64,000 bases of DNA from assembly GCA_012510495.1 (NCBI GenBank), contig JAAZHX010000109.1:1-64000 (forward strand), written 5' to 3'. The translations under genes and the position numbers were made by a program. The stretch is from Smithella sp. Lineage in GTDB: Bacteria > Desulfobacterota > Syntrophia > Syntrophales > Smithellaceae. A model generated the notes under the pieces. That model had not been told where the DNA came from. It made no database searches and worked only from the letters and a program-made list of their open reading frames with translations. Numbering within the stretch: the first letter of the stretch is position 1; each line of letters starts with the position of its first letter. Of this stretch, positions 1-64,000 are shown in pieces.

Positions 1-636
1 GTAAAAAACATCGTCCAGGCCTGCCGGGACGACAATATTACCATCATTCATTACAGCACGGACTACGTTTTTGACGGAAACGCCAATCGCCCTTACACGG
101 AAGAAGCCCCCTGCAATCCGATCAACATTTACGGAGCTTCCAAACTGACGGGTGAACACCATCTGAAGCGTCTGACGGACAATTTTATTCTGATCCGGAC
201 CGCCTGGCTCTACGGCGCAAAAGGGAAAAACTTCGTTTCGGCCATTCTGGAGCGGGCCAGAGAGACGGGCCGACTGACGGTCGTTGACGATCAGATGGGC
301 TCGCCCACCTGTACGCGTGATCTGGCGGCGGCGACGGAGCTTCTGGTGGATAAAAACGCCCGCGGCATTTTCCATGTGACCAACCGCGGATGCTGTACCT
401 GGTATGATTTCGCGCGCAAAATTCTGAAGGAGGCCCACCTGGATCAGGTCGAACTGGCTCCGATGAAAACCGGTGAGTTGCAGCGGGCGGCCAGACGCCC
501 GGCTTACAGTGTGCTCGGCATGCAAAAGTTTGTGGCCGTAACCGGTAAGACCATGCAGCCCTGGCAGCTCGCGTTTTCGGATTACTATTCGTTTGTCGCC
601 AGCCGGACCTGCATGAGCCCGCCGGGAACGGCTTGA
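1..636 (+). CDS. rfbD: dTDP-4-dehydrorhamnose reductase, C-terminal part (5' end outside window)
   Basis: The open frame runs from base 1 and covers 211 residues, so only the C-terminal two thirds of a protein of about 290 residues is present. The product is an extended short-chain dehydrogenase of the RmlD type, which reduces dTDP-6-deoxy-L-lyxo-4-hexulose to dTDP-L-rhamnose in the cytoplasm for surface polysaccharide synthesis. Visible markers are the STDYVFDG strand at residues 19-26, the catalytic YGASK (Tyr44, Lys48 of the fragment), the LIRTAWLYG strand and the QMGSPTC segment typical of RmlD. A 28-bp perfect palindrome follows the stop. The family call is firm; the rhamnose assignment rests on family resemblance. 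Confidence 0.9.
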   Translation, partial: VKNIVQACRDDNITIIHYSTDYVFDGNANRPYTEEAPCNPINIYGASKLTGEHHLKRLTDNFILIRTAWLYGAKGKNFVSAILERARETGRLTVVDDQMGSPTCTRDLAAATELLVDKNARGIFHVTNRGCCTWYDFARKILKEAHLDQVELAPMKTGELQRAARRPAYSVLGMQKFVAVTGKTMQPWQLAFSDYYSFVASRTCMSPPGTA

Positions 637-675
637 AAGTGCGGCACATCGGAATAGCCCTGGCATACGCACACG

Positions 676-703
676 GGAACAAGGGGTTGCAACCCCTTGT
701 TCC
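676..703. repeat. Perfect 28-bp palindrome after rfbD
   Basis: The two arms are exact reverse complements (GGAACAAGGGGTTGC read inward from each end) and meet at a central TTGCAA. Folded RNA would form a long hairpin. A T-run lies about 22 bases further on (after ggaaag), which is too far for a canonical intrinsic terminator. The form resembles REP-type dispersed intergenic palindromes. Confidence 0.7.
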
Positions 704-795
704 AGGCGGCCGACCGGCGGAAAGTTTTTTAAATGAATTCCTGCCGGACGTATGATATAACCACAGCCAATCCCATCAGGATGGAGGTGTCGCCC

Positions 796-3543
796 ATGCG
801 AAATATATTCAAGGTCGTTTTCTGGGGTCTGATTTCCGCCGCGGCTCTGATGCTGCAGGGCTGCCTCGTCTCCACACCATCCACACTCATCACGCCGGAA
901 ATCCGGTCTTTGTATGAAGGGGAATATAAAGTTGATCCCTACATGAAGAAACATGTGCCGCTCTCGACGGCCGTCTTGCCCTTTGTCGATTTGTCCGGAA
1001 GCAAGGAAGGGGGAGACGCCATGCGGCGCGGCTTCTACAACCATTTCAGTTCCCTTCCCTTCAAAGATATGGAACTTTATAAGGTGGATGACCTGCTCGC
1101 GAAGGCGGGGTTGACCGACGCGGAGGTGATCCGTAAAACTTCGCCGCAGAAACTGGGTGAAATTCTGGGCGTTGACGCGGTCGTTTTCGGCGAGGTCTCC
1201 GATTTCGACAAATATTTTGCGGTCCTCTATTCGCAGGTTGCCGTGGGCGCTCAAGTGAAGATGTACGATACAAAAACCGGCAATTTTCTGTGGAGCGGTA
1301 AACACAAGGTGCGCAAGCACGAAGGCGGCGTCTCCACCAATCCCGTCGGCATTATCGCCACGGTGATCGCGACCGCCCTGAATGTCCGCGATATTCAGCT
1401 GCTGCGCGCCAACGATGATCTGTTTCGCGACATGGTCAAGACCATTCCGACGCCGTCCCTGGCCCAGGCCAAACGTCCTCCGGTGATTTCGCTCCTCACG
1501 CAGGACACCAAGGGGCTGCCGAAAAAGGCAGGCGATGAGATCAAAGTAGTCATTCAGGGAACGCCGAATATGCAAGCCTCTTTTGACATCGGCCAATACC
1601 GGAAGCGCATCGAAATGCAGGAGGTTGAGCCGGGCGGTTATTACGGCATCTATAAAGTGGTGCCGGGGGACAACATCGAGAAAGCCATCGTCACCGGCTT
1701 TCTCACGGACGATTCCGGAAATACCGCCCACTGGGTGGACGCGATCGGATCAGTCACGCTGGACACCACGCCTCCGGATCAACCCGCGGCCGTTTCGTCA
1801 ACGGGAAGAAACAAGCTGGTGGCGCTGCGCTGGGAGAAGAACGCCGCGGCGGATTTGGCCGGCTATCTGATTTACCGATCCGACACGCCGCTGTCCGGCT
1901 ACGTTCAGATCGGCAAGACGGAGCTGAACGAGTATAAGGATGCCGATCAGACACTGGTCAACTCCCGAACGTATTATTACCGGATTTCGGCCGTGGATTT
2001 TGCCGGTAATGAAAGCCGGATGGCACAGGCGCAGGGCATGCCGATTGCGCCGGGACCGACGCCGGTTGCCGGAACCATCGACGCGGATACCACCTGGTAT
2101 TCGGGCGCCAGCCCCTATATTCTGGAATCCAATGTCACGGTAAAAGACAAGGCGCTTTTAACCATTGAACCGGGGACGGAAATTCAGTCCAAAAGCGGAG
2201 CGCTGATTGTCGAGGGGCGAATTTCGGCCCGGGGCGACAACGACCGCATTATCCGCTTTGACTCGGCGGAGGAAAACCAACTCTGGCCGGGCATTTCGTT
2301 TGCCAGCGTGAAGGACCGGGACAACCAGCTGGCGTTTGTCCGTGTGCGAAACGCGCGAATTGCCGTTTTGTGTAAGGCTTCATCGCCCACCATTGAGAAA
2401 TCCGAGTTTACGCAAAACCAGGAAGCGATCCGGATTCAGGGAGCCTTTTCCAAACCGATCATCAGCAAGAATGCGCTTTATAAAAACAAAGGAGTCGCGA
2501 TCTCCGTCAGTGACGGGGCCGCGCCGCGCATTTTCGAAAACACCATCAACGACAACGAGAATACCGGATTGGCGGTGGATTCCGCAGCGGCGGAAATTTC
2601 GCAAAACACGATCACGCGGAACAAAAATAACGGCATTGTGGTCAAAGGCGCGCAAGCCGTCATTTCTCAAAACAACCTGGTCGATAATCAGCCTTACAAC
2701 CTGTTTGGCGAGATGAAAGGCGCGCCGACAAAGGCGCTGAACAACTGGTGGGGCAGTGCAAAAATGGCGGTCATCCTGTCCGGAATACACGGACGGGTCG
2801 ATATCGGCTCCGTGCTGGATGGTCCCCACCCGCAGGGCAAGACGCTGGCCGTGCCGATCCTGGATAAAAAACTCGAAGACGCGATCCGGGCGGATGCCTA
2901 TCTGATTTTATCGCACAGCCCCTACCGCCTGGCCAAGGATGTGGTCATTGACGGGGGCGCCACCCTCTATATCGAACCCGGGGTGGTTGTCGAATTCGAA
3001 CAGGGAACGTCCTTCATTACCAAAAACGGCGGCCTGGTCGCGAGGGGAACCAGGGAAAAGCCGATTACCTTTACCGCAGCTTCTTCGTCGCCCGCTCCGG
3101 GCTTTTACATCAGCGCCGTGCGGTTTTCCGAATCCACCAAGGTCAACAGCGCTTTTGCCTATTGCATCGTGAAATATGCGACCACCGCTTTTGATGTTTA
3201 TACGGGATCGCCCGAAATATCCTACAGCTACATTGCGCATGCCTCGCAGGGCGCCGTTTATTGCCGTAAAGACGCAACCCCGGTTCTCTCCTACAACACC
3301 TTTGCGCAAAATCAGGGCGAAGGCGCAATCCAATGCGTCGGCTCGGCCAATCCGAAAATTTTTCAAAACAACTTTATCGACAACGCCGTAGCCGTGCAAA
3401 GCTTTTCGTCGATTTACATCGACGCCCGCAACAACTGGTGGGGCGGCTCTCCTCCCGATCCTAAAATTTTCTGGGGGGAGAACATCAACACAAAACCCTG
3501 GCTGGAACAGGCCAACCCGAAGGCTTTCACGGAAAGACATTGA
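796..3543 (+). CDS. Lipoprotein: GNA1162-like (DUF799) head, FN3 domain, right-handed beta-helix tail
   Basis: The chosen ATG has GGAGGTG eight bases upstream; a longer frame from 733 has no such site. The 915-residue product starts with a lipoprotein signal (hydrophobic segment, lipobox LQGC, Cys23). Residues about 24-235 resemble the GNA1162/DUF799 lipoprotein family (STAVLPFVDLSGSKEGG, VDAVVFGEVSDF). A fibronectin type III-like module follows at about 330-415 (GYLIYRSD, RTYYYRISAVDFAGNES). The remainder up to the end is a parallel beta-helix with periodic short repeats (ENTINDNENTG, QNTITRNKNNG) and two NNWWG motifs, as in NosD/CASH proteins. It is predicted to be anchored in an outer or inner membrane leaflet and exposed to the periplasm or surface. 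The substrate is unknown; beta-helices often bind or cut polysaccharide, but no catalytic residues were identified. Confidence 0.8.
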   Translation: MRNIFKVVFWGLISAAALMLQGCLVSTPSTLITPEIRSLYEGEYKVDPYMKKHVPLSTAVLPFVDLSGSKEGGDAMRRGFYNHFSSLPFKDMELYKVDDLLAKAGLTDAEVIRKTSPQKLGEILGVDAVVFGEVSDFDKYFAVLYSQVAVGAQVKMYDTKTGNFLWSGKHKVRKHEGGVSTNPVGIIATVIATALNVRDIQLLRANDDLFRDMVKTIPTPSLAQAKRPPVISLLTQDTKGLPKKAGDEIKVVIQGTPNMQASFDIGQYRKRIEMQEVEPGGYYGIYKVVPGDNIEKAIVTGFLTDDSGNTAHWVDAIGSVTLDTTPPDQPAAVSSTGRNKLVALRWEKNAAADLAGYLIYRSDTPLSGYVQIGKTELNEYKDADQTLVNSRTYYYRISAVDFAGNESRMAQAQGMPIAPGPTPVAGTIDADTTWYSGASPYILESNVTVKDKALLTIEPGTEIQSKSGALIVEGRISARGDNDRIIRFDSAEENQLWPGISFASVKDRDNQLAFVRVRNARIAVLCKASSPTIEKSEFTQNQEAIRIQGAFSKPIISKNALYKNKGVAISVSDGAAPRIFENTINDNENTGLAVDSAAAEISQNTITRNKNNGIVVKGAQAVISQNNLVDNQPYNLFGEMKGAPTKALNNWWGSAKMAVILSGIHGRVDIGSVLDGPHPQGKTLAVPILDKKLEDAIRADAYLILSHSPYRLAKDVVIDGGATLYIEPGVVVEFEQGTSFITKNGGLVARGTREKPITFTAASSSPAPGFYISAVRFSESTKVNSAFAYCIVKYATTAFDVYTGSPEISYSYIAHASQGAVYCRKDATPVLSYNTFAQNQGEGAIQCVGSANPKIFQNNFIDNAVAVQSFSSIYIDARNNWWGGSPPDPKIFWGENINTKPWLEQANPKAFTERH

Positions 3544-3597
3544 CACCGACAGGTTATTTTCCTATAGTCCCGCAGCCTTGGAAACGGAGCGCTGTGG

Positions 3598-5544
3598 GTG
3601 ATTTATTTTCGCAATGTCAGTTTGTCTTTTCTGGACAGACACCTGTTCGACCGGATTTCCTGGACGATTCATCCCAAAAGCCGTATCGGACTGGTGGGCG
3701 ATAACGGCACCGGGAAAACGACGCTCTTTCGCGTCATCCTCGACCTGGTGCATCCCGACTCCGGCGTCATCGAAATCTCCGGCCGGAAACAGAAAAAAAT
3801 CGGCTATCTTCCGCAAGACCCGGTTGAGCTGGAAGCCACCGGCCTCATCGAATTCCTGCGCCGGAAAAGCGGCATCGCCCAATTGGAAGAGGACCTCCGC
3901 AACCTGGAGCGACAAATTTCACAGATGCAATCCAATACGCACGAGTACGGCGAGCTTTCGCGCCGCTACGCGCAGGCGACAGCCGAATTTTCCGCCCGCG
4001 ACGGATACGCCTTCGAAGCCCGGTCCAAACAAATCCTCAAAGGGTTTGGTTTCCGCCAAGGCGATTTTGACAAAACCTGCGACGTGTTTTCCGGCGGATG
4101 GAAAATGCGCATTCTCCTGACTTCCATTCTGCTTTCCCAACCGGATATCATGCTGCTGGACGAACCGACCAACCACCTCGATACGGAAAGCATGGAGTGG
4201 CTGGAGGCCTACCTCAAAGACTATTCCGGAACCATTCTGGTCGTGTCCCACGATCATTTCTTCCTGGATAAGATCGCCACGTCAATCGCGGAACTCGCCG
4301 GCCGCCGCATTCACCTGTATCCGGGCAACTACACAACCTATCTGACCGAAAAGAAACGCCGGCGCGAAGCGCTGAAAAAAGAAATGGAACTGCAAAAAGC
4401 GCAGATCAAAAAAATCGAAGGTTTTGTGGAGCGGTTCCGCTACAAGGCCACCAAGGCATCCCAGGTGCAAAGCCGCATCAAAATGCTGGAGAAATTCAGA
4501 GACCTTCAGTCGGAAGGCAACGCCAAAAGCGTTGTCATGAAATTTCCGGAAGGCAAAAAAAGCGTGAAAGAAGTGGTCGCGGTTTCCGACCTGGCACAGG
4601 TTTACGGCGATCTGACGGTTTTTTCCAATTTGAATTTTTCGCTTTTCCGGGGCGACAGGGCGGCCTTCGTCGGCGTGAACGGATCGGGAAAATCCACGCT
4701 ATCCAGGCTTTTGAGTATCTCGGAAAAACCCGCCCACGGTTCTGTCACGTACGGAGACGGGGTGAACATGGCTTTTTTTTCACAGGAAAGCTCTCAAAAT
4801 CTGAATTATGCAAACAACATTTGGGAAGAAGTGCAGGGGGTTTCGACGTCCGCCGACGATCAGGCCAAACGCAACCTGCTGGGAGCGTTTCTCTTTTCAG
4901 GAGATGATATTTTCAAACCCGTCGGCGTCCTGTCCGGCGGTGAAAAATCACGCCTGGCGCTTTTAAAAATCATGCTGCTCGACACCAACTTCCTGGTGCT
5001 GGATGAACCGACCAATCATCTGGATATCAAAACCAAAGATGTTTTTCAAAATGCCCTGCTCCATTATTCCGGAACGGTGGCGATTGTTTCCCATGACCGT
5101 TACTTCCTGGATCGCCTGGTCAACAAGGTTTTTGAACTCAAGGATGGGACGATCAGGGCTTACGCGGGAAATTATTCCTACTTTATTGAAAAGCGCGCCG
5201 GGCAGACGGCGGACACGAACCGGAAAAGGGAGCGGGAAGAGACGGCAGAAGAAAAAAGGACTTCCCTGAAAGATCAAAGAAGACTGGAAGCGGAAGAGCG
5301 CAACCGGCGATCGAAAATTCTCAATGCCATTAAAAAAGAACTGGCCGCGCTGGAAGAAAAAATTGCCGGGATGGAGGCCCGCAAAGCCGACTGTGAAAAA
5401 TTGCTGTGCGATCCGCAAACGCACAAAACCCCGCCGAAAATCAAAGAACTTCAGATGGAATTCAAAAGCATCCAGGATGCACTGACGTCGGCTTACACTC
5501 TCTGGGCGGATCTTTCCTGCAGGATGGAAGAAGCCGGTTTGTAA
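3598..5544 (+). CDS. ABC-F family ATPase (ribosome-associated type)
   Basis: The product of 648 residues carries two ABC domains in one chain and no membrane segment, the pattern of soluble ABC-F translation factors (EttA/Uup/YheS group). The first domain has Walker A GDNGTGKTT, signature FSGGWKMR and Walker B LLDEPTNHLD. The second has GVNGSGKST, LSGGEKSR and VLDEPTNHLD. A charged linker rich in Lys and Glu lies between them at about residues 240-320. The C-terminal 120 residues form a charged coiled coil (EEKRTSLKDQRRLEAEE), as in Uup and YheS. Such proteins bind the ribosomal E site. The start is a GTG with GGAG eight bases upstream. The exact subfamily was not determined. Confidence 0.9.
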   Translation: MIYFRNVSLSFLDRHLFDRISWTIHPKSRIGLVGDNGTGKTTLFRVILDLVHPDSGVIEISGRKQKKIGYLPQDPVELEATGLIEFLRRKSGIAQLEEDLRNLERQISQMQSNTHEYGELSRRYAQATAEFSARDGYAFEARSKQILKGFGFRQGDFDKTCDVFSGGWKMRILLTSILLSQPDIMLLDEPTNHLDTESMEWLEAYLKDYSGTILVVSHDHFFLDKIATSIAELAGRRIHLYPGNYTTYLTEKKRRREALKKEMELQKAQIKKIEGFVERFRYKATKASQVQSRIKMLEKFRDLQSEGNAKSVVMKFPEGKKSVKEVVAVSDLAQVYGDLTVFSNLNFSLFRGDRAAFVGVNGSGKSTLSRLLSISEKPAHGSVTYGDGVNMAFFSQESSQNLNYANNIWEEVQGVSTSADDQAKRNLLGAFLFSGDDIFKPVGVLSGGEKSRLALLKIMLLDTNFLVLDEPTNHLDIKTKDVFQNALLHYSGTVAIVSHDRYFLDRLVNKVFELKDGTIRAYAGNYSYFIEKRAGQTADTNRKREREETAEEKRTSLKDQRRLEAEERNRRSKILNAIKKELAALEEKIAGMEARKADCEKLLCDPQTHKTPPKIKELQMEFKSIQDALTSAYTLWADLSCRMEEAGL

Positions 5545-5602
5545 CGGACCGGCAAAGAACCGCCGCGACGTTTTTCTGCGGCAGCCGCCTGGGGCAAGGG
5601 GA

Positions 5603-6121
5603 TTACGCCCCGTCCAGGCCCGAGCGTTCCATATGCTGATACCAGGTGGCCGGGTCCACCAGAAATTCTTCTGTATCCTTCAGCGACAGCAGGTGCTGCC
5701 GCTCCACCCGGGCAAGCATTTCAAAAAACGCAACCTCTTTGGCATCCGTGCATTGTTTGGCCAGTTTGGAATACAAGGCGACGCCGCGGGCCTCGAAATC
5801 AATCGCCGTGCGAACCGCTTTGAGTTCATCTTCCGTGCCGGTGATGCGGGCGGACTTTTTCCCGGACATGCCCTGCAACACGCTCCCGGTTGAGGACGGC
5901 CGTACTTTCAGGGGAATCGTGGCCGGCCATTTCTTCGCCTTCATCCATTTCGCGTGGAGTTTTTTCAACATCTCGTAATGTTCTTTTTCCTCATCGGCAA
6001 TCTGTTTGAACATGTTTTTACCGGCCATGTTCTTGGTCTTGCGGGCTTGGGCCAGGTAAAACTCACGCTCCTTTTCTTCATTTTCCAAAGCAAAGGCCAG
6101 TGCATTCATTCTTTTTTCCAT
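5603..6121 (-). CDS. Ferritin-like / rubrerythrin-family diiron protein
   Basis: This 172-residue protein has the two-repeat ferritin-like pattern. Helix one has ALENEEKEREFYLAQA, helix two IADEEKEHYEML (ExxH), helix three AIDFEARGVALYSKLA and helix four LARVERQHLLSL (ExxH), supplying the carboxylate and histidine ligands of a diiron site. There is no rubredoxin-like CxxC tail, so it is not a complete rubrerythrin. Such proteins detoxify peroxide or handle iron in anaerobes; the exact role here is inferred. The ATG has GAAGGGGG upstream, and a strong sigma-70-type promoter lies 37-65 bases before it. Confidence 0.82.
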   Translation of the reverse strand: MEKRMNALAFALENEEKEREFYLAQARKTKNMAGKNMFKQIADEEKEHYEMLKKLHAKWMKAKKWPATIPLKVRPSSTGSVLQGMSGKKSARITGTEDELKAVRTAIDFEARGVALYSKLAKQCTDAKEVAFFEMLARVERQHLLSLKDTEEFLVDPATWYQHMERSGLDGA

Positions 6122-6157
6122 GAAACCCCCTTCGGCGAATGATTGTATTTACGTGGT

Positions 6158-6186
6158 ATTATAGAAGATATTGCAAATTCAGGCAA
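6158..6186 (-). promoter_or_regulatory. Sigma-70-type promoter for the ferritin-like gene
   Basis: On the minus strand TTGCCT (6186-6181) and a perfect TATAAT (6163-6158) are separated by 17 bases, upstream of the ATG at 6121. Confidence 0.7.
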
Positions 6187-6204
6187 TACGTTTTTTCAGA
6201 AAGC

Positions 6205-7125
6205 CTATTTCAGAAAACCCTGAATGATCCGGTTCACGGCCTGGTCATAGGTCAATCCCAAGCTCATCAGTTTGGTTAACTGATCATTCGCAATCTTGCC
6301 GATCGAAGCTTCGTGGGTCAACTCCGCGTCGGGATGGCCTGCTTTCAACGACGGCATGGTCTCATTGGTTCCGTTGTCCATGATAATCGCGTCGCACTCG
6401 ATATGGCCGTAGCATTTGTTTTGCGCATCGATGGTCGCATAAAGTATCTGCTTGGAATTGCCCTTCATCACCGAACGTGAAATCATATTGGCCCGGCTTC
6501 CCGCGCCTTTCAAAACGATGTTATTGGTGGATACGGCCGTTTGCTCACCGTCGGTCAAAACCCTCTCGGTGATCAGCAGGAGGCTATCCGACTCCAGAAC
6601 CGCTTCATTGACGCGGTTGGCTTCATCCACGCCGCCGATCTGCGTCAATTCCATTTCCGCATGCGCGCCTTCGGCCAGAAAGACTTTGGTCGTCGGATTA
6701 AGCGACCGGCGGCCCGTGCCTGCGCCGGATGCATAGTGCTTTTCAACATACGTCACCTTCGCTCTTTTCCCGACCTTGAATTCATGAATCCCCGCATGCC
6801 CTTCCGGCTCGGAAGTGCCGCAGTGAATCCCGCAGCCGGCAACAATCGTGACGTCGGCGTCATCGCCGATAATGAAGGCATTATACACCACGTCATACAG
6901 ACCGGCCTGGCTTAAAATCACGGGAATATGAACCGACTCATTTTTCGTCCCCGGTTTGATTTTGACAATAATGCCGGTTTCATCGTCGTTGGTTTCAATG
7001 TTGATGTTGGCCGATACATGACGGCTCAACAGTTTGCCGTTTTTTCGTATATTGTAGGCGCCTTTCGGCAATTCCTCCAGTTCGGCGACAGTTTTCAATA
7101 ATTTTCTATCGATAGCATCCAGCAT
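6205..7125 (-). CDS. SufBD-fold scaffold protein of a minimal SUF system (SmsB-like)
   Basis: The product is a 306-residue SufB/SufD family protein, much shorter than SufB (about 480) or SufD (about 420), and it is the only one beside the SufC-type ATPase. This two-gene arrangement matches the minimal SUF (SmsCB) systems described in archaea and deep-branching anaerobes for Fe-S cluster assembly. Visible features are the beta-helix core, GCGIHCGTSEPEGHAGIHEF, the VEKHYASG strand and the C-terminal SLKAGHPDAELTHEASIGKIA segment with a conserved Glu and His. The ATG at 7125 has AAGGAG six bases upstream; the reading frame overlaps the end of the ATPase gene by 20 bases, suggesting translational coupling. 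Confidence 0.85.
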   Translation of the reverse strand: MLDAIDRKLLKTVAELEELPKGAYNIRKNGKLLSRHVSANINIETNDDETGIIVKIKPGTKNESVHIPVILSQAGLYDVVYNAFIIGDDADVTIVAGCGIHCGTSEPEGHAGIHEFKVGKRAKVTYVEKHYASGAGTGRRSLNPTTKVFLAEGAHAEMELTQIGGVDEANRVNEAVLESDSLLLITERVLTDGEQTAVSTNNIVLKGAGSRANMISRSVMKGNSKQILYATIDAQNKCYGHIECDAIIMDNGTNETMPSLKAGHPDAELTHEASIGKIANDQLTKLMSLGLTYDQAVNRIIQGFLK

Positions 7126-7864
7126 CGCCATCTCCTTCGCAGCTATTCCGGTACGTACACACACTCAGGTCATCCAGCAGCGGCATGGCGCCTTCCAGAT
7201 TACCGCTATAAACGATCTTGCCCGAATTAATGATCATCACCACATCCGCCGCCTCCAGAAAGGCTTTGTTATGGCTGACCACGATGGTGGTGGCGCGATT
7301 CTCAGCCAGCTCTTTTTTCAGGAGACTCACCATCGGGCCGATCGTCCATAAATCGATTCCCGTGTCCGGCTCATCATAAATCGCCAGTTTGGGATTGGCG
7401 GCGATGGTCGTCGCCAGCTCAATTTTTTTGATTTCACCGCCGGACAATCTGGCATCCACCTCTTTATCCAGAAAGGCCCGGGGGCAAATACCCACCCGGC
7501 CGAGAATCTCCAGCAGCTTGCTTTCCTCTTCAACGCCGGTAGCCACCGCCAGCAAATCACGAAACGTAATTCCTTTAAACCGGGCGGGCTGTTGAAAGCT
7601 GTACGCGATACCGGCTTTGGATCTCTCCGTGATCGTCAGCTTGGAAATATTTTGTCCATTGAAAAGAATGTCGCCGCTGGATACCGGGTTGATGCCCATG
7701 ATCAACTTTGCCAATGTGGTTTTGCCGCTGCCGTTGGGCCCGGTGATGACATAAAATTTCCCGTCGTCGAACGTAAAATCGATCCCATCGATGATGTTGC
7801 GCAGCCCGCCGCCGCTTTCCTCGCCATCGGGTACGGTAAAATACAGATTGTGTAATTCCAGCAT
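7106..7864 (-). CDS. SufC-type ATPase of the minimal SUF system (SmsC-like)
   Basis: This is a 252-residue cytoplasmic ABC ATPase with Walker A GPNGSGKTT (residues 42-50), Q-loop SFQQPARF, signature LSGGEIKK, Walker B LAIYDEPDTGID and switch His in VVSHNK. It is closest in pattern to SufC, which powers Fe-S cluster assembly on a SufBD scaffold, encoded next in the same operon. The C-terminus is unusual: three extra cysteines occur in the last 17 residues (VCTYRNSC, then DAGCYR). SufC proteins normally lack such a tail, so it may bind metal or a cluster, or may be neutral. A promoter lies 41-69 bases upstream. Confidence 0.9.
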   Translation of the reverse strand: MLELHNLYFTVPDGEESGGGLRNIIDGIDFTFDDGKFYVITGPNGSGKTTLAKLIMGINPVSSGDILFNGQNISKLTITERSKAGIAYSFQQPARFKGITFRDLLAVATGVEEESKLLEILGRVGICPRAFLDKEVDARLSGGEIKKIELATTIAANPKLAIYDEPDTGIDLWTIGPMVSLLKKELAENRATTIVVSHNKAFLEAADVVMIINSGKIVYSGNLEGAMPLLDDLSVCTYRNSCEGDGDAGCYR

Positions 7865-7904
7865 ATAATAAATCTGCCTTTTTTCTTAAGATTTGTTCGT
7901 CTCT

Positions 7905-7933
7905 GATATATGTTGCTTTGAAGATTCTGTCAA
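7905..7933 (-). promoter_or_regulatory. Sigma-70-type promoter for smsC-smsB
   Basis: On the minus strand TTGACA (7933-7928) is followed after 17 bases by TATATC (7910-7905), leaving a short leader before the SufC-type start codon. No Fe-S regulator site was recognised. Confidence 0.6.
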
Positions 7934-8082
7934 TAGACAGCTCATGATTTGTTGAAATTCGAAAAAAGCGCCGGGATACGCGGTGTGCCGCCGTCAACGC
8001 GAAGCATGAATTCCCGGGCTCTGAATAACCTCTGAAATGGGAAGCGGAAAGCCGGCGGAAGGAAAAGGAATCAGACGGATAC

Positions 8083-8119
8083 TTAAAGAGCAGGGAACTT
8101 GCGTCCTCCTGCTCTTTAA
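8083..8119 (-). terminator. Hairpin terminator downstream of the histone-like gene
   Basis: The arms TTAAAGAGCAGG and CCTGCTCTTTAA are exact 12-base complements around a 13-base loop. The structure lies 20 bases after the stop codon of the minus-strand gene; the stem itself ends in an A/T-rich run that could supply the U-tract. Confidence 0.65.
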
Positions 8120-8138
8120 ATGTTGATGGACAATCAAT

Positions 8139-8396
8139 TTACTTCTTGACTGCTTTTTTCACGACTTTCTTTTTCGCCACTGGCTTCTTTGCTGCAACTT
8201 TCTTCGCCGCCGGTTTCTTTGCCGCAACTTTCTTCGCTGCAACTTTCTTCGCCGCCGGTTTCTTTGCCGCAACTTTCTTTGTCGCAACTTTCTTTGCCGC
8301 CGGTTTCTTTGCTGCAACTTTCTTCGCCGCCGGTTTCTTCGCTGCCGGTTTCTTCGCTGCGGCCTTCTTCACGACTTTCTTTGCTGTTGCTGCCAT
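8139..8396 (-). CDS. Histone H1-like Lys/Ala/Pro repeat protein
   Basis: The 85-residue product is almost entirely repeats of KKxAAKKPAAKK and related units, with no other residue types except Val, Thr and Met. It matches the bacterial histone H1-like (HctB/AlgP tail type) nucleoid proteins, which bind DNA through unstructured basic tails. No globular domain is present. A good AAAGGAGG precedes the ATG (13 bases spacing) and a promoter with 17-base spacing lies upstream. Opposite-strand frames reading Phe/Ala repeats are shadows of the same repeat. Confidence 0.85.
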   Translation of the reverse strand: MAATAKKVVKKAAAKKPAAKKPAAKKVAAKKPAAKKVATKKVAAKKPAAKKVAAKKVAAKKPAAKKVAAKKPVAKKKVVKKAVKK

Positions 8397-8465
8397 TAGG
8401 TTTAGCCTCCTTTAATTGAGTTTACTTCTTCTTTGCAGAATCCGTAATCTTCCAAATGCGGCTCA

Positions 8466-8494
8466 ATACTACTTTATTTTTTCCTTTCGGTCAA
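8466..8494 (-). promoter_or_regulatory. Sigma-70-type promoter for the histone-like gene
   Basis: TTGACC (8494-8489) and TAGTAT (8471-8466) on the minus strand are 17 bases apart. The flank further upstream (about 8495-8540) is a strongly A/T-rich tract that could act as an UP element. Confidence 0.6.
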
Positions 8495-8653
8495 CAAAAA
8501 CTATAAAAATTATTTACTTTTTTTTATTTTTTTCAAAAGGATTTTTGCGGATAAAAAAGACTGCGAAAAATATTTGACGGAAGCGCCGCAAAAAAACAGC
8601 AACGGGACGGAATCGTGAAACCCTTTGGCGACAAGGCTCTCATGCTTTTCGGA

Positions 8654-9418
8654 TCAGAGATACGTTTTCGCTCCGACGAAGCGCCGGGCATAGTAATCGG
8701 AGGACAGCGCATCGATGCGGATTTTCTTTCCCCGGGAAGGCGCATGAATAAACCGGCCGTTTCCGATATAAATGCCCACATGCGACACTCTTCCCTGTCC
8801 CCGCGTGTCAAAAAATATCAGATCGCCCTTCCGGAGCTCCTGTTGCGTAATCGAATCTCCGGCATCATATTGCGTTCGTGAATGCCGCGGCAAATCCAAA
8901 CCGTTCAGCTGATAGACCGTCATGGTCAGTCCGCTGCAGTCAAAGCCGGTGTCGGCGGATACGCCGCCCCACAAATACGGCACACCGATAAAATCGCGAG
9001 CGGTTTTCACCAGCGACTCCCGTAAATAATCCGTCCCGTACTGCGCGCGTTTGGCCGCCGCGGAATCTTCCGGCAACACGATATAGTATTCTTCAATCAC
9101 GCCCGCCTGCTGCAACGACTGGGCGCGGAGCCGGGCCGAATCTTTCGTCGCGAAGTTCCCGAATCGCACCTTGAACAGCCCGTCGGCCGCCCTGAAATAG
9201 GTGGCGGGGAGCCCCTGGCCTTTGAGCTTCTCCGTCAGACGCGCGGCATTTTCCACCCGAGCGAAGGCGCCCGCCTGAATCGTGTGCCCCATCTTCATCA
9301 GCTGTCTTTTTTGCGGTCCAATTGCAGCGGGATACACTTTTGCTTCGCGGCCCGCGCAGGCCTGAACCAGCAAACCCATCAACAAAAGAACCGCCAGTTG
9401 GAAACAGATTTTTTTCAT
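8654..9418 (-). CDS. SPOR domain and NlpC/P60 peptidoglycan endopeptidase lipoprotein
   Basis: This is a 254-residue envelope enzyme. A lipoprotein signal ends in LVQAC (Cys21). A SPOR peptidoglycan-binding domain occupies about residues 46-120 (IQAGAFARVENAARL, KVRFGNFATKDSARL). The C-terminal NlpC/P60 domain has the catalytic Cys in FDCSGLT, the catalytic His in SHVGIYIG and the third residue, His, in FIHAPSRG. It should cleave stem peptides in the murein, with SPOR directing it to denuded glycan at division sites. It follows the CCA-adding enzyme gene by 24 bases, but no functional link is evident. Confidence 0.92.
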   Translation of the reverse strand: MKKICFQLAVLLLMGLLVQACAGREAKVYPAAIGPQKRQLMKMGHTIQAGAFARVENAARLTEKLKGQGLPATYFRAADGLFKVRFGNFATKDSARLRAQSLQQAGVIEEYYIVLPEDSAAAKRAQYGTDYLRESLVKTARDFIGVPYLWGGVSADTGFDCSGLTMTVYQLNGLDLPRHSRTQYDAGDSITQQELRKGDLIFFDTRGQGRVSHVGIYIGNGRFIHAPSRGKKIRIDALSSDYYARRFVGAKTYL

Positions 9419-9442
9419 TTTCTCTTTTCCATGCGACGCGCT

Positions 9443-10792
9443 CTACACTTTCCAGCGGTTTTGCACAAACGCCATCGCCTCTTCCCTGTCCTGAATTCTG
9501 TTTTCCAGCTGCTCTTCTTCCAGCGCCCGCAGCATTTCCCCCATCCGTTTTCCCGGAGCGTAACCCATCGCCAGCAAATCATCGCCGGTCAGCAAACGCG
9601 GCGGATGCAGTTCTTCAGGCCCCGCCTTTTGCAGCTGCTCCTGACAGAACGCATAATGGTCCAGCATCCCATGACTGGCCAGACAATCCAAACGGTGCAG
9701 CTGCAGATGCAGATGAAAGTTCGGCATCCGCAAAAATCGCTTCAAGCGGGCGGGACGCATTTTCTGCACGTTCATGAAAGTCATGTGCCGGCGGACCAAA
9801 TCCAGAACTTTTTCCCGAAGGGTTCGTGAGAACCGCAGCCGCCGCATCACATCATCGGCAATGGATTCTCCCAGCTTCACGTGCCCGTAAAAATGAACAC
9901 CGTTTTCGTCTTCCGTCCGGGTGGCGGGTTTTCCGACATCGTGCAAAAGCGCTCCCCAGGCCAGCGCCGCATCCGCTTCGGGTTTGCTCTCCCCCGACAG
10001 AAGCTCCATCATAATCAGGGTATGCCGCCAGACATCGCCTTCCGGATGAAAACGCGGCGGCTGCTCCACTCCCCGCATCCGGTCCACCTCCGGCAGAATT
10101 TGTTTCAGCAGGCCCGTCTCGGCCATCAATTCCAGCCCCCGTCGTGCTCCGCTCCGCGTGATGATTTTATTCAATTCCCCCTGCACGCGCTCGACGCTGA
10201 TCTGCCGGATTTTCGCCGCGTGTCGTTCAATTGCATCCCGGACGTTGTCCTCCAAATCAAAATCGAGATTGGCGGCAAAGCGGACTGCCCGCAGCATTCT
10301 TAAATAGTCTTCATTGAAACGAACCGACGGATCGCCGATCGTGCGGATGATTTTCTTCCCGATATCGGCGCAGCCGTCCACATAATCGATAACGGCGTTC
10401 GTTTCAGGATCCATCAACAGGCCGTTGATCGTAAAATCCCGCCGCAGGACGTCTTCCCGGGACGATGAAAAGCGCACCTGCGTGGGGCGGCGCCCGTCTT
10501 CATAAACATCATCACTGCGAAACGTGGCCACCTCATAAGGAAAACCGTCCTCCAGAACCACCACCACGCCGAATCTGGCGCCCACGGCAACGGTGCGTTC
10601 AAAAAGACGGATGACCTGATCCGGCGGGGCGGACGTGGCGATATCGTAGTCTCCGGGAGTCACGCCGCGAACAAAATCCCGGACGCAGCCTCCGACAAAA
10701 TAGGCTTCAAAACCCGCCCGCCGCAGACCTTCGGCAACCCGCTTTGCGCCGCGACGTTTTTCGATGGGATGATCGTCCGCCGTCCGGATCAA
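9443..10792 (-). CDS. cca: CCA-adding tRNA nucleotidyltransferase with HD domain (or poly(A) polymerase family)
   Basis: A TTG start at 10792 with GAGGAAG upstream gives 449 residues; a longer frame would run deep into thiC and is rejected. The N-terminal class II nucleotidyltransferase head has VGGCVRDFVRG, the catalytic GDYDIATSA (two Asp) and RRDFTINGLLMDP. The tRNA-binding helical region follows, and an HD phosphohydrolase domain lies at about 275-340 (LLHDVGKPAT, FYGHVKLGE). The enzyme builds or repairs the CCA 3' end of tRNA. The head does not separate CCA-adding enzyme from the related poly(A) polymerase with certainty; the HD domain favours the tRNA role. It sits 25 bases after thiC and may be co-transcribed. 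Confidence 0.85.
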   Translation of the reverse strand: MIRTADDHPIEKRRGAKRVAEGLRRAGFEAYFVGGCVRDFVRGVTPGDYDIATSAPPDQVIRLFERTVAVGARFGVVVVLEDGFPYEVATFRSDDVYEDGRRPTQVRFSSSREDVLRRDFTINGLLMDPETNAVIDYVDGCADIGKKIIRTIGDPSVRFNEDYLRMLRAVRFAANLDFDLEDNVRDAIERHAAKIRQISVERVQGELNKIITRSGARRGLELMAETGLLKQILPEVDRMRGVEQPPRFHPEGDVWRHTLIMMELLSGESKPEADAALAWGALLHDVGKPATRTEDENGVHFYGHVKLGESIADDVMRRLRFSRTLREKVLDLVRRHMTFMNVQKMRPARLKRFLRMPNFHLHLQLHRLDCLASHGMLDHYAFCQEQLQKAGPEELHPPRLLTGDDLLAMGYAPGKRMGEMLRALEEEQLENRIQDREEAMAFVQNRWKV

Positions 10793-10817
10793 TCTTGCTT
10801 CCTCATGAAGATGGGGT

Positions 10818-12089
10818 TTATAACCTTCCCAGCTTGATCGCGCAGAATTCGCCGCACATGGTGCAACCTTCCTCGTTCGCGCTTTTGCTCTTTTCCAGGA
10901 GCGCGGATGTTTTTTCCGGATCGATGGACGCATCCACCTGCCCTTGCCAGTCAAAGTTTCTGCGGCACTGCGACATTTTCCGGTCCCGTTCAAAAGCGCC
11001 CGGAACGCCTTTGGCAATATCGGCAATATGCGCGGCGATCCGTGCGGCGATCACGCCGTCGCGGACATCGGAAAGCGAAGGCAGCCGCAAATGTTCGGCC
11101 GGCGTCACATAGCACAGAAAGTCGGCTCCTGCGGCGCCGGCAATCGCGCCGCCGATCGCGGACGTGATATGGTCATAGCCGGGCGCAATATCCGTCGGCA
11201 GCGGCCCCAGAACATAAAACGGCGCCCCCTGACAGATTTTCTTCTGCAGTTTGATATTTGCTTCCACATCGGCAATAGGAACATGTCCGGGTCCTTCAAT
11301 CATGACCTGCACACCCGCGGCCCGGGCGCGGGCCGCCAACTGGCCCAGCAGGATCAACTCGGCAACCTGTCCCTGATCGGTCGCGTCGGCAATCGCTCCG
11401 GGTCGCAGGCCGTCCCCCAGGCTCAACACCATATCGTAGCGGCGTGCTATGTCCAGAAGGCGGTCATATTCCTCATACAGAGGATTTTCCCGGCCGTTAC
11501 AGCGCATCCAGTTGGCCGTCATTGAACCGCCCCGACTGACGATGCCCAGCACGCGACCCTGCGCCTCCACGGCGGCCACGCTTTGGCGGGTAACTCCGCA
11601 GTGTACCGTGATGAAATCGACGCCGTCGCGGCCGTTTTCTTCGATCACGGCAAACAGGTCATCCGACGTCATATCGGAAATGGCTCTTTTCTCTTCCAGC
11701 AGCTTTACCGCCGCCTGATAAATCGGCACCGTGCCGATGGCGACCGTTGATTTTTCCATGACGGATTTGCGAATGCCCGCCGGATGGCCTCCCGTGGAAA
11801 GATCCATCACGGCGTCCGCCCCCGCCGCGATCGCCACGGACAACTTTTCCAACTCCAGATTCAAATCATTGTTGTCCCTGGACGTTCCGATATTGACGTT
11901 GACCTTGGTGCGCAACCCGCGGCCGATCGCCAACGGTTTGATGGCTCTATGGTTTACATTGCGGCAGATCACAATGGTTCCGTCAACGATCCCCTGACGG
12001 ATGGACTCCGGCGAAACGCTTTCTTGAACCGCGCTGAGCGTCATTTCTTCGGTAACGACGCCCCGACGGGCCTTTTCCAGCTGTGTCAT
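10818..12089 (-). CDS. thiC: Phosphomethylpyrimidine synthase ThiC
   Basis: This 423-residue radical-SAM enzyme converts aminoimidazole ribotide to HMP-P, the pyrimidine part of thiamine. The ATG follows AAGGAG; the frame extends upstream but that part overlaps thiD and is not coding. Recognisable blocks are [37 protein letters not shown] and [12 protein letters not shown]. The C-terminal cluster motif reads CTMCGEFC, spacing CX2CX3C, one residue shorter than the CX2CX4C of long ThiC proteins. Some anaerobes carry a ThiC paralogue (BzaF) for benzimidazole synthesis, but the TPP riboswitch and neighbouring thiD and thiN favour ThiC. Confidence 0.93.
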
Positions 12090-12100
12090 TGTTTTTCTCC

Positions 12101-12910
12101 TTAATTTTCCTGTCTTATGCCTAAAACATTCACCGGACCGTGACCTCTTCCCAGAGGCAGCGCGTCTTGAATCGCCCGTGCCGTCATGCTTTGCGCCTGC
12201 TCCACGGCGAAATAAATATTTTCGCCCCGCGCGAGATGGGACGCCAGAATCGAGGCAAAGGTGCAGCCGGTCCCATGGGTGTTGTTTGTTCGCCTCCACT
12301 TTGCCGCAAACGCCTCATATTGTTTGCCGTCATAGAGAATATCCACGATGCCTTGCGTCTTTCTCCCGGGGAGATGCCCTCCCTTGACCACGACTTTTTT
12401 CACCCCCAGATCCAAAATGACGGCGGCGGCTTTTTTCATATCCTCCACGGAGCGGATTTTCATCCGCGCCAGAAATTCGGCTTCCGGAATATTCGGCGTC
12501 ACAACGTCCGCCAGCGGAAGCAGTTTTTTCACCAGCGCCTGCCTTGCCCTGTTTGTCATCAGGGGGTGTCCGCCCTTGGCGATCATCACCGGATCCACCA
12601 CGACATTTTTGAGCCGGTAGCGCTCAATCTTTTTCACAACGGCACCCACCGCCTGCGGGGTCATGAGCATGCCGGTTTTGACCGCATCCGCGCCGATATC
12701 CCCCAGCACTGAATCCAGCTGCGCCGCAATCCACTTCGGCGGCACGGGAAACACAGACTGCACCCCCCGTGTATTTTGCGCGGTCACCGCGGTCACGGCG
12801 CATACCGCATAACAACCACAGGCATGAACCGCTTTCAGATCCGCCCCAATTCCCGCTCCGCCTCCGGAGTCGGATCCGCCGACGCATAAAACCCGTACCG
12901 GCTTTCCCAT
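12101..12910 (-). CDS. thiD: Hydroxymethylpyrimidine (phosphate) kinase
   Basis: The 269-residue ribokinase-fold protein has the ThiD N-terminus [20 protein letters not shown], the TAVTAQNT motif and the ATP/anion-hole segment [11 protein letters not shown] with its catalytic Cys/Gly turn. It phosphorylates HMP-P to HMP-PP for thiamine assembly. The start codon lies directly after the thiN stop (TGAATG), and thiC follows 11 bases after its own stop, so the three genes form one operon behind the TPP riboswitch. Confidence 0.95.
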
Positions 12911-13582
12911 TCAGTCCGCCTCCGGAAATACATTTTTTTGCCAGTAACGAACAACCAGCAGATGTCCCGAGCGGACATGAATGCGGGCCCGCCTGGAAAC
13001 AATGATGTTGCTCACGCCGCGGGACTCGGAAAGCTCGAAGGTTCCTTCTTCCAGCGGATAAGCGAATCCCTCCAGCGAAACGCCTTCCACGCGGGAAGAA
13101 AGCGCCAGGAGGGACACAAGGCAGCCTTCCGCGTTTTCAAAGACCGCGTCATGAAGGGGAACAAAAGTTTCACCGTATTCATCCAGCAGGCAGACGGCGA
13201 CACCCGCTTCTTTCCCCCGGATCAGCAAAAACAAATTGGCCAGGGCGTGGTCGATTCTGCCGCCCAGCGCTCCCCAGATCTGAATCCTCTCCGGTCTCAG
13301 CCCCAGGGCGTAATCCAGCGCCAGCGCCGTATCGGTAAAATCCTTGCCGGTCGGATAACGGATCAGTTGAGCGCCCTGTTGTTCATAAAGCTCCCGTTGC
13401 TCCGGCAAGAGAGAATCCATGTCGCCGATCAGAACATCCGGCACAAGCCCGGCTCCCGCCAGATGGCGCGCGCCTCCGTCGCAACAGATCATCAGAAAAT
13501 GGCCCGTCTGGTTCAATTTCCTGCGGAAAAAATCCACGTTTCCGAGACGTCCCCCGCTGACAATGACAATGTCCTGAGGCAT
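12911..13582 (-). CDS. thiN: Thiamine pyrophosphokinase
   Basis: The 223-residue product matches thiamine pyrophosphokinase: CCDGGARHLAGAG, the metal-binding VLIGDMDSL, a YPTGKDFTDTALAL block and WGALGGRIDHALAN. It transfers pyrophosphate from ATP to thiamine, giving TPP. As first gene behind the TPP riboswitch it lies within the same control loop as the product it makes. Few genomes place thiN first in a thiD-thiC operon. The Shine-Dalgarno is weak. Confidence 0.92.
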   Translation of the reverse strand: MPQDIVIVSGGRLGNVDFFRRKLNQTGHFLMICCDGGARHLAGAGLVPDVLIGDMDSLLPEQRELYEQQGAQLIRYPTGKDFTDTALALDYALGLRPERIQIWGALGGRIDHALANLFLLIRGKEAGVAVCLLDEYGETFVPLHDAVFENAEGCLVSLLALSSRVEGVSLEGFAYPLEEGTFELSESRGVSNIIVSRRARIHVRSGHLLVVRYWQKNVFPEAD

Positions 13583-13639
13583 GGATCATCCAAAATAAAA
13601 AAACCATACCCTCTCACCTGCAAAGGACATGGCTTCGAT

Positions 13640-13740
13640 GAATGCGTGGAAACCGCCACTCCCTACGCCGGCATTATCCGGGTCAGGTTCAAAGGGTATA
13701 TTCTCAGCCGCGACTTGAAATCGCGGCACCCCGCGTGTAA
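13640..13740 (-). promoter_or_regulatory. TPP riboswitch (THI element)
   Basis: Reading the minus strand, all conserved parts are in order: GCGGGGTGCC, a perfect P3 stem (GCCGCGA and TCGCGGC), GGCTGAGA, ACCCTTTGAACCTGA, CCGGATAATGCCGG and CGTAGGGA. The thiN start codon follows about 60 bases later. Binding of TPP should reduce expression of thiN-thiD-thiC. No clear downstream terminator was seen, so translational control is the more likely mode; this is inference. P1 boundaries are approximate. Confidence 0.95.
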
Positions 13741-13784
13741 AAGTAATACATTGACCGTTAAAAAGCAACGGAATAAATCATCGT

Positions 13785-14153
13785 TTATGTTTCGTCTTCC
13801 CCTTCATAGACGCAGCCGGATTCCGGACTTTCCTGAAGGACAATCCGGGACAACTGCGGCAGGACGGGTTTCAGGCGCTGCCATATCCAGCGGCAAAGAT
13901 TTTCCGACGTGGGATTTGTCAGGCCTGCGATCCGGTTTAAATTTTTATGATCCAACTGATCCAAGAGCGGTTCAAAAGCGGCGGCAATCTCGGCGTAATC
14001 CATCACCCAGCCGCTGTCCGAACCGGTTTTCCCCCGGATGTGAATTTCGACACGAAAAGAATGGCCGTGCATCTTTGCGCATTTGTGGCCCTCGGGCACC
14101 CGGGGAAGCCAGTGTGCCGCATCGAATTTAAAAACTTTAAAGATTTCCATCAT
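13785..14153 (-). CDS. queD: 6-carboxytetrahydropterin synthase (QueD)
   Basis: The 122-residue protein has the PTPS/QueD fold signature: FDAAHWLP with zinc ligand His14, then the catalytic Cys25 and zinc ligands His29 and His31 in KCAKMHGHSF. The segment DYAEIAAAFEPLLDQLDHKNLN and the C-terminal Glu in IVLQESPES complete the family pattern. It makes 6-carboxytetrahydropterin from dihydroneopterin triphosphate in queuosine synthesis. The gene starts two bases after the queE stop. A second Met follows the first, so the start may be 14150. Confidence 0.95.
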   Translation of the reverse strand: MMEIFKVFKFDAAHWLPRVPEGHKCAKMHGHSFRVEIHIRGKTGSDSGWVMDYAEIAAAFEPLLDQLDHKNLNRIAGLTNPTSENLCRWIWQRLKPVLPQLSRIVLQESPESGCVYEGEDET

Positions 14154-14155
14154 GC

Positions 14156-14794
14156 TTATCGAACCCCCAGGATTTTATGCAGCTGCAGGCTGATGCGCCA
14201 CCGGGGGTGCGCCAAAACATACGCCAGCGCCAGCCTGGTGGCTTTTTCCCTGTCCGGACCATCCATCGGCTGCAGAAAAAAATGCCGGAACTTCAAATGC
14301 GCATACCGGTGCGGCCCGGCGCCCGCCTGTGGAAAAACCAGTTTCAATTCATCTCCGGCCGCCTGCTTCAGTGGAGCGCCGGCTTTCGGACTGACGCAGA
14401 GCCAGTCGATCCCGGCGGGCGCGGGGATCGTGCCGTTGGTTTCCACGGCAACGGCAAAGCCTTCCTTATGCAGGTCGCTGATCAGCGCGTGGTCCAGCTG
14501 CAACAGAGGCTCCCCGCCCGTGCAGACCACAAAAGGACGAACTAATTTGTTTTTTTTGACCGGCCAGGCCAGTGATATCTTGTGCGCCAGTTTGGCAGAA
14601 GATCGATAGACGCCTCCGTTGATGCCGCCCGTCCCGACAAAATCGGTGTCGCAAAATTTGCAAATCGATTTGGAACGTTCTTTTTCTTTGCCCGACCACA
14701 AATTGCAACCCGAAAAACGGCAAACCACGGCCGGACGGCCCGCGTGACAGCCTTCGCCCTGTATCGAATAGAAGATTTCTTTGATGGAATACAT
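14156..14794 (-). CDS. queE: 7-carboxy-7-deazaguanine synthase (QueE)
   Basis: This is a 212-residue radical-SAM protein. The N-terminus FYSIQGEGCHAGRPAVVCRF and the cluster Cys30, Cys45 and Cys48 (CX14CX2C, an expanded spacing with ICKFCDTDF) are typical of QueE rather than of standard CX3CX2C enzymes. The VCTGGEPLLQLD block binds SAM. It rearranges carboxytetrahydropterin into 7-carboxy-7-deazaguanine. It lies between queC and queD with gaps of only a few bases, so the three act as one queuosine (preQ0) unit. Confidence 0.95.
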   Translation of the reverse strand: MYSIKEIFYSIQGEGCHAGRPAVVCRFSGCNLWSGKEKERSKSICKFCDTDFVGTGGINGGVYRSSAKLAHKISLAWPVKKNKLVRPFVVCTGGEPLLQLDHALISDLHKEGFAVAVETNGTIPAPAGIDWLCVSPKAGAPLKQAAGDELKLVFPQAGAGPHRYAHLKFRHFFLQPMDGPDREKATRLALAYVLAHPRWRISLQLHKILGVR

Positions 14795-14801
14795 AAGTCC
14801 T

Positions 14802-15518
14802 TCAGCCTTCAGCCTTATACCTTCCCGGATCTTTCATTCCTGCTTCCTTAAACCCCTTCAGCCTAAGCAGGCAGGAGTCACACCGGCCGCAGGATGCGCC
14901 TTCGGCGTCCGGGTCGTAGCAGCTGTGTGTCAGCGAATAATCCACGCCCAGTTCAACACCTCTTTTGATAATCTGCGCTTTGCTCCAGGCAATCAGCGGC
15001 GCGTGAATCCGCAATTTTTGCCCGCCTTCCACGCCGGCCCGGGTCGCCAGATTGGCCATGTGTTCATACGCCTCGATATATTCAGGGCGGCAGTCCGGAT
15101 AGCCGCTGTAGTCCAGTGCGTTGACGCCGATGAAGATATCGGAAGACCCGATCACTTCCGCCCAGGCCAGGGCGTAAGACAGGAAGATCGTGTTTCTGGC
15201 CGGAACATAGGTCATGGGGATGACTTTCCCCAACCCCTCAACCGACCCATGCTTGGGAACGGCGATGTCCGCGGTCAGAGACGAACCGCCGATGCGCCGC
15301 AGATCGATATCGACCGTCAGGCGCTCAACCACACGGTTTTCCCGGGCAACGCGCGCGGCCGCTTCCAGTTCAACCATGTGCCGCTGACCGTACCGGAAGC
15401 TCAAGGCATAGACGTTAAACCCCATGCTCCGCGCGATAGCCAGCGTAGTGGCGGAATCCACGCCGCCGGACAGCAGCACTACCGCCTTCTTCTGTGATTT
15501 CATGGATGGATCGGTCAT
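14802..15518 (-). CDS. queC: 7-cyano-7-deazaguanine synthase (QueC)
   Basis: The 238-residue product has the PP-loop ATPase motif [10 protein letters not shown] (about residues 16-25), the FRYGQRH block and the zinc motif of four cysteines in [19 protein letters not shown]. It converts carboxy-deazaguanine to preQ0 with ATP and ammonia. Two Met codons (15518 and 15503) are possible starts; neither has a strong Shine-Dalgarno. The tatD stop lies 40 bases upstream, so queC probably belongs to the operon that starts before 16505. Confidence 0.95.
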
Positions 15519-15558
15519 GGGGAAAGTATTTAGCAGATTTTAAAGAATTTCTCCCGCG

Positions 15559-16335
15559 CTATTTAGAGGCCGGGTCTGCAATACGGAAAAGCCGACGGGT
15601 GTTGACCGCCGCGGTTTTCGCCACGTCCTCCCAGGCAAAGCCTTTGATTTCAGCGACTTTCTGCGCAGTATGGACAAGGAACGACGGCTCGTTTCTCCTG
15701 CCGCGATGGGGAACGGGCGCAAGATAGGGACAGTCTGTTTCCAGAAGAATCCAATCGATCGGCACCTGCCGGACAACCTCCTGCAGCACTTTGGACTTGT
15801 CAAAGGTGACCACGCCGGGCACGGAAATATAAAAACCAAGATCAATGCACTGCCTGGCCATGGCCCAGTCGCCGGAAAAACAGTGAAAGACCCCTGAGCG
15901 GATGCCGGAGGCTTTCACCATGCGCAGCGTCTGATCATGCGCTTCGCGGTCATGGATAATCACCGGCAGGTTCAGCTCCCCGGCCAAATCCAGCTGTCTG
16001 GCAAACATTTCAATCTGTTTTTTTCGCGGGGAAAGGTTGCGAAAATAATCCAGGCCGATTTCGCCGTAGGCGACAACTTTCGGGTCCTGCGCCAGCTTCT
16101 TCAGGGCGTCCAGCGACGAATCATCGGTGTCGGCCGCATCATGGGGGTGGATGCCGACGGTTGAATAAATATTTTCATACCGGCGGGCAATGGACAGCGC
16201 CTTGCGGCTCAGATCCGGATTGGTTCCCACCGTGATGATGCCGTCAACGCCCGCCGCCCGGGCTCGTTCAATCACTCCAGAGCGATCGGGATCGAACTCC
16301 TTCATCTCCAGATGGGCATGGGAATCGATCAGCAT
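15559..16335 (-). CDS. TatD family metal-dependent hydrolase
   Basis: The 258-residue TIM-barrel protein carries the TatD metal ligands: DSHAHLEMKEF near the start, GEIGLDYF, the NLPVIIHDREAH strand, GVFHCFSG and LLETDCPYLAPVPHRG. TatD enzymes are Mg-dependent 3'-5' DNases or hydrolases used in DNA repair and RNA quality control. It directly follows a 55-residue gene with no gap, and queC follows, so it probably shares a promoter with both. Confidence 0.93.
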   Translation of the reverse strand: MLIDSHAHLEMKEFDPDRSGVIERARAAGVDGIITVGTNPDLSRKALSIARRYENIYSTVGIHPHDAADTDDSSLDALKKLAQDPKVVAYGEIGLDYFRNLSPRKKQIEMFARQLDLAGELNLPVIIHDREAHDQTLRMVKASGIRSGVFHCFSGDWAMARQCIDLGFYISVPGVVTFDKSKVLQEVVRQVPIDWILLETDCPYLAPVPHRGRRNEPSFLVHTAQKVAEIKGFAWEDVAKTAAVNTRRLFRIADPASK

Positions 16336-16337
16336 AA

Positions 16338-16505
16338 CTACTTTTCGTCGGTCGGAATCTGAATTTCTTCGGCGTTTTCCGAAACATCGGGAAGCTTTTT
16401 TAAAAGACCGGCCAGCTCTTTTTCCGACAATTCTCCATCCGACAGTTTACGCGCGATGATTCTGCGGTCAATTTTCAACAATTCCGGGTTTACCCTTTTG
16501 GACAT
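16338..16505 (-). CDS. Small charged protein of 55 residues, function unknown
   Basis: The ATG at 16505 has AAAGGAGG six bases upstream and a good promoter about 60 bases before that, and its stop adjoins the tatD start, so it is a credible gene. The product is rich in Lys, Glu and Leu, has a predicted helical middle (KIDRRIIARKLSDGELSEKEL) broken here by a DGE turn, and no cysteine or membrane segment. It is not recognised as a known family; the pairing with tatD is the only clue. Confidence 0.65.
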   Translation of the reverse strand: MSKRVNPELLKIDRRIIARKLSDGELSEKELAGLLKKLPDVSENAEEIQIPTDEK

Positions 16506-16565
16506 CCTGATCCTCCTTTGCCATTCAACAAAGTTCTGCGGTCCTGCCGCCTGCAATGGTGCGCT

Positions 16566-16594
16566 CTATTAATACATTTTACCGGCATAATCAA
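16566..16594 (-). promoter_or_regulatory. Sigma-70-type promoter before the 55-residue gene and tatD
   Basis: TTGATT (16594-16589) and TAATAG (16571-16566) on the minus strand are 17 bases apart. It could drive the small gene, tatD and queCED as one unit. Confidence 0.5.
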
Positions 16595-16626
16595 GTCCCG
16601 GGCATTTGGGGAAGCGGGTGCGCGGC

Positions 16627-17454
16627 TCACCGCTTCAGGCGCGGATCGGACGCGTCACGGATCCCTTCACCCAGCAGGTTGTAGCCGACCACCGTAATGA
16701 GAATGGCCAGCCCCGGGTAAAGCGACAGCCACCAGGCAATATCGATATTGTCTTTGCCCGCAGTCAGAATATTTCCCCAACTCGGCGTCGGCGGCTGCAC
16801 GCCGATGCCCAGAAAACTCAACGCCGATTCCGTCAGGATCGCCCCGGCAATGCCCAGGGTAGCGGCCACCAGAATGGAAGCCAGCGCATTGGGCAGAATG
16901 TGCAGAAAAATAACTCTTGCGTCATTTGCGCCGATAGCCCTGGCCGCCCGCACAAAATCCCGTTCGCGCAGCGAAATGAAATCCGCCCGCACCAGACGGG
17001 TGACCCCCATCCATCCCGTGAGACCGATGACGATCATGATGTTCCAGATGGAGGGCTCCAAAAAGGCAATCACCGCCAGAATCAGAAAGAAAGTGGGAAA
17101 GCAGAGCATGACATCCACAAAACGCATGATCACCGCGTCGATCCAGCCGCCGTAGTAACCGGCGACGGCGCCCAGAATCATGCCGATTAAAATGGCCAGC
17201 CCCGTGGCGACAAAACCGACTTTCAGGGAAATGCGCGCGCCCCAGATCATCCGGGAAAGAACATCGCGGCCCAGTTGATCCGTGCCGAACCAGTGCTCTC
17301 CCGACGGCGGTGCCAGAACATTTTGCAGATTGATCGCGCCCGGATCGCAGGGCGAAATCACGGGCGCCAAAAGCGAGATCGCAAACAGTAAAACCACAAT
17401 GGCGCAGCCTGTCAGCGCCAGTTTGTTTTTATAAAACATTTCCCAGAAGCCCAT
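16627..17454 (-). CDS. Peptide/nickel-type ABC transporter permease (DppC/OppC family)
   Basis: The start at 17454 gives 275 residues; a longer frame runs into the dppB-like gene. The product has the N-terminal OppC-type segment (FWEMFYKNKLALTGCAIVVLLFA is partly visible as one membrane helix), the HWFGTDQLGRDVLSRMIWGAR motif split over the loop, five or six membrane helices and the EAA-like loop VRAARAIGANDARVIFLHILPN. It forms the inner-membrane channel with the DppB-type partner encoded just upstream. No ATPase or binding protein gene lies in the window, so the substrate (peptide, nickel or sugar) is unknown. Confidence 0.92.
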   Translation of the reverse strand: MGFWEMFYKNKLALTGCAIVVLLFAISLLAPVISPCDPGAINLQNVLAPPSGEHWFGTDQLGRDVLSRMIWGARISLKVGFVATGLAILIGMILGAVAGYYGGWIDAVIMRFVDVMLCFPTFFLILAVIAFLEPSIWNIMIVIGLTGWMGVTRLVRADFISLRERDFVRAARAIGANDARVIFLHILPNALASILVAATLGIAGAILTESALSFLGIGVQPPTPSWGNILTAGKDNIDIAWWLSLYPGLAILITVVGYNLLGEGIRDASDPRLKR

Positions 17455-17464
17455 CACAAAGCCC

Positions 17465-18439
17465 TCAGGATATCCGGATACGCGGATCCGCCGCCGCGTA
17501 CGACACGTCCGCAATCAGATTCCCTGCCAGCGTCAAAACCGCCCCGATCAGCAGAATCCCCATGACCGTCGGATAATCGCGCGCCATCACCGACATGTAA
17601 AACAACTGCCCCATGCCCGGAATCGCGAAAATCGTTTCAAAGATGACGCTGCCGCCGATGAGCCCCGGAATCGACAGCCCCAGAATCGTGATCGCCGGCA
17701 GGAGCGCGTTGCGCAGGGCGTGCTTGTAAATCACCTGCCGCTCGCTCAATCCCTTGGCGCGCGCCGTCAGAATGTAATCCTGCCGGATCACTTCCAGCAT
17801 ATTGGCCCGCATGTAGCGGGAAAGCCCCGCCAGACCGCCGAAAGCCGAAATGAACACCGGCAGAACGAGATGCCGGGCCAGGTCAACCAGCTGCCCCCAG
17901 CCGCTTAAGTATTCATAATTGAGGGACCGCAAACCGGAAATGGGCAGCCAGCCCAGCTGAATGCCGAAAAAAATCATCAACAGCAGGGCCAGCCAGAAAG
18001 TCGGCACGGCGAAACCGATAAAAACGATCACCGACATTACTTTGTCGAAAAGCGAGTCCTGATGGACCGCCGACAGAACACCGATCGGCACGGCCACCAC
18101 AATAATAATGATCAGCGACAGCAGATTGATGGCAATCGTAATCGGCAAACGCTCCAGAATCTTGTCGGCCACCGGCCGGTGGTCGGATGAAAAAGATGTT
18201 CCCAAATCGCCGCGGGCAAGCTTCTTCAGCCAGGACACATATTGAACATGAACAGGCTTATCCAGTTCATAGAGACTCATCAGCCGCTGGCGCATTTCCG
18301 CCGACGCCTTCGGATTCATCTGCGTCTGCAGGTCCGTGGGCGAGCCGGGCGCCAGGCGCATCACAAAAAAGCAGATGATCGTGATGCCCAGCAAAAGCGG
18401 AATCATGAACAGGGCTCTCTTGACCAGATACGGGAACAT
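17465..18439 (-). CDS. Peptide/nickel-type ABC transporter permease (DppB/OppB family)
   Basis: The 324-residue membrane protein starts with the DppB pattern ([31 protein letters not shown]), has about six helices, and carries the EAA loop [25 protein letters not shown] together with [14 protein letters not shown]. It pairs with the DppC-type permease downstream; the genes are ten bases apart. A TIM-barrel sugar-isomerase-like gene lies 13 bases upstream and is probably co-transcribed. That may hint at a sugar or glycopeptide substrate, though this is weak. Confidence 0.93.
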
Positions 18440-18452
18440 CCCTCTCTCCTGC

Positions 18453-19250
18453 TCAGAGGTTCAGACCGTCCAGATACGACGTCTTGTGTAAATTTTCCAG
18501 GGACTGCCAGAGGTGCTCCTGGGCGTGCGCCTCCAGCGTGATCGTCGGCTTCACGCCCAGATGCTTCAGCGCGGCAAAAAACCGGTCAAAGGGAAACGTG
18601 GCGTTTCCCACCGGCAGATGCTCATCGAATTTGCCGAAATTATCATGGAGATGCAGATGACCGATGAAACGGCCCAGCTGTTCCATCCAGTCCTCCAGGG
18701 ACGCCCGGGCAAAAACATTGAAGTGGCCTGTGTCGAAGCAAAAACAAACGCTTTCGGAATTCAGCGCCTCCAGCAGGCGGCGCAGGATGCCCGGCTCCCT
18801 TTCATAAACGTTTTCCAGCGCGATGATCGCCCCTCCGTCTTCGGCCCGGCCAATGAGCTGTTCCCAGAAACGAACACTGTTTTTCAGCCACAGGTCATCG
18901 CAGGAAACGTAATAGCGCTGATCAAAGGACGGATGGCAGACGATTTTCAGCGGCCGAAAAAGGGGGATCAGATCAAACACCTGCCGGATTCGGTCCAGAC
19001 TGGCCCGGCGGATCCCGTCGTCCAGCGCGCCCGGCCGCAAATCCATAAAGGGCGCGTGAAACGTGACTTTTAACCCGGCATCCGTAAGCGTCCGGGCGTT
19101 TTCGGCGCACTGATTTTTATCCAGTGACTGCAGCGCAACATGGCTGAAATAAATCTCCAGATTGAGTTTCTTTTCCAGAACCATCGGCAGATACTGAGGC
19201 AGAAGAGGGTAAGGCATATGGACATGAACCTTCCGGATGATCTGAAGCAT
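18453..19250 (-). CDS. Xylose isomerase-like TIM-barrel protein (AP endonuclease family 2 fold)
   Basis: The 265-residue protein has the metal-binding barrel pattern of sugar phosphate isomerases/epimerases: [35 protein letters not shown] (Glu ligand), FCFDTGHFN (Asp and His), [20 protein letters not shown] and a final ITLEAH. These ligands place Mn or Zn in a central site that isomerises sugars or cleaves AP-DNA. The full LHLHDN and ExE pattern fits sugar isomerase-type members better than endonuclease IV. The ATG has AAGGAA upstream. It is the first gene of the unit with two ABC permeases. Confidence 0.75.
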
Positions 19251-19428
19251 TTACGATTCCTTTCCATGATCGACAGGGGTCATTGATTTACCATAGTCAT
19301 TTTTTTTTCACAACCCGAATGAAATTGTTGTAGTGCGTAGCTTCAGGCGCGCGATTGCCGTTTTGCATGGTTTGGCGGGACTGATAACCTGCGGTCACGC
19401 GAGTCCCGCACGATATTAAAAAGCTGTA

Positions 19429-19457
19429 TTGTCAACTTTTCGCATTTGTGACATAGT
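19429..19457 (+). promoter_or_regulatory. Sigma-70-type promoter for rsfS-comF
   Basis: TTGTCA (19429-19434) and CATAGT (19452-19457) are 17 bases apart in the intergenic segment 19251-19517. Apart from this and the hairpin after it, that segment holds nothing recognised. Confidence 0.45.
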
Positions 19458-19466
19458 GCCTTCGCA

Positions 19467-19496
19467 TGCAGAAAACGGCCGCGGCTGTTTTCTGCA
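19467..19496 (+). promoter_or_regulatory. 5'-leader hairpin before rsfS
   Basis: The arms TGCAGAAAAC and GTTTTCTGCA are exact complements around a GC-rich loop and lie between the proposed promoter and the Shine-Dalgarno. No U-run follows, so it is not a standard terminator; mRNA stabilisation or protein binding is possible. Confidence 0.45.
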
Positions 19497-19517
19497 ACAT
19501 GTGACAAGGAGGATCGT

Positions 19518-19913
19518 TTGCCCGTCAAAAAAAATGAATCGTCCCGGCGGCTGCTGATGTGCATCAACGCGGTTTTACAGAAAAAAGCGAAAAACATTGT
19601 CGCCCTGAATGTCCGGAAGATTTCTTCCTTTACGAACTACCTGCTCATCTGCTCGGGCGCTACCGACCGGCAGGTGAAAGCCGTCGCCGATACGGTTCAG
19701 GAATACCTGAAGAAAGAGGGCATCCGTCCGCTGGGCGTGGAAGGTGAGACGAATGCCGAATGGATCCTGCTGGATTATGACGATGTGGTGATCTCCATCT
19801 TTCAGGAAGCCACCAGGTCTTTCTATGATCTGGAAAACCTGTGGGACGCGCCGCGAATGGAGATCGATGAGGCCACAACGGAAATCAAGAGATTAAATAA
19901 GGATATGGCTTGA
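19518..19913 (+). CDS. rsfS: Ribosomal silencing factor RsfS
   Basis: A TTG start with AAGGAGG five bases upstream gives 131 residues. The sequence shows the RsfS/Iojap pattern: DRQVKAVADTVQEYLK, GVEGETNAEWILLDYDDVVISIF, then REFY-like TRSFYDLENLWDAPR. The protein binds ribosomal protein L14 on the large subunit and blocks subunit joining under starvation. The stop overlaps the TTG start of the following comF-like gene, so the two are likely translationally coupled. Confidence 0.95.
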   Translation: MPVKKNESSRRLLMCINAVLQKKAKNIVALNVRKISSFTNYLLICSGATDRQVKAVADTVQEYLKKEGIRPLGVEGETNAEWILLDYDDVVISIFQEATRSFYDLENLWDAPRMEIDEATTEIKRLNKDMA

Positions 19914-20638
19914 TTTTTCGTGAGTTTCTATCACAAATTTCCGACGCTTTTTTCCCGCGAATCTGCCTCGCCTGCTCTTGCGTTCTTCCCACCGGCCGCC
20001 CGGAGTTCTTCTGTGCCGATTGCTTTTGCCGGATCACCTTTCTTGACGGAAGCCTCTGCCCTGCCTGCGGGATCACGTTTCCCGACTCAGCCGCCGGAAA
20101 CCATCTGTGCGGTTCATGCATGGAACATCCGCACTGGTTTGATTTCGCCCGCGCCGCTGTCGCTTATGAGGGAATCATCCTCGATGTGATCCACCGGTTT
20201 AAATACGGGCGGGATTTGACGGCAGGCGCGGCGCTGGCAGGCCTGCTGGCCGATTTTGATTTTGCCGGAATCGATTTCAGCGCTTTTGACGCGATGATTC
20301 CCGTGCCTTTGCATATCAAACGGCTGCGGGAAAGACGGTTTAACCAATCGCTGGTTCTGGCGAATGCTCTGGGTAAAAAACACGGCGTCGCCGTCGATTT
20401 TTCCTTGCTAAAAAGGCGAAGATTTACTTTAACGCAGACAGGATTGAACAAAAGCCAGCGGGATAAAAACATTGTCGGCGCTTTTACCGCAAAAGGTCCG
20501 GACAGGATCCGCGGCGGGAGTTTCCTGCTGGTGGATGATGTTTACACTACAGGCGCCACCATCACCGAATGCGCCAAAATGCTGGTTGAAGCGGGAGCGA
20601 AACGGGTCGCGGCGGTGACGGTGGCCAGAGTCCTTTAA
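19910..20638 (+). CDS. ComF family phosphoribosyltransferase-like protein
   Basis: The 242-residue product begins with an N-terminal zinc ribbon of paired cysteines (ICLACSCVL, FCADCFC, LCPACGITF, LCGSCMEH) and ends with a type I phosphoribosyltransferase fold containing the PRPP motif LLVDDVYTTGATI. This is the ComF/GntX architecture linked to DNA uptake in competent bacteria, though many carriers are not known to be competent. The TTG start overlaps the rsfS stop (TTGA). Confidence 0.92.
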   Translation: MIFREFLSQISDAFFPRICLACSCVLPTGRPEFFCADCFCRITFLDGSLCPACGITFPDSAAGNHLCGSCMEHPHWFDFARAAVAYEGIILDVIHRFKYGRDLTAGAALAGLLADFDFAGIDFSAFDAMIPVPLHIKRLRERRFNQSLVLANALGKKHGVAVDFSLLKRRRFTLTQTGLNKSQRDKNIVGAFTAKGPDRIRGGSFLLVDDVYTTGATITECAKMLVEAGAKRVAAVTVARVL

Positions 20639-20806
20639 TCTCTGGCGGGCTGCCCGCGGTAAAACGAGGGGCAATCGATCCGGAAGGAGCTTCCCTGATC
20701 ACGGCAACCACTTGAAATATTTATTGTCGCAACCGCGGCAACCGGCGCCCTGAAGGGAAAAAACCTTATAGAAATGGTTTTGCGCCTGGCTGGGAAAGGA
20801 GTCATC

Positions 20807-21298
20807 ATGGACAAGGTTCTGGACAAAACGGTCTTAAAAGAAAAGTTGGACCTACTGCGCCAGGGGGGGAAAAAAATCGCCTTTACCAACGGCTGCTTTG
20901 ATATTCTTCACGCGGGGCACGTCCGTTATCTGAAGGAAGCCGGAAAAACGGCTGATGTTCTGGTTGTGGCGCTCAACAGCGATTCTTCCGTGCAGGCCAT
21001 CAAGGGGCCCAAAAGGCCGCTGGTCCCCGAAAAGGAGAGAGCCGAAGTCCTTGCCGCTTTGGAATGCATCGATTTTATAACAATTTTCCCAGAAGCGACC
21101 CCACTGGAGCTGATTGGCCTGCTGAAACCCGATGTTTTGATCAAAGGCGGCGACTGGACAGAAGAGCAAATCGTCGGCCGCGAAGAAGTCCGGCAGTGGG
21201 GCGGACGCGTCGAGATCATCCCGGAATTCGCAGGCAGGTCCACGACCGGCATCGTGGAGAAGATATTAGCGGCCTATGGACCGGGAAAACAAAGGTGA
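20807..21298 (+). CDS. rfaE2: D-glycero-beta-D-manno-heptose 1-phosphate adenylyltransferase (RfaE domain II)
   Basis: The ATG at 20807 with AAAGGAG five bases upstream gives 163 residues. The cytidylyltransferase-like fold shows FTNGCFDILHAGHVRYL with the HxGH nucleotide motif, then NSDSSVQAIKGPKRPL, LKPDVLIKGGDW and a C-terminal GRSTTGIVEKI. It adenylates heptose 1-phosphate for ADP-heptose and lipopolysaccharide core synthesis. Only the second half of the E. coli HldE fusion is present, so the kinase half must be a separate gene elsewhere. Confidence 0.93.
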   Translation: MDKVLDKTVLKEKLDLLRQGGKKIAFTNGCFDILHAGHVRYLKEAGKTADVLVVALNSDSSVQAIKGPKRPLVPEKERAEVLAALECIDFITIFPEATPLELIGLLKPDVLIKGGDWTEEQIVGREEVRQWGGRVEIIPEFAGRSTTGIVEKILAAYGPGKQR

Positions 21299-21426
21299 AA
21301 CGGACGGACAGATATGCCGGATGGCGGCTTTTTTCGGGGTTTTTATGTATGATTATTTTGCTTTACAAACCTATTACCATTAGGTAAAAGAGTCGTTCAA
21401 ACATTACAGGTAAAGGAGTGGCGGCA

Positions 21427-21807
21427 TTGGAAAAACAAACGACTTTAAAGCCGGAAAAGCTCGAAGCCTTTCGCAAACTGCTGACTCAAAAAATCAATGA
21501 ATTGCTCAACGAGGCGGGTAAAACCGTTTCGGAAATGACCAGCGGCAAGGAAAATTTCCCGGATCCCAGCGACCGCGCCTCTCTGGAATCCGACCGCAAC
21601 TTTGAGCTGCGCATCCGCGACCGCGAGCGCAAACTCATCGTTAAAATGCAGGAGGCCATCAAAAGAATTGACGACGGCATTTACGGCGTCTGTGAGTCCT
21701 GCGGCGGCCCGATATCCGAGAAGAGACTGATGGCCAGGCCCGTCACGACCGAGTGTATCGACTGCAAAACCAAGCAGGAAAAAATGGAAAAGCTCAAAGG
21801 CGAATAA
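21427..21807 (+). CDS. DksA/TraR-type zinc-finger RNA polymerase-binding protein
   Basis: The likely start is TTG at 21427, eight bases after AAAGGAG (a GTG at 21418 lies inside the Shine-Dalgarno). The 126-residue product has an acidic coiled coil (KFRKLLTQKINELLNEAGK-like), the tip loop DPSDRASLESDRNFE and a C-terminal four-Cys zinc finger (GVCESCGGPISEKRL, TECIDCKT). It is slightly shorter than E. coli DksA (151) and belongs to the same family that enters the RNA polymerase secondary channel and works with ppGpp. A hairpin terminator follows directly. Confidence 0.93.
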   Translation: MEKQTTLKPEKLEAFRKLLTQKINELLNEAGKTVSEMTSGKENFPDPSDRASLESDRNFELRIRDRERKLIVKMQEAIKRIDDGIYGVCESCGGPISEKRLMARPVTTECIDCKTKQEKMEKLKGE

Positions 21808-21819
21808 CGACCGGAATTC

Positions 21820-21847
21820 AAAAAGCCCCGCGAACCGGGGCTTTTTT
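21820..21847 (+). terminator. Intrinsic terminator after dksA
   Basis: A short stem of GCCCCG and CGGGGC with a five-base loop, flanked by an A-run before and six T after. It precedes priA. Confidence 0.9.
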
Positions 21848-21904
21848 ATGGCCGGTTTATCCATCCGATATTTTCTTTTTCCTTCAAAAGTGGTAACAAG
21901 GTCC

Positions 21905-24313
21905 ATGTTCGTAAGCGTCGCCGTCAACATTCCGGCCGATAAACTTTTCACCTATGAAGTTCCGGCCCATCTTCAGAGTGCCGTCGAGATCGGTAAACGC
22001 GTTTTTGTGCCGTTCGGCTTCAGGAAACGAACCGGGTTTGTGATTGAAATATTATCCGACTGCAAAGTCAAAAACGCCAGGCAGATCCTTGCCGTCCTCG
22101 ATGAAGAGGCGCTGTTCGACGCGGAGGACCTGAAATTCTACCGGTGGATTTCCGGTTATTTCATCTATCCGCTGGGGAAAACGCTGGCCGAGCTGATTCC
22201 CGCGGGATCGGAAAGAATAGAGCTACGCCGGCTGGTGCCCGCGCCTGCCGCCTCCGACGCGAGGCCGACTGCCGCGCAAAAAAAGCTTCTGGACATCCTG
22301 TGTTCACATCCCGGCGGTCTGGCCCTCCGCGATCTGATCCGCAAATCCAATCTGAAAAACGCGGCTTCGGTCGCCCGCAGCCTCCAGGTGGCCGGCCTGG
22401 TTCACGTAGTGGAAAAGGAAAAAAAGCAGCTGGGCATCAGGATGCAAAAAATCATCCGGCTGAGGAATCAGGCTGCCGACCCGCTGAAGCTGACGCCCCG
22501 GCAACAGATCGTCGCCGATTTCCTCAAAAAAGAAGGGCCGACGGAGCTCCGCGCGCTGATGGAGAAAACCGCGACAAGCGCCGCCGTCATCAAAAAGCTT
22601 TTGGAAAAGGGCACCCTCTGCGTCAGCAATGAGGAATTTATCAGGAAAGCCCCGGTGGAATCCGCCCTTACCGCCCCCCCTCCGGATATGACGCTCAATG
22701 AGGAACAAAAAAAGGCCCTGGATACCCTTCAACAATTTATCGAAAACGCGGCGTTTCAGCCCGTTCTGCTGCACGGCGTGACCGGCAGCGGTAAAACGGA
22801 AGTGTACCTGCGCGCCATCGACCAGGCGCTGAAGGCGGGGGGCGCCGCCATTTATCTGGTCCCGGAAATTTCCCTCACGCCACAGTTGATCTCACGGATT
22901 GCCGGGCGGTTCGATCCGGACAAAATAGCCGTGATGCACAGCGGCATCGCCGAAAGCGTCCGTTACGACCAGTGGCGCCAGATCAGGCGGGGCCGGATCC
23001 AACTGGTCATCGGCGCCCGCTCGGCGCTGTTTGCCCCGCTGCCGAACCTGAAAATCATTATCGTGGATGAAGAGCACGACCCCTCGTACAAGCAGGATGA
23101 ACGGCTCTGCTACAATGCCCGCGACCTGGCTGTTGTCAAGGCCCGGGCAGCAAACGCCGTCTGTGTGCTCGGTTCGGCGACACCGGGCGTGCGCACTTTC
23201 TATAACGCCCGCATGGGGAAATATGCGCGCCTGGAATTGACTCAAAGGGTCAACCGTCAGCCGCTGCCGCGCATCGACGTCGTGGACATGAAAACGCAAA
23301 AGGAAACCGGCGGCAAATCGCCGATCCTTTCGGATGCGCTGGTCGCGGCGCTGCACAGCACCCTGGACCGCGGGGAACAGGCGCTTCTTTTTCTCAATAA
23401 GCGAGGATTCGATACGTTTCTCGTCTGCGCCGACTGCGGCTACACCTTTTCCTGCCCCAACTGCGCGGTATCCCTGAAAAGTCATCCGGCGGAAAATGTC
23501 GTGAAATGCCACTACTGCGACTACAGCAGCAGGGCCGTCCCGCTCTGCCCCCGGTGCGGCGGCGACCGGATCCTCAACTACGGCGCGGGCACGCAGAAAC
23601 TGGAAGCCGAACTGCAGAGTCTGTTTCCACAGGCGCGCATCTGCCGCATGGATTCCGACACCACGGCGCGCCGCGGGTCGCAGGAAAAGATTCTGGCCGC
23701 GCTGGAACGCGGCGAGATCGACATCCTGGTGGGAACGCAGATGGTTGCCAAGGGGCACGATTTTCCGTCCATCACCCTGGTGGGAGTCATCTCCGCTGAT
23801 ACGTCGCTGAATATGCCGGACTTCCGCGCCGCGGAAAAAACGTTTCAGATGCTGACGCAGGTGGCGGGGCGCGGCGGAAGAGGCGAAACGGCGGGGCGCG
23901 TCATCATCCAGACTTTCAACCCCGCACATTACGCGCTGCGTCACGCGCGCGGCCACAACTATTTATCTTTTTACAAAGAGGAAATCGAGTTTCGGAAAGC
24001 ACTGAAGTATCCGCCCTTTGGACAAATCATCAATCTCCGCCTGTCCTCGGCAAAGCAAGCCGCCCTTGACGAGACGGCGGGGGAGCTGGGACGCGACGCC
24101 CGGGCGCTTTGCGCCGGGCTTGAAACCATCGTGGAGATCGTCGGCCCGGCCCAATCGCCGCTGGCGAAAATCCGGGGAGAGCACCGCCAGCAGATGATGA
24201 TCAAGGGAAGGGACAACCGGCGGATGCATTCCATGGCCGCCCGGCTTCTGAAGAAGCACGCCACGAGCACGGTAAAAATCACGGTGGATGTGGACCCGGA
24301 AAATTTTATGTGA
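21905..24313 (+). CDS. priA: Primosomal protein N' (PriA helicase)
   Basis: The ATG at 21905 follows AAGG and gives 802 residues (a frame opening at 21848 would start inside the terminator). The N-terminal DNA-binding part holds VAVNIPADKLFTYEVP. Helicase motif I is VTGSGKTEVYLR, motif II is VDEEHDPSYKQDE. Two Cys4 zinc clusters occur around residues 515-560 (CADCGYTFSCPNCAV, CHYCDYSS, CPRCGG). Motifs V and VI are VGTQMVAKGHDF and TQVAGRGGRGE. PriA restarts stalled replication forks by loading the primosome. Confidence 0.97.
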   Translation: MFVSVAVNIPADKLFTYEVPAHLQSAVEIGKRVFVPFGFRKRTGFVIEILSDCKVKNARQILAVLDEEALFDAEDLKFYRWISGYFIYPLGKTLAELIPAGSERIELRRLVPAPAASDARPTAAQKKLLDILCSHPGGLALRDLIRKSNLKNAASVARSLQVAGLVHVVEKEKKQLGIRMQKIIRLRNQAADPLKLTPRQQIVADFLKKEGPTELRALMEKTATSAAVIKKLLEKGTLCVSNEEFIRKAPVESALTAPPPDMTLNEEQKKALDTLQQFIENAAFQPVLLHGVTGSGKTEVYLRAIDQALKAGGAAIYLVPEISLTPQLISRIAGRFDPDKIAVMHSGIAESVRYDQWRQIRRGRIQLVIGARSALFAPLPNLKIIIVDEEHDPSYKQDERLCYNARDLAVVKARAANAVCVLGSATPGVRTFYNARMGKYARLELTQRVNRQPLPRIDVVDMKTQKETGGKSPILSDALVAALHSTLDRGEQALLFLNKRGFDTFLVCADCGYTFSCPNCAVSLKSHPAENVVKCHYCDYSSRAVPLCPRCGGDRILNYGAGTQKLEAELQSLFPQARICRMDSDTTARRGSQEKILAALERGEIDILVGTQMVAKGHDFPSITLVGVISADTSLNMPDFRAAEKTFQMLTQVAGRGGRGETAGRVIIQTFNPAHYALRHARGHNYLSFYKEEIEFRKALKYPPFGQIINLRLSSAKQAALDETAGELGRDARALCAGLETIVEIVGPAQSPLAKIRGEHRQQMMIKGRDNRRMHSMAARLLKKHATSTVKITVDVDPENFM

Positions 24314-24324
24314 AGGAAACACAC

Positions 24325-24353
24325 AAAAACGGCAGCGAAATATCCGCTGCCGT
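24325..24353 (-). terminator. Terminator between priA and the tandem paralogues
   Basis: The arms ACGGCAGCG and CGCTGCCGT are exact complements around a seven-base loop. Read on the minus strand the stem is followed by five T, so it fits the end of the minus-strand pair; it may also serve priA from the other side. Confidence 0.7.
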
Positions 24354-24391
24354 CGGTTAAGTCTGTTCCAATCAGTCTGCCCCGCAAGACG

Positions 24392-24850
24392 CTAACACTG
24401 CTGTTTGGTCTCCAGCCGGATGCGATCCTGATAGTACTGTGTGATTTCATACACCGCGTAATCGATGAGCAGCATAATCCGCATAACGGAGTCGATAGCC
24501 TGATTATGCTCGATCGCATTGATAAAAATCGCTTGAAATTCCGCGTAGAGCCACATATGGCGGCGCATCATGTTCAGGGCATAGATGGATTCATGCAGCG
24601 GAACGCCCATTTCGTAGCAGGTTCTCGCGTAGTGCATAAAGAATTCCTGCGCCTTGTCCAGACGGTTGGTGGCAACGATCATATTCCGCAGCTGGCTGTA
24701 GAATTTAACGGCCTGCAGTTGCAGCTTCTCATCGGGAATGTCCCTGTAATGAACGGTTCTCTTATTTTTCTTGACAGCGGCGGCCCAGTGCGCTGCGATT
24801 TCATCAATATTGGCTTCCAACACATCCAGCAGCTTGATATATTCTACCAT
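24392..24850 (-). CDS. Helical protein of unknown function, RsbRD-N-like; tandem paralogue 2
   Basis: The 152-residue cytoplasmic protein has no membrane segment and is predicted all-helical. It aligns over its whole length with the next upstream gene product of the same length. Shared stretches are KFYSQLRNMI against KFYHNFSKMF, FFMHYARTCYEMGVPLHESIYAL against FRTYAQESFAMQIPMDEAVYAL, and RRHMWLYAEFQAIF. The pattern resembles the N-terminal sensor-like domain of RsbR/RsbRD stressosome proteins, but no STAS domain follows. It differs from its partner mainly at the ends and by a C-terminal Cys. Function is unknown. Confidence 0.75.
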   Translation of the reverse strand: MVEYIKLLDVLEANIDEIAAHWAAAVKKNKRTVHYRDIPDEKLQLQAVKFYSQLRNMIVATNRLDKAQEFFMHYARTCYEMGVPLHESIYALNMMRRHMWLYAEFQAIFINAIEHNQAIDSVMRIMLLIDYAVYEITQYYQDRIRLETKQQC

Positions 24851-24894
24851 AATCCTTTCTCCTCTCTTGCATCCTTTGCGTGTAAGGGAGCGTG

Positions 24895-25353
24895 TTATTT
24901 TTTGCCTTTTCCCTTTTTCATCAATGACTGATATTCCTTGGTCACTTCATAAATCGCGTAGTCAAAAAGCAGGATCGTGCGGCTCAGGGTATCCAGGGCC
25001 TGCCGCTGATCGATGCCGGAGCTGAAAATAGTCTGGAACTCCGCATAAAGCCAGGTATGTCTTCTTAAAAGAATCAATGCATAGACCGCCTCATCCATGG
25101 GAATCTGCATGGCAAAACTTTCCTGGGCGTACGTACGAAAATATTTCAGGGTTGCTTCGCCGATTTTATCCTCGGCAAACATTTTACTGAAATTGTGGTA
25201 AAACTTGACCCCCTGGTTAATGATGCTTTCTTCGTCCAGATTTTTGTATCTTTTTGTCCGGGCATTGTTTTGGACGTCCATTGCCCATCTTTTGGCCATT
25301 CTTCCCGCATGCTGCTCGGCCAACTCCACATACTTAATTGCGTATGTCTTCAT
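24895..25353 (-). CDS. Helical protein of unknown function, RsbRD-N-like; tandem paralogue 1
   Basis: This is the promoter-proximal member of the pair, also 152 residues. The core RRHTWLYAEFQTIFSSGIDQ and the tail LFDYAIYEVTKEYQ match its paralogue, with roughly a third of positions identical by eye. A Lys/Gly-rich end (KKGKGKK) is unique to this copy. Same length, same spacing and 44 bases between genes point to a duplication followed by divergence. The domain call is by resemblance to RsbRD N-terminal domains; a signalling role is inference only. Confidence 0.75.
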   Translation of the reverse strand: MKTYAIKYVELAEQHAGRMAKRWAMDVQNNARTKRYKNLDEESIINQGVKFYHNFSKMFAEDKIGEATLKYFRTYAQESFAMQIPMDEAVYALILLRRHTWLYAEFQTIFSSGIDQRQALDTLSRTILLFDYAIYEVTKEYQSLMKKGKGKK

Positions 25354-25409
25354 GCTTTATCTCCTTTCGTGAAAGATCCACCGGTCATGAAAATCGTTCC
25401 GTTAAATTC

Positions 25410-25438
25410 AATATAAAGCATGAAATTAAAATTGACAA
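25410..25438 (-). promoter_or_regulatory. Sigma-70-type promoter for the tandem paralogues
   Basis: TTGTCA (25438-25433) and TATATT (25415-25410) on the minus strand have a 17-base spacer. The start codon at 25353 follows. Confidence 0.65.
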
Positions 25439-25530
25439 CAGGAAAATACCATAAAACCTCCGGCCACCGGTAATTCTTGACACAAACCTCACAATTCCAT
25501 ATAGGATCACGAAAACAACAAGGACCCGAC

Positions 25531-26472
25531 ATGGCCACGAAACCACGCATCCTCTTCATGGGCACTCCGGCTTTTGCCCTGCCGGCGCTGGAAATGCTCC
25601 ACGGCAGCGGCTACCCGATCGTTGCGGTCGTCACCCAACCGGACCGCCCCGCGGGAAGGGAGAAAAAGGAAACCGCCCCGCCCGTGAAGCAAATGGCGCA
25701 GAAATTCGGCCTCACGGTTCTGCAGCCGGAAAGAGTGAAGGACCCGTCTTTTCTGGAAGTTCTGGGCACAGTCCGTCCCGACCTGGTGGTTGTGGCGGCT
25801 TTCGGGCAAATTCTGCCCAAAGCCGTTCTTGACTTCCCGCCGCTGGGGTGCCTGAACATTCACCCTTCCCTTCTGCCCGCCTACCGGGGAGCCGCGCCGA
25901 TCAACTGGAGCATCATCCGGGGCGAAAAACAAACCGGTGTAACCATTATGCTGATGAATGAAGGAATGGATTCCGGCGATATTCTGACACAGGAGCAAAC
26001 ACCTATCGGAGCATCGGAGACTTACGGTGAACTGCATGACCGGCTCGCTCTTCAGGGCGCTGCCCTGCTGATCCAAACCATCGCCGGGGTCGTCTCCGGT
26101 TCTGTCCAAAGACACAAACAGGATCCCTCCCGCGCAACCTTCGCACCCCGCCTGAACCGGGAAACCGGCAGGATTCAATGGCGCAATGCCGCCGACGACA
26201 TTGTCAATCTGATCCGCGGCCTGAATCCGTCGCCCGCAGCCTATACGCTCCTGGAGGGGCGGAACCTGAAAATTTTTACCGCCGCTGCCCGGCCGGGGTC
26301 GCCGCTGGAACCGCCCGGTTCCGTCGCCGCGGCCACTTCCGAAGGATTGTCCGTGGCGGCCTCCGGCGGCTATGTGGTCTTGAAAGAGGTTCAGCTGGCC
26401 GGAAAGAAAAGAATGCCGGTTTCCGACTTTCTGCGCGGCCATACAATGAAGCCGGGAATCCTGTTGGAATAA
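25531..26472 (+). CDS. fmt: Methionyl-tRNA formyltransferase
   Basis: The ATG at 25531 with AAGG upstream gives 313 residues. Motifs are RILFMGTPAFALPAL at the N-terminus, the folate-binding and catalytic HPSLLPAYRGAAPINW (Asn-His-Asp triad with the later Asp in GMDSGDIL) and a C-terminal OB-like domain with the conserved LNPSPAAYTLL. It formylates initiator Met-tRNA using 10-formyl-THF. A peptide deformylase gene, its frequent neighbour, is absent from the window. Confidence 0.96.
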   Translation: MATKPRILFMGTPAFALPALEMLHGSGYPIVAVVTQPDRPAGREKKETAPPVKQMAQKFGLTVLQPERVKDPSFLEVLGTVRPDLVVVAAFGQILPKAVLDFPPLGCLNIHPSLLPAYRGAAPINWSIIRGEKQTGVTIMLMNEGMDSGDILTQEQTPIGASETYGELHDRLALQGAALLIQTIAGVVSGSVQRHKQDPSRATFAPRLNRETGRIQWRNAADDIVNLIRGLNPSPAAYTLLEGRNLKIFTAAARPGSPLEPPGSVAAATSEGLSVAASGGYVVLKEVQLAGKKRMPVSDFLRGHTMKPGILLE

Positions 26473-26497
26473 TCTCCGGAACGTCAAAGGACGTTTG

Positions 26498-26638
26498 TTA
26501 TTTCTGGACCTGGTTTAGAAGTTTTATCAACTGATTGGTCGTTTCTCTCAAACGCCGGGCCAAGTCAAGTTCTTCTTGACATACAAAACGGGACTTTCTA
26601 TAGTTCACCGGCAAAAGAAAGCTCTCCTGTGGTTTCAT
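26498..26638 (-). CDS. Possible small protein of 46 residues
   Basis: In the 278-base gap after fmt the minus strand holds a short frame from an ATG at 26638. The C-terminal part (LARRLRETTNQLIKLLNQVQK-like, amphipathic) is credible as a helix, but no Shine-Dalgarno precedes the ATG and the family is unknown. It may be chance. Confidence 0.22.
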   Translation of the reverse strand: MKPQESFLLPVNYRKSRFVCQEELDLARRLRETTNQLIKLLNQVQK

Positions 26639-26750
26639 CGTGTTTTGGGCAAAGCGGCAAAAGCCGATCCCGGGCGCGAGACGAATGGCCAAACGCACCA
26701 CCGGCCGGTTTTGCATTGTCTGGAGACGGGAGAGCAACGGAGGAACGGCC

Positions 26751-28652
26751 ATGCTTGCAGGGCGGGAAGACCATCTTGAAAAATTCAAAAAACGCTATCC
26801 GGAAAAATTCGTCCCCGAAAAAGACCTTTTCGGATGCATCCGCCGCGGCAATTCCATCTTTGTCGGTACGGCCTGCGGCGAACCGCAGAACCTGCTCGAA
26901 TCGCTCATCCGCTACGTAGAAAACACGCCCCACACCATTTACGGGACGCAGATCATTCACATCTGGACCCTTGGCGTGGCGCCTTACGCCAACAAAAAGT
27001 TCAAGATTAACTTTCGCCACAATTCGTTCTTCATCAGCGACAGCTCCCGACAGATGGTCAATGAAGGGTTGGCCGACTACACGCCGACCTTCCTTTCGGA
27101 AATTCCGTCCCTCTTTCGCCGCGGAATCATCACCATCGACGTCGCGCTGGTGCAGCTCTCAGAGCCGGACGAAGAAGGCCTGATGAGCCTGGGCGTGAGC
27201 GTGGACATCGTCAAAGCCGCCGTGGAGCAGGCCCGGCTGGTCATTGCGCAGGTCAACCGGCACATGCCGCGCGTTCGCGGCGATGCCATGGTGGATATCC
27301 GCGACGTGGATTTCATCCTCCCCCACGACGAACCCATCCTGGAATATACGCCCGAGCCTCCCGGCGAAGTGACCGAAAAGATCGGGACCTATGTGTCGCG
27401 CATCGTGCAGGACGGCGACACCATTCAGGTGGGATACGGAACCATGCCTAACGCCATTCTGGCCCATCTTTCGGGCAAGCGGGATCTGGGCGTGCACACG
27501 GAGCTGCTCACCGACGGCATCATTGACCTCATGAAAAAAGGCGTCGTGACCAACGCGAAAAAATCCCTCGACCGCAAAAAGACCGTCGCGTCGTTCTGCA
27601 TGGGGAGCCGCAACACGTACAAATTCCTGAATGACAATCCGGCGTTTGAGTTCAGGCCGATCGACTATACCAACAGTCTCTTTGTCATCGGCCGGCAGAC
27701 CAACATGACCGCCATCAACTCCGCGCTGGAAATCGATCTCACGGGACAGGCCACCGCGGAATCGATCGGCTCAATCTTTTACAGCGGCGTGGGCGGACAG
27801 GCGGACTTCATGCGGGGTTCGGCGCTTGCGCCGGGCGGCAAGTCCATTCTGGCCATGCGTTCCACCTCGGTCGACATGGCACACTCCCGCATCGTCCCCT
27901 GCCTTTCCGCCGGCGCGTCGGCCACGCTCACCCGCGGGGACGTGCACTATGTGGTCACGGAATACGGAACGGCCTATCTGCACGGGAAGAACATCCGGGA
28001 ACGCGCCATGGCCCTCATTTCCATCGCGCACCCGAATTTCCGCCCCTGGCTCGTGGAGCAGGCGCGCGAACGGGGACTCATCTACCGCGATCAGGCGTTC
28101 ATCCCCGGAACAACAGGCGTGTACCCGGAGCATCTGGAAACCTACCGCTCCACGCGGACCGGTCTGGCGCTTTTCCTCCGCCCCGTCAAAATCAGCGACG
28201 AGGGAATCATCAAGGCCTTTCTCTACTCGCTGTCGGACAAAAGCATCTATACGCGCTTTTTCACCAACATGGTTCACATGCCCCATAACGTCCTTCAAAA
28301 ATACGTAATCATCGATTACTCGAAAGAAATGCTGATGCTCGCCATCCAGGAGCGGCAGGGCATGGAGGAAATCTTGGGCATGGGCCAGTATATCATCGAC
28401 ACGGATACCCACACGGCCGCCGCCTCCTTCCTGGTGGGCGACGCCTGGCAGAACCGCGGTATCGGCATTGTGTTGCTCGACTACCTCACCGAAATCGCAA
28501 AGAGGGATGGACTTCTGGGCTTTTCCGCCACGGTGCTGGCGGAAAACAAAGCTATGCTCCGCCTTTTCGAACGAATGAATTTTCAGATGGAAAAGCGGCT
28601 TTCTTCGGGCGTCTATGAGCTGACCATGGGCTTCTACCCAAGAGAACCCTGA
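26751..28652 (+). CDS. Acetyl-CoA hydrolase/transferase fused to a GNAT acetyltransferase
   Basis: The ATG at 26751 has GGAGG seven bases upstream and gives 633 residues. The first 430 residues are a CoA-transferase/hydrolase of the acetyl-CoA:4-hydroxybutyrate type (QVGYGTMPNAILAHL, GVHTELLTDGI, GVGGQADFMRGS, VTEYGTAYLHGKN). From about residue 465 a GNAT acetyltransferase follows (ISDEGIIKAFLYSLSDKS, the acetyl-CoA motif QNRGIGIVLLDYL, ENKAMLRLFERMNF). This fusion is known from several deltaproteobacteria. It may link acyl-CoA use to protein acetylation; that role is inference. It lies alone between fmt and a convergent regulator gene. Confidence 0.9.
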   Translation: MLAGREDHLEKFKKRYPEKFVPEKDLFGCIRRGNSIFVGTACGEPQNLLESLIRYVENTPHTIYGTQIIHIWTLGVAPYANKKFKINFRHNSFFISDSSRQMVNEGLADYTPTFLSEIPSLFRRGIITIDVALVQLSEPDEEGLMSLGVSVDIVKAAVEQARLVIAQVNRHMPRVRGDAMVDIRDVDFILPHDEPILEYTPEPPGEVTEKIGTYVSRIVQDGDTIQVGYGTMPNAILAHLSGKRDLGVHTELLTDGIIDLMKKGVVTNAKKSLDRKKTVASFCMGSRNTYKFLNDNPAFEFRPIDYTNSLFVIGRQTNMTAINSALEIDLTGQATAESIGSIFYSGVGGQADFMRGSALAPGGKSILAMRSTSVDMAHSRIVPCLSAGASATLTRGDVHYVVTEYGTAYLHGKNIRERAMALISIAHPNFRPWLVEQARERGLIYRDQAFIPGTTGVYPEHLETYRSTRTGLALFLRPVKISDEGIIKAFLYSLSDKSIYTRFFTNMVHMPHNVLQKYVIIDYSKEMLMLAIQERQGMEEILGMGQYIIDTDTHTAAASFLVGDAWQNRGIGIVLLDYLTEIAKRDGLLGFSATVLAENKAMLRLFERMNFQMEKRLSSGVYELTMGFYPREP

Positions 28653-28829
28653 GCGTTTTGATTCCCGTTTCTTTTGCAAAGATATCGTCGGAACTCCGGG
28701 CGCGCATCCGGAAACCGCCGGCCGACTGCTCCGATAGAACGCCCCGTTCAGATGACATTCCAAAGCCGGCATCGGAAAAAAGCGCAAAAAAACTTCCCCC
28801 GGGGCACATCCGCCGGAAGGCGGGGCATT

Positions 28830-29519
28830 TTACCGTGCGTTTTTTCCTTTTTCGGCAAGCTCTTCCAGAAGCGTCCGGTTCACCAGCCAGATCGTGGATC
28901 CTTTTTCCTCGATCAGCTTCCTGCCTTTCATGCCGCCCAGAGCCCGGGAAAGCGATTCCGGTCCGGTGCCCAGCAGGCCGGCCAGCTGCAGCTTAGAAAT
29001 GTTGAGTTCGACCCGATCCCGGTTTCCCTGCTCCCGCGCGAGCTCCAGAAGACAGGACGCCAGACGGCCGGGGATTTCCTTGAGCGACAGATTTTCCACT
29101 TGGACGGTAAACTCCCGCAGGCGCGCGGCCAGCAAGGCCAGGATATTCATCGTGAGGGACGGCTGATGCGTAATCAAACGAATAAACTCCTCTCTGTTGA
29201 AAAACAGAAGACGGCAAGGAGTCACCGCGCGGGCATTGGCGGGAAAAGACTTCCCTGAAAAAACCGGAACCGCGCCGATGGTGTCACCCTCCCGGACGAT
29301 GTGAAGGATCTGCTCCTTTCCGTCGGGGGAAAGCTTGTAAACATTGACGACCCCCGCGACCACCAGATAAAAGCCGATGCCTTCATCACCGTCATGGAAA
29401 ACGACCTGCCCTTTGGCGTAGTGCCGGGAAACCGCTATTTTTTCGATTTCCACAAGATGCTCATCCGGAAGTCCTCCGAAAAGCTGGCTTTGGATCAGAA
29501 TATCGCGAATTTTGTTCAT
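28830..29519 (-). CDS. Crp/Fnr family transcription regulator (HcpR-like by context)
   Basis: The ATG at 29519 with GGGAGG eight bases upstream gives 229 residues. The cyclic-nucleotide-binding-like beta-roll shows GQVVFHDGDEGIGFYLVVAG and the second domain a winged helix with SKLQLAGLLGTGPESLSRALGGM as recognition region. There is no N-terminal Cys set as in FNR, so a heme or ligand sensor (HcpR/Dnr type) is possible. It is transcribed away from an hcp-like gene and a ferredoxin gene, the usual target of HcpR for nitrosative stress. An FNR-type half site lies between. Confidence 0.85.
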   Translation of the reverse strand: MNKIRDILIQSQLFGGLPDEHLVEIEKIAVSRHYAKGQVVFHDGDEGIGFYLVVAGVVNVYKLSPDGKEQILHIVREGDTIGAVPVFSGKSFPANARAVTPCRLLFFNREEFIRLITHQPSLTMNILALLAARLREFTVQVENLSLKEIPGRLASCLLELAREQGNRDRVELNISKLQLAGLLGTGPESLSRALGGMKGRKLIEEKGSTIWLVNRTLLEELAEKGKNAR

Positions 29520-29554
29520 CCGTTGCGCCTCCCGGTAATACATTTTTTCTTTAC

Positions 29555-29568
29555 TTAACATAAATCAA
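29555..29568. promoter_or_regulatory. Possible FNR/HcpR-type operator between the regulator and hcp-like genes
   Basis: The sequence TTAAC ATAA ATCAA has one perfect ATCAA half and one half matching three of five positions of TTGAT, with the four-base spacer usual for the FNR family. It sits in the divergent control region. The match is modest and should be seen as a candidate. Confidence 0.4.
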
Positions 29569-29634
29569 GGATGTCCGGAACGATTTTCAGTATCTTTACG
29601 GCAAATCATCACGAATCTTCACAGGAGATATCCC

Positions 29635-30276
29635 ATGTTTTGTTATCAGTGCCAGGAAACCGTCAGGAACGAAGGCTGCGCCGTCAGAGGGGTCTGCGGC
29701 AAAACCGAAGAAACATCCAATCTGCAGGACCTGCTGATTTATCTTTTGAACGGCATGGCCATCTATGCCGACCAGGTTGTGGCTGCGGTAAAATCCGGCG
29801 CCATCAAGCGCTTTATCGTCATGGCAGGATGCGATGGTCGGCATAAATCCCGCGGCTATTACACCGATGTGGCCCGGGAACTCCCCGCGGATACGATCAT
29901 CCTCACCGCCGGCTGCGCCAAGTACCGCTACAACAAGCTTAAGCTGGGCGACATCGACGGGATTCCCAGGGTGCTGGATGCCGGGCAGTGCAACGACTGC
30001 TATTCGCTGGCGGTGATCGCGTTGAAGCTCAAGGAGGTTTTCGGCCTGAACAACATCAACGAACTGCCGATTTCCTTCGATGTTGCCTGGTATGAACAAA
30101 AGGCCGTGGCCGTGCTGCTGGCCCTGCTGCACCTGGGAGTGAAGGGCATCCGCCTCGGTCCGACGCTGCCTGCTTTTGCCTCGCCGAACGTGCTCAAGGT
30201 TCTGGTGGAGAATTTCAACATCAGACCGATCGCGGATCCGAAGACGGATGTTGAAGCAATGGTGAAAGGGAATTAA
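29635..30276 (+). CDS. Miniature hybrid-cluster-protein-like protein lacking the central domain
   Basis: The 213-residue product starts with the typical Hcp N-terminus [10 protein letters not shown], further cysteines in [11 protein letters not shown] and [10 protein letters not shown], then jumps directly to the Hcp C-terminal half: [34 protein letters not shown], then DVAWYEQKA and LGPTLPAF. About 330 residues of the middle, which in normal Hcp (about 550) hold the His, Glu and one Cys ligand of the hybrid cluster, are missing. There is no stop or frameshift, and the Shine-Dalgarno (CAGGAG) is good, so it looks like a deliberate short form. The cubane-cluster Cys set is complete. Where Hcp usually has GQCNDS it has GQCNDC. 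Activity as hydroxylamine/NO reductase is doubtful. Confidence 0.85.
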
Positions 30277-30288
30277 GAGAGGAAAGTT

Positions 30289-31026
30289 ATGAAAAAAATA
30301 TTGCGGAAAATCATTGAAATTGACGAGGAGCTGTGCGACGGGTGCGGCCAATGCGTGACCGGCTGCGATGAGGGCGCCCTGCAGATCATCGACGGAAAAG
30401 CCAAAGTTGTCTCCGAGACGTTTTGCGACGGTCTGGGCGCCTGCATTGGAGAATGTCCGACGGGCGCGCTGAAAATCGTTGAGCGTGAAGCTCCTCCGTT
30501 TGACGAAGAAGCCGTCAAAAAACATCTGTCAAAAAAAGAACAGGAAACGATGCCGTGCGGATGTCCCTCTGCGCACATCCAGATTTTTGAAAAACCCATC
30601 ACCTGTGAAGCGGCCAACAAACCGAAATCGTTGCAGAGTGTTGAGGATGAATCAGCCCTCACCCACTGGCCGATTCAGATTAAACTGATCCCGGCGGGCG
30701 CCCCCTTTCTGAAAGGCGCTGACCTGCTGGTCCTCGCGGACTGCACGGCGGTCGCCTTCCCCTCGCTGCACCGGGATTTATTGAAAGGCAGGGTGGTGAT
30801 GATGGGCTGTCCGAAATTCGACGACGTGCAGGAATACGTTCAAAAGTTTGCCGACATTTTTCGGACGGCGGACATCAAAAGCGTCACGGTGGCCGTCATG
30901 GAAGTCCCCTGCTGTTCGGGCATGCCCATGATCGTCCGGAAAGGCATGGAAGCGGCAAACAAAAAAACCCCCCTGACCGAAATCGTTCTGAGTTTAAGAG
31001 GGAAAGTTATGAAAAAAAGCCCGTGA
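30289..31026 (+). CDS. Ferredoxin-like 4Fe-4S protein partner of the hcp-like gene
   Basis: The 245-residue protein starts with two 4Fe-4S sites of the ferredoxin type (LCDGCGQCVTGCDEGAL, then FCDGLGACIGECPTGAL). A third set of cysteines follows in MPCGCPSAHI, and the C-terminal half (LADCTAVAFPSLHRDLLKGR, MMGCPKFDD, EVPCCSGMP) carries more. This is the ferredoxin-like family often encoded with Hcp in anaerobes and presumably passes electrons to it. The Shine-Dalgarno is GAGAGGAAAG. The 3' end repeats the translation-start region, see findings. Confidence 0.87.
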   Translation: MKKILRKIIEIDEELCDGCGQCVTGCDEGALQIIDGKAKVVSETFCDGLGACIGECPTGALKIVEREAPPFDEEAVKKHLSKKEQETMPCGCPSAHIQIFEKPITCEAANKPKSLQSVEDESALTHWPIQIKLIPAGAPFLKGADLLVLADCTAVAFPSLHRDLLKGRVVMMGCPKFDDVQEYVQKFADIFRTADIKSVTVAVMEVPCCSGMPMIVRKGMEAANKKTPLTEIVLSLRGKVMKKSP

Positions 31027-31096
31027 CGCGCGTCATAAACTTATTTGATTCGTCAGGGATCGGCGCTGCGGCAGGGCGAACCAGTTTCACGCCGGT

Positions 31097-33319
31097 TTAA
31101 AACTGCTGGCCCACGTTGAGATAAATGGACGAATGGCCCCGCTGGGCCTGGCCATAAGCCAGGTAAACCGGCCCGATATACGTTTTGATTCCCAAAAAAA
31201 TGCTCCCGGCCAGAATCAGGGATTCGAAATTGATTTCCGACCGTTTGTTCCAGACATTGCCCGCTTCCGCCGACAAGCCGATGTACAGGGGCATCTTCAG
31301 CGCGCCCATTCCGGCAGAGCCGATTTCCCGGTAGGCCACCAGGCGGGCCAAGCCGGTATGGCGTCCGTAGATTTCATTGGTGGAAAAGCCGGACAGATTC
31401 AGGAAGCCGCCCAGCGGAAATGTGTCCTGAACATCCATGCTGTCGTCATCCAGCATGGTTTTAACATCGAGCGCGGGAATAAAGGTGTACTTTCCCCAGG
31501 TGAAGGCGGTCATCCAGCTAAACCCCAGGGCCTGCTCATCAATGTCCGAGCCCAGCGCCTTCAGGTTGTAACTCCACAGCAGATTGGCGTTCGTTCCCCT
31601 GAGCGGAAAAATATAATTGTCCAGCCTGCTGTAAGCGACGGAAGCCTGAACGCTGCCGCGGTTATAGGTGTTTTCCGGCATACTGGGGTCGCCGATGGCA
31701 ATCTTCACGTTGCCGTGCTCCCGGTGAAGGCCCACGCGCACTTCGCCCCAGTTGCCGAATTGCCGGCCCGCGCCCAGGCCGAATTGAGTGGACTGAACAC
31801 GGTACTGCGTCAGGATTTCGCCCTTATCGTTGTAGGTGTTGATGTTGCGCATGAGGTAGGCGGCATTGGCGGCGGCAAAATAATTAAAGGAATAGTCCAG
31901 CGGCTGATAAAGTTCGGTATAGATGCGCGGGTTCTCGCCGATTCTCACCTCGGTTCGCCATTCTCCGGCCAGACGGTTCAGAGCCGCTTTGGTAAACTGC
32001 GCGGTCAGAGCGTAACTGCCGGATCCCTTGAAGTTATCCTCCAACCCCAGTCCGAACCGGAAATAATTCGGCCCCCATACTTTATCGAAAGGTTCGATGA
32101 CGATCGCCGTGGACTGGTCTTTTTTCCGAATGTGGAAGTCCACGCGTTCAAAGGTGTCGATGCCGTACACCCGGTCGATATTTTTTTTCAAGTCGGGCAT
32201 GTTCAGGGGTTCACCCGGTTGAATGTCCACATGCGCGGCAATCAGCGCGTCGGGTAACGACGACTTGTTGTCCACCTCCACGACGTCGATCACCGGCATC
32301 GGCTGGTCTTTCTTCCGCTGCGCCCGCAGATAGGCGAGAAATTCCTCTTCCCGCACGACCAGATGCTCGAGATCGGGTTTCATCTCCGCGGTCTTCTTCC
32401 GTCCGGCGGCAACGGCCTCTTCCGCCTTGGAGAAATCACTGCTGCCGATTGCGCCCATCTCCGGACGAATCAGAATGTCCCCTTCCCGCATGGTGCGAAT
32501 CTGCGCTTGGGTGTTGCGCTGCACCATGATGGAGGTGAGCTGAGAGGTGATTGCCACAGAGGTGGCCAACTGATCACGGCTGCTCAGTTCTGTGCTGATG
32601 TCCACGACAATCACGACGTCCGCGCCCATCCGCCGTACGATATCGATCGGCAGATTGTTGGCAATGCCGCCGTCCACCAGAAGCCTGCCGTCCATTTCCA
32701 CCGGGGCGAACAGCGCGGGAATGGACATGCTGGCGCGAAGCGCCTTCACCAGCTCCCCTTTTTCCAGAATGACGGCGTCGCCGGTTTCGATATCCGCGGC
32801 CACGGCCCGAAACGGAATATTCAGCCGGTTAAAATCGTCAATGCCTTCCGTGTGAATCAGTATGGATTTCAGAATCAGGTTCAGATTCTGCCCCTGAAGC
32901 ACTCCTCTGGCCATGGTAAATTCTCCGTCTTTGAAACCCAGATCGAGGTCGATCAGAAAGTCAGCGGCGTCTCTTTTCCGGCGGAAGGTCATTTCGCTCG
33001 CGTCCGGCTTATCTTTGAAGGCTTCATTCCACTGCATGCTGGTAATGAATTTTCCCAGTTCGGCGGGCGACAGTCCTGAAGCGTAAACGCCGCCGACAAT
33101 TGCCCCCATGCTGGTTCCCGCGATGCAGTAAATTGGAATTTTCATTTCTTCCAGAACCTGAATCACGCCCACGTGCGCCAGTCCCCGCGCGCCGCCGCCG
33201 CTCAGCACGAGGCCAATCCGGGGACGTCCGTCCAAAACGTCCTGGCCGGCCTGAAGATCGGACGCAGCGAATAAAAAAGCGCCGGCGCACAGGCAGAAAA
33301 ACAGAATTCTTATTTTCAT
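31097..33319 (-). CDS. Patatin-like phospholipase fused to an outer-membrane beta-barrel (type Vd, PlpD-like)
   Basis: The ATG at 33319 gives 740 residues with a Sec signal peptide (about 1-24). The patatin domain follows: glycine-rich oxyanion LVLSGGGARGLAHVGV, nucleophile Ser70 in AGTSMG, and catalytic Asp in VDGGIANNLP. A POTRA-like module lies at about 345-410 (VDIQPGEPLNMPDLKKNID). The last 330 residues are alternating amphipathic strands ending in aromatic Phe (VGQQF), the pattern of a 16-strand surface-antigen barrel. The patatin head would be exported through its own barrel to the surface or periplasm and act as phospholipase A. Length and order fit PlpD. Confidence 0.92.
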   Translation of the reverse strand: MKIRILFFCLCAGAFLFAASDLQAGQDVLDGRPRIGLVLSGGGARGLAHVGVIQVLEEMKIPIYCIAGTSMGAIVGGVYASGLSPAELGKFITSMQWNEAFKDKPDASEMTFRRKRDAADFLIDLDLGFKDGEFTMARGVLQGQNLNLILKSILIHTEGIDDFNRLNIPFRAVAADIETGDAVILEKGELVKALRASMSIPALFAPVEMDGRLLVDGGIANNLPIDIVRRMGADVVIVVDISTELSSRDQLATSVAITSQLTSIMVQRNTQAQIRTMREGDILIRPEMGAIGSSDFSKAEEAVAAGRKKTAEMKPDLEHLVVREEEFLAYLRAQRKKDQPMPVIDVVEVDNKSSLPDALIAAHVDIQPGEPLNMPDLKKNIDRVYGIDTFERVDFHIRKKDQSTAIVIEPFDKVWGPNYFRFGLGLEDNFKGSGSYALTAQFTKAALNRLAGEWRTEVRIGENPRIYTELYQPLDYSFNYFAAANAAYLMRNINTYNDKGEILTQYRVQSTQFGLGAGRQFGNWGEVRVGLHREHGNVKIAIGDPSMPENTYNRGSVQASVAYSRLDNYIFPLRGTNANLLWSYNLKALGSDIDEQALGFSWMTAFTWGKYTFIPALDVKTMLDDDSMDVQDTFPLGGFLNLSGFSTNEIYGRHTGLARLVAYREIGSAGMGALKMPLYIGLSAEAGNVWNKRSEINFESLILAGSIFLGIKTYIGPVYLAYGQAQRGHSSIYLNVGQQF

Positions 33320-33394
33320 TGATTTCCCGGAAGGATGAATGGTTCCCGCTCCCATGGGTGTCCCCTCCGATAGATGTCTTGTGAGATTAATTGT

Positions 33395-33973
33395 TCAGAA
33401 GCGTCCAGATACCCGCCGCGGCGATCCCGCCGCTTCCCGGTATGCCGGAGGCACTCTTCCAGCCGCGTCGAACAGGATTCCTTCCCGGCTCAACAAGCGC
33501 TTCTTCATATCGGCGCCGCCGCCAAACCGGCCCGGCGTTCCGTCGGCCCGGACCACGCGATGACAGGGAATGACAAGCGGAAAAGGATTCTTCGCCATCA
33601 CTGAACCCACCGCCCGGGCCGCGCGCGGAAATCCGGCCCTGGCCGCCAGACCCCAATATGTGCACACTTTCCCGTGAGGGATGCCGAGCGTTTCCTTCAA
33701 CACCTGCGTTGAAAATTCCGTCAGCCCGGATAAATTCAGCAGCGATAAATCCACGCGCCGTTCTTTCCCAAGGCACAAATCAACGATCAGACGATCCAGA
33801 CCGCCGGATATTTTGCGAGGCTTTTTCCCGACAGCGGGAAAATCCCGCAGGATTCTCCGAACCATCTTTTCCCTGCCCGGAAGATAAATTCGTTCCAGCC
33901 GGATCCGCTTCCCTGTCTTCCCCCACACCCATCCAATTTCGTCGCTTCCTGCCTTCATGATTTGATAATACAT
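33395..33973 (-). CDS. Methylated-DNA-protein cysteine methyltransferase
   Basis: The 192-residue protein ends with the MGMT/Ogt active domain: IPHGKVCTYWGLAARAG, RAVGSVMAKNPFPLVIPCHRVV with acceptor Cys in PCHR, and RFGGGADMKKRLLSREG. The first 85 residues are a divergent N-terminal domain rich in basic residues. It repairs O6-alkylguanine by a suicide reaction. The start has GAGG six bases upstream. Confidence 0.92.
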   Translation of the reverse strand: MYYQIMKAGSDEIGWVWGKTGKRIRLERIYLPGREKMVRRILRDFPAVGKKPRKISGGLDRLIVDLCLGKERRVDLSLLNLSGLTEFSTQVLKETLGIPHGKVCTYWGLAARAGFPRAARAVGSVMAKNPFPLVIPCHRVVRADGTPGRFGGGADMKKRLLSREGILFDAAGRVPPAYREAAGSPRRVSGRF

Positions 33974-34014
33974 AAAAAACCTCGTCTTTTCCTTCAGTCT
34001 TCAGCCTTCGGCCT

Positions 34015-34572
34015 TTATCCCATGTGTTCAATCAATATCTTCACACCGATGCCGATCAGGACCAGTCCTCCCGCGATTTCCACTTTTTTGCCGAAGATTT
34101 TTGCCAGCGTTTTCCCGAATACCATCCCGACCGCTGTCATCATGAAGCAAACCACGCCGATCATCGCCGCCGGAAAAAGAATGGGCGTCTTCAGAAGAGA
34201 AAAACTGAATCCCACCGCCAGCGCATCGATGCTGGTGGCAATCGATAACAAAAACAGCGGCCAGCCGCGCGTCTGATCCCCTTTTTCCTCATCGTTTTCC
34301 GCCTCAAATCCTTCCCAGATCATTTTTCCGCCAACAACCGCCAAAAGCGCGAAAGCAATCCAGTGGTCGAAGGACTGGATCAGTTCGACGACCGTCGAAC
34401 CGGCCAGCCAGCCGATCAACGGCATCACAAACTGAAAAATGCCGAACGCAAAGGAAAGACGCAAAACCGGCGCCCAGGACTTTTTATGATGGGCCGCGCC
34501 GATGCCGATCGCCACGGAAAACGCATCCACACCCAGGCCGAGCGCCAGAAGCAATATGGTTGTCAGGCTCAT
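34015..34572 (-). CDS. mntP: Manganese efflux pump MntP
   Basis: The ATG at 34572 gives 185 residues with six predicted membrane helices. The two MntP signature motifs with acidic residues inside helices are visible: GLGVDAFSVAIG near the start and IATSIDALAVGFS in the second half. It exports Mn2+ across the inner membrane. No yybP-ykoY (Mn) riboswitch was seen in the 5' region. A frame opening further upstream (34656) has no supporting start site. Confidence 0.93.
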   Translation of the reverse strand: MSLTTILLLALGLGVDAFSVAIGIGAAHHKKSWAPVLRLSFAFGIFQFVMPLIGWLAGSTVVELIQSFDHWIAFALLAVVGGKMIWEGFEAENDEEKGDQTRGWPLFLLSIATSIDALAVGFSFSLLKTPILFPAAMIGVVCFMMTAVGMVFGKTLAKIFGKKVEIAGGLVLIGIGVKILIEHMG

Positions 34573-34821
34573 CTGCAGCAACTCTCTTACAACAAAAATC
34601 TTGGGGGATTCTATAGCCATAGGACAGACGAAAAGTAAATCCTGAATTTTGCACACATTATTTCCGCAATCCGCGAGAAAAATTCCATATCATTAATTCT
34701 CACGGGGCCTTTCGAGGCTGAATACGCGCAGGAAACTTCATGGAGCGGATTATCCGGTCCTGCCCATCGGGGAAAACCGGTTTGTATTGACAGAAGACGG
34801 CGTCCTCCCTATACTTCCGGC

Positions 34822-37383
34822 ATGCGGAAGGATCTGAAAAACGGGCGTATTTCGACGTCCTGCCCCATTGATGAGATTTTGCCGGAGCTGAAAGAAGCCG
34901 TCCGGAAGCATTCGTCCGTGGTTCTTCAGGCACCGCCCGGCGCCGGCAAGACCACACGGGTTCCGTTGGTGCTCCTGGATGTGGTCCCGCCTGCAAAGGG
35001 GCGAATCCTCATGCTGGAACCCCGGAGGATTGCCGCGGTCTGTGCAGCCCGGTGGATGGCCGGGACGCTGGGCGAGGAGATCGGCGCAACGTTGGGGTAC
35101 TCCATCCGGTTTGACAGCCGCGTCTCGAAGGGAACCCGCGTTGAAATCATGACGGAGGGGATTCTCACAAGGCGCATCCTGGCCAATCCTGATCTTGCGG
35201 GTGTCGCCATGGTAATCTTTGACGAGTTCCATGAGCGGAGCCTGCAGACCGACCTGGCGCTCGCTCTTTGTCTGGATATCCGCCGCGCCCTGCGGGAAGA
35301 TCTGAAAATTCTTGTGATGTCCGCCACACTCGACGGCGGTCCGGTCGCGGCCCTTCTCGACGGGGCACCCATCATTTCATCACGAGGCAAAGCCTTCCCT
35401 GTGGAAGAGCGCTACTGCGGGGATCATCCGGATATATCCGTTACGGCGCGCATAACGGATGCCGTTCAGAGGGCTTTACAGGAGACATCCGGCGACATCC
35501 TCGTCTTTCTGCCGGGAGCCGGCGAAATTCTTGCCGTACGCAATGACCTCGAAGAAAAACTCCGTGGGAGAGCGTTGAGCGACCTGTCGATCCATCCCCT
35601 TTACGGTGATTTGCCCTTTGAAGAACAGGAACGGGCGATCCTTCCCGCTTCCGGACGAAAGATCGTTCTCGCGACCAACATCGCGGAAACCAGCCTGACT
35701 ATTGAAGGCGTCCGCGTGGTGATTGACGGCGGATTGACCCGCAGGCTTCAGTACGATCCGGCAACCGGCATGAACCGTCTGGTCACCGTCACGGTTTCAC
35801 AGGCCTCGGCCCGGCAGCGCCAGGGACGCGCAGGGCGATTCGGACCGGGCGTCTGCTATCGTCTCTACAGTCAGCATACCTTCCAATCCCTGATTCCCTT
35901 TACCCCGCCGGAAATCGCCATTTCCGATTTATCGTCTCTGGTTCTGGATCTGGCCGCCTGGGGCGTCGGGGACCCGGCCGCGCTTTCCTGGCTCGATGCG
36001 CCTCCGTCCGCTGCCTGGCGTGCAGCGCGGGAGCTGCTCAAAAGATTGGGCGCGCTGGATGCAAAAGGTTCGATTACACCGGCCGGCGGGGCCATGGCGC
36101 GCCTGCCGCTTCATCCGCGCCTGGGCCGCCTGCTTCTGAAAGCGACCGACCTGGGCTTTCCGGCCCTCGGCGCGGATCTGGCGGCTCTCCTGTCTGAACG
36201 GGACATCATCCGCCACTCTCGCTCTTCACCAACGCACGCCCCTGACGGGTTTGATTTGAGCGAACGCCTCCAAGTGCTGCAGCAGGGGCGGCAGAAAAAA
36301 AGCCTGACTTCCAGGGTCGATCTTCCGGCTCTGCGCGCCGTCGACAGAGTATCGAGGCAACTGAAGCGACTGACGGGAAAAACACGGGAGAACTCCAAGG
36401 AAGAAACAAAGGACATCATTCCTCGTTTGCTTCTGGCTGCTTTTCCCGACCGCATCGCCAAAAGGCGCGCAGACGACAGCGGCCGTTATGTCATGCGTTC
36501 AGGAAGAGGCGTCCGGCTGTCCGCAAAAACCATCCCGGCCGGAAGCCCCTATATTGTTGCGGCCGTGGTGGACAAGGGCGCAAAGGCGGAAGGCACAGTG
36601 CATATGGCCGAACCACTCACGGAGGAGCTCATCCGGAAGGAATTGTCAGACGCAATCGAAACCCTGCGCCGCGTCGGCTGGGACACACAGGAAGACAAGG
36701 TCATCGCGGTTGAGGAAGAGCGCCTGGGAGCCATCGCGCTTTGCGTCAGACCGGCAAGCCCGTCCGGGGAGGAAATCGCGACGCTACTTTGTGATGCCAT
36801 CCGGTCGAAGACCGTCAGGATTCCCTTCGATCGCGAGGCCTTGCAGTTTCAATCCCGCGTGCGCCTGGTGAAAGAAACGTATCCCGAAGAAAACTGGCCT
36901 GATCTCTCTTGCGAAGCGCTTCTGGCGTCGCCCGCGGACTGGCTTTTGCCTTGGCTTTCCGGCATCCGCAACGGTCAGCGGCTTGCCGCCCTGAACATCC
37001 TGCCAGCGCTTATGGAAACGCTGACGTGGCGCCAGCGGCGTCTTCTCAATGAGCGGGCCCCAGTGACTGTCTCCGTCCCCAGCGGCCACAACATCCCGAT
37101 TGATTATGTTGCGGGCGAAATCCCGGTCCTGGCCGTCAAACTCCAGGAGATGTTCGGTCTGGCCGATACCCCGGCCATCGCAGGCGGCCGGGTAAAATTG
37201 CTGCTCCACCTTCTGTCACCCGCCCGGAGACCGGTTCAGGTCACCCGGGATCTGAGCCGATTCTGGAACACCGGCTACCCGCAGGTGAAAAAGGAACTGA
37301 AGGGCCGCTATCCGAAACATTTCTGGCCCGACGACCCCTGGAACGCCCCTCCGACAAGAAAAACAAAAGGCCGGAACGGGTAA
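34822..37383 (+). CDS. hrpB: ATP-dependent RNA helicase HrpB
   Basis: The 853-residue DExH helicase has motif I APPGAGKTTRVPL, motif II IFDEFHERSL, motif III VMSATLDGG, motif V TNIAETSLTIEGVRVVIDGG and motif VI QRQGRAGRFGPGVCYRLYS. A winged-helix and ratchet part (LLKRLGALDAKG) and the long HrpB-specific C-terminal domain with RRLLNERAPVTVSVPSGHN and WPDDPWNAPPTRK follow. The substrate in bacteria is not defined. Confidence 0.95.
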   Translation: MRKDLKNGRISTSCPIDEILPELKEAVRKHSSVVLQAPPGAGKTTRVPLVLLDVVPPAKGRILMLEPRRIAAVCAARWMAGTLGEEIGATLGYSIRFDSRVSKGTRVEIMTEGILTRRILANPDLAGVAMVIFDEFHERSLQTDLALALCLDIRRALREDLKILVMSATLDGGPVAALLDGAPIISSRGKAFPVEERYCGDHPDISVTARITDAVQRALQETSGDILVFLPGAGEILAVRNDLEEKLRGRALSDLSIHPLYGDLPFEEQERAILPASGRKIVLATNIAETSLTIEGVRVVIDGGLTRRLQYDPATGMNRLVTVTVSQASARQRQGRAGRFGPGVCYRLYSQHTFQSLIPFTPPEIAISDLSSLVLDLAAWGVGDPAALSWLDAPPSAAWRAARELLKRLGALDAKGSITPAGGAMARLPLHPRLGRLLLKATDLGFPALGADLAALLSERDIIRHSRSSPTHAPDGFDLSERLQVLQQGRQKKSLTSRVDLPALRAVDRVSRQLKRLTGKTRENSKEETKDIIPRLLLAAFPDRIAKRRADDSGRYVMRSGRGVRLSAKTIPAGSPYIVAAVVDKGAKAEGTVHMAEPLTEELIRKELSDAIETLRRVGWDTQEDKVIAVEEERLGAIALCVRPASPSGEEIATLLCDAIRSKTVRIPFDREALQFQSRVRLVKETYPEENWPDLSCEALLASPADWLLPWLSGIRNGQRLAALNILPALMETLTWRQRRLLNERAPVTVSVPSGHNIPIDYVAGEIPVLAVKLQEMFGLADTPAIAGGRVKLLLHLLSPARRPVQVTRDLSRFWNTGYPQVKKELKGRYPKHFWPDDPWNAPPTRKTKGRNG

Positions 37384-37585
37384 GAAATGCGTCATATCTG
37401 TCAATGTTCATCATGGGCTAACGACGAAATCAGCGGGCGACGGGCGTAGCCTGCCGATCCGCTGTATTGATCTTGTCAGACCTTGCGATCTGATATTTTC
37501 TCAAGTTCCTGGAGACGTTTTCGATCAACGCACTCCTTAATGATGATCTTTAGGATTCATCGGACTAACCATCATGTCCGTTTCA
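37384..37585. other. Non-coding stretch after hrpB
   Basis: No gene, RNA or repeat was recognised here. It adjoins the transposase remnant and may be part of the same scar. Confidence 0.5.
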
Positions 37586-37745
37586 GGCACAACGAAAGAT
37601 GAAAATATCCGGCCACTTGCGGACATTTTCATATAAAAGCGTACTTAGATTCATGAACGGCCATAATCTTTAGTTTGAAGAATTCCATGTCTCGGAAGCC
37701 ATAGGCCATTCGTTTCATCGTTTTAATTTTGATTCGACGTTGCAA
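37586..37745 (-). mobile_element. ISL3-family (IS204/IS1001/IS1165) transposase remnant, 3' end only
   Basis: The minus strand encodes, up to a stop at 37631-37629, a tail of about 35 residues with TMKRMAYGFRDMEFF and KLKIMAVHESKYAF, which is the conserved C-terminal end of DDE transposases of the ISL3 family. The boundary GGCACAACGAAAGATG at 37586 resembles the terminal inverted repeat of such elements. The rest of the transposase is absent; upstream of the tail the sequence changes character within a few codons. It is a dead remnant. Confidence 0.6.
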
Positions 37746-37749
37746 CATT

Positions 37750-37776
37750 CCGGTTCAACCTGCAAGATTGAACCGG
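37750..37776. repeat. Hairpin beside the transposase remnant
   Basis: The arms CCGGTTCAA and TTGAACCGG are exact complements around a nine-base loop. It lies between the IS scar and the DUF488 gene and could be the degraded end of a mobile element or a recombination site. Confidence 0.6.
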
Positions 37777-37848
37777 CAAAAAGAGCGGTCCGTCCTATCG
37801 ACAAGCTCGCCGGAAACAGCGGCGCAGGCGCTGCGATCGGGTACGGCG

Positions 37849-38196
37849 TTAGGCCCCGCTATCCAGTATTTCCTTTAGCACAACAGCTTCGTTCTGCGCT
37901 TGAGCTCTTGCTGCGTACACAAGTGTAATGTTCCCTTGGCGAGAGAGTGCCCGAAGCTCAGTCATCGCGGGATTGCTTTTGAGCTCGGCCCGATACCGTT
38001 TTTCGAATCCAGACCACTTCTCTGGATCATGTCCAAACCATTGCCGAAGTTCTGTTGTTGGCGCGACTTCCTTGAGCCAGAAATCGATTTTTGCTCTGGC
38101 CTTGGACAATCCGCGCGGCCAAAGACGATCTACAAGAACTCGCTTGCCGTCTGATTTGGCTGGCAGATCATAAACCCGCTTTAACATCACACTCAT
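37849..38196 (-). CDS. DUF488 family protein
   Basis: The ATG at 38196 sits just after GGAGGATATC, giving 115 residues. The family pattern is clear: KRVYDLPAKSDGKRVLVDRLWPRG at the start (split by the PAKSDG turn), WFGHDPEKW in the middle and NITLVYAARAQAQNEAVVLKE at the end. The fold is a small cytoplasmic alpha/beta protein of unknown function. The stop codon lies inside the sequence GCCTAACGCC, as in integron cassettes, and the gene is less GC-rich than its neighbours, so it may be acquired. Confidence 0.85.
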   Translation of the reverse strand: MSVMLKRVYDLPAKSDGKRVLVDRLWPRGLSKARAKIDFWLKEVAPTTELRQWFGHDPEKWSGFEKRYRAELKSNPAMTELRALSRQGNITLVYAARAQAQNEAVVLKEILDSGA

Positions 38197-38214
38197 GATA
38201 TCCTCCATTCTCAT

Positions 38215-40065
38215 CTAAGACAAAGCCGAAACTATTTTTTTCGCCAGTTCCCGGCCGATTCCCGGCACCTTCTGCAAATCTTCCACGGAGGCTTTGCGCA
38301 CCTGCTGGGCCGAGCCGAAATGCTTCAACAGCCGCGTCCTTCGCGACGGGCCAATATCGGGAATCGCATCCAGAACGGATCTCAAATCATTCTTCGTTTT
38401 GACCTTGCGATGATAGCTGATCGCGAATCGGTGGGCCTCGTCCCGCAGCCGCTGCAGAAGGACCAGTGCGGCGGGCGAGGACGAAAGATAAATTGCGTCT
38501 TTGCGCCGGGGCAAATAAACGCGATCCTCGGATTTCGCCGGCTTTCCCTGAAGCCTTCTTTTGGCCGCCAGAAAGGATCTTTCTTCCTTGGCCAGACCGA
38601 TGACGTCCAGTTTGATCTTCAAGTCGCCCAGAACGGCAAGGGCGACGTTGAGCTGCCCCTTGCCGCCGTCAACCACCAGCAGGTCCGGCACCGGGTCGGG
38701 ACCCTGGAAGCGGCGCGTCAGCACCTCCCGTATCATCCCGTAATCATCCGGCTCATCAGGGCCGCGGACACGAAAGCGCCGGTAGCCCGATTTGTCCGGC
38801 TCCCCGTCCTGAAACACCACCATTGACCCCACGGCATTTTTTCCGCCGAGATTGGAGATGTCGAAACATTCGATCCGGCGCGGCAAAGCGGCAAGCATGA
38901 GTTTTTCCTTAAGGAACAGCAAAGCGGCCCCTTTCTGCTCTTCCTTCCTGCAGTCGGACGCCTGAAGTTCACGGGCATTGGCGCACGCCAGATCGACCAG
39001 CGCTTTTTTCGCGCCCCGCCGCGGCACGGCAATGCGCGCTCTTTTTTGCTGTTTTTCCGCCAGCCATTCGAGCAAAACGGCTTCATCGGGAAGACTGTAC
39101 GGAAGGAGTATCTCTTCCGGCAGGCCGGCTCCATCATAATGCTGCCGCAGTGCCGAGGAGAGAATTTCTTCCCGGTCCGCTTTTGTTTTCACCGGCGTAA
39201 AGGATTTGCTGCCCGTGAGCTTGCCTGCGCGCACAAACAGAATGCAAATCCGGTGCGTTTCGGAATCGGAAAAAACACCCAGCACATCCTGGTCTGTATC
39301 TGACCCGCCGTCTACATGCTGCTGCTCCAGCGCATGCGTGAGCGCGCCGATGCGGTCGCGCAGCCGCGCCGCCTCTTCAAAGTTCAGATCCTGCGCCGCT
39401 TCTTCCATTTGTCTTTTCAAATCGGAAATCAGTTCACGGCGTCGGCCCCGTAGAAAGGACACGGCATTTTCCACCAGCGTCCGGTACGCCGCTTCATCAA
39501 TCCGGTTTTTGCAGGGCGCCAGACACCGGCCGATTTGATATTCCAGGCACGGCCTGGCCCTAAGCTGAAAATCCCGGTCCCGGCATGTGCGCAGGGGGAA
39601 GACGCGCTGAATGAAACGGAGCGTTTCCCTGGCGGCCAGCCCCGACGGGTACGGACCGAAATAAAGCGCCGCGTCATTTTGTCTTTTGCGCACCAACCGC
39701 AGGCGCGGAAACGTCTCCGAGGGATCCAGCGACAGATGGTAATAGGTTTTGTCGTCCCGCAGAATGACGTTGTAGCGCGGACGATGCTTCTTGATGAGGT
39801 TGTTTTCCAGAATCAGCGCTTCTTTTTCCGTGGCGGTCGTGATGAACGAAATATCGTTTGTCCTCGCCATCAGAAACGGCGCCATCGGCCGCGTGTCCCT
39901 GCCTGTCAAATAGGAACTGACGCGGTTTTTCAGATCATTGGCCTTGCCCACATAAATCACCTTCCCCGACGCGTCCTGCATCATATAAACGCCGGGGCTG
40001 CGCGGGGCGGCAGCCATCTTTTCTCTCAGATCGTCATTCTCTTCCATCAATATCTTATCAGCCAT
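38215..40065 (-). CDS. uvrC: Excinuclease ABC subunit C
   Basis: The 616-residue product has the GIY-YIG nuclease at the N-terminus (SPGVYMMQDASGKVIYVGKA), a Cys-rich segment (CRDRDFQLRARPCLEYQIGRCLAPC), a UVR motif (LKRQMEEAAQDLNFEEAARLRD), the RNase H-like second nuclease domain (FDISNLGGKNAVGSMVVF, VVDGGKGQLN) and a C-terminal helix-hairpin-helix pair (IPDIGPSRRTRLLKHFGS, VPGIGRELAKKI). It makes both incisions in nucleotide excision repair. A second Met at codon 7 is an alternative start. Confidence 0.97.
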   Translation of the reverse strand: MADKILMEENDDLREKMAAAPRSPGVYMMQDASGKVIYVGKANDLKNRVSSYLTGRDTRPMAPFLMARTNDISFITTATEKEALILENNLIKKHRPRYNVILRDDKTYYHLSLDPSETFPRLRLVRKRQNDAALYFGPYPSGLAARETLRFIQRVFPLRTCRDRDFQLRARPCLEYQIGRCLAPCKNRIDEAAYRTLVENAVSFLRGRRRELISDLKRQMEEAAQDLNFEEAARLRDRIGALTHALEQQHVDGGSDTDQDVLGVFSDSETHRICILFVRAGKLTGSKSFTPVKTKADREEILSSALRQHYDGAGLPEEILLPYSLPDEAVLLEWLAEKQQKRARIAVPRRGAKKALVDLACANARELQASDCRKEEQKGAALLFLKEKLMLAALPRRIECFDISNLGGKNAVGSMVVFQDGEPDKSGYRRFRVRGPDEPDDYGMIREVLTRRFQGPDPVPDLLVVDGGKGQLNVALAVLGDLKIKLDVIGLAKEERSFLAAKRRLQGKPAKSEDRVYLPRRKDAIYLSSSPAALVLLQRLRDEAHRFAISYHRKVKTKNDLRSVLDAIPDIGPSRRTRLLKHFGSAQQVRKASVEDLQKVPGIGRELAKKIVSALS

Positions 40066-40114
40066 TGCCTGTTACCCGCGGCTCGACAGGCTTTCCATGA
40101 CAGTCGTCCTATCA

Positions 40115-40132
40115 GCGGGGCTAAAGCCCCGC
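40115..40132. repeat. REP-like GC hairpin between uvrC and the GDPD gene
   Basis: A perfect palindrome GCGGGGCT-AA-AGCCCCGC, with AGTCGT and ACGACT further out adding a second, imperfectly placed stem. No T-run follows. It resembles dispersed REP sequences. Confidence 0.6.
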
Positions 40133-40156
40133 ACGACTTTGTCCCTTCACCATCCA

Positions 40157-40996
40157 CTAATCTTTCACCGCTCGCTTTCTCCGGCAATAATCCTCCCATA
40201 CGCTTCTCAGGACGTCCGGCCGGTTGGTGAAAATGCCGTCAATCCCGAGGTCCAGCAACCGCTGCATATTTTTTTCGTCATTGACTGTGTAGATATGCAC
40301 GGGAATGCCGTGAAGTTTCAAATCGGCAAGCCACTTTTTGCCGAGCTCGCGCCGCGAACAGTTGAAAGCGTCGGCGCCAAGGCATTGAACAATCTCCGAG
40401 GGCAGGCGCAAGCCGTGCTGCTTCTTTTCATAGAGCACAGCCACAGGCGTCCGCGCATCGATCTGTTTGAAATGCAAAATGGCGCGGGAATCAAAGCTGG
40501 AATACACAACGTGCTCCCGCATGCCGATTTGATCGACGATTTGCAGACATTTCTCCTCGATCCCGCCGGAGGTTTCGTCCGTCACCGCCTCCGTCTTCAC
40601 CTCGATGTTGACGGCGATTCTGTCCTTGCAGAGCGCCAGAACTTCCGTAAGCGTCGGAATGCGCTCCCCCGCAAATTCTTTGTGAAACCAGCCGCCGGCA
40701 TCGAGTTTTCGCAGGCGGACAAACGGGTAATCGGCGATCCTTCCCCGGCCGTCCGTGCAGCGCGAGATGTTTTCATCATGAAAGACCACCACTTCCCCGT
40801 CCGCCGACAATTGGACATCCAGCTCCACCATATCGGCTTTCATCGCGATGGCTGCTCTGAAGGCGGCCATCGTATTTTCCGGATAATAGGCCGACGCCCC
40901 GCGATGGGCAATAACGGCAAACGCGGCTCTTCCTCGCGCTTCCCTACTGCTCTGCCGGTCTTCAGGATAAATCAATGCATGATAGGATATGGCCAT
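40157..40996 (-). CDS. Glycerophosphodiester phosphodiesterase
   Basis: The ATG at 40996 gives 279 residues; a TTG further upstream is less likely. The GDPD TIM barrel shows AHRGASAYYPENTMAAF (His-Arg and Glu), MVELDVQLSADGEVVVFHDEN (Glu/Asp metal ligands and catalytic His) and VNIEVKTE. The last strand IDGIFTNRPD closes the barrel. It hydrolyses deacylated phospholipids to glycerol-3-phosphate and alcohol. No secretion signal is seen, so it is cytoplasmic (UgpQ-like). Confidence 0.93.
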   Translation of the reverse strand: MAISYHALIYPEDRQSSREARGRAAFAVIAHRGASAYYPENTMAAFRAAIAMKADMVELDVQLSADGEVVVFHDENISRCTDGRGRIADYPFVRLRKLDAGGWFHKEFAGERIPTLTEVLALCKDRIAVNIEVKTEAVTDETSGGIEEKCLQIVDQIGMREHVVYSSFDSRAILHFKQIDARTPVAVLYEKKQHGLRLPSEIVQCLGADAFNCSRRELGKKWLADLKLHGIPVHIYTVNDEKNMQRLLDLGIDGIFTNRPDVLRSVWEDYCRRKRAVKD

Positions 40997-41147
40997 GGGC
41001 AGCCCTGCTTTGCTTTTAGGTGTCCGTTTTTTAACATATTTGCCTGCAGAGTTCTTCAACTATTTTATCGTTTACAAAAACCGGAGAAAAAGGTACGCGA
41101 GTCGGTAAGCCAGTTTGTTTTTCATTTCTGACGGACAGGAGGGGAAT

Positions 41148-41336
41148 ATGAAAGTGCTTGGCGTCATGGGAAGTCCACGTGTCGGAGAGAACAGTGATGT
41201 TCTCCTGAGCCAGGCTCTGGAAGGCGCCAAAGCAGCCGGATCCGATGTGAAAAAAATCATCCTGGCCCGGAAAGAGATTCCCGAACCAGAGAGCCCATCG
41301 TTTATCCCAATTCCTGAAAAACTGTTGTTTCTATAG
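41148..41336 (+). pseudogene. Truncated NADPH-dependent FMN reductase/flavodoxin-fold protein
   Basis: An ATG with AGGAGGGG upstream opens a frame starting with MKVLGVMGSPRVGENSDVLL and QALEGAKAAGSDVKKIIL, the first 40 residues of the FMN reductase/iron-sulfur flavoprotein fold. After that the sequence loses family character and stops at residue 62, whereas full proteins have about 180 residues. The start region is intact, so it is a recent loss of the 3' part. The 128 bases between its stop and polA hold nothing recognised. Confidence 0.7.
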
Positions 41337-41464
41337 CATATTTACCGAAAGCATACCTAATGATGATTGCGGATGGAAATGCCGCCTTTTTTGCCGGGAG
41401 CAACCGTCGGCAAAGTCTGCCGCGCCGATTTTTTCCGCCGGTTCCGAAATCTTCAGCCCGCTTT

Positions 41465-44122
41465 TCAATGCGCCTCGTCCCAGTTCGCCCCCGAAGCGAT
41501 CTCCACTTTCAGAGGCACTTTCAGGCGAATCACGTTTTCCATTTCGCCGCAGACAAGCTTTCTGACTTTCTCCTGTTCCTGAACCGGAGTCTCCAGGACC
41601 AGTTCGTCGTGCACCTGCATGATCAGGCGGGCGGCAAGATTTTTTTCCTTCAGCAAACGGTCGATATTCACCATGGCCACCTTGATCAAATCCGCGGCAG
41701 ACCCCTGGATGGGCGCGTTGATGGCCATCCGTTCGGCAAACTGGCGCACGGACGGAATCCTGCTTTGCAGCTCGGGCAGATAGCGGCGACGATTCAGAAT
41801 CGTGCAGACAAAGCCGTTGTGCCTTGCCCCTTCCAGAACACCGTCCAGATAGGCGCGCACTTTTTTGTAACGGGCAAAATAGCCGTCAATATAGACTTGA
41901 GCGGTTTTCTGGGAAACGCCCAGCTCCCGGGCCAGGCCGAACGCGCTCATGCCGTAGAGAATGCCGAAGTTGATCACTTTGGCCTGCCTGCGCATATCGG
42001 GGCTGACCATTTCGGGAAAAACGCCGAACACGTCGGAAGCCGTCCGCGCGTGAATATCGGCATCGGCCGAGAAAGCGTCCAGCAGAGCCTCGTCTTCGGA
42101 CAGGTGCGCCAGCACGCGGAGTTCGATCTGCGAGTAGTCGGCGGAAATCAAAACGCAACCCGGCGCCGCGATAAAAGCCTGACGGATTCTTTTGCCCTCG
42201 ACGGTCCGGATCGGAATATTCTGCAGATTGGGATTGCTGCTCGAGAGCCGGCCGGTCGCCGCCACGGTCTGATTGTAAGACGTGTGGATCCTGCCGGTTT
42301 GCGGGGAAATCAGGGCCGGGAGCGCGTCCACATACGTGGATTTGAGCTTAGCTAAAGACCGGTAGGCCAGAATTTCGGCGGGCAGCTCGTGGCTACGGGC
42401 CAGGTCGGAGAGGACATCCACATCCGTCGAATAACCTTCTTTTGTCTTTTTGCCCTTCGGAAGCTTCAGCTTTTCAAAAAGAATCGTCTGTAATTGTTTG
42501 GGAGAATTGATGTTGAAGGTTTCTCCGGCCAGACGGTAAATTTTTTCTTCCGAGAGGGCCAGCAATTGCGACAGTTCCGCGGACATTTGCTTTAAAAGCG
42601 CGGCATCCACCAGAACGCCCTTTTTTTCCATCCCGGCCAGCGTAAACAGAAGCGGCATCTCCACATCTCGATACAGAGAGGAAGCCCCGGCCAGATCCAG
42701 TCCATCCAGCAGTTTTTCCGCCAGTGGGAGCAGAGCAGCGACGCGCTGACCGGCGGATAAGGCCGCCTGGTACACAGGTGCCAGCGAAAGCGACGGGGTT
42801 TTCCCCCTGCCACCCGCCGCTTCCGCCGTGGAGGGGACGCGCTCCTGCAGGTATTCCCACGCAATTTCGTCGAGCGTATAAGAGTGGCGCGCGGGATTGA
42901 GCAGATAAGCGGCCAACTGCAAATCCAACGCGGTTTCAACCGGCAAGTCCGGCAACATAACCAGCGACGTTTTCAAATCGTACGCGTATTTGGTGACCTC
43001 CGGATTAGCCCAGAAAGGCATGAGCGCGGACCAGACCTCTTCCGCCTTGAGCTGCTGTCCGGCGCCGTCATGCCCCAGTGGAATATAAAATCTTTCCCGG
43101 CCCGCCCCGATAGCCATTCCTATCAGCGTCTGCGGCGGATTTTTCTCCGGGAACATTTCACACGCGAAAGACCTCGCACCCCTCAGTGTTTCGACCAGCT
43201 CCGCGAGGGCCGCCGTATCCGACACGATTTTGCAGGGAACCTCCGGTTTTGCCGGACCGGCTGAAATTTGCCGCAAAAGCGATGAAAATTCAAAATCCCT
43301 GAAGAGCCGGGAAAGCGTTTCCCTGTCGGGTTCTCTGCGCGCCGCATCCTGCAGATCAAAATCCAAATCCACGTCCGTGCAGATCACCGCCAACCGGCGG
43401 CTGAGCCGGGCCTGATCGGCGTATTTGCGGAAGCTTTCGCGCAGCTTGACGTTGTGCAGCTTCTCCGCGTTTTCCAGAACCGTTTCCACGGAGCCGTATT
43501 CTTCAATCAGCTTCCGGGCCGTTTTGGGTCCGATGCCGGGAACGCCGGGAATGTTGTCGGACGCGTCGCCCATCAATCCCAGAATCTCCACCACCTTGTC
43601 CGGACCCACGCCGAATTTTTCTCTGACCGCCGCGCTGTCATAGGTTTTGTCCTTCATCGTATCGACCAGGGTCACCCCGTCGCCGATAAGCTGCATCAAA
43701 TCCTTGTCGCCGGAAATCATCACGGCGCGCCACTTCTTTTTACGCGCTTCAGCCACCAGCGTCCCGATCAGGTCGTCCGCCTCCGTTCCCTGCTTCTCCA
43801 GAATCGCGATAGAAAATCCGCGAACCACATCTTTGATCAAGGGAACCTGTGCGATCAGATCCTCCGGCATGGGTTTGCGTGTTGCCTTGTAATCCTCATA
43901 CGCCTCATGCCGGGTCGTTGGCCCCTTGAGATCAAAGGTCACAACGATATAGTCCGGATGGATGTCTTTGAGCAGCTTCATCAGCATGGTGGTGAAGCCG
44001 TAGATCGCGTTGGTGGGAAAGCCCCTGGAATTGGACAGCGCGGGAATGCCGTAGAAAGCGCGGTACAAATAATTGCTGCCGTCCACAACGGCCAGGAGGG
44101 GATTTGGGTTCTTTTCAGTCAT
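41465..44122 (-). CDS. polA: DNA polymerase I
   Basis: The 885-residue product has the 5'-3' exonuclease at the N-terminus (VVDGSNYLYRAFYG, EADDLIGTL, GDKDLMQLI, GDASDNIPGVPGIGPKTA), a middle 3'-5' exonuclease-like domain and the polymerase domain (ADYSQIELRVLAHLS, RRQAKVINFGILYGMSAFGLA, MQVHDELVLE). The middle domain lacks the proofreading carboxylates: the expected DTE reads CEM-F and the later YAxEDAD block is missing, so it is probably an inactive structural domain, as in Taq and Bacillus Pol I. The gene follows the siroheme-decarboxylase gene by 12 bases. Confidence 0.97.
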   Translation of the reverse strand: MTEKNPNPLLAVVDGSNYLYRAFYGIPALSNSRGFPTNAIYGFTTMLMKLLKDIHPDYIVVTFDLKGPTTRHEAYEDYKATRKPMPEDLIAQVPLIKDVVRGFSIAILEKQGTEADDLIGTLVAEARKKKWRAVMISGDKDLMQLIGDGVTLVDTMKDKTYDSAAVREKFGVGPDKVVEILGLMGDASDNIPGVPGIGPKTARKLIEEYGSVETVLENAEKLHNVKLRESFRKYADQARLSRRLAVICTDVDLDFDLQDAARREPDRETLSRLFRDFEFSSLLRQISAGPAKPEVPCKIVSDTAALAELVETLRGARSFACEMFPEKNPPQTLIGMAIGAGRERFYIPLGHDGAGQQLKAEEVWSALMPFWANPEVTKYAYDLKTSLVMLPDLPVETALDLQLAAYLLNPARHSYTLDEIAWEYLQERVPSTAEAAGGRGKTPSLSLAPVYQAALSAGQRVAALLPLAEKLLDGLDLAGASSLYRDVEMPLLFTLAGMEKKGVLVDAALLKQMSAELSQLLALSEEKIYRLAGETFNINSPKQLQTILFEKLKLPKGKKTKEGYSTDVDVLSDLARSHELPAEILAYRSLAKLKSTYVDALPALISPQTGRIHTSYNQTVAATGRLSSSNPNLQNIPIRTVEGKRIRQAFIAAPGCVLISADYSQIELRVLAHLSEDEALLDAFSADADIHARTASDVFGVFPEMVSPDMRRQAKVINFGILYGMSAFGLARELGVSQKTAQVYIDGYFARYKKVRAYLDGVLEGARHNGFVCTILNRRRYLPELQSRIPSVRQFAERMAINAPIQGSAADLIKVAMVNIDRLLKEKNLAARLIMQVHDELVLETPVQEQEKVRKLVCGEMENVIRLKVPLKVEIASGANWDEAH

Positions 44123-44134
44123 CGCTTGCCGTCT

Positions 44135-44581
44135 CTACAGGTCGAAGGACGCGTCGATCTTGAATGTCCTGACCGCGCGCATGTCCAGAATGTCCGTGAC
44201 TCCGGTCTTTTTCTTCACGTCCGACAGAAGGGCTTCCAGTTCTTCGGCGCTCTCCGCGGTCGCCGTGAACCAGACATTGTATTCGTGCCCGCGGCGGTAA
44301 TTATGCGTCACGCCTTTTTCGGCGTTGACGATTCGGACAAAGGACCGGATTTGGTCTTCGGGCACCCGCGCCGCGCACAGCGTACTCGCGCGTCCGAGTT
44401 TTTTTCCGTCGAACACGGCACCGATCCGGCGGATAATTCCCCGGTCCTTCAGCTTCTGAACGCGGGCCAGCGTTTCCTCTTCACTGATTCCGCAGCGCGC
44501 ACCGACGACGAGGAACGGCTGCTCTTCCAGCGGAAATTCCTTTTGCAGAAGATTGAGCAGTTTTTTATCAATCGCGTCCAT
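44135..44581 (-). CDS. Siroheme decarboxylase subunit (AhbA/AhbB type, Lrp/AsnC-like)
   Basis: The ATG at 44581 with GAGG upstream gives 148 residues. It has the AsnC/Lrp-like fold: MDAIDKKLLNLLQKEFPLEE, the helix-turn-helix with GISEEETLARVQKLKDRGIIRR, and the characteristic GVTHNYRRGHEYNVWFTATA of siroheme decarboxylases rather than of amino-acid-sensing Lrp. Those enzymes remove two carboxyl groups from siroheme to give 12,18-didecarboxysiroheme. A functional decarboxylase normally needs AhbA and AhbB; only one is present here. The two heme radical-SAM genes lie upstream. Confidence 0.85.
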   Translation of the reverse strand: MDAIDKKLLNLLQKEFPLEEQPFLVVGARCGISEEETLARVQKLKDRGIIRRIGAVFDGKKLGRASTLCAARVPEDQIRSFVRIVNAEKGVTHNYRRGHEYNVWFTATAESAEELEALLSDVKKKTGVTDILDMRAVRTFKIDASFDL

Positions 44582-44590
44582 ACTGCCTCT

Positions 44591-44630
44591 TTCTCCCCTC
44601 CCCTGGCGGGAGGGAATTAAAGGGAAGGAA
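44591..44630. repeat. GC-rich hairpin repeat, copy A, before the siroheme decarboxylase gene
   Basis: Both copies contain TCTCCCCTCCCCT followed by a complementary GGGA stretch, giving a hairpin. The copy lies directly upstream of the true start codon (44581), and a frame running through it is non-coding. Confidence 0.6.
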
Positions 44631-44662
44631 ACTATCCGGAGAACGCTTTCGTGTGCCTCCAT

Positions 44663-45688
44663 TCATCGCTGCGGTTGATACAAGCACAACGGCTCCTCCG
44701 CCAGATAATCACCCGTCGCTTCATAGGCCCGTGCCCGGCAGCCGCCGCAGACCTTGATGAACTCGCAGCGCCCGCACTTGCCCTTGTAGCTTGCATAATC
44801 CCGAAGATTGCGGAACACTTCGGAGGTCTCCCAGATTTCACCGAGGTTTTGCTTCCGGATATTGCCGCAGTCAAGTTCGAGGTAGCCGCAGGGCTGCACC
44901 TGCCCGGTATGGGATATAAAGCAAAAGGAAATGCCGCCCAGGCAACCCCGGGTCGATTCATGAAAATGACCGTCAACTTTCTTTACGGGTCTTTCCCCTT
45001 TCGGTTTATTCTGGTGCATAATCCGGAAATAGTGCGGCGCGCAGGTTGCTTTGAGCTGGATTTCGCACGTCAGACTTTCCTGATAAAACCAGTGGAGCGT
45101 CTCTTCGTAATCCGCCGCTGTGATTGCCTGCCGGGCCAGCTCCCTTCCCCTGCCGGTCGGCACCAGCAGGAAAATGTGGTGCGCCGCCGCTCCGATGCGA
45201 AGCGCCAGATCGTGAATAGCTTTGACTTGATGCAGATTGGCGGTCGTGATCGTCGTGTTGATCTGAAATTCCATTCCGGCGGCTTTCATCGCCGCAATGC
45301 CGGCAAGCGCACCGGAAAACGCACCAGGTTGCTGGCGAAACGCGTCGTGGCTTTGCGCGTCGGGCCCGTCGATGCTGATGCTCACCCGCTGAATGCCGGA
45401 ATCGATCATCTTTCGAACCGTGGCTTCATTGACCAGCGTGCCGTTGGTCGCCATGACCATACGCAGGCCTTTTTGCGTGCCGTAGGCAGCCAGATCAAAG
45501 ATATCCGGCCTCAATAGCGGCTCGCCGCCGGTGAGAATGACGACCGGCTTGGCAAAGCGCGCGATGTCGTCAATCAGACGGAGACATTCGCCGGTGGAAA
45601 GCTCACCCGGATAAGGCCCGAGATGTGAGGCGGCCCGGCAGTGCACGCAGTTAAGATTGCAGCTTCGCGTCACTTCCCACGCGATCAT
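44663..45688 (-). CDS. ahbD: Radical-SAM heme synthase AhbD-type
   Basis: The ATG at 45688 gives 341 residues. The N-terminal radical-SAM cluster is TRSCNLNCVHCRAAS (CX3CX2C), with VILTGGEPLLRPD and SISIDGPDAQSHD. The C-terminal SPASM-like auxiliary-cluster Cys set reads CGRCEFIKVCGGCRARA and ends in EEPLC. AhbD decarboxylates the propionates of Fe-coproporphyrin III to vinyl groups, giving heme b. Gene order with hemB, ahbC and the AhbA/B-type gene supports this. The separation of AhbD from AhbC rests on resemblance and order. The frame upstream of 45688 crosses the GC-rich repeat. Confidence 0.85.
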   Translation of the reverse strand: MIAWEVTRSCNLNCVHCRAASHLGPYPGELSTGECLRLIDDIARFAKPVVILTGGEPLLRPDIFDLAAYGTQKGLRMVMATNGTLVNEATVRKMIDSGIQRVSISIDGPDAQSHDAFRQQPGAFSGALAGIAAMKAAGMEFQINTTITTANLHQVKAIHDLALRIGAAAHHIFLLVPTGRGRELARQAITAADYEETLHWFYQESLTCEIQLKATCAPHYFRIMHQNKPKGERPVKKVDGHFHESTRGCLGGISFCFISHTGQVQPCGYLELDCGNIRKQNLGEIWETSEVFRNLRDYASYKGKCGRCEFIKVCGGCRARAYEATGDYLAEEPLCLYQPQR

Positions 45689-45698
45689 CCTAACCTGA

Positions 45699-45735
45699 TC
45701 TCCCCTCCCCTTGTGGGAAAGACGGGAAGAGGGGG
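45699..45735. repeat. GC-rich hairpin repeat, copy B, before ahbD
   Basis: Shares TCTCCCCTCCCCT with copy A about 1.1 kb away and likewise sits immediately before the true start of the next gene, inside a possible N-terminal extension that should not be read as protein. Confidence 0.6.
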
Positions 45736-45756
45736 ACACTTGCCACTTTCCATTCT

Positions 45757-46731
45757 TCATTTCGCGAGCGCCTTCGCCAGATCCTTCGCCCAGTAGGTAA
45801 TGAGAATATCCGCGCCGGCGCGCTTGATGGCCGTAACGCTCTCCAACATGGCCTTTTCCTCGTCGATCCAGCCCAGCTTCGCCGCGGCCTTGATCATCGA
45901 ATATTCTCCACTCACGTTATAGGCGGCGAGCGGCAAATCGAATTCCTGCCTGGCCCGGCAGATGATGTCCAGATACGGCAAAGCCGGCTTCACCATGATG
46001 ATGTCCGCGCCTTCATTGACGTCGAGCGAGATTTCCCGGATGGCCTCGTCGGAATTGGCCGGGTCCATCTGATAGGCCTTGCGGTCGCCGAACTGCGGCG
46101 CGCTTTCAGCCGCTTCGCGGAACGGTCCGTAAAACGAGGAGGCATATTTGGCGGAATAGGCCATGATCGGAATGTTTTCCAGCGCGTTTTCATCGAGAAT
46201 CTCGCGGATGGCCGCAATTTGCCCGTCCATCATAGCCGACGGCGCCACCACGTCCGCGCCGGCTTTCACCTGCGACAGGGCCGTTTCCGCCAGCACTTCC
46301 AGCGTGGCGTCGTTTTGCACCTCGCCTTTTTCGATGATGCCGCAGTGGCCGTGGCTCGTGTATTCGCACAGGCAGACGTCCGTGATCACCAGCATGTCCG
46401 GCACTTCGTTCCGGATGCGCTTTACGGCCTGCTGAACGATGCCGTCTTTGGCAAACGCACCTGTGCCCTGCTCGTCTTTTTTGGCCGGAATGCCGAAAAG
46501 CAGCAGCGCGGGGATCCCCAGCGCATGCGCCTCGCGCGCTTCCTTCGCAAGGTGCTCCAACGACATCTGAAATTGCCCCGGCATCGATGCGATGGGTTTT
46601 TTCACATCCCTGCCCGGCACGGCAAAAAGCGGATAAACCAGCTCGTTCACGCTCAGGCGCGTTTCGCGCACCAGCCTGCGGAAGTTTTCGTTCTTTCTCA
46701 ACCGGCGTCCCCGGTATTCAGGAAATTGCAT
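45757..46731 (-). CDS. hemB: Porphobilinogen synthase (delta-aminolevulinic acid dehydratase)
   Basis: The 324-residue enzyme condenses two aminolevulinate molecules to porphobilinogen. The metal site DVCLCEYTSHGHCG has the three zinc cysteines. The Schiff-base lysines lie in YSAKYASSFYGPFREA and MVKPALPYLDII. The N-terminal arm (RRLRKNENFRRLVRETRLS) is present. It is embedded in the heme cluster, between ahbC and ahbD, with overlapping or adjacent stop and start codons. Confidence 0.97.
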   Translation of the reverse strand: MQFPEYRGRRLRKNENFRRLVRETRLSVNELVYPLFAVPGRDVKKPIASMPGQFQMSLEHLAKEAREAHALGIPALLLFGIPAKKDEQGTGAFAKDGIVQQAVKRIRNEVPDMLVITDVCLCEYTSHGHCGIIEKGEVQNDATLEVLAETALSQVKAGADVVAPSAMMDGQIAAIREILDENALENIPIMAYSAKYASSFYGPFREAAESAPQFGDRKAYQMDPANSDEAIREISLDVNEGADIIMVKPALPYLDIICRARQEFDLPLAAYNVSGEYSMIKAAAKLGWIDEEKAMLESVTAIKRAGADILITYWAKDLAKALAK

Positions 46732-46734
46732 ACC

Positions 46735-47922
46735 CTACTCCTTTTGTGATGATATTTCTTCGTCGGTCAGATAGCAGGCGGGATCCGGTCCCCAGACGTC
46801 GCCCGCCGACTCGGCCCGCGCCCGAAAGTTCCCGCCGCACACGGAAAGCCACACGCACGTCGCGCAGCGGCCGGTAACGTGTTTCTTTTTTTCTTTCAGT
46901 TTCATCAGAAATTCATTTTTTTCATCAGTCCAGATTTCGCTGAAGGGCCGCTTCCGGACATTGCCCAGCGGCCGGTTGCGCCAGAACTGATCGGGATACA
47001 CCTCGCCGTCCCAGCTGATACAGCCGATACCGACACCGGTGGAATTGCCCTCGTTCATTTCCAGGAGCTCCAGGATTTCCGCCGCGCGCGCCGGGTCTTT
47101 TTCCTTCATCTTCAGATACAGGTAAGGCCCGTCGGCATGATTGTCCACCGTGAGGATTTCGGGCGCCAGGCCGTCGTCAAACATGGCCTTGGTCCGGTCG
47201 GCGATGAGATCCAGCAGACGGCGGGACTCCTCATGCGCCAGGTCTTCGTCGCGGAGCTTCGAACCGCGGCCGGAATAAACCAGGTGGTAAAAGCACATCC
47301 GTTCGATTTTTTCTTTTCTGAGCAGGTCGAACATGGCCGGCACATCGGCCGCGTTGTGGCGATTGACGGTGAAGCGCAGGCCCACCTTGATGCCTGCTTC
47401 CCGGCAGTTGCGGATGCCTTCCATGGCTTTTTCAAACGCGCCTTTCATGCCCCGGAACCGGTCGTGCGTCGGCTGCAAACCGTCGAGGCTCACGCCGACG
47501 TACGACAGCCCGATTTTTTTGAATTCCGCTGCGATTTCTTTGGTAATAAGCGTACCGTTGGTGGAGATGACCGCGCGCAGCCCCCTGTCCGTCGCGTACT
47601 TTGCCAGTTCGAGCAAATCCTTCCGCATCAGCGGTTCGCCGCCGGAAAATAAAATCACCGGTGATCCGAAAGCCGCCAGATCGTCGATCATGGCCTTCCC
47701 TTCTTCCGTGGTCATCTCATCGGGATAATCGACATTCGCCGAGCTGGAATAACAGTGGATGCATTTGAGGTTGCAGCGGCGCGTCATGTTCCAGACCACC
47801 ACCGGCTTCTTGTCCGCCGAAAATTGCAGCAGATGCGACGGCAGCCGGCCCGAGTGCCGGTTGTAGCGCAACACATCGGAAGGCTCCACCGCCCCGCAAT
47901 ACAGTTTGGAAATGCCGATCAT
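46735..47922 (-). CDS. ahbC: Radical-SAM Fe-coproporphyrin III synthase AhbC-type
   Basis: The 395-residue product begins MIGISKLYCGAVEPSDVLRY, a hallmark of the AhbC/NirJ-like group. The radical-SAM cluster is TRRCNLKCIHCYSSS, with LFSGGEPLMRKD and GVSLDGLQPTHDRFRG. The SPASM-like C-terminus reads CATCVWLSVCGGNFRARA with a further PDPAC. AhbC removes two acetate side chains of didecarboxysiroheme to give Fe-coproporphyrin III, the substrate of AhbD. The start overlaps the end of cobA-hemD by four bases (ATGA). Confidence 0.88.
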   Translation of the reverse strand: MIGISKLYCGAVEPSDVLRYNRHSGRLPSHLLQFSADKKPVVVWNMTRRCNLKCIHCYSSSANVDYPDEMTTEEGKAMIDDLAAFGSPVILFSGGEPLMRKDLLELAKYATDRGLRAVISTNGTLITKEIAAEFKKIGLSYVGVSLDGLQPTHDRFRGMKGAFEKAMEGIRNCREAGIKVGLRFTVNRHNAADVPAMFDLLRKEKIERMCFYHLVYSGRGSKLRDEDLAHEESRRLLDLIADRTKAMFDDGLAPEILTVDNHADGPYLYLKMKEKDPARAAEILELLEMNEGNSTGVGIGCISWDGEVYPDQFWRNRPLGNVRKRPFSEIWTDEKNEFLMKLKEKKKHVTGRCATCVWLSVCGGNFRARAESAGDVWGPDPACYLTDEEISSQKE

Positions 47923-49451
47923 GGGTGATCCTTTCCTTTCGGTTGCTGAAAGTGATCGACCAGCGTCCGAATCAGTCCTTCCATCGTGTATTCGCGCTGC
48001 AGGATGTCGATTTTGAATCCCGCCTTTGCGGCGGTCCCGGCCGTTACCGGACCGATGCAGGCCACGCTGACGGAAGGCGGCAGTATAAAATCCTTTCCCA
48101 TGATGTCCACAAAATTCGTCACGGTGGAGGAACTGGTAAACGTGATGACATCCACCTCACCCGCCGCAAGCCGCCGGGCCAGCTCTTCTTTTTTCCTGCC
48201 GGAATTCACCGTCCGGTAGGCGGTTGCCACCGTGACGCGCGCTCCCTGCTCCTGGAGCGTCCGGGGAAGAATATCGCGGGCCTTGGCCGCGCGCGGAATC
48301 AGGATTTTCTGAGACCGAATATCCATGGCGGCAAAGGACTTCAAAATGCCTTCCGCAATAAACTCCTGCGGCACCAGATCGACCCGGATACCCCGGTCTT
48401 CCAACTGTCTGGCTGTAGCCGGACCGATGCAGCAGATTTTGACGCCCTTGAGATCGCGCACATCCCCGCTTTTTTGCTGCATGCGCTCGAAAAAGAAGCG
48501 CACGCCGTTGGCGCTGGTGAAAATGAGCCACTGGTAAGATTCCAGCTCGGCCAGCGCCGCGTCGAGTTCGCTCCAGTCGGACGGCGGTTCGATGGCGATG
48601 GTTGGAAACGCGATCGGCCGCGCGCCTTCAGCCGCGAGAAGCTTCGCCAGGTCGTCGGCCTGCCGCTGGGGCCGCGTGATGACAATGCCCCTGCCAAAAA
48701 GCGGCCTGGCGTCGAACCAGCCCAGTGTGTCGCGTAATTCCACCACGGGCCCGACCACCAGAACAGCGGGCGGTTTGAATCTGTTGGCGCGGGCCAGTTC
48801 CTCAATGTTCGCCAGCGTGCCCGTCAGCGTTTGCTGCTCAGGCAGCGTGCCCCGGCGAATCAAAGCCGCCGGTGTCTCAGGAGATTTTCCGCGCGAGATC
48901 AATGCGTCGGTAATCTGGCCAAGATTCTTCACGCCCATCAGAAACACCAGCGTTCCAATGCCCGCAAGCGCCTGCCAGTCGATGTCGCTTTTTTCCTTGG
49001 TCGGATCTTCATGGCCGGTAACAAACGCCACCGTGGAGGTGAGCCCCCGGTGCGTGAGCGGTATGCCCGCATAAGCCGGCGCCGCGATGGCGGAGGTTAC
49101 GCCGGGAATCACTTCAAAAGGAATGCCGCGGGCGGCCAGTTCTTCCGCTTCCTCGCCGCCGCGACCGAAGATAAAGGGATCACCGCCCTTGAGGCGCGCG
49201 ACCGTGCGACCGTCCAGGGCCTCCCGGACCAGAAGGTCGTTGATTTTGTCCTGCGTCAGCGTGTGGTCTCCCCCCTGTTTGCCCGCATAGATTCTGCGCG
49301 CGTGCCCCGGCGTGTATTGGAGCAGCTCTTCATTGACCAAGTTGTCGTAAACCACCACATCGGCAAGCTTCAGGGCCTTCACTGCCTTGAGTGTGATGAG
49401 GCTCGGGTCTCCCGGCCCCGCTCCGATGATATAAACCTTGGCTTTTTTCAT
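47919..49451 (-). CDS. cobA-hemD: Uroporphyrinogen-III C-methyltransferase / uroporphyrinogen-III synthase fusion
   Basis: The 510-residue fusion first has the SAM-dependent methyltransferase CobA (YIIGAGPGDPSLITLKA, VARLKGGDPFIFGRGGEEAEEL, GIPLTHRG) up to about residue 245, then HemD (IVITRPQRQADDLAKLLAAEG, WLIFTSANGVRFFFERM, TFTSSSTVTNFVDI). HemD cyclises hydroxymethylbilane to uroporphyrinogen III, which CobA methylates to precorrin-2, the entry to siroheme. The fusion is common in Firmicutes and deltaproteobacteria. It lies between hemC and ahbC. Confidence 0.96.
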   Translation of the reverse strand: MKKAKVYIIGAGPGDPSLITLKAVKALKLADVVVYDNLVNEELLQYTPGHARRIYAGKQGGDHTLTQDKINDLLVREALDGRTVARLKGGDPFIFGRGGEEAEELAARGIPFEVIPGVTSAIAAPAYAGIPLTHRGLTSTVAFVTGHEDPTKEKSDIDWQALAGIGTLVFLMGVKNLGQITDALISRGKSPETPAALIRRGTLPEQQTLTGTLANIEELARANRFKPPAVLVVGPVVELRDTLGWFDARPLFGRGIVITRPQRQADDLAKLLAAEGARPIAFPTIAIEPPSDWSELDAALAELESYQWLIFTSANGVRFFFERMQQKSGDVRDLKGVKICCIGPATARQLEDRGIRVDLVPQEFIAEGILKSFAAMDIRSQKILIPRAAKARDILPRTLQEQGARVTVATAYRTVNSGRKKEELARRLAAGEVDVITFTSSSTVTNFVDIMGKDFILPPSVSVACIGPVTAGTAAKAGFKIDILQREYTMEGLIRTLVDHFQQPKGKDHP

Positions 49452-49452
49452 T

Positions 49453-50367
49453 TTACCCCATCAACTCCAGCAGACGGCGGCCGCCGTTTTCCAGGATCAT
49501 CTCCGCCAGCCTCCGGCCCATGGATTCGGCCTCATCCGGCTCGCCCCAGACCTTGTCGCGCAGCACTTCCCTTCCATTGGGCGCGGCCAGCAGGCCCTCC
49601 AGCGTCAGGCGTTTGCCTTCCATCAAACCGTAAGCGGCAATCGGCAAACGACAGCCGCCGCCCAGCGCCCGCAGATAGGCGCGCTCGGCCGTCACTTCCG
49701 TCGCGGTCACGGCATGGTTGAGTCGCGAGCAAAGCCCCGCCAGCTCCGCATCGCTTTTTCTCACCTGAAGTCCTAAAGCGCCCTGGCCCACCGCCGGCAG
49801 CATGATTTCCGTCGGCAAAAACTGGGTAACCGCTTCCCCGTAACCCAGTCGCTTCATACCCGCCGCGGCGAGCACCACGCCGGTGAGATTTTCCGTTTCG
49901 ATCTTTTTCAGGCGCGTGTCAATGTTGCCGCGCAGAGGAACAACCTCCAGATCCGGCATAAACGATTTCAACTGCGCGCCGCGCCGCTGGGAGCCGGTTC
50001 CGATTTTGGCCCCCTTGGGCAAATATTCAAATTTGACTCTGCCGCACGTCACCAAAACATCGCGGACATCCTCGCGGGGCAGAATTGCCGCAAAGACGAG
50101 CCCCTCCGGAATTTCTCCGGGAACGTCTTTCATGGAGTGAACAGCCAGGTCGATCTGACCGGCAAGAAGGGCCTCTTCCATTTCTTTGACAAAAACTCCC
50201 TGTCCGCCGATTGTCGCCAGAGAAACATCCTGCATAATATCGCCGCTGGTCCGGATGACGCAGATTTCCGCCTCAATCTCCGGCGCCGCTTTCTTCAGGC
50301 CGGCCACCGCGGAATTCGTCTGCGCCAACGCCAGTTTGCTTCCTCTTGTACCAACTTTAATCTTCAT
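49453..50367 (-). CDS. hemC: Hydroxymethylbilane synthase
   Basis: The 304-residue product shows KVGTRGSKLALAQT at the start, VHSMKDVPGEIPEG, RGNIDTRLKKIE and the cofactor-binding Cys in RALGGGCRLPIAAYG, which binds the dipyrromethane primer. It polymerises four porphobilinogen molecules. It stops one base before cobA-hemD. The promoter or leader contains the palindromic element 50396-50570. Confidence 0.97.
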   Translation of the reverse strand: MKIKVGTRGSKLALAQTNSAVAGLKKAAPEIEAEICVIRTSGDIMQDVSLATIGGQGVFVKEMEEALLAGQIDLAVHSMKDVPGEIPEGLVFAAILPREDVRDVLVTCGRVKFEYLPKGAKIGTGSQRRGAQLKSFMPDLEVVPLRGNIDTRLKKIETENLTGVVLAAAGMKRLGYGEAVTQFLPTEIMLPAVGQGALGLQVRKSDAELAGLCSRLNHAVTATEVTAERAYLRALGGGCRLPIAAYGLMEGKRLTLEGLLAAPNGREVLRDKVWGEPDEAESMGRRLAEMILENGGRRLLELMG

Positions 50368-50395
50368 CTTTTACCTTTCATTCCTGTTCGCAGCA

Positions 50396-50570
50396 GTTGA
50401 ATTGGGGCATCCGCTGAGCGAATATCCCCGAAATGCTGCGGCTCTCAGCGAAATGGAGCATCAGGCAGCCGAACTGTTTGAGCCCGAAGGGCGAGTTTTC
50501 GGCTGCCGCGCAATGAGCGCTAGAGCCGCCATTGCAGGGAATTCTGAGCGAAGGGATGCCCCTTCAATTG
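50396..50570. repeat. MITE-like imperfect palindrome of about 175 bp between hemA and hemC
   Basis: The two ends are inverted copies (GTTGAATTGGGGCATCC at 50396-50412 against GGATGCCCC and TTCAATTG at 50554-50570). Further in, GCAGCCGAA (50465) faces TTCGGCTGC (50498), with CCCGAAGGG near the centre, and GCGGCTCT faces AGAGCCGC. There is no coding capacity. The nested symmetry suggests a non-autonomous transposable element or a REP-type repeat inserted into the heme operon. Confidence 0.7.
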
Positions 50571-50581
50571 CCGTATCTTCT

Positions 50582-51856
50582 TCAATCATCCAGCCGGAAA
50601 AGCTGACGGGCCACCGCCACAATATCCTGTGAGGCAAATTCGGCGCTTTCCTCTTTCATCACCGCCACCGGCGCGTGCAGCATCTTATTGACGATGCCGT
50701 GAACCAGGGCTTCGACTTTTTCGCGGTCTGCGTTTTCCAGATTTTCCATCCAGCCGGATGCTTTCTCCATTTCCGTCCGCACAATGCCTTCGGCCTTGTT
50801 CCTGAGCGATACGATGGTGGGCACCGCCTCCAGCTCCTTGAGCCAGTTCGTGTAATTGGCCACTTCTTCTTCGATGATTGCTTCGGCTTTCAGCGCCTCG
50901 CGCCGCCGGTTTTTGATGTTTTCATCGACAATGTCCTGTAAGTTGTCGATGTTGTAAAGATAGACGTTTTCAACGCCGTCCGCCGCCGGATCAATGTCCC
51001 GCGGCACGGCAATATCGACCAGAAACAGCAAACGGTTCTTCCGCTTGCGCAGACAGCGCCTCACCATCTCTCCGGTCACGACATACGACGGCGCGCCGGT
51101 GGAACTGATGACAATATCGGCATCGCACAGCGCTTCGTCAAGTTCCCCCCATCCCCTGGCTGCGCCGTGAAACTTTTCGGCAAGCAGCCGGGCCTGGTCC
51201 GGCGACCGGTTGACGACGGTAATGTCCTCCGCGCCGTTGCCCGCCAGGTGCGTGCAGGTCAACTCCGCCATTTCACCGGCGCCGATGATCAGAATCTTCC
51301 TGCCGGCAAGTGTTCCAAAAATTTTCTTGGCCAGTTCCACCGCGGCAAAGCTCACCGACACGGGGTTGGCGGCAATGCCCGTCTCCGCCCGGACGCGTTT
51401 GGCCGTGCGAAATGCGCGGTGCATCAGGCGGTTGAGCGCGACGCCGGTGGCGTTTTGCGCCAGCGCCAGCCGGTAGGCGTCCTTCACCTGCCCCAGGATC
51501 TGCGCCTCGCCCATCACCAGCGAATCCAGGCTGGATGTCACGCGGAACAAATGCCGGATCGCCTCCCGGTCCCGATAGGTGTACAGACAGGCTGCGGCTT
51601 CTTCGTCCGCAAGGCCGCCGTAACGCGCCAGAAAAGATTCGAGCTCATCCAGCGCCCGCGGCGCGTCCTCCAGGGAGGCCACCAGCTCCACGCGGTTGCA
51701 GGTGGAAAGATGAAGAATCTCCAGCACACCGCCGATCGACCTGAGATCGCCCAGCAGGTCCGCCTGCTCCTGGCATGCGGCAAAAAGTCTTTCGCGCACG
51801 GCCAGCGGCGCTGTTTTATGATTTAATCCGACCAGTCCGATCATGGTTTCTTTCAA
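50582..51856 (-). CDS. hemA: Glutamyl-tRNA reductase
   Basis: The 424-residue enzyme has the N-terminal VGLNHKTAPLAVRERL, the active-site Cys in LHLSTCNRVELVA, the Rossmann segment GRKILIIGAGEMAELTCTHL and VISSTGAPSYVVTGEMV. It reduces Glu-tRNA to glutamate semialdehyde, the first step of C5 tetrapyrrole synthesis. hemL, the next enzyme, is not in the window. The start overlaps the end of the upstream ccsA-type gene by four bases (ATGA). Confidence 0.97.
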   Translation of the reverse strand: MKETMIGLVGLNHKTAPLAVRERLFAACQEQADLLGDLRSIGGVLEILHLSTCNRVELVASLEDAPRALDELESFLARYGGLADEEAAACLYTYRDREAIRHLFRVTSSLDSLVMGEAQILGQVKDAYRLALAQNATGVALNRLMHRAFRTAKRVRAETGIAANPVSVSFAAVELAKKIFGTLAGRKILIIGAGEMAELTCTHLAGNGAEDITVVNRSPDQARLLAEKFHGAARGWGELDEALCDADIVISSTGAPSYVVTGEMVRRCLRKRKNRLLFLVDIAVPRDIDPAADGVENVYLYNIDNLQDIVDENIKNRRREALKAEAIIEEEVANYTNWLKELEAVPTIVSLRNKAEGIVRTEMEKASGWMENLENADREKVEALVHGIVNKMLHAPVAVMKEESAEFASQDIVAVARQLFRLDD

Positions 51857-52677
51857 ATAAAATTATGCACAGTTGCCAGGCAAAACCGTATTCCAATCGC
51901 CGCTAATAAAAAGGCGATCAACCCAAGGCAGGACAACACCGCCATCCGGGAACCCTTCCAACCGATAGCCAGCCGCTGATGCAGCAGAAAACCGTAAAAC
52001 ACCCAGACGGCAAAGGACCAGATCACCTTGGGATCGGCGGGCCAGGAGCCGCCCCAGACAAAAGCGGCATAAACAGCCCCCCCGATCATGCCGAGAGTCA
52101 GCAGAGGAAACCCCCACAGCAATCCGAAGTGGTTGATTTGGTCGAGGTCGCCAAGCGACGGCAGCAGACGCCCCAGCGGGCCCGGTTTTTTATTTTTCAG
52201 AAGATTATTCTGAATCAGAAACATCGCCCCGGCCGCTGAAGCAAGAACAAACAGCGCTTCGCCGGCAATCGCCAGCACTAGGTGCAGCGTCGTCAGTCCG
52301 CCCTGCCACTGGGACGGCACAAGATTTTTATCCGATCCCTGGCCGGCTGCGGCAATCATAAACAACAGAATAAACGGAGCAATAAAAGCGCCCAGCAGAC
52401 GGGTTTTCGTTTTCAACTGTAGGCCCAGATAGATGCCGACAATCACCCAGGCGTAAATCGACAGGAAATGGCGCGAACCGAAACTGCTCCAGCCGGCCCA
52501 GTGGGCAGCCGCGAAAAGAAGATACAGATTCAGAACGATAAATCCGGCCGTCAGGATCCATGTGGATATTCTGGCCAGCGCCACTCTCCGGACCAGAAGA
52601 GAAAGCAGATAGCCTGCGGTGGCCAGCGCGAAGCAAAACAGTGCCGGCGCGAACAGCATTCCTTCAGCGCTGGTCAA
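51853..52677 (-). CDS. CcsA/HemX-type cytochrome c assembly membrane protein
   Basis: A TTG start at 52677 with AGGAGG six bases upstream gives 274 residues (a downstream ATG has no room for a Shine-Dalgarno). About eight membrane helices are predicted, with WAGWSSFGSRHFLSIYAWVIVGIYLGLQ, a His in TLHLVLAIAGEALF, and VWGGSWPADPKVIWSFAVW matching the WxxWxWDPKE-type tryptophan-rich loop of CcsA/CcmC heme handlers. In heme clusters such genes (HemX) affect GluTR levels or heme export. It overlaps the precorrin-2 dehydrogenase gene by 14 bases. Confidence 0.85.
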   Translation of the reverse strand: MTSAEGMLFAPALFCFALATAGYLLSLLVRRVALARISTWILTAGFIVLNLYLLFAAAHWAGWSSFGSRHFLSIYAWVIVGIYLGLQLKTKTRLLGAFIAPFILLFMIAAAGQGSDKNLVPSQWQGGLTTLHLVLAIAGEALFVLASAAGAMFLIQNNLLKNKKPGPLGRLLPSLGDLDQINHFGLLWGFPLLTLGMIGGAVYAAFVWGGSWPADPKVIWSFAVWVFYGFLLHQRLAIGWKGSRMAVLSCLGLIAFLLAAIGIRFCLATVHNFI

Positions 52678-53305
52678 TGCGCACCTCCTCGCCCGTAACT
52701 TCGCGGACGATTTTTTTTGCCGCGTCAGCATCTTTTTGCCGGAGGCTCTCCAGCAGACCGGCCGCCATCAACTGATCAAACCAGGTCCGGCCGCGGCCGG
52801 CATTCTTTTCCATCCGGCCCCGGAGCTGCCCCAGAATATCCAGCAGCGCCGCGTATTCTTCGCCGTAGGCGGCTTCCAGCTCCTCCCGCAAACGCCGAGC
52901 CAGCGCCGGGGAATTCCCTCCGGTGCCGCAGGCGATGGTCAAATCTCCCCGCTCCACCAGAGAAGGCAAAATAAAATCGCATTTTTGCGGGTCATCCACG
53001 ATGTTGACGGGAATGCCCCTGGCCTTTGCGTCCCGGGATATGGAGGCGTTGATTTCTTCGTCATCCGTCGCCCCGATCACCAGAGCGGCGCCGGACAGAT
53101 GCTCGTTTGCATAGTCACAGGCCACATGCCCGATGTGGCCCTGTTTCTTTAAATCCGCCAATTCGGGAACAAGGAGGGGACTCACCACGTGAACCGCCGC
53201 CCCGCAATGAAGAAGACGGGCAACTTTTCTGGCCGCAACATCTCCTCCGCCGATGACAACACATTTCTTCCCTGCAATGTCCCAAAATACCGGATAATAT
53301 TTCAA
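52664..53305 (-). CDS. Precorrin-2 dehydrogenase / sirohydrochlorin ferrochelatase (Met8-like)
   Basis: A TTG start at 53305 with AAAGGA six bases upstream gives 213 residues beginning MKYYPVFWDIAGKKCVVIGGG, which fits the family start. The NAD-binding GGGDVAARKVARLL, ALVIGATDDEEINASISRDAK and ACGTGGNSPALARRLREELE follow. It oxidises precorrin-2 to sirohydrochlorin and, in Met8 proteins, inserts iron to give siroheme, the substrate of the Ahb pathway. An upstream frame extension from 53383 is not supported. Confidence 0.92.
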   Translation of the reverse strand: MKYYPVFWDIAGKKCVVIGGGDVAARKVARLLHCGAAVHVVSPLLVPELADLKKQGHIGHVACDYANEHLSGAALVIGATDDEEINASISRDAKARGIPVNIVDDPQKCDFILPSLVERGDLTIACGTGGNSPALARRLREELEAAYGEEYAALLDILGQLRGRMEKNAGRGRTWFDQLMAAGLLESLRQKDADAAKKIVREVTGEEVRIDQR

Positions 53306-53515
53306 GTTTTTCCTTTCAGGCCCAACCGGAAGCGGCATTGTGCCATGGACGGTAAAGTTAACATGAAGGGTTGCAAAATTCAAGCGGGGGTTTGCCGGTG
53401 CTGTTTTTTCATCTAGCCGGAATCAGTTACTTATTGACACTGCCGCCGCTTTGCGTTTATGGTTTTTTACAAATGCGGCAAAGGCAGCAAAAATATTTCA
53501 AAGGAAACCGTCAAC

Positions 53516-54715
53516 ATGCTTACTGAGAAAAATCTTCAACATTACGCCGATGTCCTGCTCTGGGCGCTTGCGACGGCAAAGAAAACCGCCTTGAAGAGAA
53601 ATGATATTGTTTTGATTCAATACGACCGGCCAGCGCTTCGGCTTGCTGAAATCCTCTACGACAGACTGATGGATAGAGGCGTCCGTCCCGTCCAGCGAAT
53701 GGCGGCCACCTTCCGCATGGAAAAGAGCTTTTACCAAAAAGCCGGTCCGAAACAACTGACTTTTCTGGCCCCCGGCGACAACGAGCTTTACCGTCACATC
53801 CACGGTCGGATTTTTCTCCACGCGCCCGAATCGCTGACGCATCTCAAAGATATCGATCCGGCCAAAATCGGCAAAGCCATCGTCGCCCGCAAACCCCTCA
53901 AGGACATTCTCGATCAGCGTGAAGCCTTGCGCCAATACAGTTGGACACTGTGCCTGTTGCCCACGGAGGAACTGGCGCGCCAGGCCAAAATGCCGCTTGC
54001 GCAGTACGCCCGACAGGTTATCCGGGGCTGCTACCTCAACAAAAAAGACCCTGTCTCCGAATGGAAAACCATCCACCGGGCAGTCAGCCACATCAAGAAA
54101 GCGCTCAGTTCGCTTGCGGTCCAATCCTTTCATCTGGAATCCGACTCCATGGATCTGCGGATTTCACCGGGTGAACAACGCAAGTGGGCGGGAGTTTCCG
54201 GCCATAACGTGCCCAGCTTTGAAGTGTTTGTTTCCCCGGACTGGCGGGGAACCGAGGGCGTGTACTATGCCAACCTTCCCTCCTTCCGCAGCGGAAACTA
54301 TGTCAAGGACGTCCGCCTTTCGTTTGCCAGGGGAAGGGTCGTCGCCGTCGAAGCCGCGCAGGGCGAGGCCTTTGTGAAAAAACAGCTCGCCATGGATCCC
54401 GGAGCGTGCCGGCTCGGAGAGTTCTCTCTCACGGACCGGCGCTTTTCCCGGATCGACCGCTTCATGGCGGAAACGCTTTTTGACGAAAACTTCGGCGGGA
54501 AAGAGGGCAACTGCCACATTGCGCTGGGCTCCTCCTACAGCGACACATTCAACGGCGACCCGGCCCGCCTGACCCCGGCGCTCAGGAAAAAACTGGGATT
54601 CAACGATTCCGCCCTGCACTGGGATCTCGTCAACACGGAGCCGAAAACCGTCACGGCGCATTTGAAGAACGGCAGAAAAACCGTAATCTACGACGGCGGC
54701 GAGTTTAAAATTTAA
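53516..54715 (+). CDS. M29 family aminopeptidase
   Basis: The ATG at 53516 with AAAGGA about nine bases upstream gives 399 residues. The C-terminal catalytic half carries the M29 cocatalytic metal ligands: GEFSLTDRRFSRIDRFMAETLFDENFGG, KEGNCHIALGSSYSDTFNG and ALHWDLVNTEPKTVTAHL (Glu, His and Asp ligands). The N-terminal half is the dimer/cap domain. Thermophilic M29 peptidases remove N-terminal residues of peptides. No signal peptide is seen. It precedes the putative selenoprotein gene by 16 bases. Confidence 0.9.
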   Translation: MLTEKNLQHYADVLLWALATAKKTALKRNDIVLIQYDRPALRLAEILYDRLMDRGVRPVQRMAATFRMEKSFYQKAGPKQLTFLAPGDNELYRHIHGRIFLHAPESLTHLKDIDPAKIGKAIVARKPLKDILDQREALRQYSWTLCLLPTEELARQAKMPLAQYARQVIRGCYLNKKDPVSEWKTIHRAVSHIKKALSSLAVQSFHLESDSMDLRISPGEQRKWAGVSGHNVPSFEVFVSPDWRGTEGVYYANLPSFRSGNYVKDVRLSFARGRVVAVEAAQGEAFVKKQLAMDPGACRLGEFSLTDRRFSRIDRFMAETLFDENFGGKEGNCHIALGSSYSDTFNGDPARLTPALRKKLGFNDSALHWDLVNTEPKTVTAHLKNGRKTVIYDGGEFKI

Positions 54716-54731
54716 TCGAAGGAGACGGCGC

Positions 54732-55079
54732 ATGAAAGTCGATTTTTACTGCTGGAGCCAGTGAACGACCTGCCGGAAAGCAAGGGAGTTTCTCTTGCAG
54801 AAGAAGGCGGAGCTGACCGAGCGTGATTTTTTCAAAAATCCCTTTACCGCAGACGAGATCAAGGCGCTGCTTGCGGGAAGCAAACCTTCGGAAATGTTTA
54901 ATTTTCGAAGCCCCAGTTTCAAAAAGCTGTCCCTGGACCCGGAGGACCTCCAGAACCAGGATTTGATCGAACAGATGCTGAAAGAGCCGCGGCTCATCCG
55001 CCGCCCGGTCGTGAAAATCGGCGGCAAAGTTTACTTCGGTGCTTCCGCGAAAAAGCTAGCGGACATCGTCAAGGCGTGA
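54732..55079 (+). CDS. Putative selenocysteine-containing ArsC/Spx-family protein (in-frame TGA at 54762)
   Basis: An ATG at 54732 has AAGGAG seven bases upstream and opens a frame of 115 codons interrupted only by TGA at 54762-54764 (codon 11). The translated sequence reads MKVDFYCWSQ, then the TGA, then TTCRKAREFLLQKKAELTER, and later FNFRSPSFKKLSLD and EEPRLIRRPVVKIGGKVYFG (here KEPRLIRRP). This is the ArsC/Spx/YffB family, whose first redox Cys of the CXXC-like motif falls exactly at the TGA, giving U-T-T-C. A hairpin of the bacterial SECIS kind lies 15-34 bases downstream. Without Sec incorporation the only product would be the C-terminal 94 residues from a TTG at 54795, without the active-site Cys and without a Shine-Dalgarno. 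A nonsense-mutated pseudogene cannot be excluded. Confidence 0.75.
54780..54798 (+). promoter_or_regulatory. Candidate bacterial SECIS hairpin
   Basis: Seven base pairs, GCAAGGG with CTCTTGC (one G-U wobble), close a five-base loop AGUUU. The apical loop begins 22 bases after the TGA, within the range known for bacterial SECIS elements, and has G as its second base followed by U, as the consensus asks. The hairpin lies inside the coding frame, as bacterial SECIS elements do. Confidence 0.6.
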
Positions 55080-55083
55080 AAAG

Positions 55084-55296
55084 AGCCGGTTCGCCGCGCT
55101 CATGATGGACCACGCGCGCAAAGGATCCACGCTGGTCAGCCGCTACGGCGGCGAAGAGTTCATCCTGCTCCTGCCCGATTCTCGCGTGGAGGAAGCGCGC
55201 CGTACCGGATATAACCTTATAAACTTCGGAGCGCCGTCGATGCCGGATGACCTTCCGCACCGGAAATCCACGGGCGTTTTTGTGTGCCGGGTATGA
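55084..55296 (+). pseudogene. GGDEF (diguanylate cyclase) remnant
   Basis: The frame reads ALMMDHARKGSTLVSRYGGEEF then ILLLPDSRVEEARRTG, which is the A-loop and neighbouring strands of a diguanylate cyclase (RYGGEEF). Neither the rest of the domain nor a start exists, and the tail after EEARRTG is unrelated. About 40 residues of the domain remain. It sits between the ArsC-like gene and the hexokinase start and ends inside the hexokinase N-terminus. Confidence 0.7.
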
Positions 55297-56651
55297 ATCA
55301 GACCATCCGTCCATATCTATCGCGTCTGGAGGATCTTTTTTCCTTTTCCCCCGTGGACGCGCAAACTGTCGTCGCCCGTTTTCAGGAGGATATGCGGCGC
55401 AGTCTGGACGGACGCGCCAGTTCTCTTCAAATGCTTCCCTCCTATGTGGGACGTCCGACGGGGGCGGAACAGGGATGTTTTCTGGCGCTCGATCTGGGCG
55501 GCACCAACCTGCGTGTCCTGGCGGTCCGGCTGGACGGCCGGGGCAAAGCTGAAATCACGGCCGTGAACCGTCTGGCAGTCCCGGAAAGCGTCATGCGCGG
55601 ATCGGGGGAGGCGCTCTTTGATTTTCTGGCCGAGGGCGTCGCTGTTTTTCTGGAAGAGCACCGGCTCGACCGCAAACAGCACCGGGACTTGGCCTTCACT
55701 TTTTCTTTTCCCGTCGCGCAGAGCGCCGTCAACGCCGGAGTGCTTTTGAATTGGACCAAAGGGTTTACCGCCGCGGGCGTCGCGGGACAAAATGTCGTCG
55801 CCCTGTTTTCCGACGCGCTCAGGCGCAAACGCATCGAAGAGGTTTCGGTCACGGCCCTGGTCAACGACACGGTGGGAACACTGGCGGCAAAAAGCTACGC
55901 CGATCCTTCCTGCGACATGGGCGTCATCCTCGGGACGGGCACAAATGCCTGCTATCCGGAAAAAAACGGCCGATCGGCACAGGGCCGATTTCCGCAGTCT
56001 CGACAGGAAATGATCCTCAACCTGGAATGGGGCAATTTCGACAAGCTCGACGCCAACGCCTGCGACCAGGCGCTGGATCGCATCACCCTCAATCCCGGTC
56101 GCCAGCGGATGGAAAAGATGGTTTCCGGAATGTATATTGGCGAACTGGTCCGGATGATCCTGCTGGATATGACGGACCGGGGGATATTGCTTGAAGAAAG
56201 GCACAAGCCCGTTCTGGCCGGCGAACAATCCGTCAGTTCGGAGCACATGTCATTGACGGCGCGCGGGAAAGATCTTTTTGCGGCCATCGGCATTCCGGAC
56301 GCCTCCGATCGGGACCGGGACGCAGCCGCACGCGTCTGCCGGATTGTTTCGCGGCGGTCGGCCCGCATTGTCGGCGCTGCGCTGGCCGCCGTGGTCGCCT
56401 GGATGGATGCGAGTCTTGAACAAAAGCACACCATCGCCATCGACGGCGCCCTTTTCGAAAAATATCCCGGCTATCCGGAAAACATGCGCAGCGTCCTGGA
56501 AGAGCTCTTCGCCCGCCGCGCCGACCGGATTTCTCTTTGTCCGACGTCGGACGGCTCGGGAATCGGCGCGGCCATCATCGCCGCCGTAGCGTCTTCCGGA
56601 CGGGAGCAAGACCCTGCGGCATCCCGAAAACAGACGCGAAAGAACCGCTGA
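55293..56651 (+). CDS. Hexokinase of the eukaryotic type
   Basis: The 452-residue protein (ATG at 55293; a GTG lies 9 bases earlier) has both hexokinase domains: phosphate-1 LALDLGGTNLRV, the glucose-binding segment FTFSFPVAQSAVNAGVLLNWTKGF, ALVNDTVGTLAAKSY (catalytic Asp), GTGTNACYPEK and the adenosine motif LCPTSDGSGIGAAIIAA. Bacteria usually carry short ROK glucokinases, so this two-domain form resembles eukaryotic hexokinases. It phosphorylates glucose or other hexoses with ATP. There is no recognisable Shine-Dalgarno; the region upstream contains a gene remnant. Confidence 0.9.
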   Translation: MNQTIRPYLSRLEDLFSFSPVDAQTVVARFQEDMRRSLDGRASSLQMLPSYVGRPTGAEQGCFLALDLGGTNLRVLAVRLDGRGKAEITAVNRLAVPESVMRGSGEALFDFLAEGVAVFLEEHRLDRKQHRDLAFTFSFPVAQSAVNAGVLLNWTKGFTAAGVAGQNVVALFSDALRRKRIEEVSVTALVNDTVGTLAAKSYADPSCDMGVILGTGTNACYPEKNGRSAQGRFPQSRQEMILNLEWGNFDKLDANACDQALDRITLNPGRQRMEKMVSGMYIGELVRMILLDMTDRGILLEERHKPVLAGEQSVSSEHMSLTARGKDLFAAIGIPDASDRDRDAAARVCRIVSRRSARIVGAALAAVVAWMDASLEQKHTIAIDGALFEKYPGYPENMRSVLEELFARRADRISLCPTSDGSGIGAAIIAAVASSGREQDPAASRKQTRKNR

Positions 56652-56662
56652 AATCATTTTCC

Positions 56663-56691
56663 TTGTTTCCGGTCCGTTCCTGGTTTATATT
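56663..56691 (+). promoter_or_regulatory. Sigma-70-type promoter for the lipase-like gene
   Basis: TTGTTT (56663-56668) and TATATT (56686-56691) with a 17-base spacer, 88 bases before the start codon. Confidence 0.55.
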
Positions 56692-56778
56692 CCAATCGAA
56701 AGTTACCTGGAAAACAAAAATTTGCACGGCGCCCGGCAACACCGGGAACCGGTCACATCCCGATGAAAGGACAAACGC

Positions 56779-57615
56779 ATGAAAACGCAATCCGGAAATT
56801 TCAAGGCGCCGGACGGGAAGTCCATCTACTGGAAGGGATGGACGCCGGACAATACCCCCAAAGCGGTGGTGCACGTCATTCACGGCTACGCCGAGCACAT
56901 TGACCGTTACGGAAATGTGGTGGGCGAGCTTCTCCCGGCAGGATATGCCGTTTTCGGCACCGATCACCGCGGACACGGCAAAAGCGAGGGAAAGCGCGGC
57001 CACGTCATGAGCTTTCAAGAGTTTATTGACGATGAAAGGCAGTTCCAGCGCGAGGTCATCCGGACAAAATTTCCCAACCTCCCCTGTTTTGTCCTCGGCC
57101 ATTCCATGGGAAGCCTCATCGCCATGAATCTGGTCGAGCAAAGCGCGGAGGGGATCCGGGGGCTTGTGCTGTCGGGCACCGGCTCGCGGCCGGGAACGGA
57201 CATCCCGAAGATCCTGCTTGCGGCAACCCGGATCCTCTCGGGCCTGCTGCCGTCGATTCACGTAAAGTCGCCGCTTCCGCCGGAGTTTATTTCCCGGGAT
57301 CCGGAAGTGGTAAAAGCTTACGTGAACGATCCTCTCGTTTACAACGTGATCACGCCGCGGCTTGCCCATGAGATGAACCGGTATGTCGTCATCGGCGCGG
57401 AAAATTCCGGCAAGATTCAAATCCCCGTTCTGATTCAACTGGGCTCCCGGGACACCGCCTTTTCCGGACAGAAGGACCTCTTTGAAATGGTCGGAACAAA
57501 AGACAAGACGTTCAAGCTTTACGAAGGCCTTAAGCATGAGGTTTACAACGAGCTCACCCAAGACCGGGCCCGGGTGCTCCAAGACCTGCGAACCTGGCTG
57601 GACGTGCATGTGTAA
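56779..57615 (+). CDS. Alpha/beta hydrolase, monoacylglycerol lipase/lysophospholipase type
   Basis: The 278-residue protein carries the serine hydrolase 4 pattern: HGYAEHIDRYGNVVGELLPAG, the DHRGHGKSEGKRGH loop, nucleophile Ser in LGHSMGSLIA, catalytic Asp in LGSRDTAF and catalytic His in GLKHEVYNE. It should cleave monoglycerides or lysophospholipids in the cytoplasm. No signal peptide is visible. The ATG has AAAGGA upstream. Confidence 0.92.
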   Translation: MKTQSGNFKAPDGKSIYWKGWTPDNTPKAVVHVIHGYAEHIDRYGNVVGELLPAGYAVFGTDHRGHGKSEGKRGHVMSFQEFIDDERQFQREVIRTKFPNLPCFVLGHSMGSLIAMNLVEQSAEGIRGLVLSGTGSRPGTDIPKILLAATRILSGLLPSIHVKSPLPPEFISRDPEVVKAYVNDPLVYNVITPRLAHEMNRYVVIGAENSGKIQIPVLIQLGSRDTAFSGQKDLFEMVGTKDKTFKLYEGLKHEVYNELTQDRARVLQDLRTWLDVHV

Positions 57616-57701
57616 GACAGGCACGCTGCCCGGACGGACGCCGGAGAAACCGCTGAACCTCGTGACCGTCCCTTTTCAAACCGACGAAAAGAACCGTGCG
57701 G

Positions 57702-58115
57702 CTAGCGGGCATCCTTCGCCGGAAGACCGAGAAACTCCCGGATGCTCTTTATAAATTCATCGGCATCGGGGCAACCCAGCGCGATGATTTCACCGGGGCA
57801 GACCGCGCTTTGATCGCGGGTGAGGATGTTGGCCGACAGCTCGGCGGCATGAAGAACAATCCCGTTTTTTTCCAGGAATGCTACGGCCGGTCTGGACGCC
57901 ACTTTTGTATGGATTTCAGCAACGATGCCGGAGCGGACTATCAGCATCGCCGCGGCCAGTCCGATGACTTTATCGTGCAGGATCAGGCCGGACCTCCCCT
58001 GAAATTTTTCCAGGGCATCCCACAGAGGACGCAAACCGCCCCCTCCCGCGCAATAGACGATTTGGCCGTCTTTCAGAAGCGCGAGGGAATACCGTGTAAA
58101 ATCAGGCATCAGCAT
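57702..58115 (-). CDS. DUF1893 family protein
   Basis: The true N-terminus is taken at one of two close ATGs (58115, giving 137 residues, or 58109); a longer upstream frame overlaps the membrane protein gene and is not coding. The sequence matches DUF1893: LLKDGQIVYCAGGGGLRPLWDALE, DKVIGLAAAMLIVRSGIVAEIHTKVAS and ILTRDQSAVCPGE with several conserved cysteines. This small soluble family has no known function. It overlaps the end of the membrane protein gene (TGATG), so the two are coupled. Confidence 0.75.
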   Translation of the reverse strand: MLMPDFTRYSLALLKDGQIVYCAGGGGLRPLWDALEKFQGRSGLILHDKVIGLAAAMLIVRSGIVAEIHTKVASRPAVAFLEKNGIVLHAAELSANILTRDQSAVCPGEIIALGCPDADEFIKSIREFLGLPAKDAR

Positions 58116-58606
58116 AAATATTTTTTGATCGGCCCGACGGCAGGATGGATAAGCAGCGCCCACAGAAAATTCCCAAGAAACAGGACAAGCGCCAGTTTGG
58201 CAATATAGACGGCGGGCAAACCGACAAAATAAAAATCCGTCACGACCAGCCAGGGTAACTGACAGGCAAAAGCCAGCAAAACCGACGGTATTATTTTGCC
58301 GGTTTTTCTGAAAAATACGCCCGTCATCCATCCCAGCAAGGCATTGCCGGCTATCAGGTAGGGGTTGCCGAGCAGAATCGCGCTGTAGAGCGAACCGGTA
58401 ACGCCGGCGGCCATTCCGCCCGCCGGGCCAAAGCAAACGGCCGCCAGAAAGATTGCCGCCGGAAAGAAATGAATTCTCCAGCTATGAGCAAAGGTTATAT
58501 TGATCAGGCTCAAGACACAGGGCAGCAAAACCAGCAGACTGAAAGCCAGAGCGATCCGGCGAAAAGATCTGATTCCGTTAATCGTTACAGAGGAATTCGT
58601 CATCAC
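58109..58606 (-). CDS. Multi-helix membrane protein, ECF-S-like
   Basis: The 165-residue protein has four or five membrane helices. The stretch FFPAAIFLAAVCFGPAGGMAAG and GNALLGWMTGVFFRK resemble the membrane core of ECF-type substrate-specific components, but the exact S-family was not identified. The start lies in the divergent region opposite the DUF134 gene; no promoter for it was recognised. Coupling with the DUF1893 gene suggests joint function. Confidence 0.6.
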   Translation of the reverse strand: MMTNSSVTINGIRSFRRIALAFSLLVLLPCVLSLINITFAHSWRIHFFPAAIFLAAVCFGPAGGMAAGVTGSLYSAILLGNPYLIAGNALLGWMTGVFFRKTGKIIPSVLLAFACQLPWLVVTDFYFVGLPAVYIAKLALVLFLGNFLWALLIHPAVGPIKKYLC

Positions 58607-58752
58607 ATGCCTCCCTTTTTGAGCTGGATTTTACACGATGAAAACTTTTTTGCAAAGCGCATTTTTACACGACAGGAAATGCCCCGGCAAACTTCGGGAA
58701 GCCCTTAAAAAGATGTCCTATAAATCCGGACGAACTGCCGGAATTTTGATCC

Positions 58753-58781
58753 TTGACGAAATATGGGCATATGCTTATAAT
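58753..58781 (+). promoter_or_regulatory. Sigma-70 promoter for the DUF134 and activator genes
   Basis: TTGACG (58753-58758) and a perfect TATAAT (58776-58781) are 17 bases apart, 24 bases before the DUF134 start codon. Confidence 0.75.
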
Positions 58782-58804
58782 ATGACTTAAAGGATATTCA
58801 GGAA

Positions 58805-59173
58805 ATGCCCAGACCGAAATGCAATCGTCAAATCTATGGAATACCGGATAAAAATTATTTCAAACCGCGGGGCATCCCTGCGGCGGATCTGGAAGAAGTG
58901 GTTCTGGGCCTTGACGAATTTGAAGCCATTCGCCTCGCGGACCATGAACAGCTTTATCAGGAAGAGGCGGCGGCCCGAATGAAGATTTCCCGCCAGACGT
59001 TCGGCAGGATCGTCGCCTCTGCGCGAAAAAAGATCGCCGACGTCCTGATCAACGCCAAAGCGCTGAAAATTGAAGGTGGAGAAGTAACCGTAAACAAAAT
59101 CTCTCCCCGTGACCGGAGGAAGGTCCCCTGTCCCATTGGAGAGCATTGCTCCTCAAAAAAGGTTCCTGTATGA
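58805..59173 (+). CDS. DUF134 helix-turn-helix protein
   Basis: The 122-residue protein begins MPRPKCNRQI, then has FKPRGIPAADLEEVVLGLDEFEAIRLAD and LYQEEAAARMKISRQTFGRIVASARKKIAD, the sigma-70 region 4-like HTH of DUF134. In Desulfovibrio a DUF134 gene (DVU2107) sits next to the genes for the orange protein and its sigma-54 activator, the same surroundings as here. Its stop overlaps the ATG of the activator gene (ATGA), so both proteins are made together. A DNA-binding role is inferred from the fold. Confidence 0.9.
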   Translation: MPRPKCNRQIYGIPDKNYFKPRGIPAADLEEVVLGLDEFEAIRLADHEQLYQEEAAARMKISRQTFGRIVASARKKIADVLINAKALKIEGGEVTVNKISPRDRRKVPCPIGEHCSSKKVPV

Positions 59174-60528
59174 AAAATCAGCGGATTCCCAAATCTTTGC
59201 CCTTCGACCCTGAAAGCGGACAAAACATCATTCTGGATTCCATTGCCGACGGTGTTTTTACCGTCGATAAGGATTGGCGGATCACCTCTTTTAACCGGGC
59301 CGCGCAGGAGCTCACCCGGGTTCCCCGCGAGGAAGCGCTGGGCCAGTCGTGCAAGGACGTTCTGAAAGCCGACATCTGCGAAAAAAATTGTTGTTTGCGC
59401 ATGACCATGAAGACCGGGAAACCCATTATCAACAAGAGGGTCAATATCATTGACGCAAACGGCAGAAAACTGCCAATCAGCATCTCTACGGCCCTGCTTC
59501 GCAACGCCAGGGGAAAGCTTCTGGGAGCGGTGGAAACCTTCCGGGATATCAGCGTCGAAGAAGATCTGCGCAAAGCCATTCAGGGAAAATACTCTTTCGA
59601 AGATATCATTTCCAAGAACCACAGGATGCTCCGGCTCTTTGACATCCTTCCGGACATCGCCGCCAGTTCCAGCACCGTCCTGATTGAAGGCGAGAGCGGC
59701 ACGGGTAAGGAGCTCGTCGCCCGCGCGGTTCACAATCTCAGTCCCCGAAAAAGACATCCCTTCGTGGCGGTCAACTGCAGCGCTCTACCGGACGCCCTTT
59801 TGGAGTCCGAGCTTTTCGGTTACAAGGCCGGCGCTTTCACCGACGCGAAGAAAGATAAGCCCGGACGCTTCAGCGCGGCTGAAAACGGCACACTGTTTTT
59901 CGACGAGATCGGCGAGATTACTCCCGCCATGCAGGTCAAACTGCTGCGCGTCCTGCAGGAAAAAACGTATGAGCCGCTGGGAACAACCCGGAGCATCGAG
60001 CACAACGTGCGCATCATCGCAGCCACCAACCGGAACCTGGAAGACCTGGTTCGTCGGAATCTCTTTCGCGAAGACCTGTTCTACCGGATCAATGTTTTTA
60101 AGATCCCTCTGCCGCCGCTGCGCGAGCGAATGGAAGACCTTCCTCTCCTGATCGATCATTTCATCGACCGTTTCAATATCCTGCAAGAAAAGAATATTGA
60201 AGGAATCAGCGATGAAGCAATGGCTTTACTGATGGCTTACCGTTATCCCGGCAATATCCGGGAACTGGCCAACCTGATCGAGCGCGCCTTCATCCTCTGC
60301 AAAGGCGGCGTGATTGAAAAGAAACATTTGCCCGACTTCCTGTTTACGGCAAACGCTTCCCCGGCCGGGCAAACCGCCTCTTCTTTCCGGGATCTGGAAG
60401 CCGACTATCTCATCAACGCTCTCAAACAAAACAACGGAAACCGCCACCGCACCGCCCGGCAACTGGGAATCCATCGAAGTACTTTGTATCGCAAAATAAA
60501 GGCGCTCAAACTTCCCCCGGCCGATTAA
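59170..60528 (+). CDS. Sigma-54-dependent transcription activator (PAS-AAA-Fis)
   Basis: The ATG at 59170 gives 452 residues: an N-terminal PAS domain (NIILDSIADGVFTVDKDWR) with a Cys-rich patch (GQSCKDVLKADICEKNCC), an AAA+ domain with Walker A EGESGTGKELVAR, sigma-54 contact loop GYKAGAFTDAKKDKPG (GAFTDA instead of the usual GAFTGA), Walker B TLFFDEIGE and arginine finger region FREDLFYRINVFKI, and a Fis-type HTH (GNRHRTARQLGIHRSTLYRKIK). The Cys patch may sense redox or hold a cluster. It most likely activates the -24/-12 promoter at 60660. Confidence 0.93.
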   Translation: MKNQRIPKSLPFDPESGQNIILDSIADGVFTVDKDWRITSFNRAAQELTRVPREEALGQSCKDVLKADICEKNCCLRMTMKTGKPIINKRVNIIDANGRKLPISISTALLRNARGKLLGAVETFRDISVEEDLRKAIQGKYSFEDIISKNHRMLRLFDILPDIAASSSTVLIEGESGTGKELVARAVHNLSPRKRHPFVAVNCSALPDALLESELFGYKAGAFTDAKKDKPGRFSAAENGTLFFDEIGEITPAMQVKLLRVLQEKTYEPLGTTRSIEHNVRIIAATNRNLEDLVRRNLFREDLFYRINVFKIPLPPLRERMEDLPLLIDHFIDRFNILQEKNIEGISDEAMALLMAYRYPGNIRELANLIERAFILCKGGVIEKKHLPDFLFTANASPAGQTASSFRDLEADYLINALKQNNGNRHRTARQLGIHRSTLYRKIKALKLPPAD

Positions 60529-60536
60529 CGATCGCT

Positions 60537-60580
60537 TGTCGCACATTTGCGACACATTTGCGACAATGTTGCAAATGTGC
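60537..60580. promoter_or_regulatory. Nested inverted and direct repeats, probable activator binding sites (UAS)
   Basis: A perfect inverted pair TGTCGCA and TGCGACA with four bases between lies at 60537-60554. The 11-base unit CATTTGCGACA is repeated head-to-tail at 60544 and 60555. A wider perfect inverted pair, GCACATTTGC and GCAAATGTGC, spans 60541-60580. These sit 80-120 bases before the -24/-12 promoter, the normal place for sigma-54 enhancer sites, directly after the activator gene. Confidence 0.75.
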
Positions 60581-60659
60581 ACAATCGGTCGCCGGAAGGG
60601 CGGGCGGCGCGCTCTTCCAACCTATTGTTACTGCTTCATTTATGGCTTGTTCTCCTTTC

Positions 60660-60675
60660 TGGCATCGGTTTTGCG
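60660..60675 (+). promoter_or_regulatory. Sigma-54 (-24/-12) promoter of the NifX-like operon
   Basis: TGGCATCGGTTTTGCG has the GG at 60661-60662 and GC at 60673-60674 with ten bases between, and matches the TGGCAC-N5-TTGC consensus except for one base in the -24 box. The first start codon is 47 bases downstream. Confidence 0.85.
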
Positions 60676-60721
60676 TAGGATAACGGGTAAGGGGATGCAA
60701 CCGTAAAGAAAAGGAGAATGC

Positions 60722-61129
60722 ATGAAACTGGCCCTGTCGGTATTTAAAGATTCCATTGCAACCGTTTTTGACTCGTCGGATCAGCTGTTGATTCTGGAGA
60801 CGGATCGCTCCAGCATTACCAAACGCGAGACAGTCCGGATTGACACGACAGACCCGAACCGTCGCGCGGCGAAGCTTCGGGAACAAGGCGTTGCGGGTTT
60901 GATCTGCGGCGCGATTTCCCGTCCCATGCAGGCAGCCATCGCCTCGTTGGGCATCGCGGTGTATCCGTTTATCCGCGGCACGGTGGAAGAAGTTCTTGCC
61001 GCCTATCAAAGCAACCGGCTGGGCCAGGATGCTTTTTCCTTGCCGGGCTGCCGCGGCCGCGGAGACGGCCGCGGCAAAGGGCGGCGCTTCCGTTGCCGCT
61101 GGAGACAAAACGGGAGCGGCTATCGATGA
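60722..61129 (+). CDS. Dinitrogenase iron-molybdenum-cofactor (NifX/ORP) family protein 1
   Basis: The 135-residue product has the NifX/NifB C-terminal fold: MKLALSVFKDSIATVFDSSDQLL, KLREQGVAGLICGAISRPMQAAIASLGIAVYPFIRG and VEEVLAAYQSNRLG. A Cys in LPGCRGRG and a tail rich in Gly, Arg and Lys follow (RGDGRGKGRRFRCRWR). Such proteins carry metal-sulfur cofactors; ORP of Desulfovibrio holds a Mo/Cu cluster. Start with AAGGAG upstream. It is the first gene behind the sigma-54 promoter. Metal type is unknown. Confidence 0.88.
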   Translation: MKLALSVFKDSIATVFDSSDQLLILETDRSSITKRETVRIDTTDPNRRAAKLREQGVAGLICGAISRPMQAAIASLGIAVYPFIRGTVEEVLAAYQSNRLGQDAFSLPGCRGRGDGRGKGRRFRCRWRQNGSGYR

Positions 61130-61154
61130 GGCATAACACCACAAGGAGATTAAA

Positions 61155-61475
61155 TTGAATTTATCAATCCCGAAAGAACTGTTCTTTACCAAAGGCGTCG
61201 GCACGCACCGTGAACAGCTTCACTCATTTGAGCTGGCGCTTCGGAATCCGGGCATCGAGAAATGTAATCTGGCGCAGGTCCCCAGCATTATGCCGCCCGA
61301 CTCCAAAATTATTTCCCGAACGGAGAGTCTCAAAAGGCTGCGGCCCGGGGCGATCACATTTTTTGTTATGAGCCGCGGCTGTTTTCATCCTCTGACCGGA
61401 TACGCACCCGGATCGAGGAGGCCATCAACAAAAACACGGCAAACCGGTAAAAACCGGAAGGAGGTAATTTCATGA
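61155..61475 (+). pseudogene. Pyruvoyl-dependent arginine decarboxylase, broken: N-terminal half only
   Basis: A TTG start with AAGGAG gives a frame reading [21 protein letters not shown], then [26 protein letters not shown] and ITFFVMSR, which matches PvlArgDC up to the start of its second half. The cleavage site Ser remains (VPSIMPP; usually SSI). From about residue 74 the frame leaves the family and ends at residue 106, overlapping the next start codon (ATGA). In another frame the same DNA reads [23 protein letters not shown]-like sequence (23 codons), the tail of an unrelated protein, so a deletion joined two genes. The enzyme cannot be active as a decarboxylase. Confidence 0.75.
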
Positions 61476-61681
61476 ACGGAAGAAATCAGACAGGCAGAGG
61501 AATGGGGGGAGGCCAGGGCCGCGGAGGCGGCGGACGAGGCCGCATGGGCGGCCCGGCGGCCGGCGGAGCGGTCGGAACCTGTCGTTGCCCCCAGTGTGGC
61601 CACACGCAGCCGCACGAACGGGGCGTGCCCTGCACACAGGTCAAATGTCCTCAGTGCGGCACGGCCTTGTTTAGAGAATAA
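61472..61681 (+). CDS. Gly/Arg-rich protein with C-terminal zinc ribbon
   Basis: The 69-residue product has an AAGGAGG upstream of its ATG. The first 35 residues are Gly, Arg and Met-rich ([19 protein letters not shown]), the rest a four-Cys zinc or iron ribbon ([18 protein letters not shown] and [13 protein letters not shown]). No family name is certain. The gene sits between the broken decarboxylase and DUF5320, in a run of metal- and glycine-rich proteins. Its start overlaps the previous stop. Confidence 0.75.
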
Positions 61682-61699
61682 GAAAGGAGGATAAAGATT

Positions 61700-62062
61700 A
61701 TGCCTAGAGGAGATGCAACAGGCCCGATGGGCATGGGCCCGATGACGGGAAGGGGCGCCGGATTTTGCGCGGGTTATGCCGCGCCCGGTTACATGAACAA
61801 CGCTCCTGCAAGAGCGTTCGGCATGAGGTTTGGAAGGGGCGCTGGATTTGGATGGGGCTTTCACGCGCGCGGATTTGGCCGGCGCAACCGCTTTTACGCG
61901 GGCGGCACACCGGTAAGAGCATGGGCCGGCAGGTGGAACGCGCCGATGACCGCGCCGGATCCTGAAATGGAAAAACAGGCGCTCAAAAATCAGGCGGAGG
62001 ATCTTCAGCTGCAATTGGACGCAATCAAAAAGCGCCTTGAAGAACTTTCGGTTCAAAGCTAA
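61700..62062 (+). CDS. DUF5320-family Gly/Met-rich protein
   Basis: The 120-residue protein begins MPRGDATGPMGMGPMTGRGAG and continues with Gly, Phe and Arg-rich sequence (GRGAGFGWGFHARGFGRR), with one Cys in FCAGY. It ends in an amphipathic coiled-coil helix (EMEKQALKNQAEDLQLQLDA, KKRLEEL). This is the DUF5320 pattern, common next to NifX/NifB-like genes in anaerobes. The function is unknown. AAAGGAGG precedes the ATG. Confidence 0.87.
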   Translation: MPRGDATGPMGMGPMTGRGAGFCAGYAAPGYMNNAPARAFGMRFGRGAGFGWGFHARGFGRRNRFYAGGTPVRAWAGRWNAPMTAPDPEMEKQALKNQAEDLQLQLDAIKKRLEELSVQS

Positions 62063-62142
62063 AATCAAGAACGTGCGGACGGGCGCCGCTCCCGGGACGT
62101 CCGTCCGCATTGTTCAAGATGCATGAAAAGAGGAAGGAAAAA

Positions 62143-62505
62143 ATGAAAATCGCATTCACCACCACCGGCGACGACTTATCGGCGCCGCTTGACAGCCGCT
62201 TCGGCCGCGCTCCGAAGTTTTTGATTTACGACATCGACGCCGGCGCGTTCACCCTAGCGGACAACCAACAGAACCTGAACGCGGCGCAGGGTGCGGGCAT
62301 TCAGTCCGCGCAGAACATCGCGCGTCTGGGTGCATCGGCGCTGGTCAGCGGACACTGCGGCCCCAAAGCCTTTCATGTGCTCCAGGCGGCGGGCATCAAA
62401 ATCTACTACTCTTCCGCCGCAACCGTAAAAGAAGCGCTGGAACTGTTCAAGGCCGGAAAGCTCCAGGAAGCGTCATCCGCCGACGTGGAAGGTCACTGGG
62501 TATGA
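62143..62505 (+). CDS. Dinitrogenase iron-molybdenum-cofactor (NifX/ORP) family protein 2
   Basis: The ATG at 62143 with GAGGAAGG upstream gives 120 residues: KIAFTTTGDDLSAPLDSRFGRAP, DNQQNLNAAQGAGIQSAQNIA, LVSGHCGPKAFHVLQAAGIKI and VKEALELFKAGKL. It is the more canonical member of the two, with one Cys in GHCGPKAF. The family is expected to bind a metal-sulfur cofactor or its precursor. The two copies in one operon share fold but little sequence. The stop overlaps the trmO start (ATGA). Confidence 0.92.
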   Translation: MKIAFTTTGDDLSAPLDSRFGRAPKFLIYDIDAGAFTLADNQQNLNAAQGAGIQSAQNIARLGASALVSGHCGPKAFHVLQAAGIKIYYSSAATVKEALELFKAGKLQEASSADVEGHWV

Positions 62506-62996
62506 AGACGGATTCGCGGATATGGCACCGGCCGATCGGCGTCATACACAGCGAACATAGCGCCGCGGAGAAAACGCCCATTCAGCCGGTTTATGCGAAG
62601 GGGTGCCGGGGGCGCGCCGAGATATTTCCGGAGTTTGCCGGGGGACTTCGCGACCTGGAGGGATTCTCGCATATCTACCTGATCTATCATTTTCACCGGG
62701 CGCCGGAAGCGAAACTGATCGTCAAGCCGTTTTTGCAGGATGTGGAGCGTGGCGTCTTTTCGACGCGGGCGCCCTGCCGCCCCAATCCCATCGGCCTGAG
62801 CGTCGTCGAACTTGTCAAAATGGAAGGCCATATTCTGCATGTCGATGGACTGGATATCCTTGACGGAACGCCGCTTCTGGACATCAAGCCCTACACGGAG
62901 AAGTTCGACCTGCATGACGTGAAGAAAAACGGCTGGCAGGACGAAGTGGACGAAACGACAGCCCGTATCCGGGGAAAGAGAGGTTTTCGATCATGA
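62502..62996 (+). CDS. trmO: tRNA (N6-threonylcarbamoyladenosine-A37) methyltransferase TrmO (TsaA/YaeB family)
   Basis: The 164-residue protein matches the TsaA/TrmO fold: RPIGVIHSEHS, LRDLEGFSHIYLIYHFHRAPE, GVFSTRAPCRPNPIGLSVVELVKMEG and LDIKPYTEKFD. It methylates t6A37 in tRNA-Thr using SAM. Its placement in a metal-cofactor operon is unusual; many such homologues in archaea and anaerobes are annotated only as YaeB. Starts and stops overlap both neighbours (ATGA). Confidence 0.87.
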   Translation: MKTDSRIWHRPIGVIHSEHSAAEKTPIQPVYAKGCRGRAEIFPEFAGGLRDLEGFSHIYLIYHFHRAPEAKLIVKPFLQDVERGVFSTRAPCRPNPIGLSVVELVKMEGHILHVDGLDILDGTPLLDIKPYTEKFDLHDVKKNGWQDEVDETTARIRGKRGFRS

Positions 62997-63865
62997 ACAC
63001 GCGTCTGGATTGCATTCCCTGCTTTATTCGCCAAGCCGCTGACGCGGTCCGCCTGTCGGCTCCGTCAGAGGAAGATCAGAACCGTCTGATGCGCAGCGTC
63101 CTCCAGTGCCTGGAAAACATCGACCTGCGGCTGGCGCCGCCGGCCGCCGCGCAAATGATTCACCGGCGTCTGCGCAGCCTCCTGCCCACGGGTGACCCTT
63201 ACCGGGCTTCCAAGGACCGCCACAATCAACTGGCGGCCAAGCTGATCCCCTCCATCCGGCGGCGCATCGAAGCCTCCTACGATCCTCTGACCATGGCGGT
63301 GCGCTACGCTATTACGGGCAACATCATCGATCTGGGCGCCAAAAGCAACGTGGGTTTCGGGGATATTTACGCCGAACTGCAAAGCGCGCCCATCCAGCCG
63401 ATTTTCGGAGATCTGGAAGCATTCAAAAAATCTGTTGCCCGGGCAAAGCAAATACTGTATCTGGCTGACAACGCCGGGGAAATTTTTTTCGACCGCCTGC
63501 TTATCGAGCAACTGGGCAGCGCAAAAATCACGCTGGCGGTGCGCGGTAAACCGGTGATCAACGACGCGACGCGCGAAGACGCGCTGGCGTCCGGGATGGA
63601 TGAAATCGCCCTGGTGATTGACAATGGTTCGGACGCGCCGGGAACGATTCTGGAGGATTGCAGCGCCGAGTTTCGCGCGCATTTTGATAAAGCGGATATG
63701 ATCATCGCCAAAGGACAGGGGAATTATGAAAGTCTCGCGAATGAAGACCGTCCTATCTTTTTTCTGTTTCGGACCAAATGCAGTGTCATCAGCCGCCGCT
63801 CGGGATATTCCATCGGGACGTATGTCGCGTTCCGGGGCGGCGCATCCCCGAGGGCGGACTGTTAA
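62993..63865 (+). CDS. DUF89 family protein (damage-control phosphatase type)
   Basis: The 290-residue product begins LDCIPCFIRQAADAVRLS with a CxxC, and has the metal-binding ILYLADNAGEIFFDRLLIEQL, VRGKPVINDATREDAL and MIIAKGQGNYESL motifs of DUF89/ARMT1. Such proteins dephosphorylate sugar or cofactor metabolites that arise by damage. The CxxC start is typical of the short prokaryotic subfamily. The ATG overlaps the trmO stop. Confidence 0.9.
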   Translation: MNTRLDCIPCFIRQAADAVRLSAPSEEDQNRLMRSVLQCLENIDLRLAPPAAAQMIHRRLRSLLPTGDPYRASKDRHNQLAAKLIPSIRRRIEASYDPLTMAVRYAITGNIIDLGAKSNVGFGDIYAELQSAPIQPIFGDLEAFKKSVARAKQILYLADNAGEIFFDRLLIEQLGSAKITLAVRGKPVINDATREDALASGMDEIALVIDNGSDAPGTILEDCSAEFRAHFDKADMIIAKGQGNYESLANEDRPIFFLFRTKCSVISRRSGYSIGTYVAFRGGASPRADC

Positions 63866-64000
63866 ATGAAACCTTCCGAAATTGCCTTTGAGCTCAGAAA
63901 GCATGCCCCTTTTACCTCGTTCGGCACGATCACCGGAATTGTCATCATGGCGTCATTTGTTCAGTTTCAGGTGCCGCGGGGCATCTCCGACACACTGTTC
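63866..64000 (+). CDS. Membrane protein, N-terminal fragment (3' end outside window)
   Basis: Forty-five codons are visible, starting one base after the DUF89 stop. The sequence MKPSEIAFELRKHAPFTSFG and ITGIVIMASFVQFQ has a short basic N-terminus and the first hydrophobic helix. The family cannot be fixed from this piece; similar N-termini occur in metal-transport-like membrane proteins. It probably continues the operon. Confidence 0.6.
   Translation, partial: MKPSEIAFELRKHAPFTSFGTITGIVIMASFVQFQVPRGISDTLF

Follow-up and report, generated by a model that had tools for sequence, protein, structure and literature searches.

A predicted selenocysteine-containing clade of the ArsC/Spx superfamily in Smithella and its relatives

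A gene in the Smithella sp. window (the whole 64,000-nucleotide stretch of DNA analysed here) most probably encodes a selenoprotein of the ArsC/Spx superfamily, a joint claim to which a probability of roughly 0.9 is assigned. The gene (54732..55079, forward strand) comprises 115 codons, the eleventh of which is UGA, plus a terminal TGA. The first-pass annotation had proposed a selenoprotein here from the sequence alone, and this reading is supported by the TGA shared by all 39 close relatives that keep the site (window included), by the selenocysteine (Sec) genes found in the same assembly and by the selection acting on the codons that follow, from which we infer Sec insertion. Considered separately and from the sequence comparisons, insertion of Sec at the UGA of codon 11 appears nearly certain.

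Structure of the gene and conservation of its in-frame TGA

The reading frame (54732-55079) opens with an ATG at 54732 and closes with a TGA at 55077-55079, its sole internal stop being the TGA of codon 11 (54762..54764, forward strand), a putative Sec codon on the basis of its conservation and of the Sec genes in the assembly. Read directly from the sequence, a Shine-Dalgarno motif (AGGAG; 54720..54724, forward strand) lies 7 nt 5' of the ATG. Both the upstream signals and the single stop, placed at a U-T-T-C motif within an otherwise intact 115-codon family gene, were as first annotated. The read-through product of 115 residues begins MKVDFYCWSQUTTCRKA..., with the U-T-T-C motif at codons 11-14. 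Mechanical ORF calling yields a product of 94 amino acids that begins 3' of the TGA at a TTG (54795), and the active site of the selenoprotein is thus easily missed. In the alignment of 38 members, codon 7 (Cys; 54750..54752, forward strand), codon 11 and codon 14 (the second Cys of the U-x-x-C motif; 54771..54773, forward strand) are invariant, with C7, U11 and C14 forming a C-x3-U-x2-C signature in 38/38 sequences.

The close clade, counted once per genome, comprises 39 genes keeping the codon 11 site (34 from the class of the window and five from Chloroflexota), and TGA occupies this codon in all 39. Scanning of named genomes yielded eight relatives, seven of which have TGA at codon 11. These include three Smithellaceae/Syntrophaceae MAGs and four Dehalococcoidia MAGs, one of the latter being frameshifted further 3'. 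The eighth relative (L027; 31 % identity) has Cys at residue 11, within the motif C-A-G-N. The closest relative found belongs to a Smithellaceae MAG (L020), and the identical protein is encoded by G068, a genome of the same genus as the window. Matches were obtained in 35/155 genomes of the class, 34 with TGA and one decayed (G131). The Spx/MgsR model (E <= 1e-7) matched the same 35 of the 155 class genomes and none besides, and no Cys-type relative was seen in the class at this threshold. The function of the Sec form is thus open to direct test, as no Cys stand-in was seen in these 155 genomes. Among 400 Chloroflexota genomes 45 had matches (three close-clade and 42 more distant), and among 395 genomes of the phylum of the window fifteen had matches (eight close-clade and seven distant). 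Decayed copies of the gene occur in two genomes: that of G131 (L062), a fortieth close-clade copy standing outside the 39, has lost the Sec site, and that of G161 (L026/L067) has a frameshift 3' of the TGA. Both L026 and L062 were excluded from the alignment and trees, and the hairpin counts given below include L026 and exclude L062.

Thirty-four distant relatives (L068-L094 and L096-L102) were fetched, of which 27 have an in-frame TGA at the UxxC/UxxS-like place and seven have Cys at the site. The residue had first been read as one that is normally Cys in this family, and Cys was indeed found there in these seven and in L027; Cys at the codon 11 position was found solely among distant relatives. 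In a midpoint-rooted tree of 72 proteins (116 columns), the close clade falls on one side of a single branch with support of 95/94, and the Sec/Cys state undergoes four changes across the 38 close-clade Sec proteins and the 27 Sec and seven Cys proteins of the distant set. The close clade spans two phyla, which in this midpoint-rooted tree suggests transfer between them.

The amino acid identity of members to the window protein ranges from 55 to 89 %. Comparison of the window with its nearest relative over codons 12-112 gave a dN of 0.060 and a dS of 0.48, and in 34/37 comparisons to the window dS was above 1 or saturated, with dN between 0.19 and 0.43. The low dN against the high dS indicates that the region 3' of the TGA is selected as protein, under purifying selection. 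A sequencing error, or a nonsense mutation in a gene undergoing decay, could have left such a TGA, and the two decayed copies provide a precedent for loss of the gene; however, the same TGA is kept in 39/39 copies retaining the site, the codons beyond it are under purifying selection, and this explanation has a negligible probability. One of the refutations named in the first-pass annotation, a TGA that is merely a chance nonsense codon in a gene undergoing decay, has thus not materialised. A change of the genetic code, with TGA read genome-wide as a sense codon (e.g. Trp), would likewise account for read-through of the in-frame TGA. It is, however, hardly credible, given that the terminal stops of the 39 close-clade genes comprise 17 TGA, 13 TAA and nine TAG (the TAG of L026 being the first stop past its frameshift), with TGA terminating the window gene and 16/38 other members and TAA or TAG the rest. 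Distant relatives, furthermore, have Cys at the place, and a tRNA-Sec and Sec genes are present. Genetic-code change and gene decay were both rejected on the stop-codon counts and conservation.

Selenocysteine machinery and a SECIS-like hairpin

The first-pass annotation had noted that the window contains no sel gene, and the matches over cut-off to selA, selB, selD and tRNA-Sec all lie on other contigs of the assembly (2.80 Mb, 332 contigs). Absence of this machinery from the genome had been named as a further ground for refutation, and the search recovered selA (595.2 bits; cut-off 267.9), selB (358 bits; cut-off 242.25), selD (367.2 bits; cut-off 125) and one tRNA-Sec over its gathering score (77.2 versus 47), all within the same assembly. 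The selD gene has an in-frame TGA of its own and reads SAG-U-ACK, in agreement with the UxxK motif that the accessible part of a recent review assigns to Sec-containing selenophosphate synthetase (PMC13188914). Among the 34 class genomes with TGA, selB was over cut-off in 31, the other three (G056, G057 and G062) being 67-83 % complete; in the assembly of L022, taken as G057, selB is in two pieces. It was also over cut-off in all four Dehalococcoidia genomes tested (G158-G161), and did not exceed it in G162, from which the Cys relative L027 comes. Within the class, selB is found in 141/155 genomes, and co-occurrence with selB there is thus weak evidence.

Bacterial Sec decoding relies on SelB and a hairpin, and the bacterial SECIS has a G within the first two bases of its loop. 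Just 3' of the UGA, the window gene has a SECIS-like hairpin (54780..54798, forward strand) with a G in this position, in which seven pairs (54780-54786 with 54792-54798) enclose the loop AGTTT (54787-54791). The seven pairs and the five-base loop with AGU had been annotated correctly, but the distance of 22 nt assigned to the hairpin is that from the TGA to the start of the 5-nt loop, the stem starting 15 nt 3' of the TGA. If functional, this hairpin would be bound by SelB with Sec-tRNA(Sec) when the ribosome arrives at the UGA, leading to insertion of Sec at residue 11.

All seven pairs are kept in 32/39 sequences, with pair 1 failing in six, and the loop starts with AGT in 39/39. Unaided RNAalifold prediction on the 39 sequences found six of the seven pairs, two of them with changes on both sides. 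In the alignment of 39 rows, 38 of them distinct, pairing is seen in 97.0 % of cells; shuffles give 91.7 % and slid registers 32.7-70.3 %. Both sides have changed in 29 cells, where shuffles average 9.3, and the covariation score is 0.351 compared to 0.231 in shuffles, neither value being reached by any of 500 shuffles; the count of two pairs with both-sided change is not unusual, being reached by 163/500. Each of the two co-varying pairs joins a synonymous position to one that alters the residue: Ala17 (GCA or GCG) covaries with residue 22, which is Leu (TTG) or Ser (TCG), and Leu21 (CTC or CTT) with residue 18, which is Arg (AGR) or Lys (AAR). When the window gene was recoded synonymously, one of 5000 recodings gave a hairpin scoring as well, in a scan that scores the window hairpin as eight pairs with a 3-nt loop. 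Across the 39 rows, 37 were matched by at most 17/300 recodings, the exceptions being L053 (140/300) and L058 (44/300). A tree-aware paired test had only two to three supported pairs, at which significance is unreachable, with none in the wrong direction. Folded on its own, the 45-nt sequence from the window has a different minimum-free-energy structure, from which the hairpin is absent, with an unremarkable z of -0.50. On the sequences compared, support for the candidate hairpin is comparative, not thermodynamic. In the distant set, leaving out L075 and L096, a G-loop hairpin with at least seven pairs in the allowed range is found in 18/26 TGA forms versus 1/6 Cys forms; many of the scores involved are not uncommon among recodings, and the contrast may be regarded as only suggestive.

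Family affiliation and candidate functions

The window protein matches the Pfam ArsC family (PF03960) with 60.6 bits, over the gathering score of 24. Its closest solved structures, by sequence, profile and fold, are those of Spx, and a fold search with a predicted model gave Spx and ArsC-like structures as the best matches, the AlphaFold model (7 rows) being weak (mean pLDDT 64.8) and used for fold class only. The plasmid collection contributed 1093 matching records, all below 60 % identity; annotations, where given among the best 15 of these, name Spx, ArsC/Spx/MgsR or ArsC proteins.

The combination of motif and family points to thiol chemistry at U11/C14, and the product would on balance be a selenol-based thiol/disulfide oxidoreductase rather than a regulator or an arsenate reductase. 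In the mechanism envisaged for this small ArsC/Spx-superfamily protein with its thioredoxin fold, U11 would attack the substrate and C14 would resolve the intermediate by forming a selenenylsulfide with U11. A putative extra thiol near the site may come from the invariant C7, which precedes U11 by four residues.

An Spx-like regulator, binding RNA polymerase and using a U11-C14 selenenylsulfide as a sensitive redox switch, would also be consistent with the Spx structures nearest to the protein. The Spx/MgsR model TIGR01617 (cut-off 75.05 bits) gives 70.8 bits for the window, and is passed by at least two other members (L032, 75.9; G015, 75.3), with one of the 155 class genomes over the cut-off; the alignment, furthermore, retains the RS and RRP stretches of Spx. 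TIGR01617-like proteins are, however, not all regulators. The dedicated Spx models NF002459, NF009210 and NF009885 are not reached (60.8, 44.3 and 36.2 bits versus 123, 159 and 152, respectively), and the protein has 115 residues compared to 131-132 in most Spx chains, with alignments ending before the Spx C-terminus. A regulatory role of this kind is considered unlikely. The fuller proposal of a Sec-based, RNA-polymerase-binding redox regulator in anaerobes, in which the selenenylsulfide would act as the switch and C7 as a third redox residue, appears slightly more doubtful. If true, it would describe a regulator seen so far in the Sec form only and common to the Smithellaceae, their order and the Dehalococcoidia. 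With respect to Bacillus Spx and the Spx/MgsR family, the CxxC of these proteins aligns with the UxxC of the window, but they have Cys instead of Sec and a longer C-terminus.

Glutaredoxin-dependent arsenate reductases carry an arsenate-binding arginine triad. A Sec-containing arsenate reductase of this kind would be in keeping with the Pfam ArsC match, and Sec-containing arsenate reductases are on record: the Sargasso Sea protein, as described in the accessible part of its report, shares with the window protein both the ArsC superfamily and a Sec within the redox motif, although its motif is UxxS and that of the window UxxC (PMC1088965). The dedicated model TIGR00014 is, however, not reached (44.2 versus 106.05 bits), and no arsenic-resistance family was found among the 20 neighbouring genes scanned against Pfam (two of the window and 18 of relatives, a minority of the neighbours in 29 loci; fifteen gave a family and five none). 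Arsenate reduction is accordingly thought a quite improbable function, and the oxidoreductase is retained as the tentatively preferred reading.

The domain cd03032 is presumably the Spx-type ArsC domain. ArsC-type selenoproteins with a UxxC motif were reported under this domain in 2008 as the GOS 'Arsenate reductase 2', with 42 Sec sequences in the table of that paper (PMC2398784), and to judge from the excerpts available, the window protein resembles these in being ArsC-type with UxxC. The GOS proteins derive from marine metagenome reads and are known here by description, not by sequence. In the accessible text of the 2026 review, the UxxC form is entered as arsenate reductase-like, under NF041106 'ArsC family (seleno)protein' (PMC13188914). 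This model (ArsC_rel_Se_1), as far as the partial text describes it, has the superfamily and the UxxC motif in common with the window protein, which scores 34 bits against its cut-off of 85 bits; L032 (36.5 bits) and L065 (33.3 bits) do not reach it either. At E <= 1e-5, 36 of the 38 clade members match, and the best E of 2.8e-11 places even the top match well under 85 bits, since an E of 6.5e-13 equals 49.2 bits elsewhere. Six distant TGA forms were compared with the same model, of which four score 20.6-40.7 bits against the cut-off of 85 and two miss an E of 0.001. The distant UxxC/CxxC relatives, found in Chloroflexota and in one family (f79) of the phylum of the window, share the superfamily and the site, but include some Cys forms and have Cys at -4 in none of 34 translations, whereas the window clade has Cys there. 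On the basis of its NF041106 score and the C-x3-U-x2-C signature, the clade is, in terms of sequence, a separate branch. No description of it was found among titles and abstract openings for selenocysteine with Spx, ArsC, Dehalococcoidia or Syntrophobacterales, a literature in which subscription journals are mostly uncovered. The clade is well supported as a new branch within a type of selenoprotein that ocean surveys had already brought to light. A clean clade is thus added to the bacterial selenoproteins, one in which the active site is readily overlooked and which the existing NCBIfam seleno-ArsC model does not reach.

Gene neighbourhood and other features of the window

No constant neighbour pointing to a substrate was found in the 29 loci, several of which end at contig ends. 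A DUF3783-type gene lies directly downstream in 5/29 loci (L059, L060, L108, L111 and L112) with a gap of 1-107 nt, the assignment being based on two members of the downstream family that match in Pfam, and is a possible partner of the selenoprotein. Furthermore, a NUDIX gene is present in two loci (L103 and L109) and a peroxiredoxin gene in one (L104) of the 29. Directly 3' of the window gene lies a short ORF (55102-55296, forward strand) with RYGGEEFILLLPD, which by eye resembles a GGDEF (diguanylate cyclase) remnant. Elsewhere in the window, a run of ORFs on the reverse strand (47919-53383) appears by eye to comprise heme/siroheme biosynthesis genes, and a TPP riboswitch is located at 13644-13743 on the same strand (63.4 bits; gathering score 54.3).
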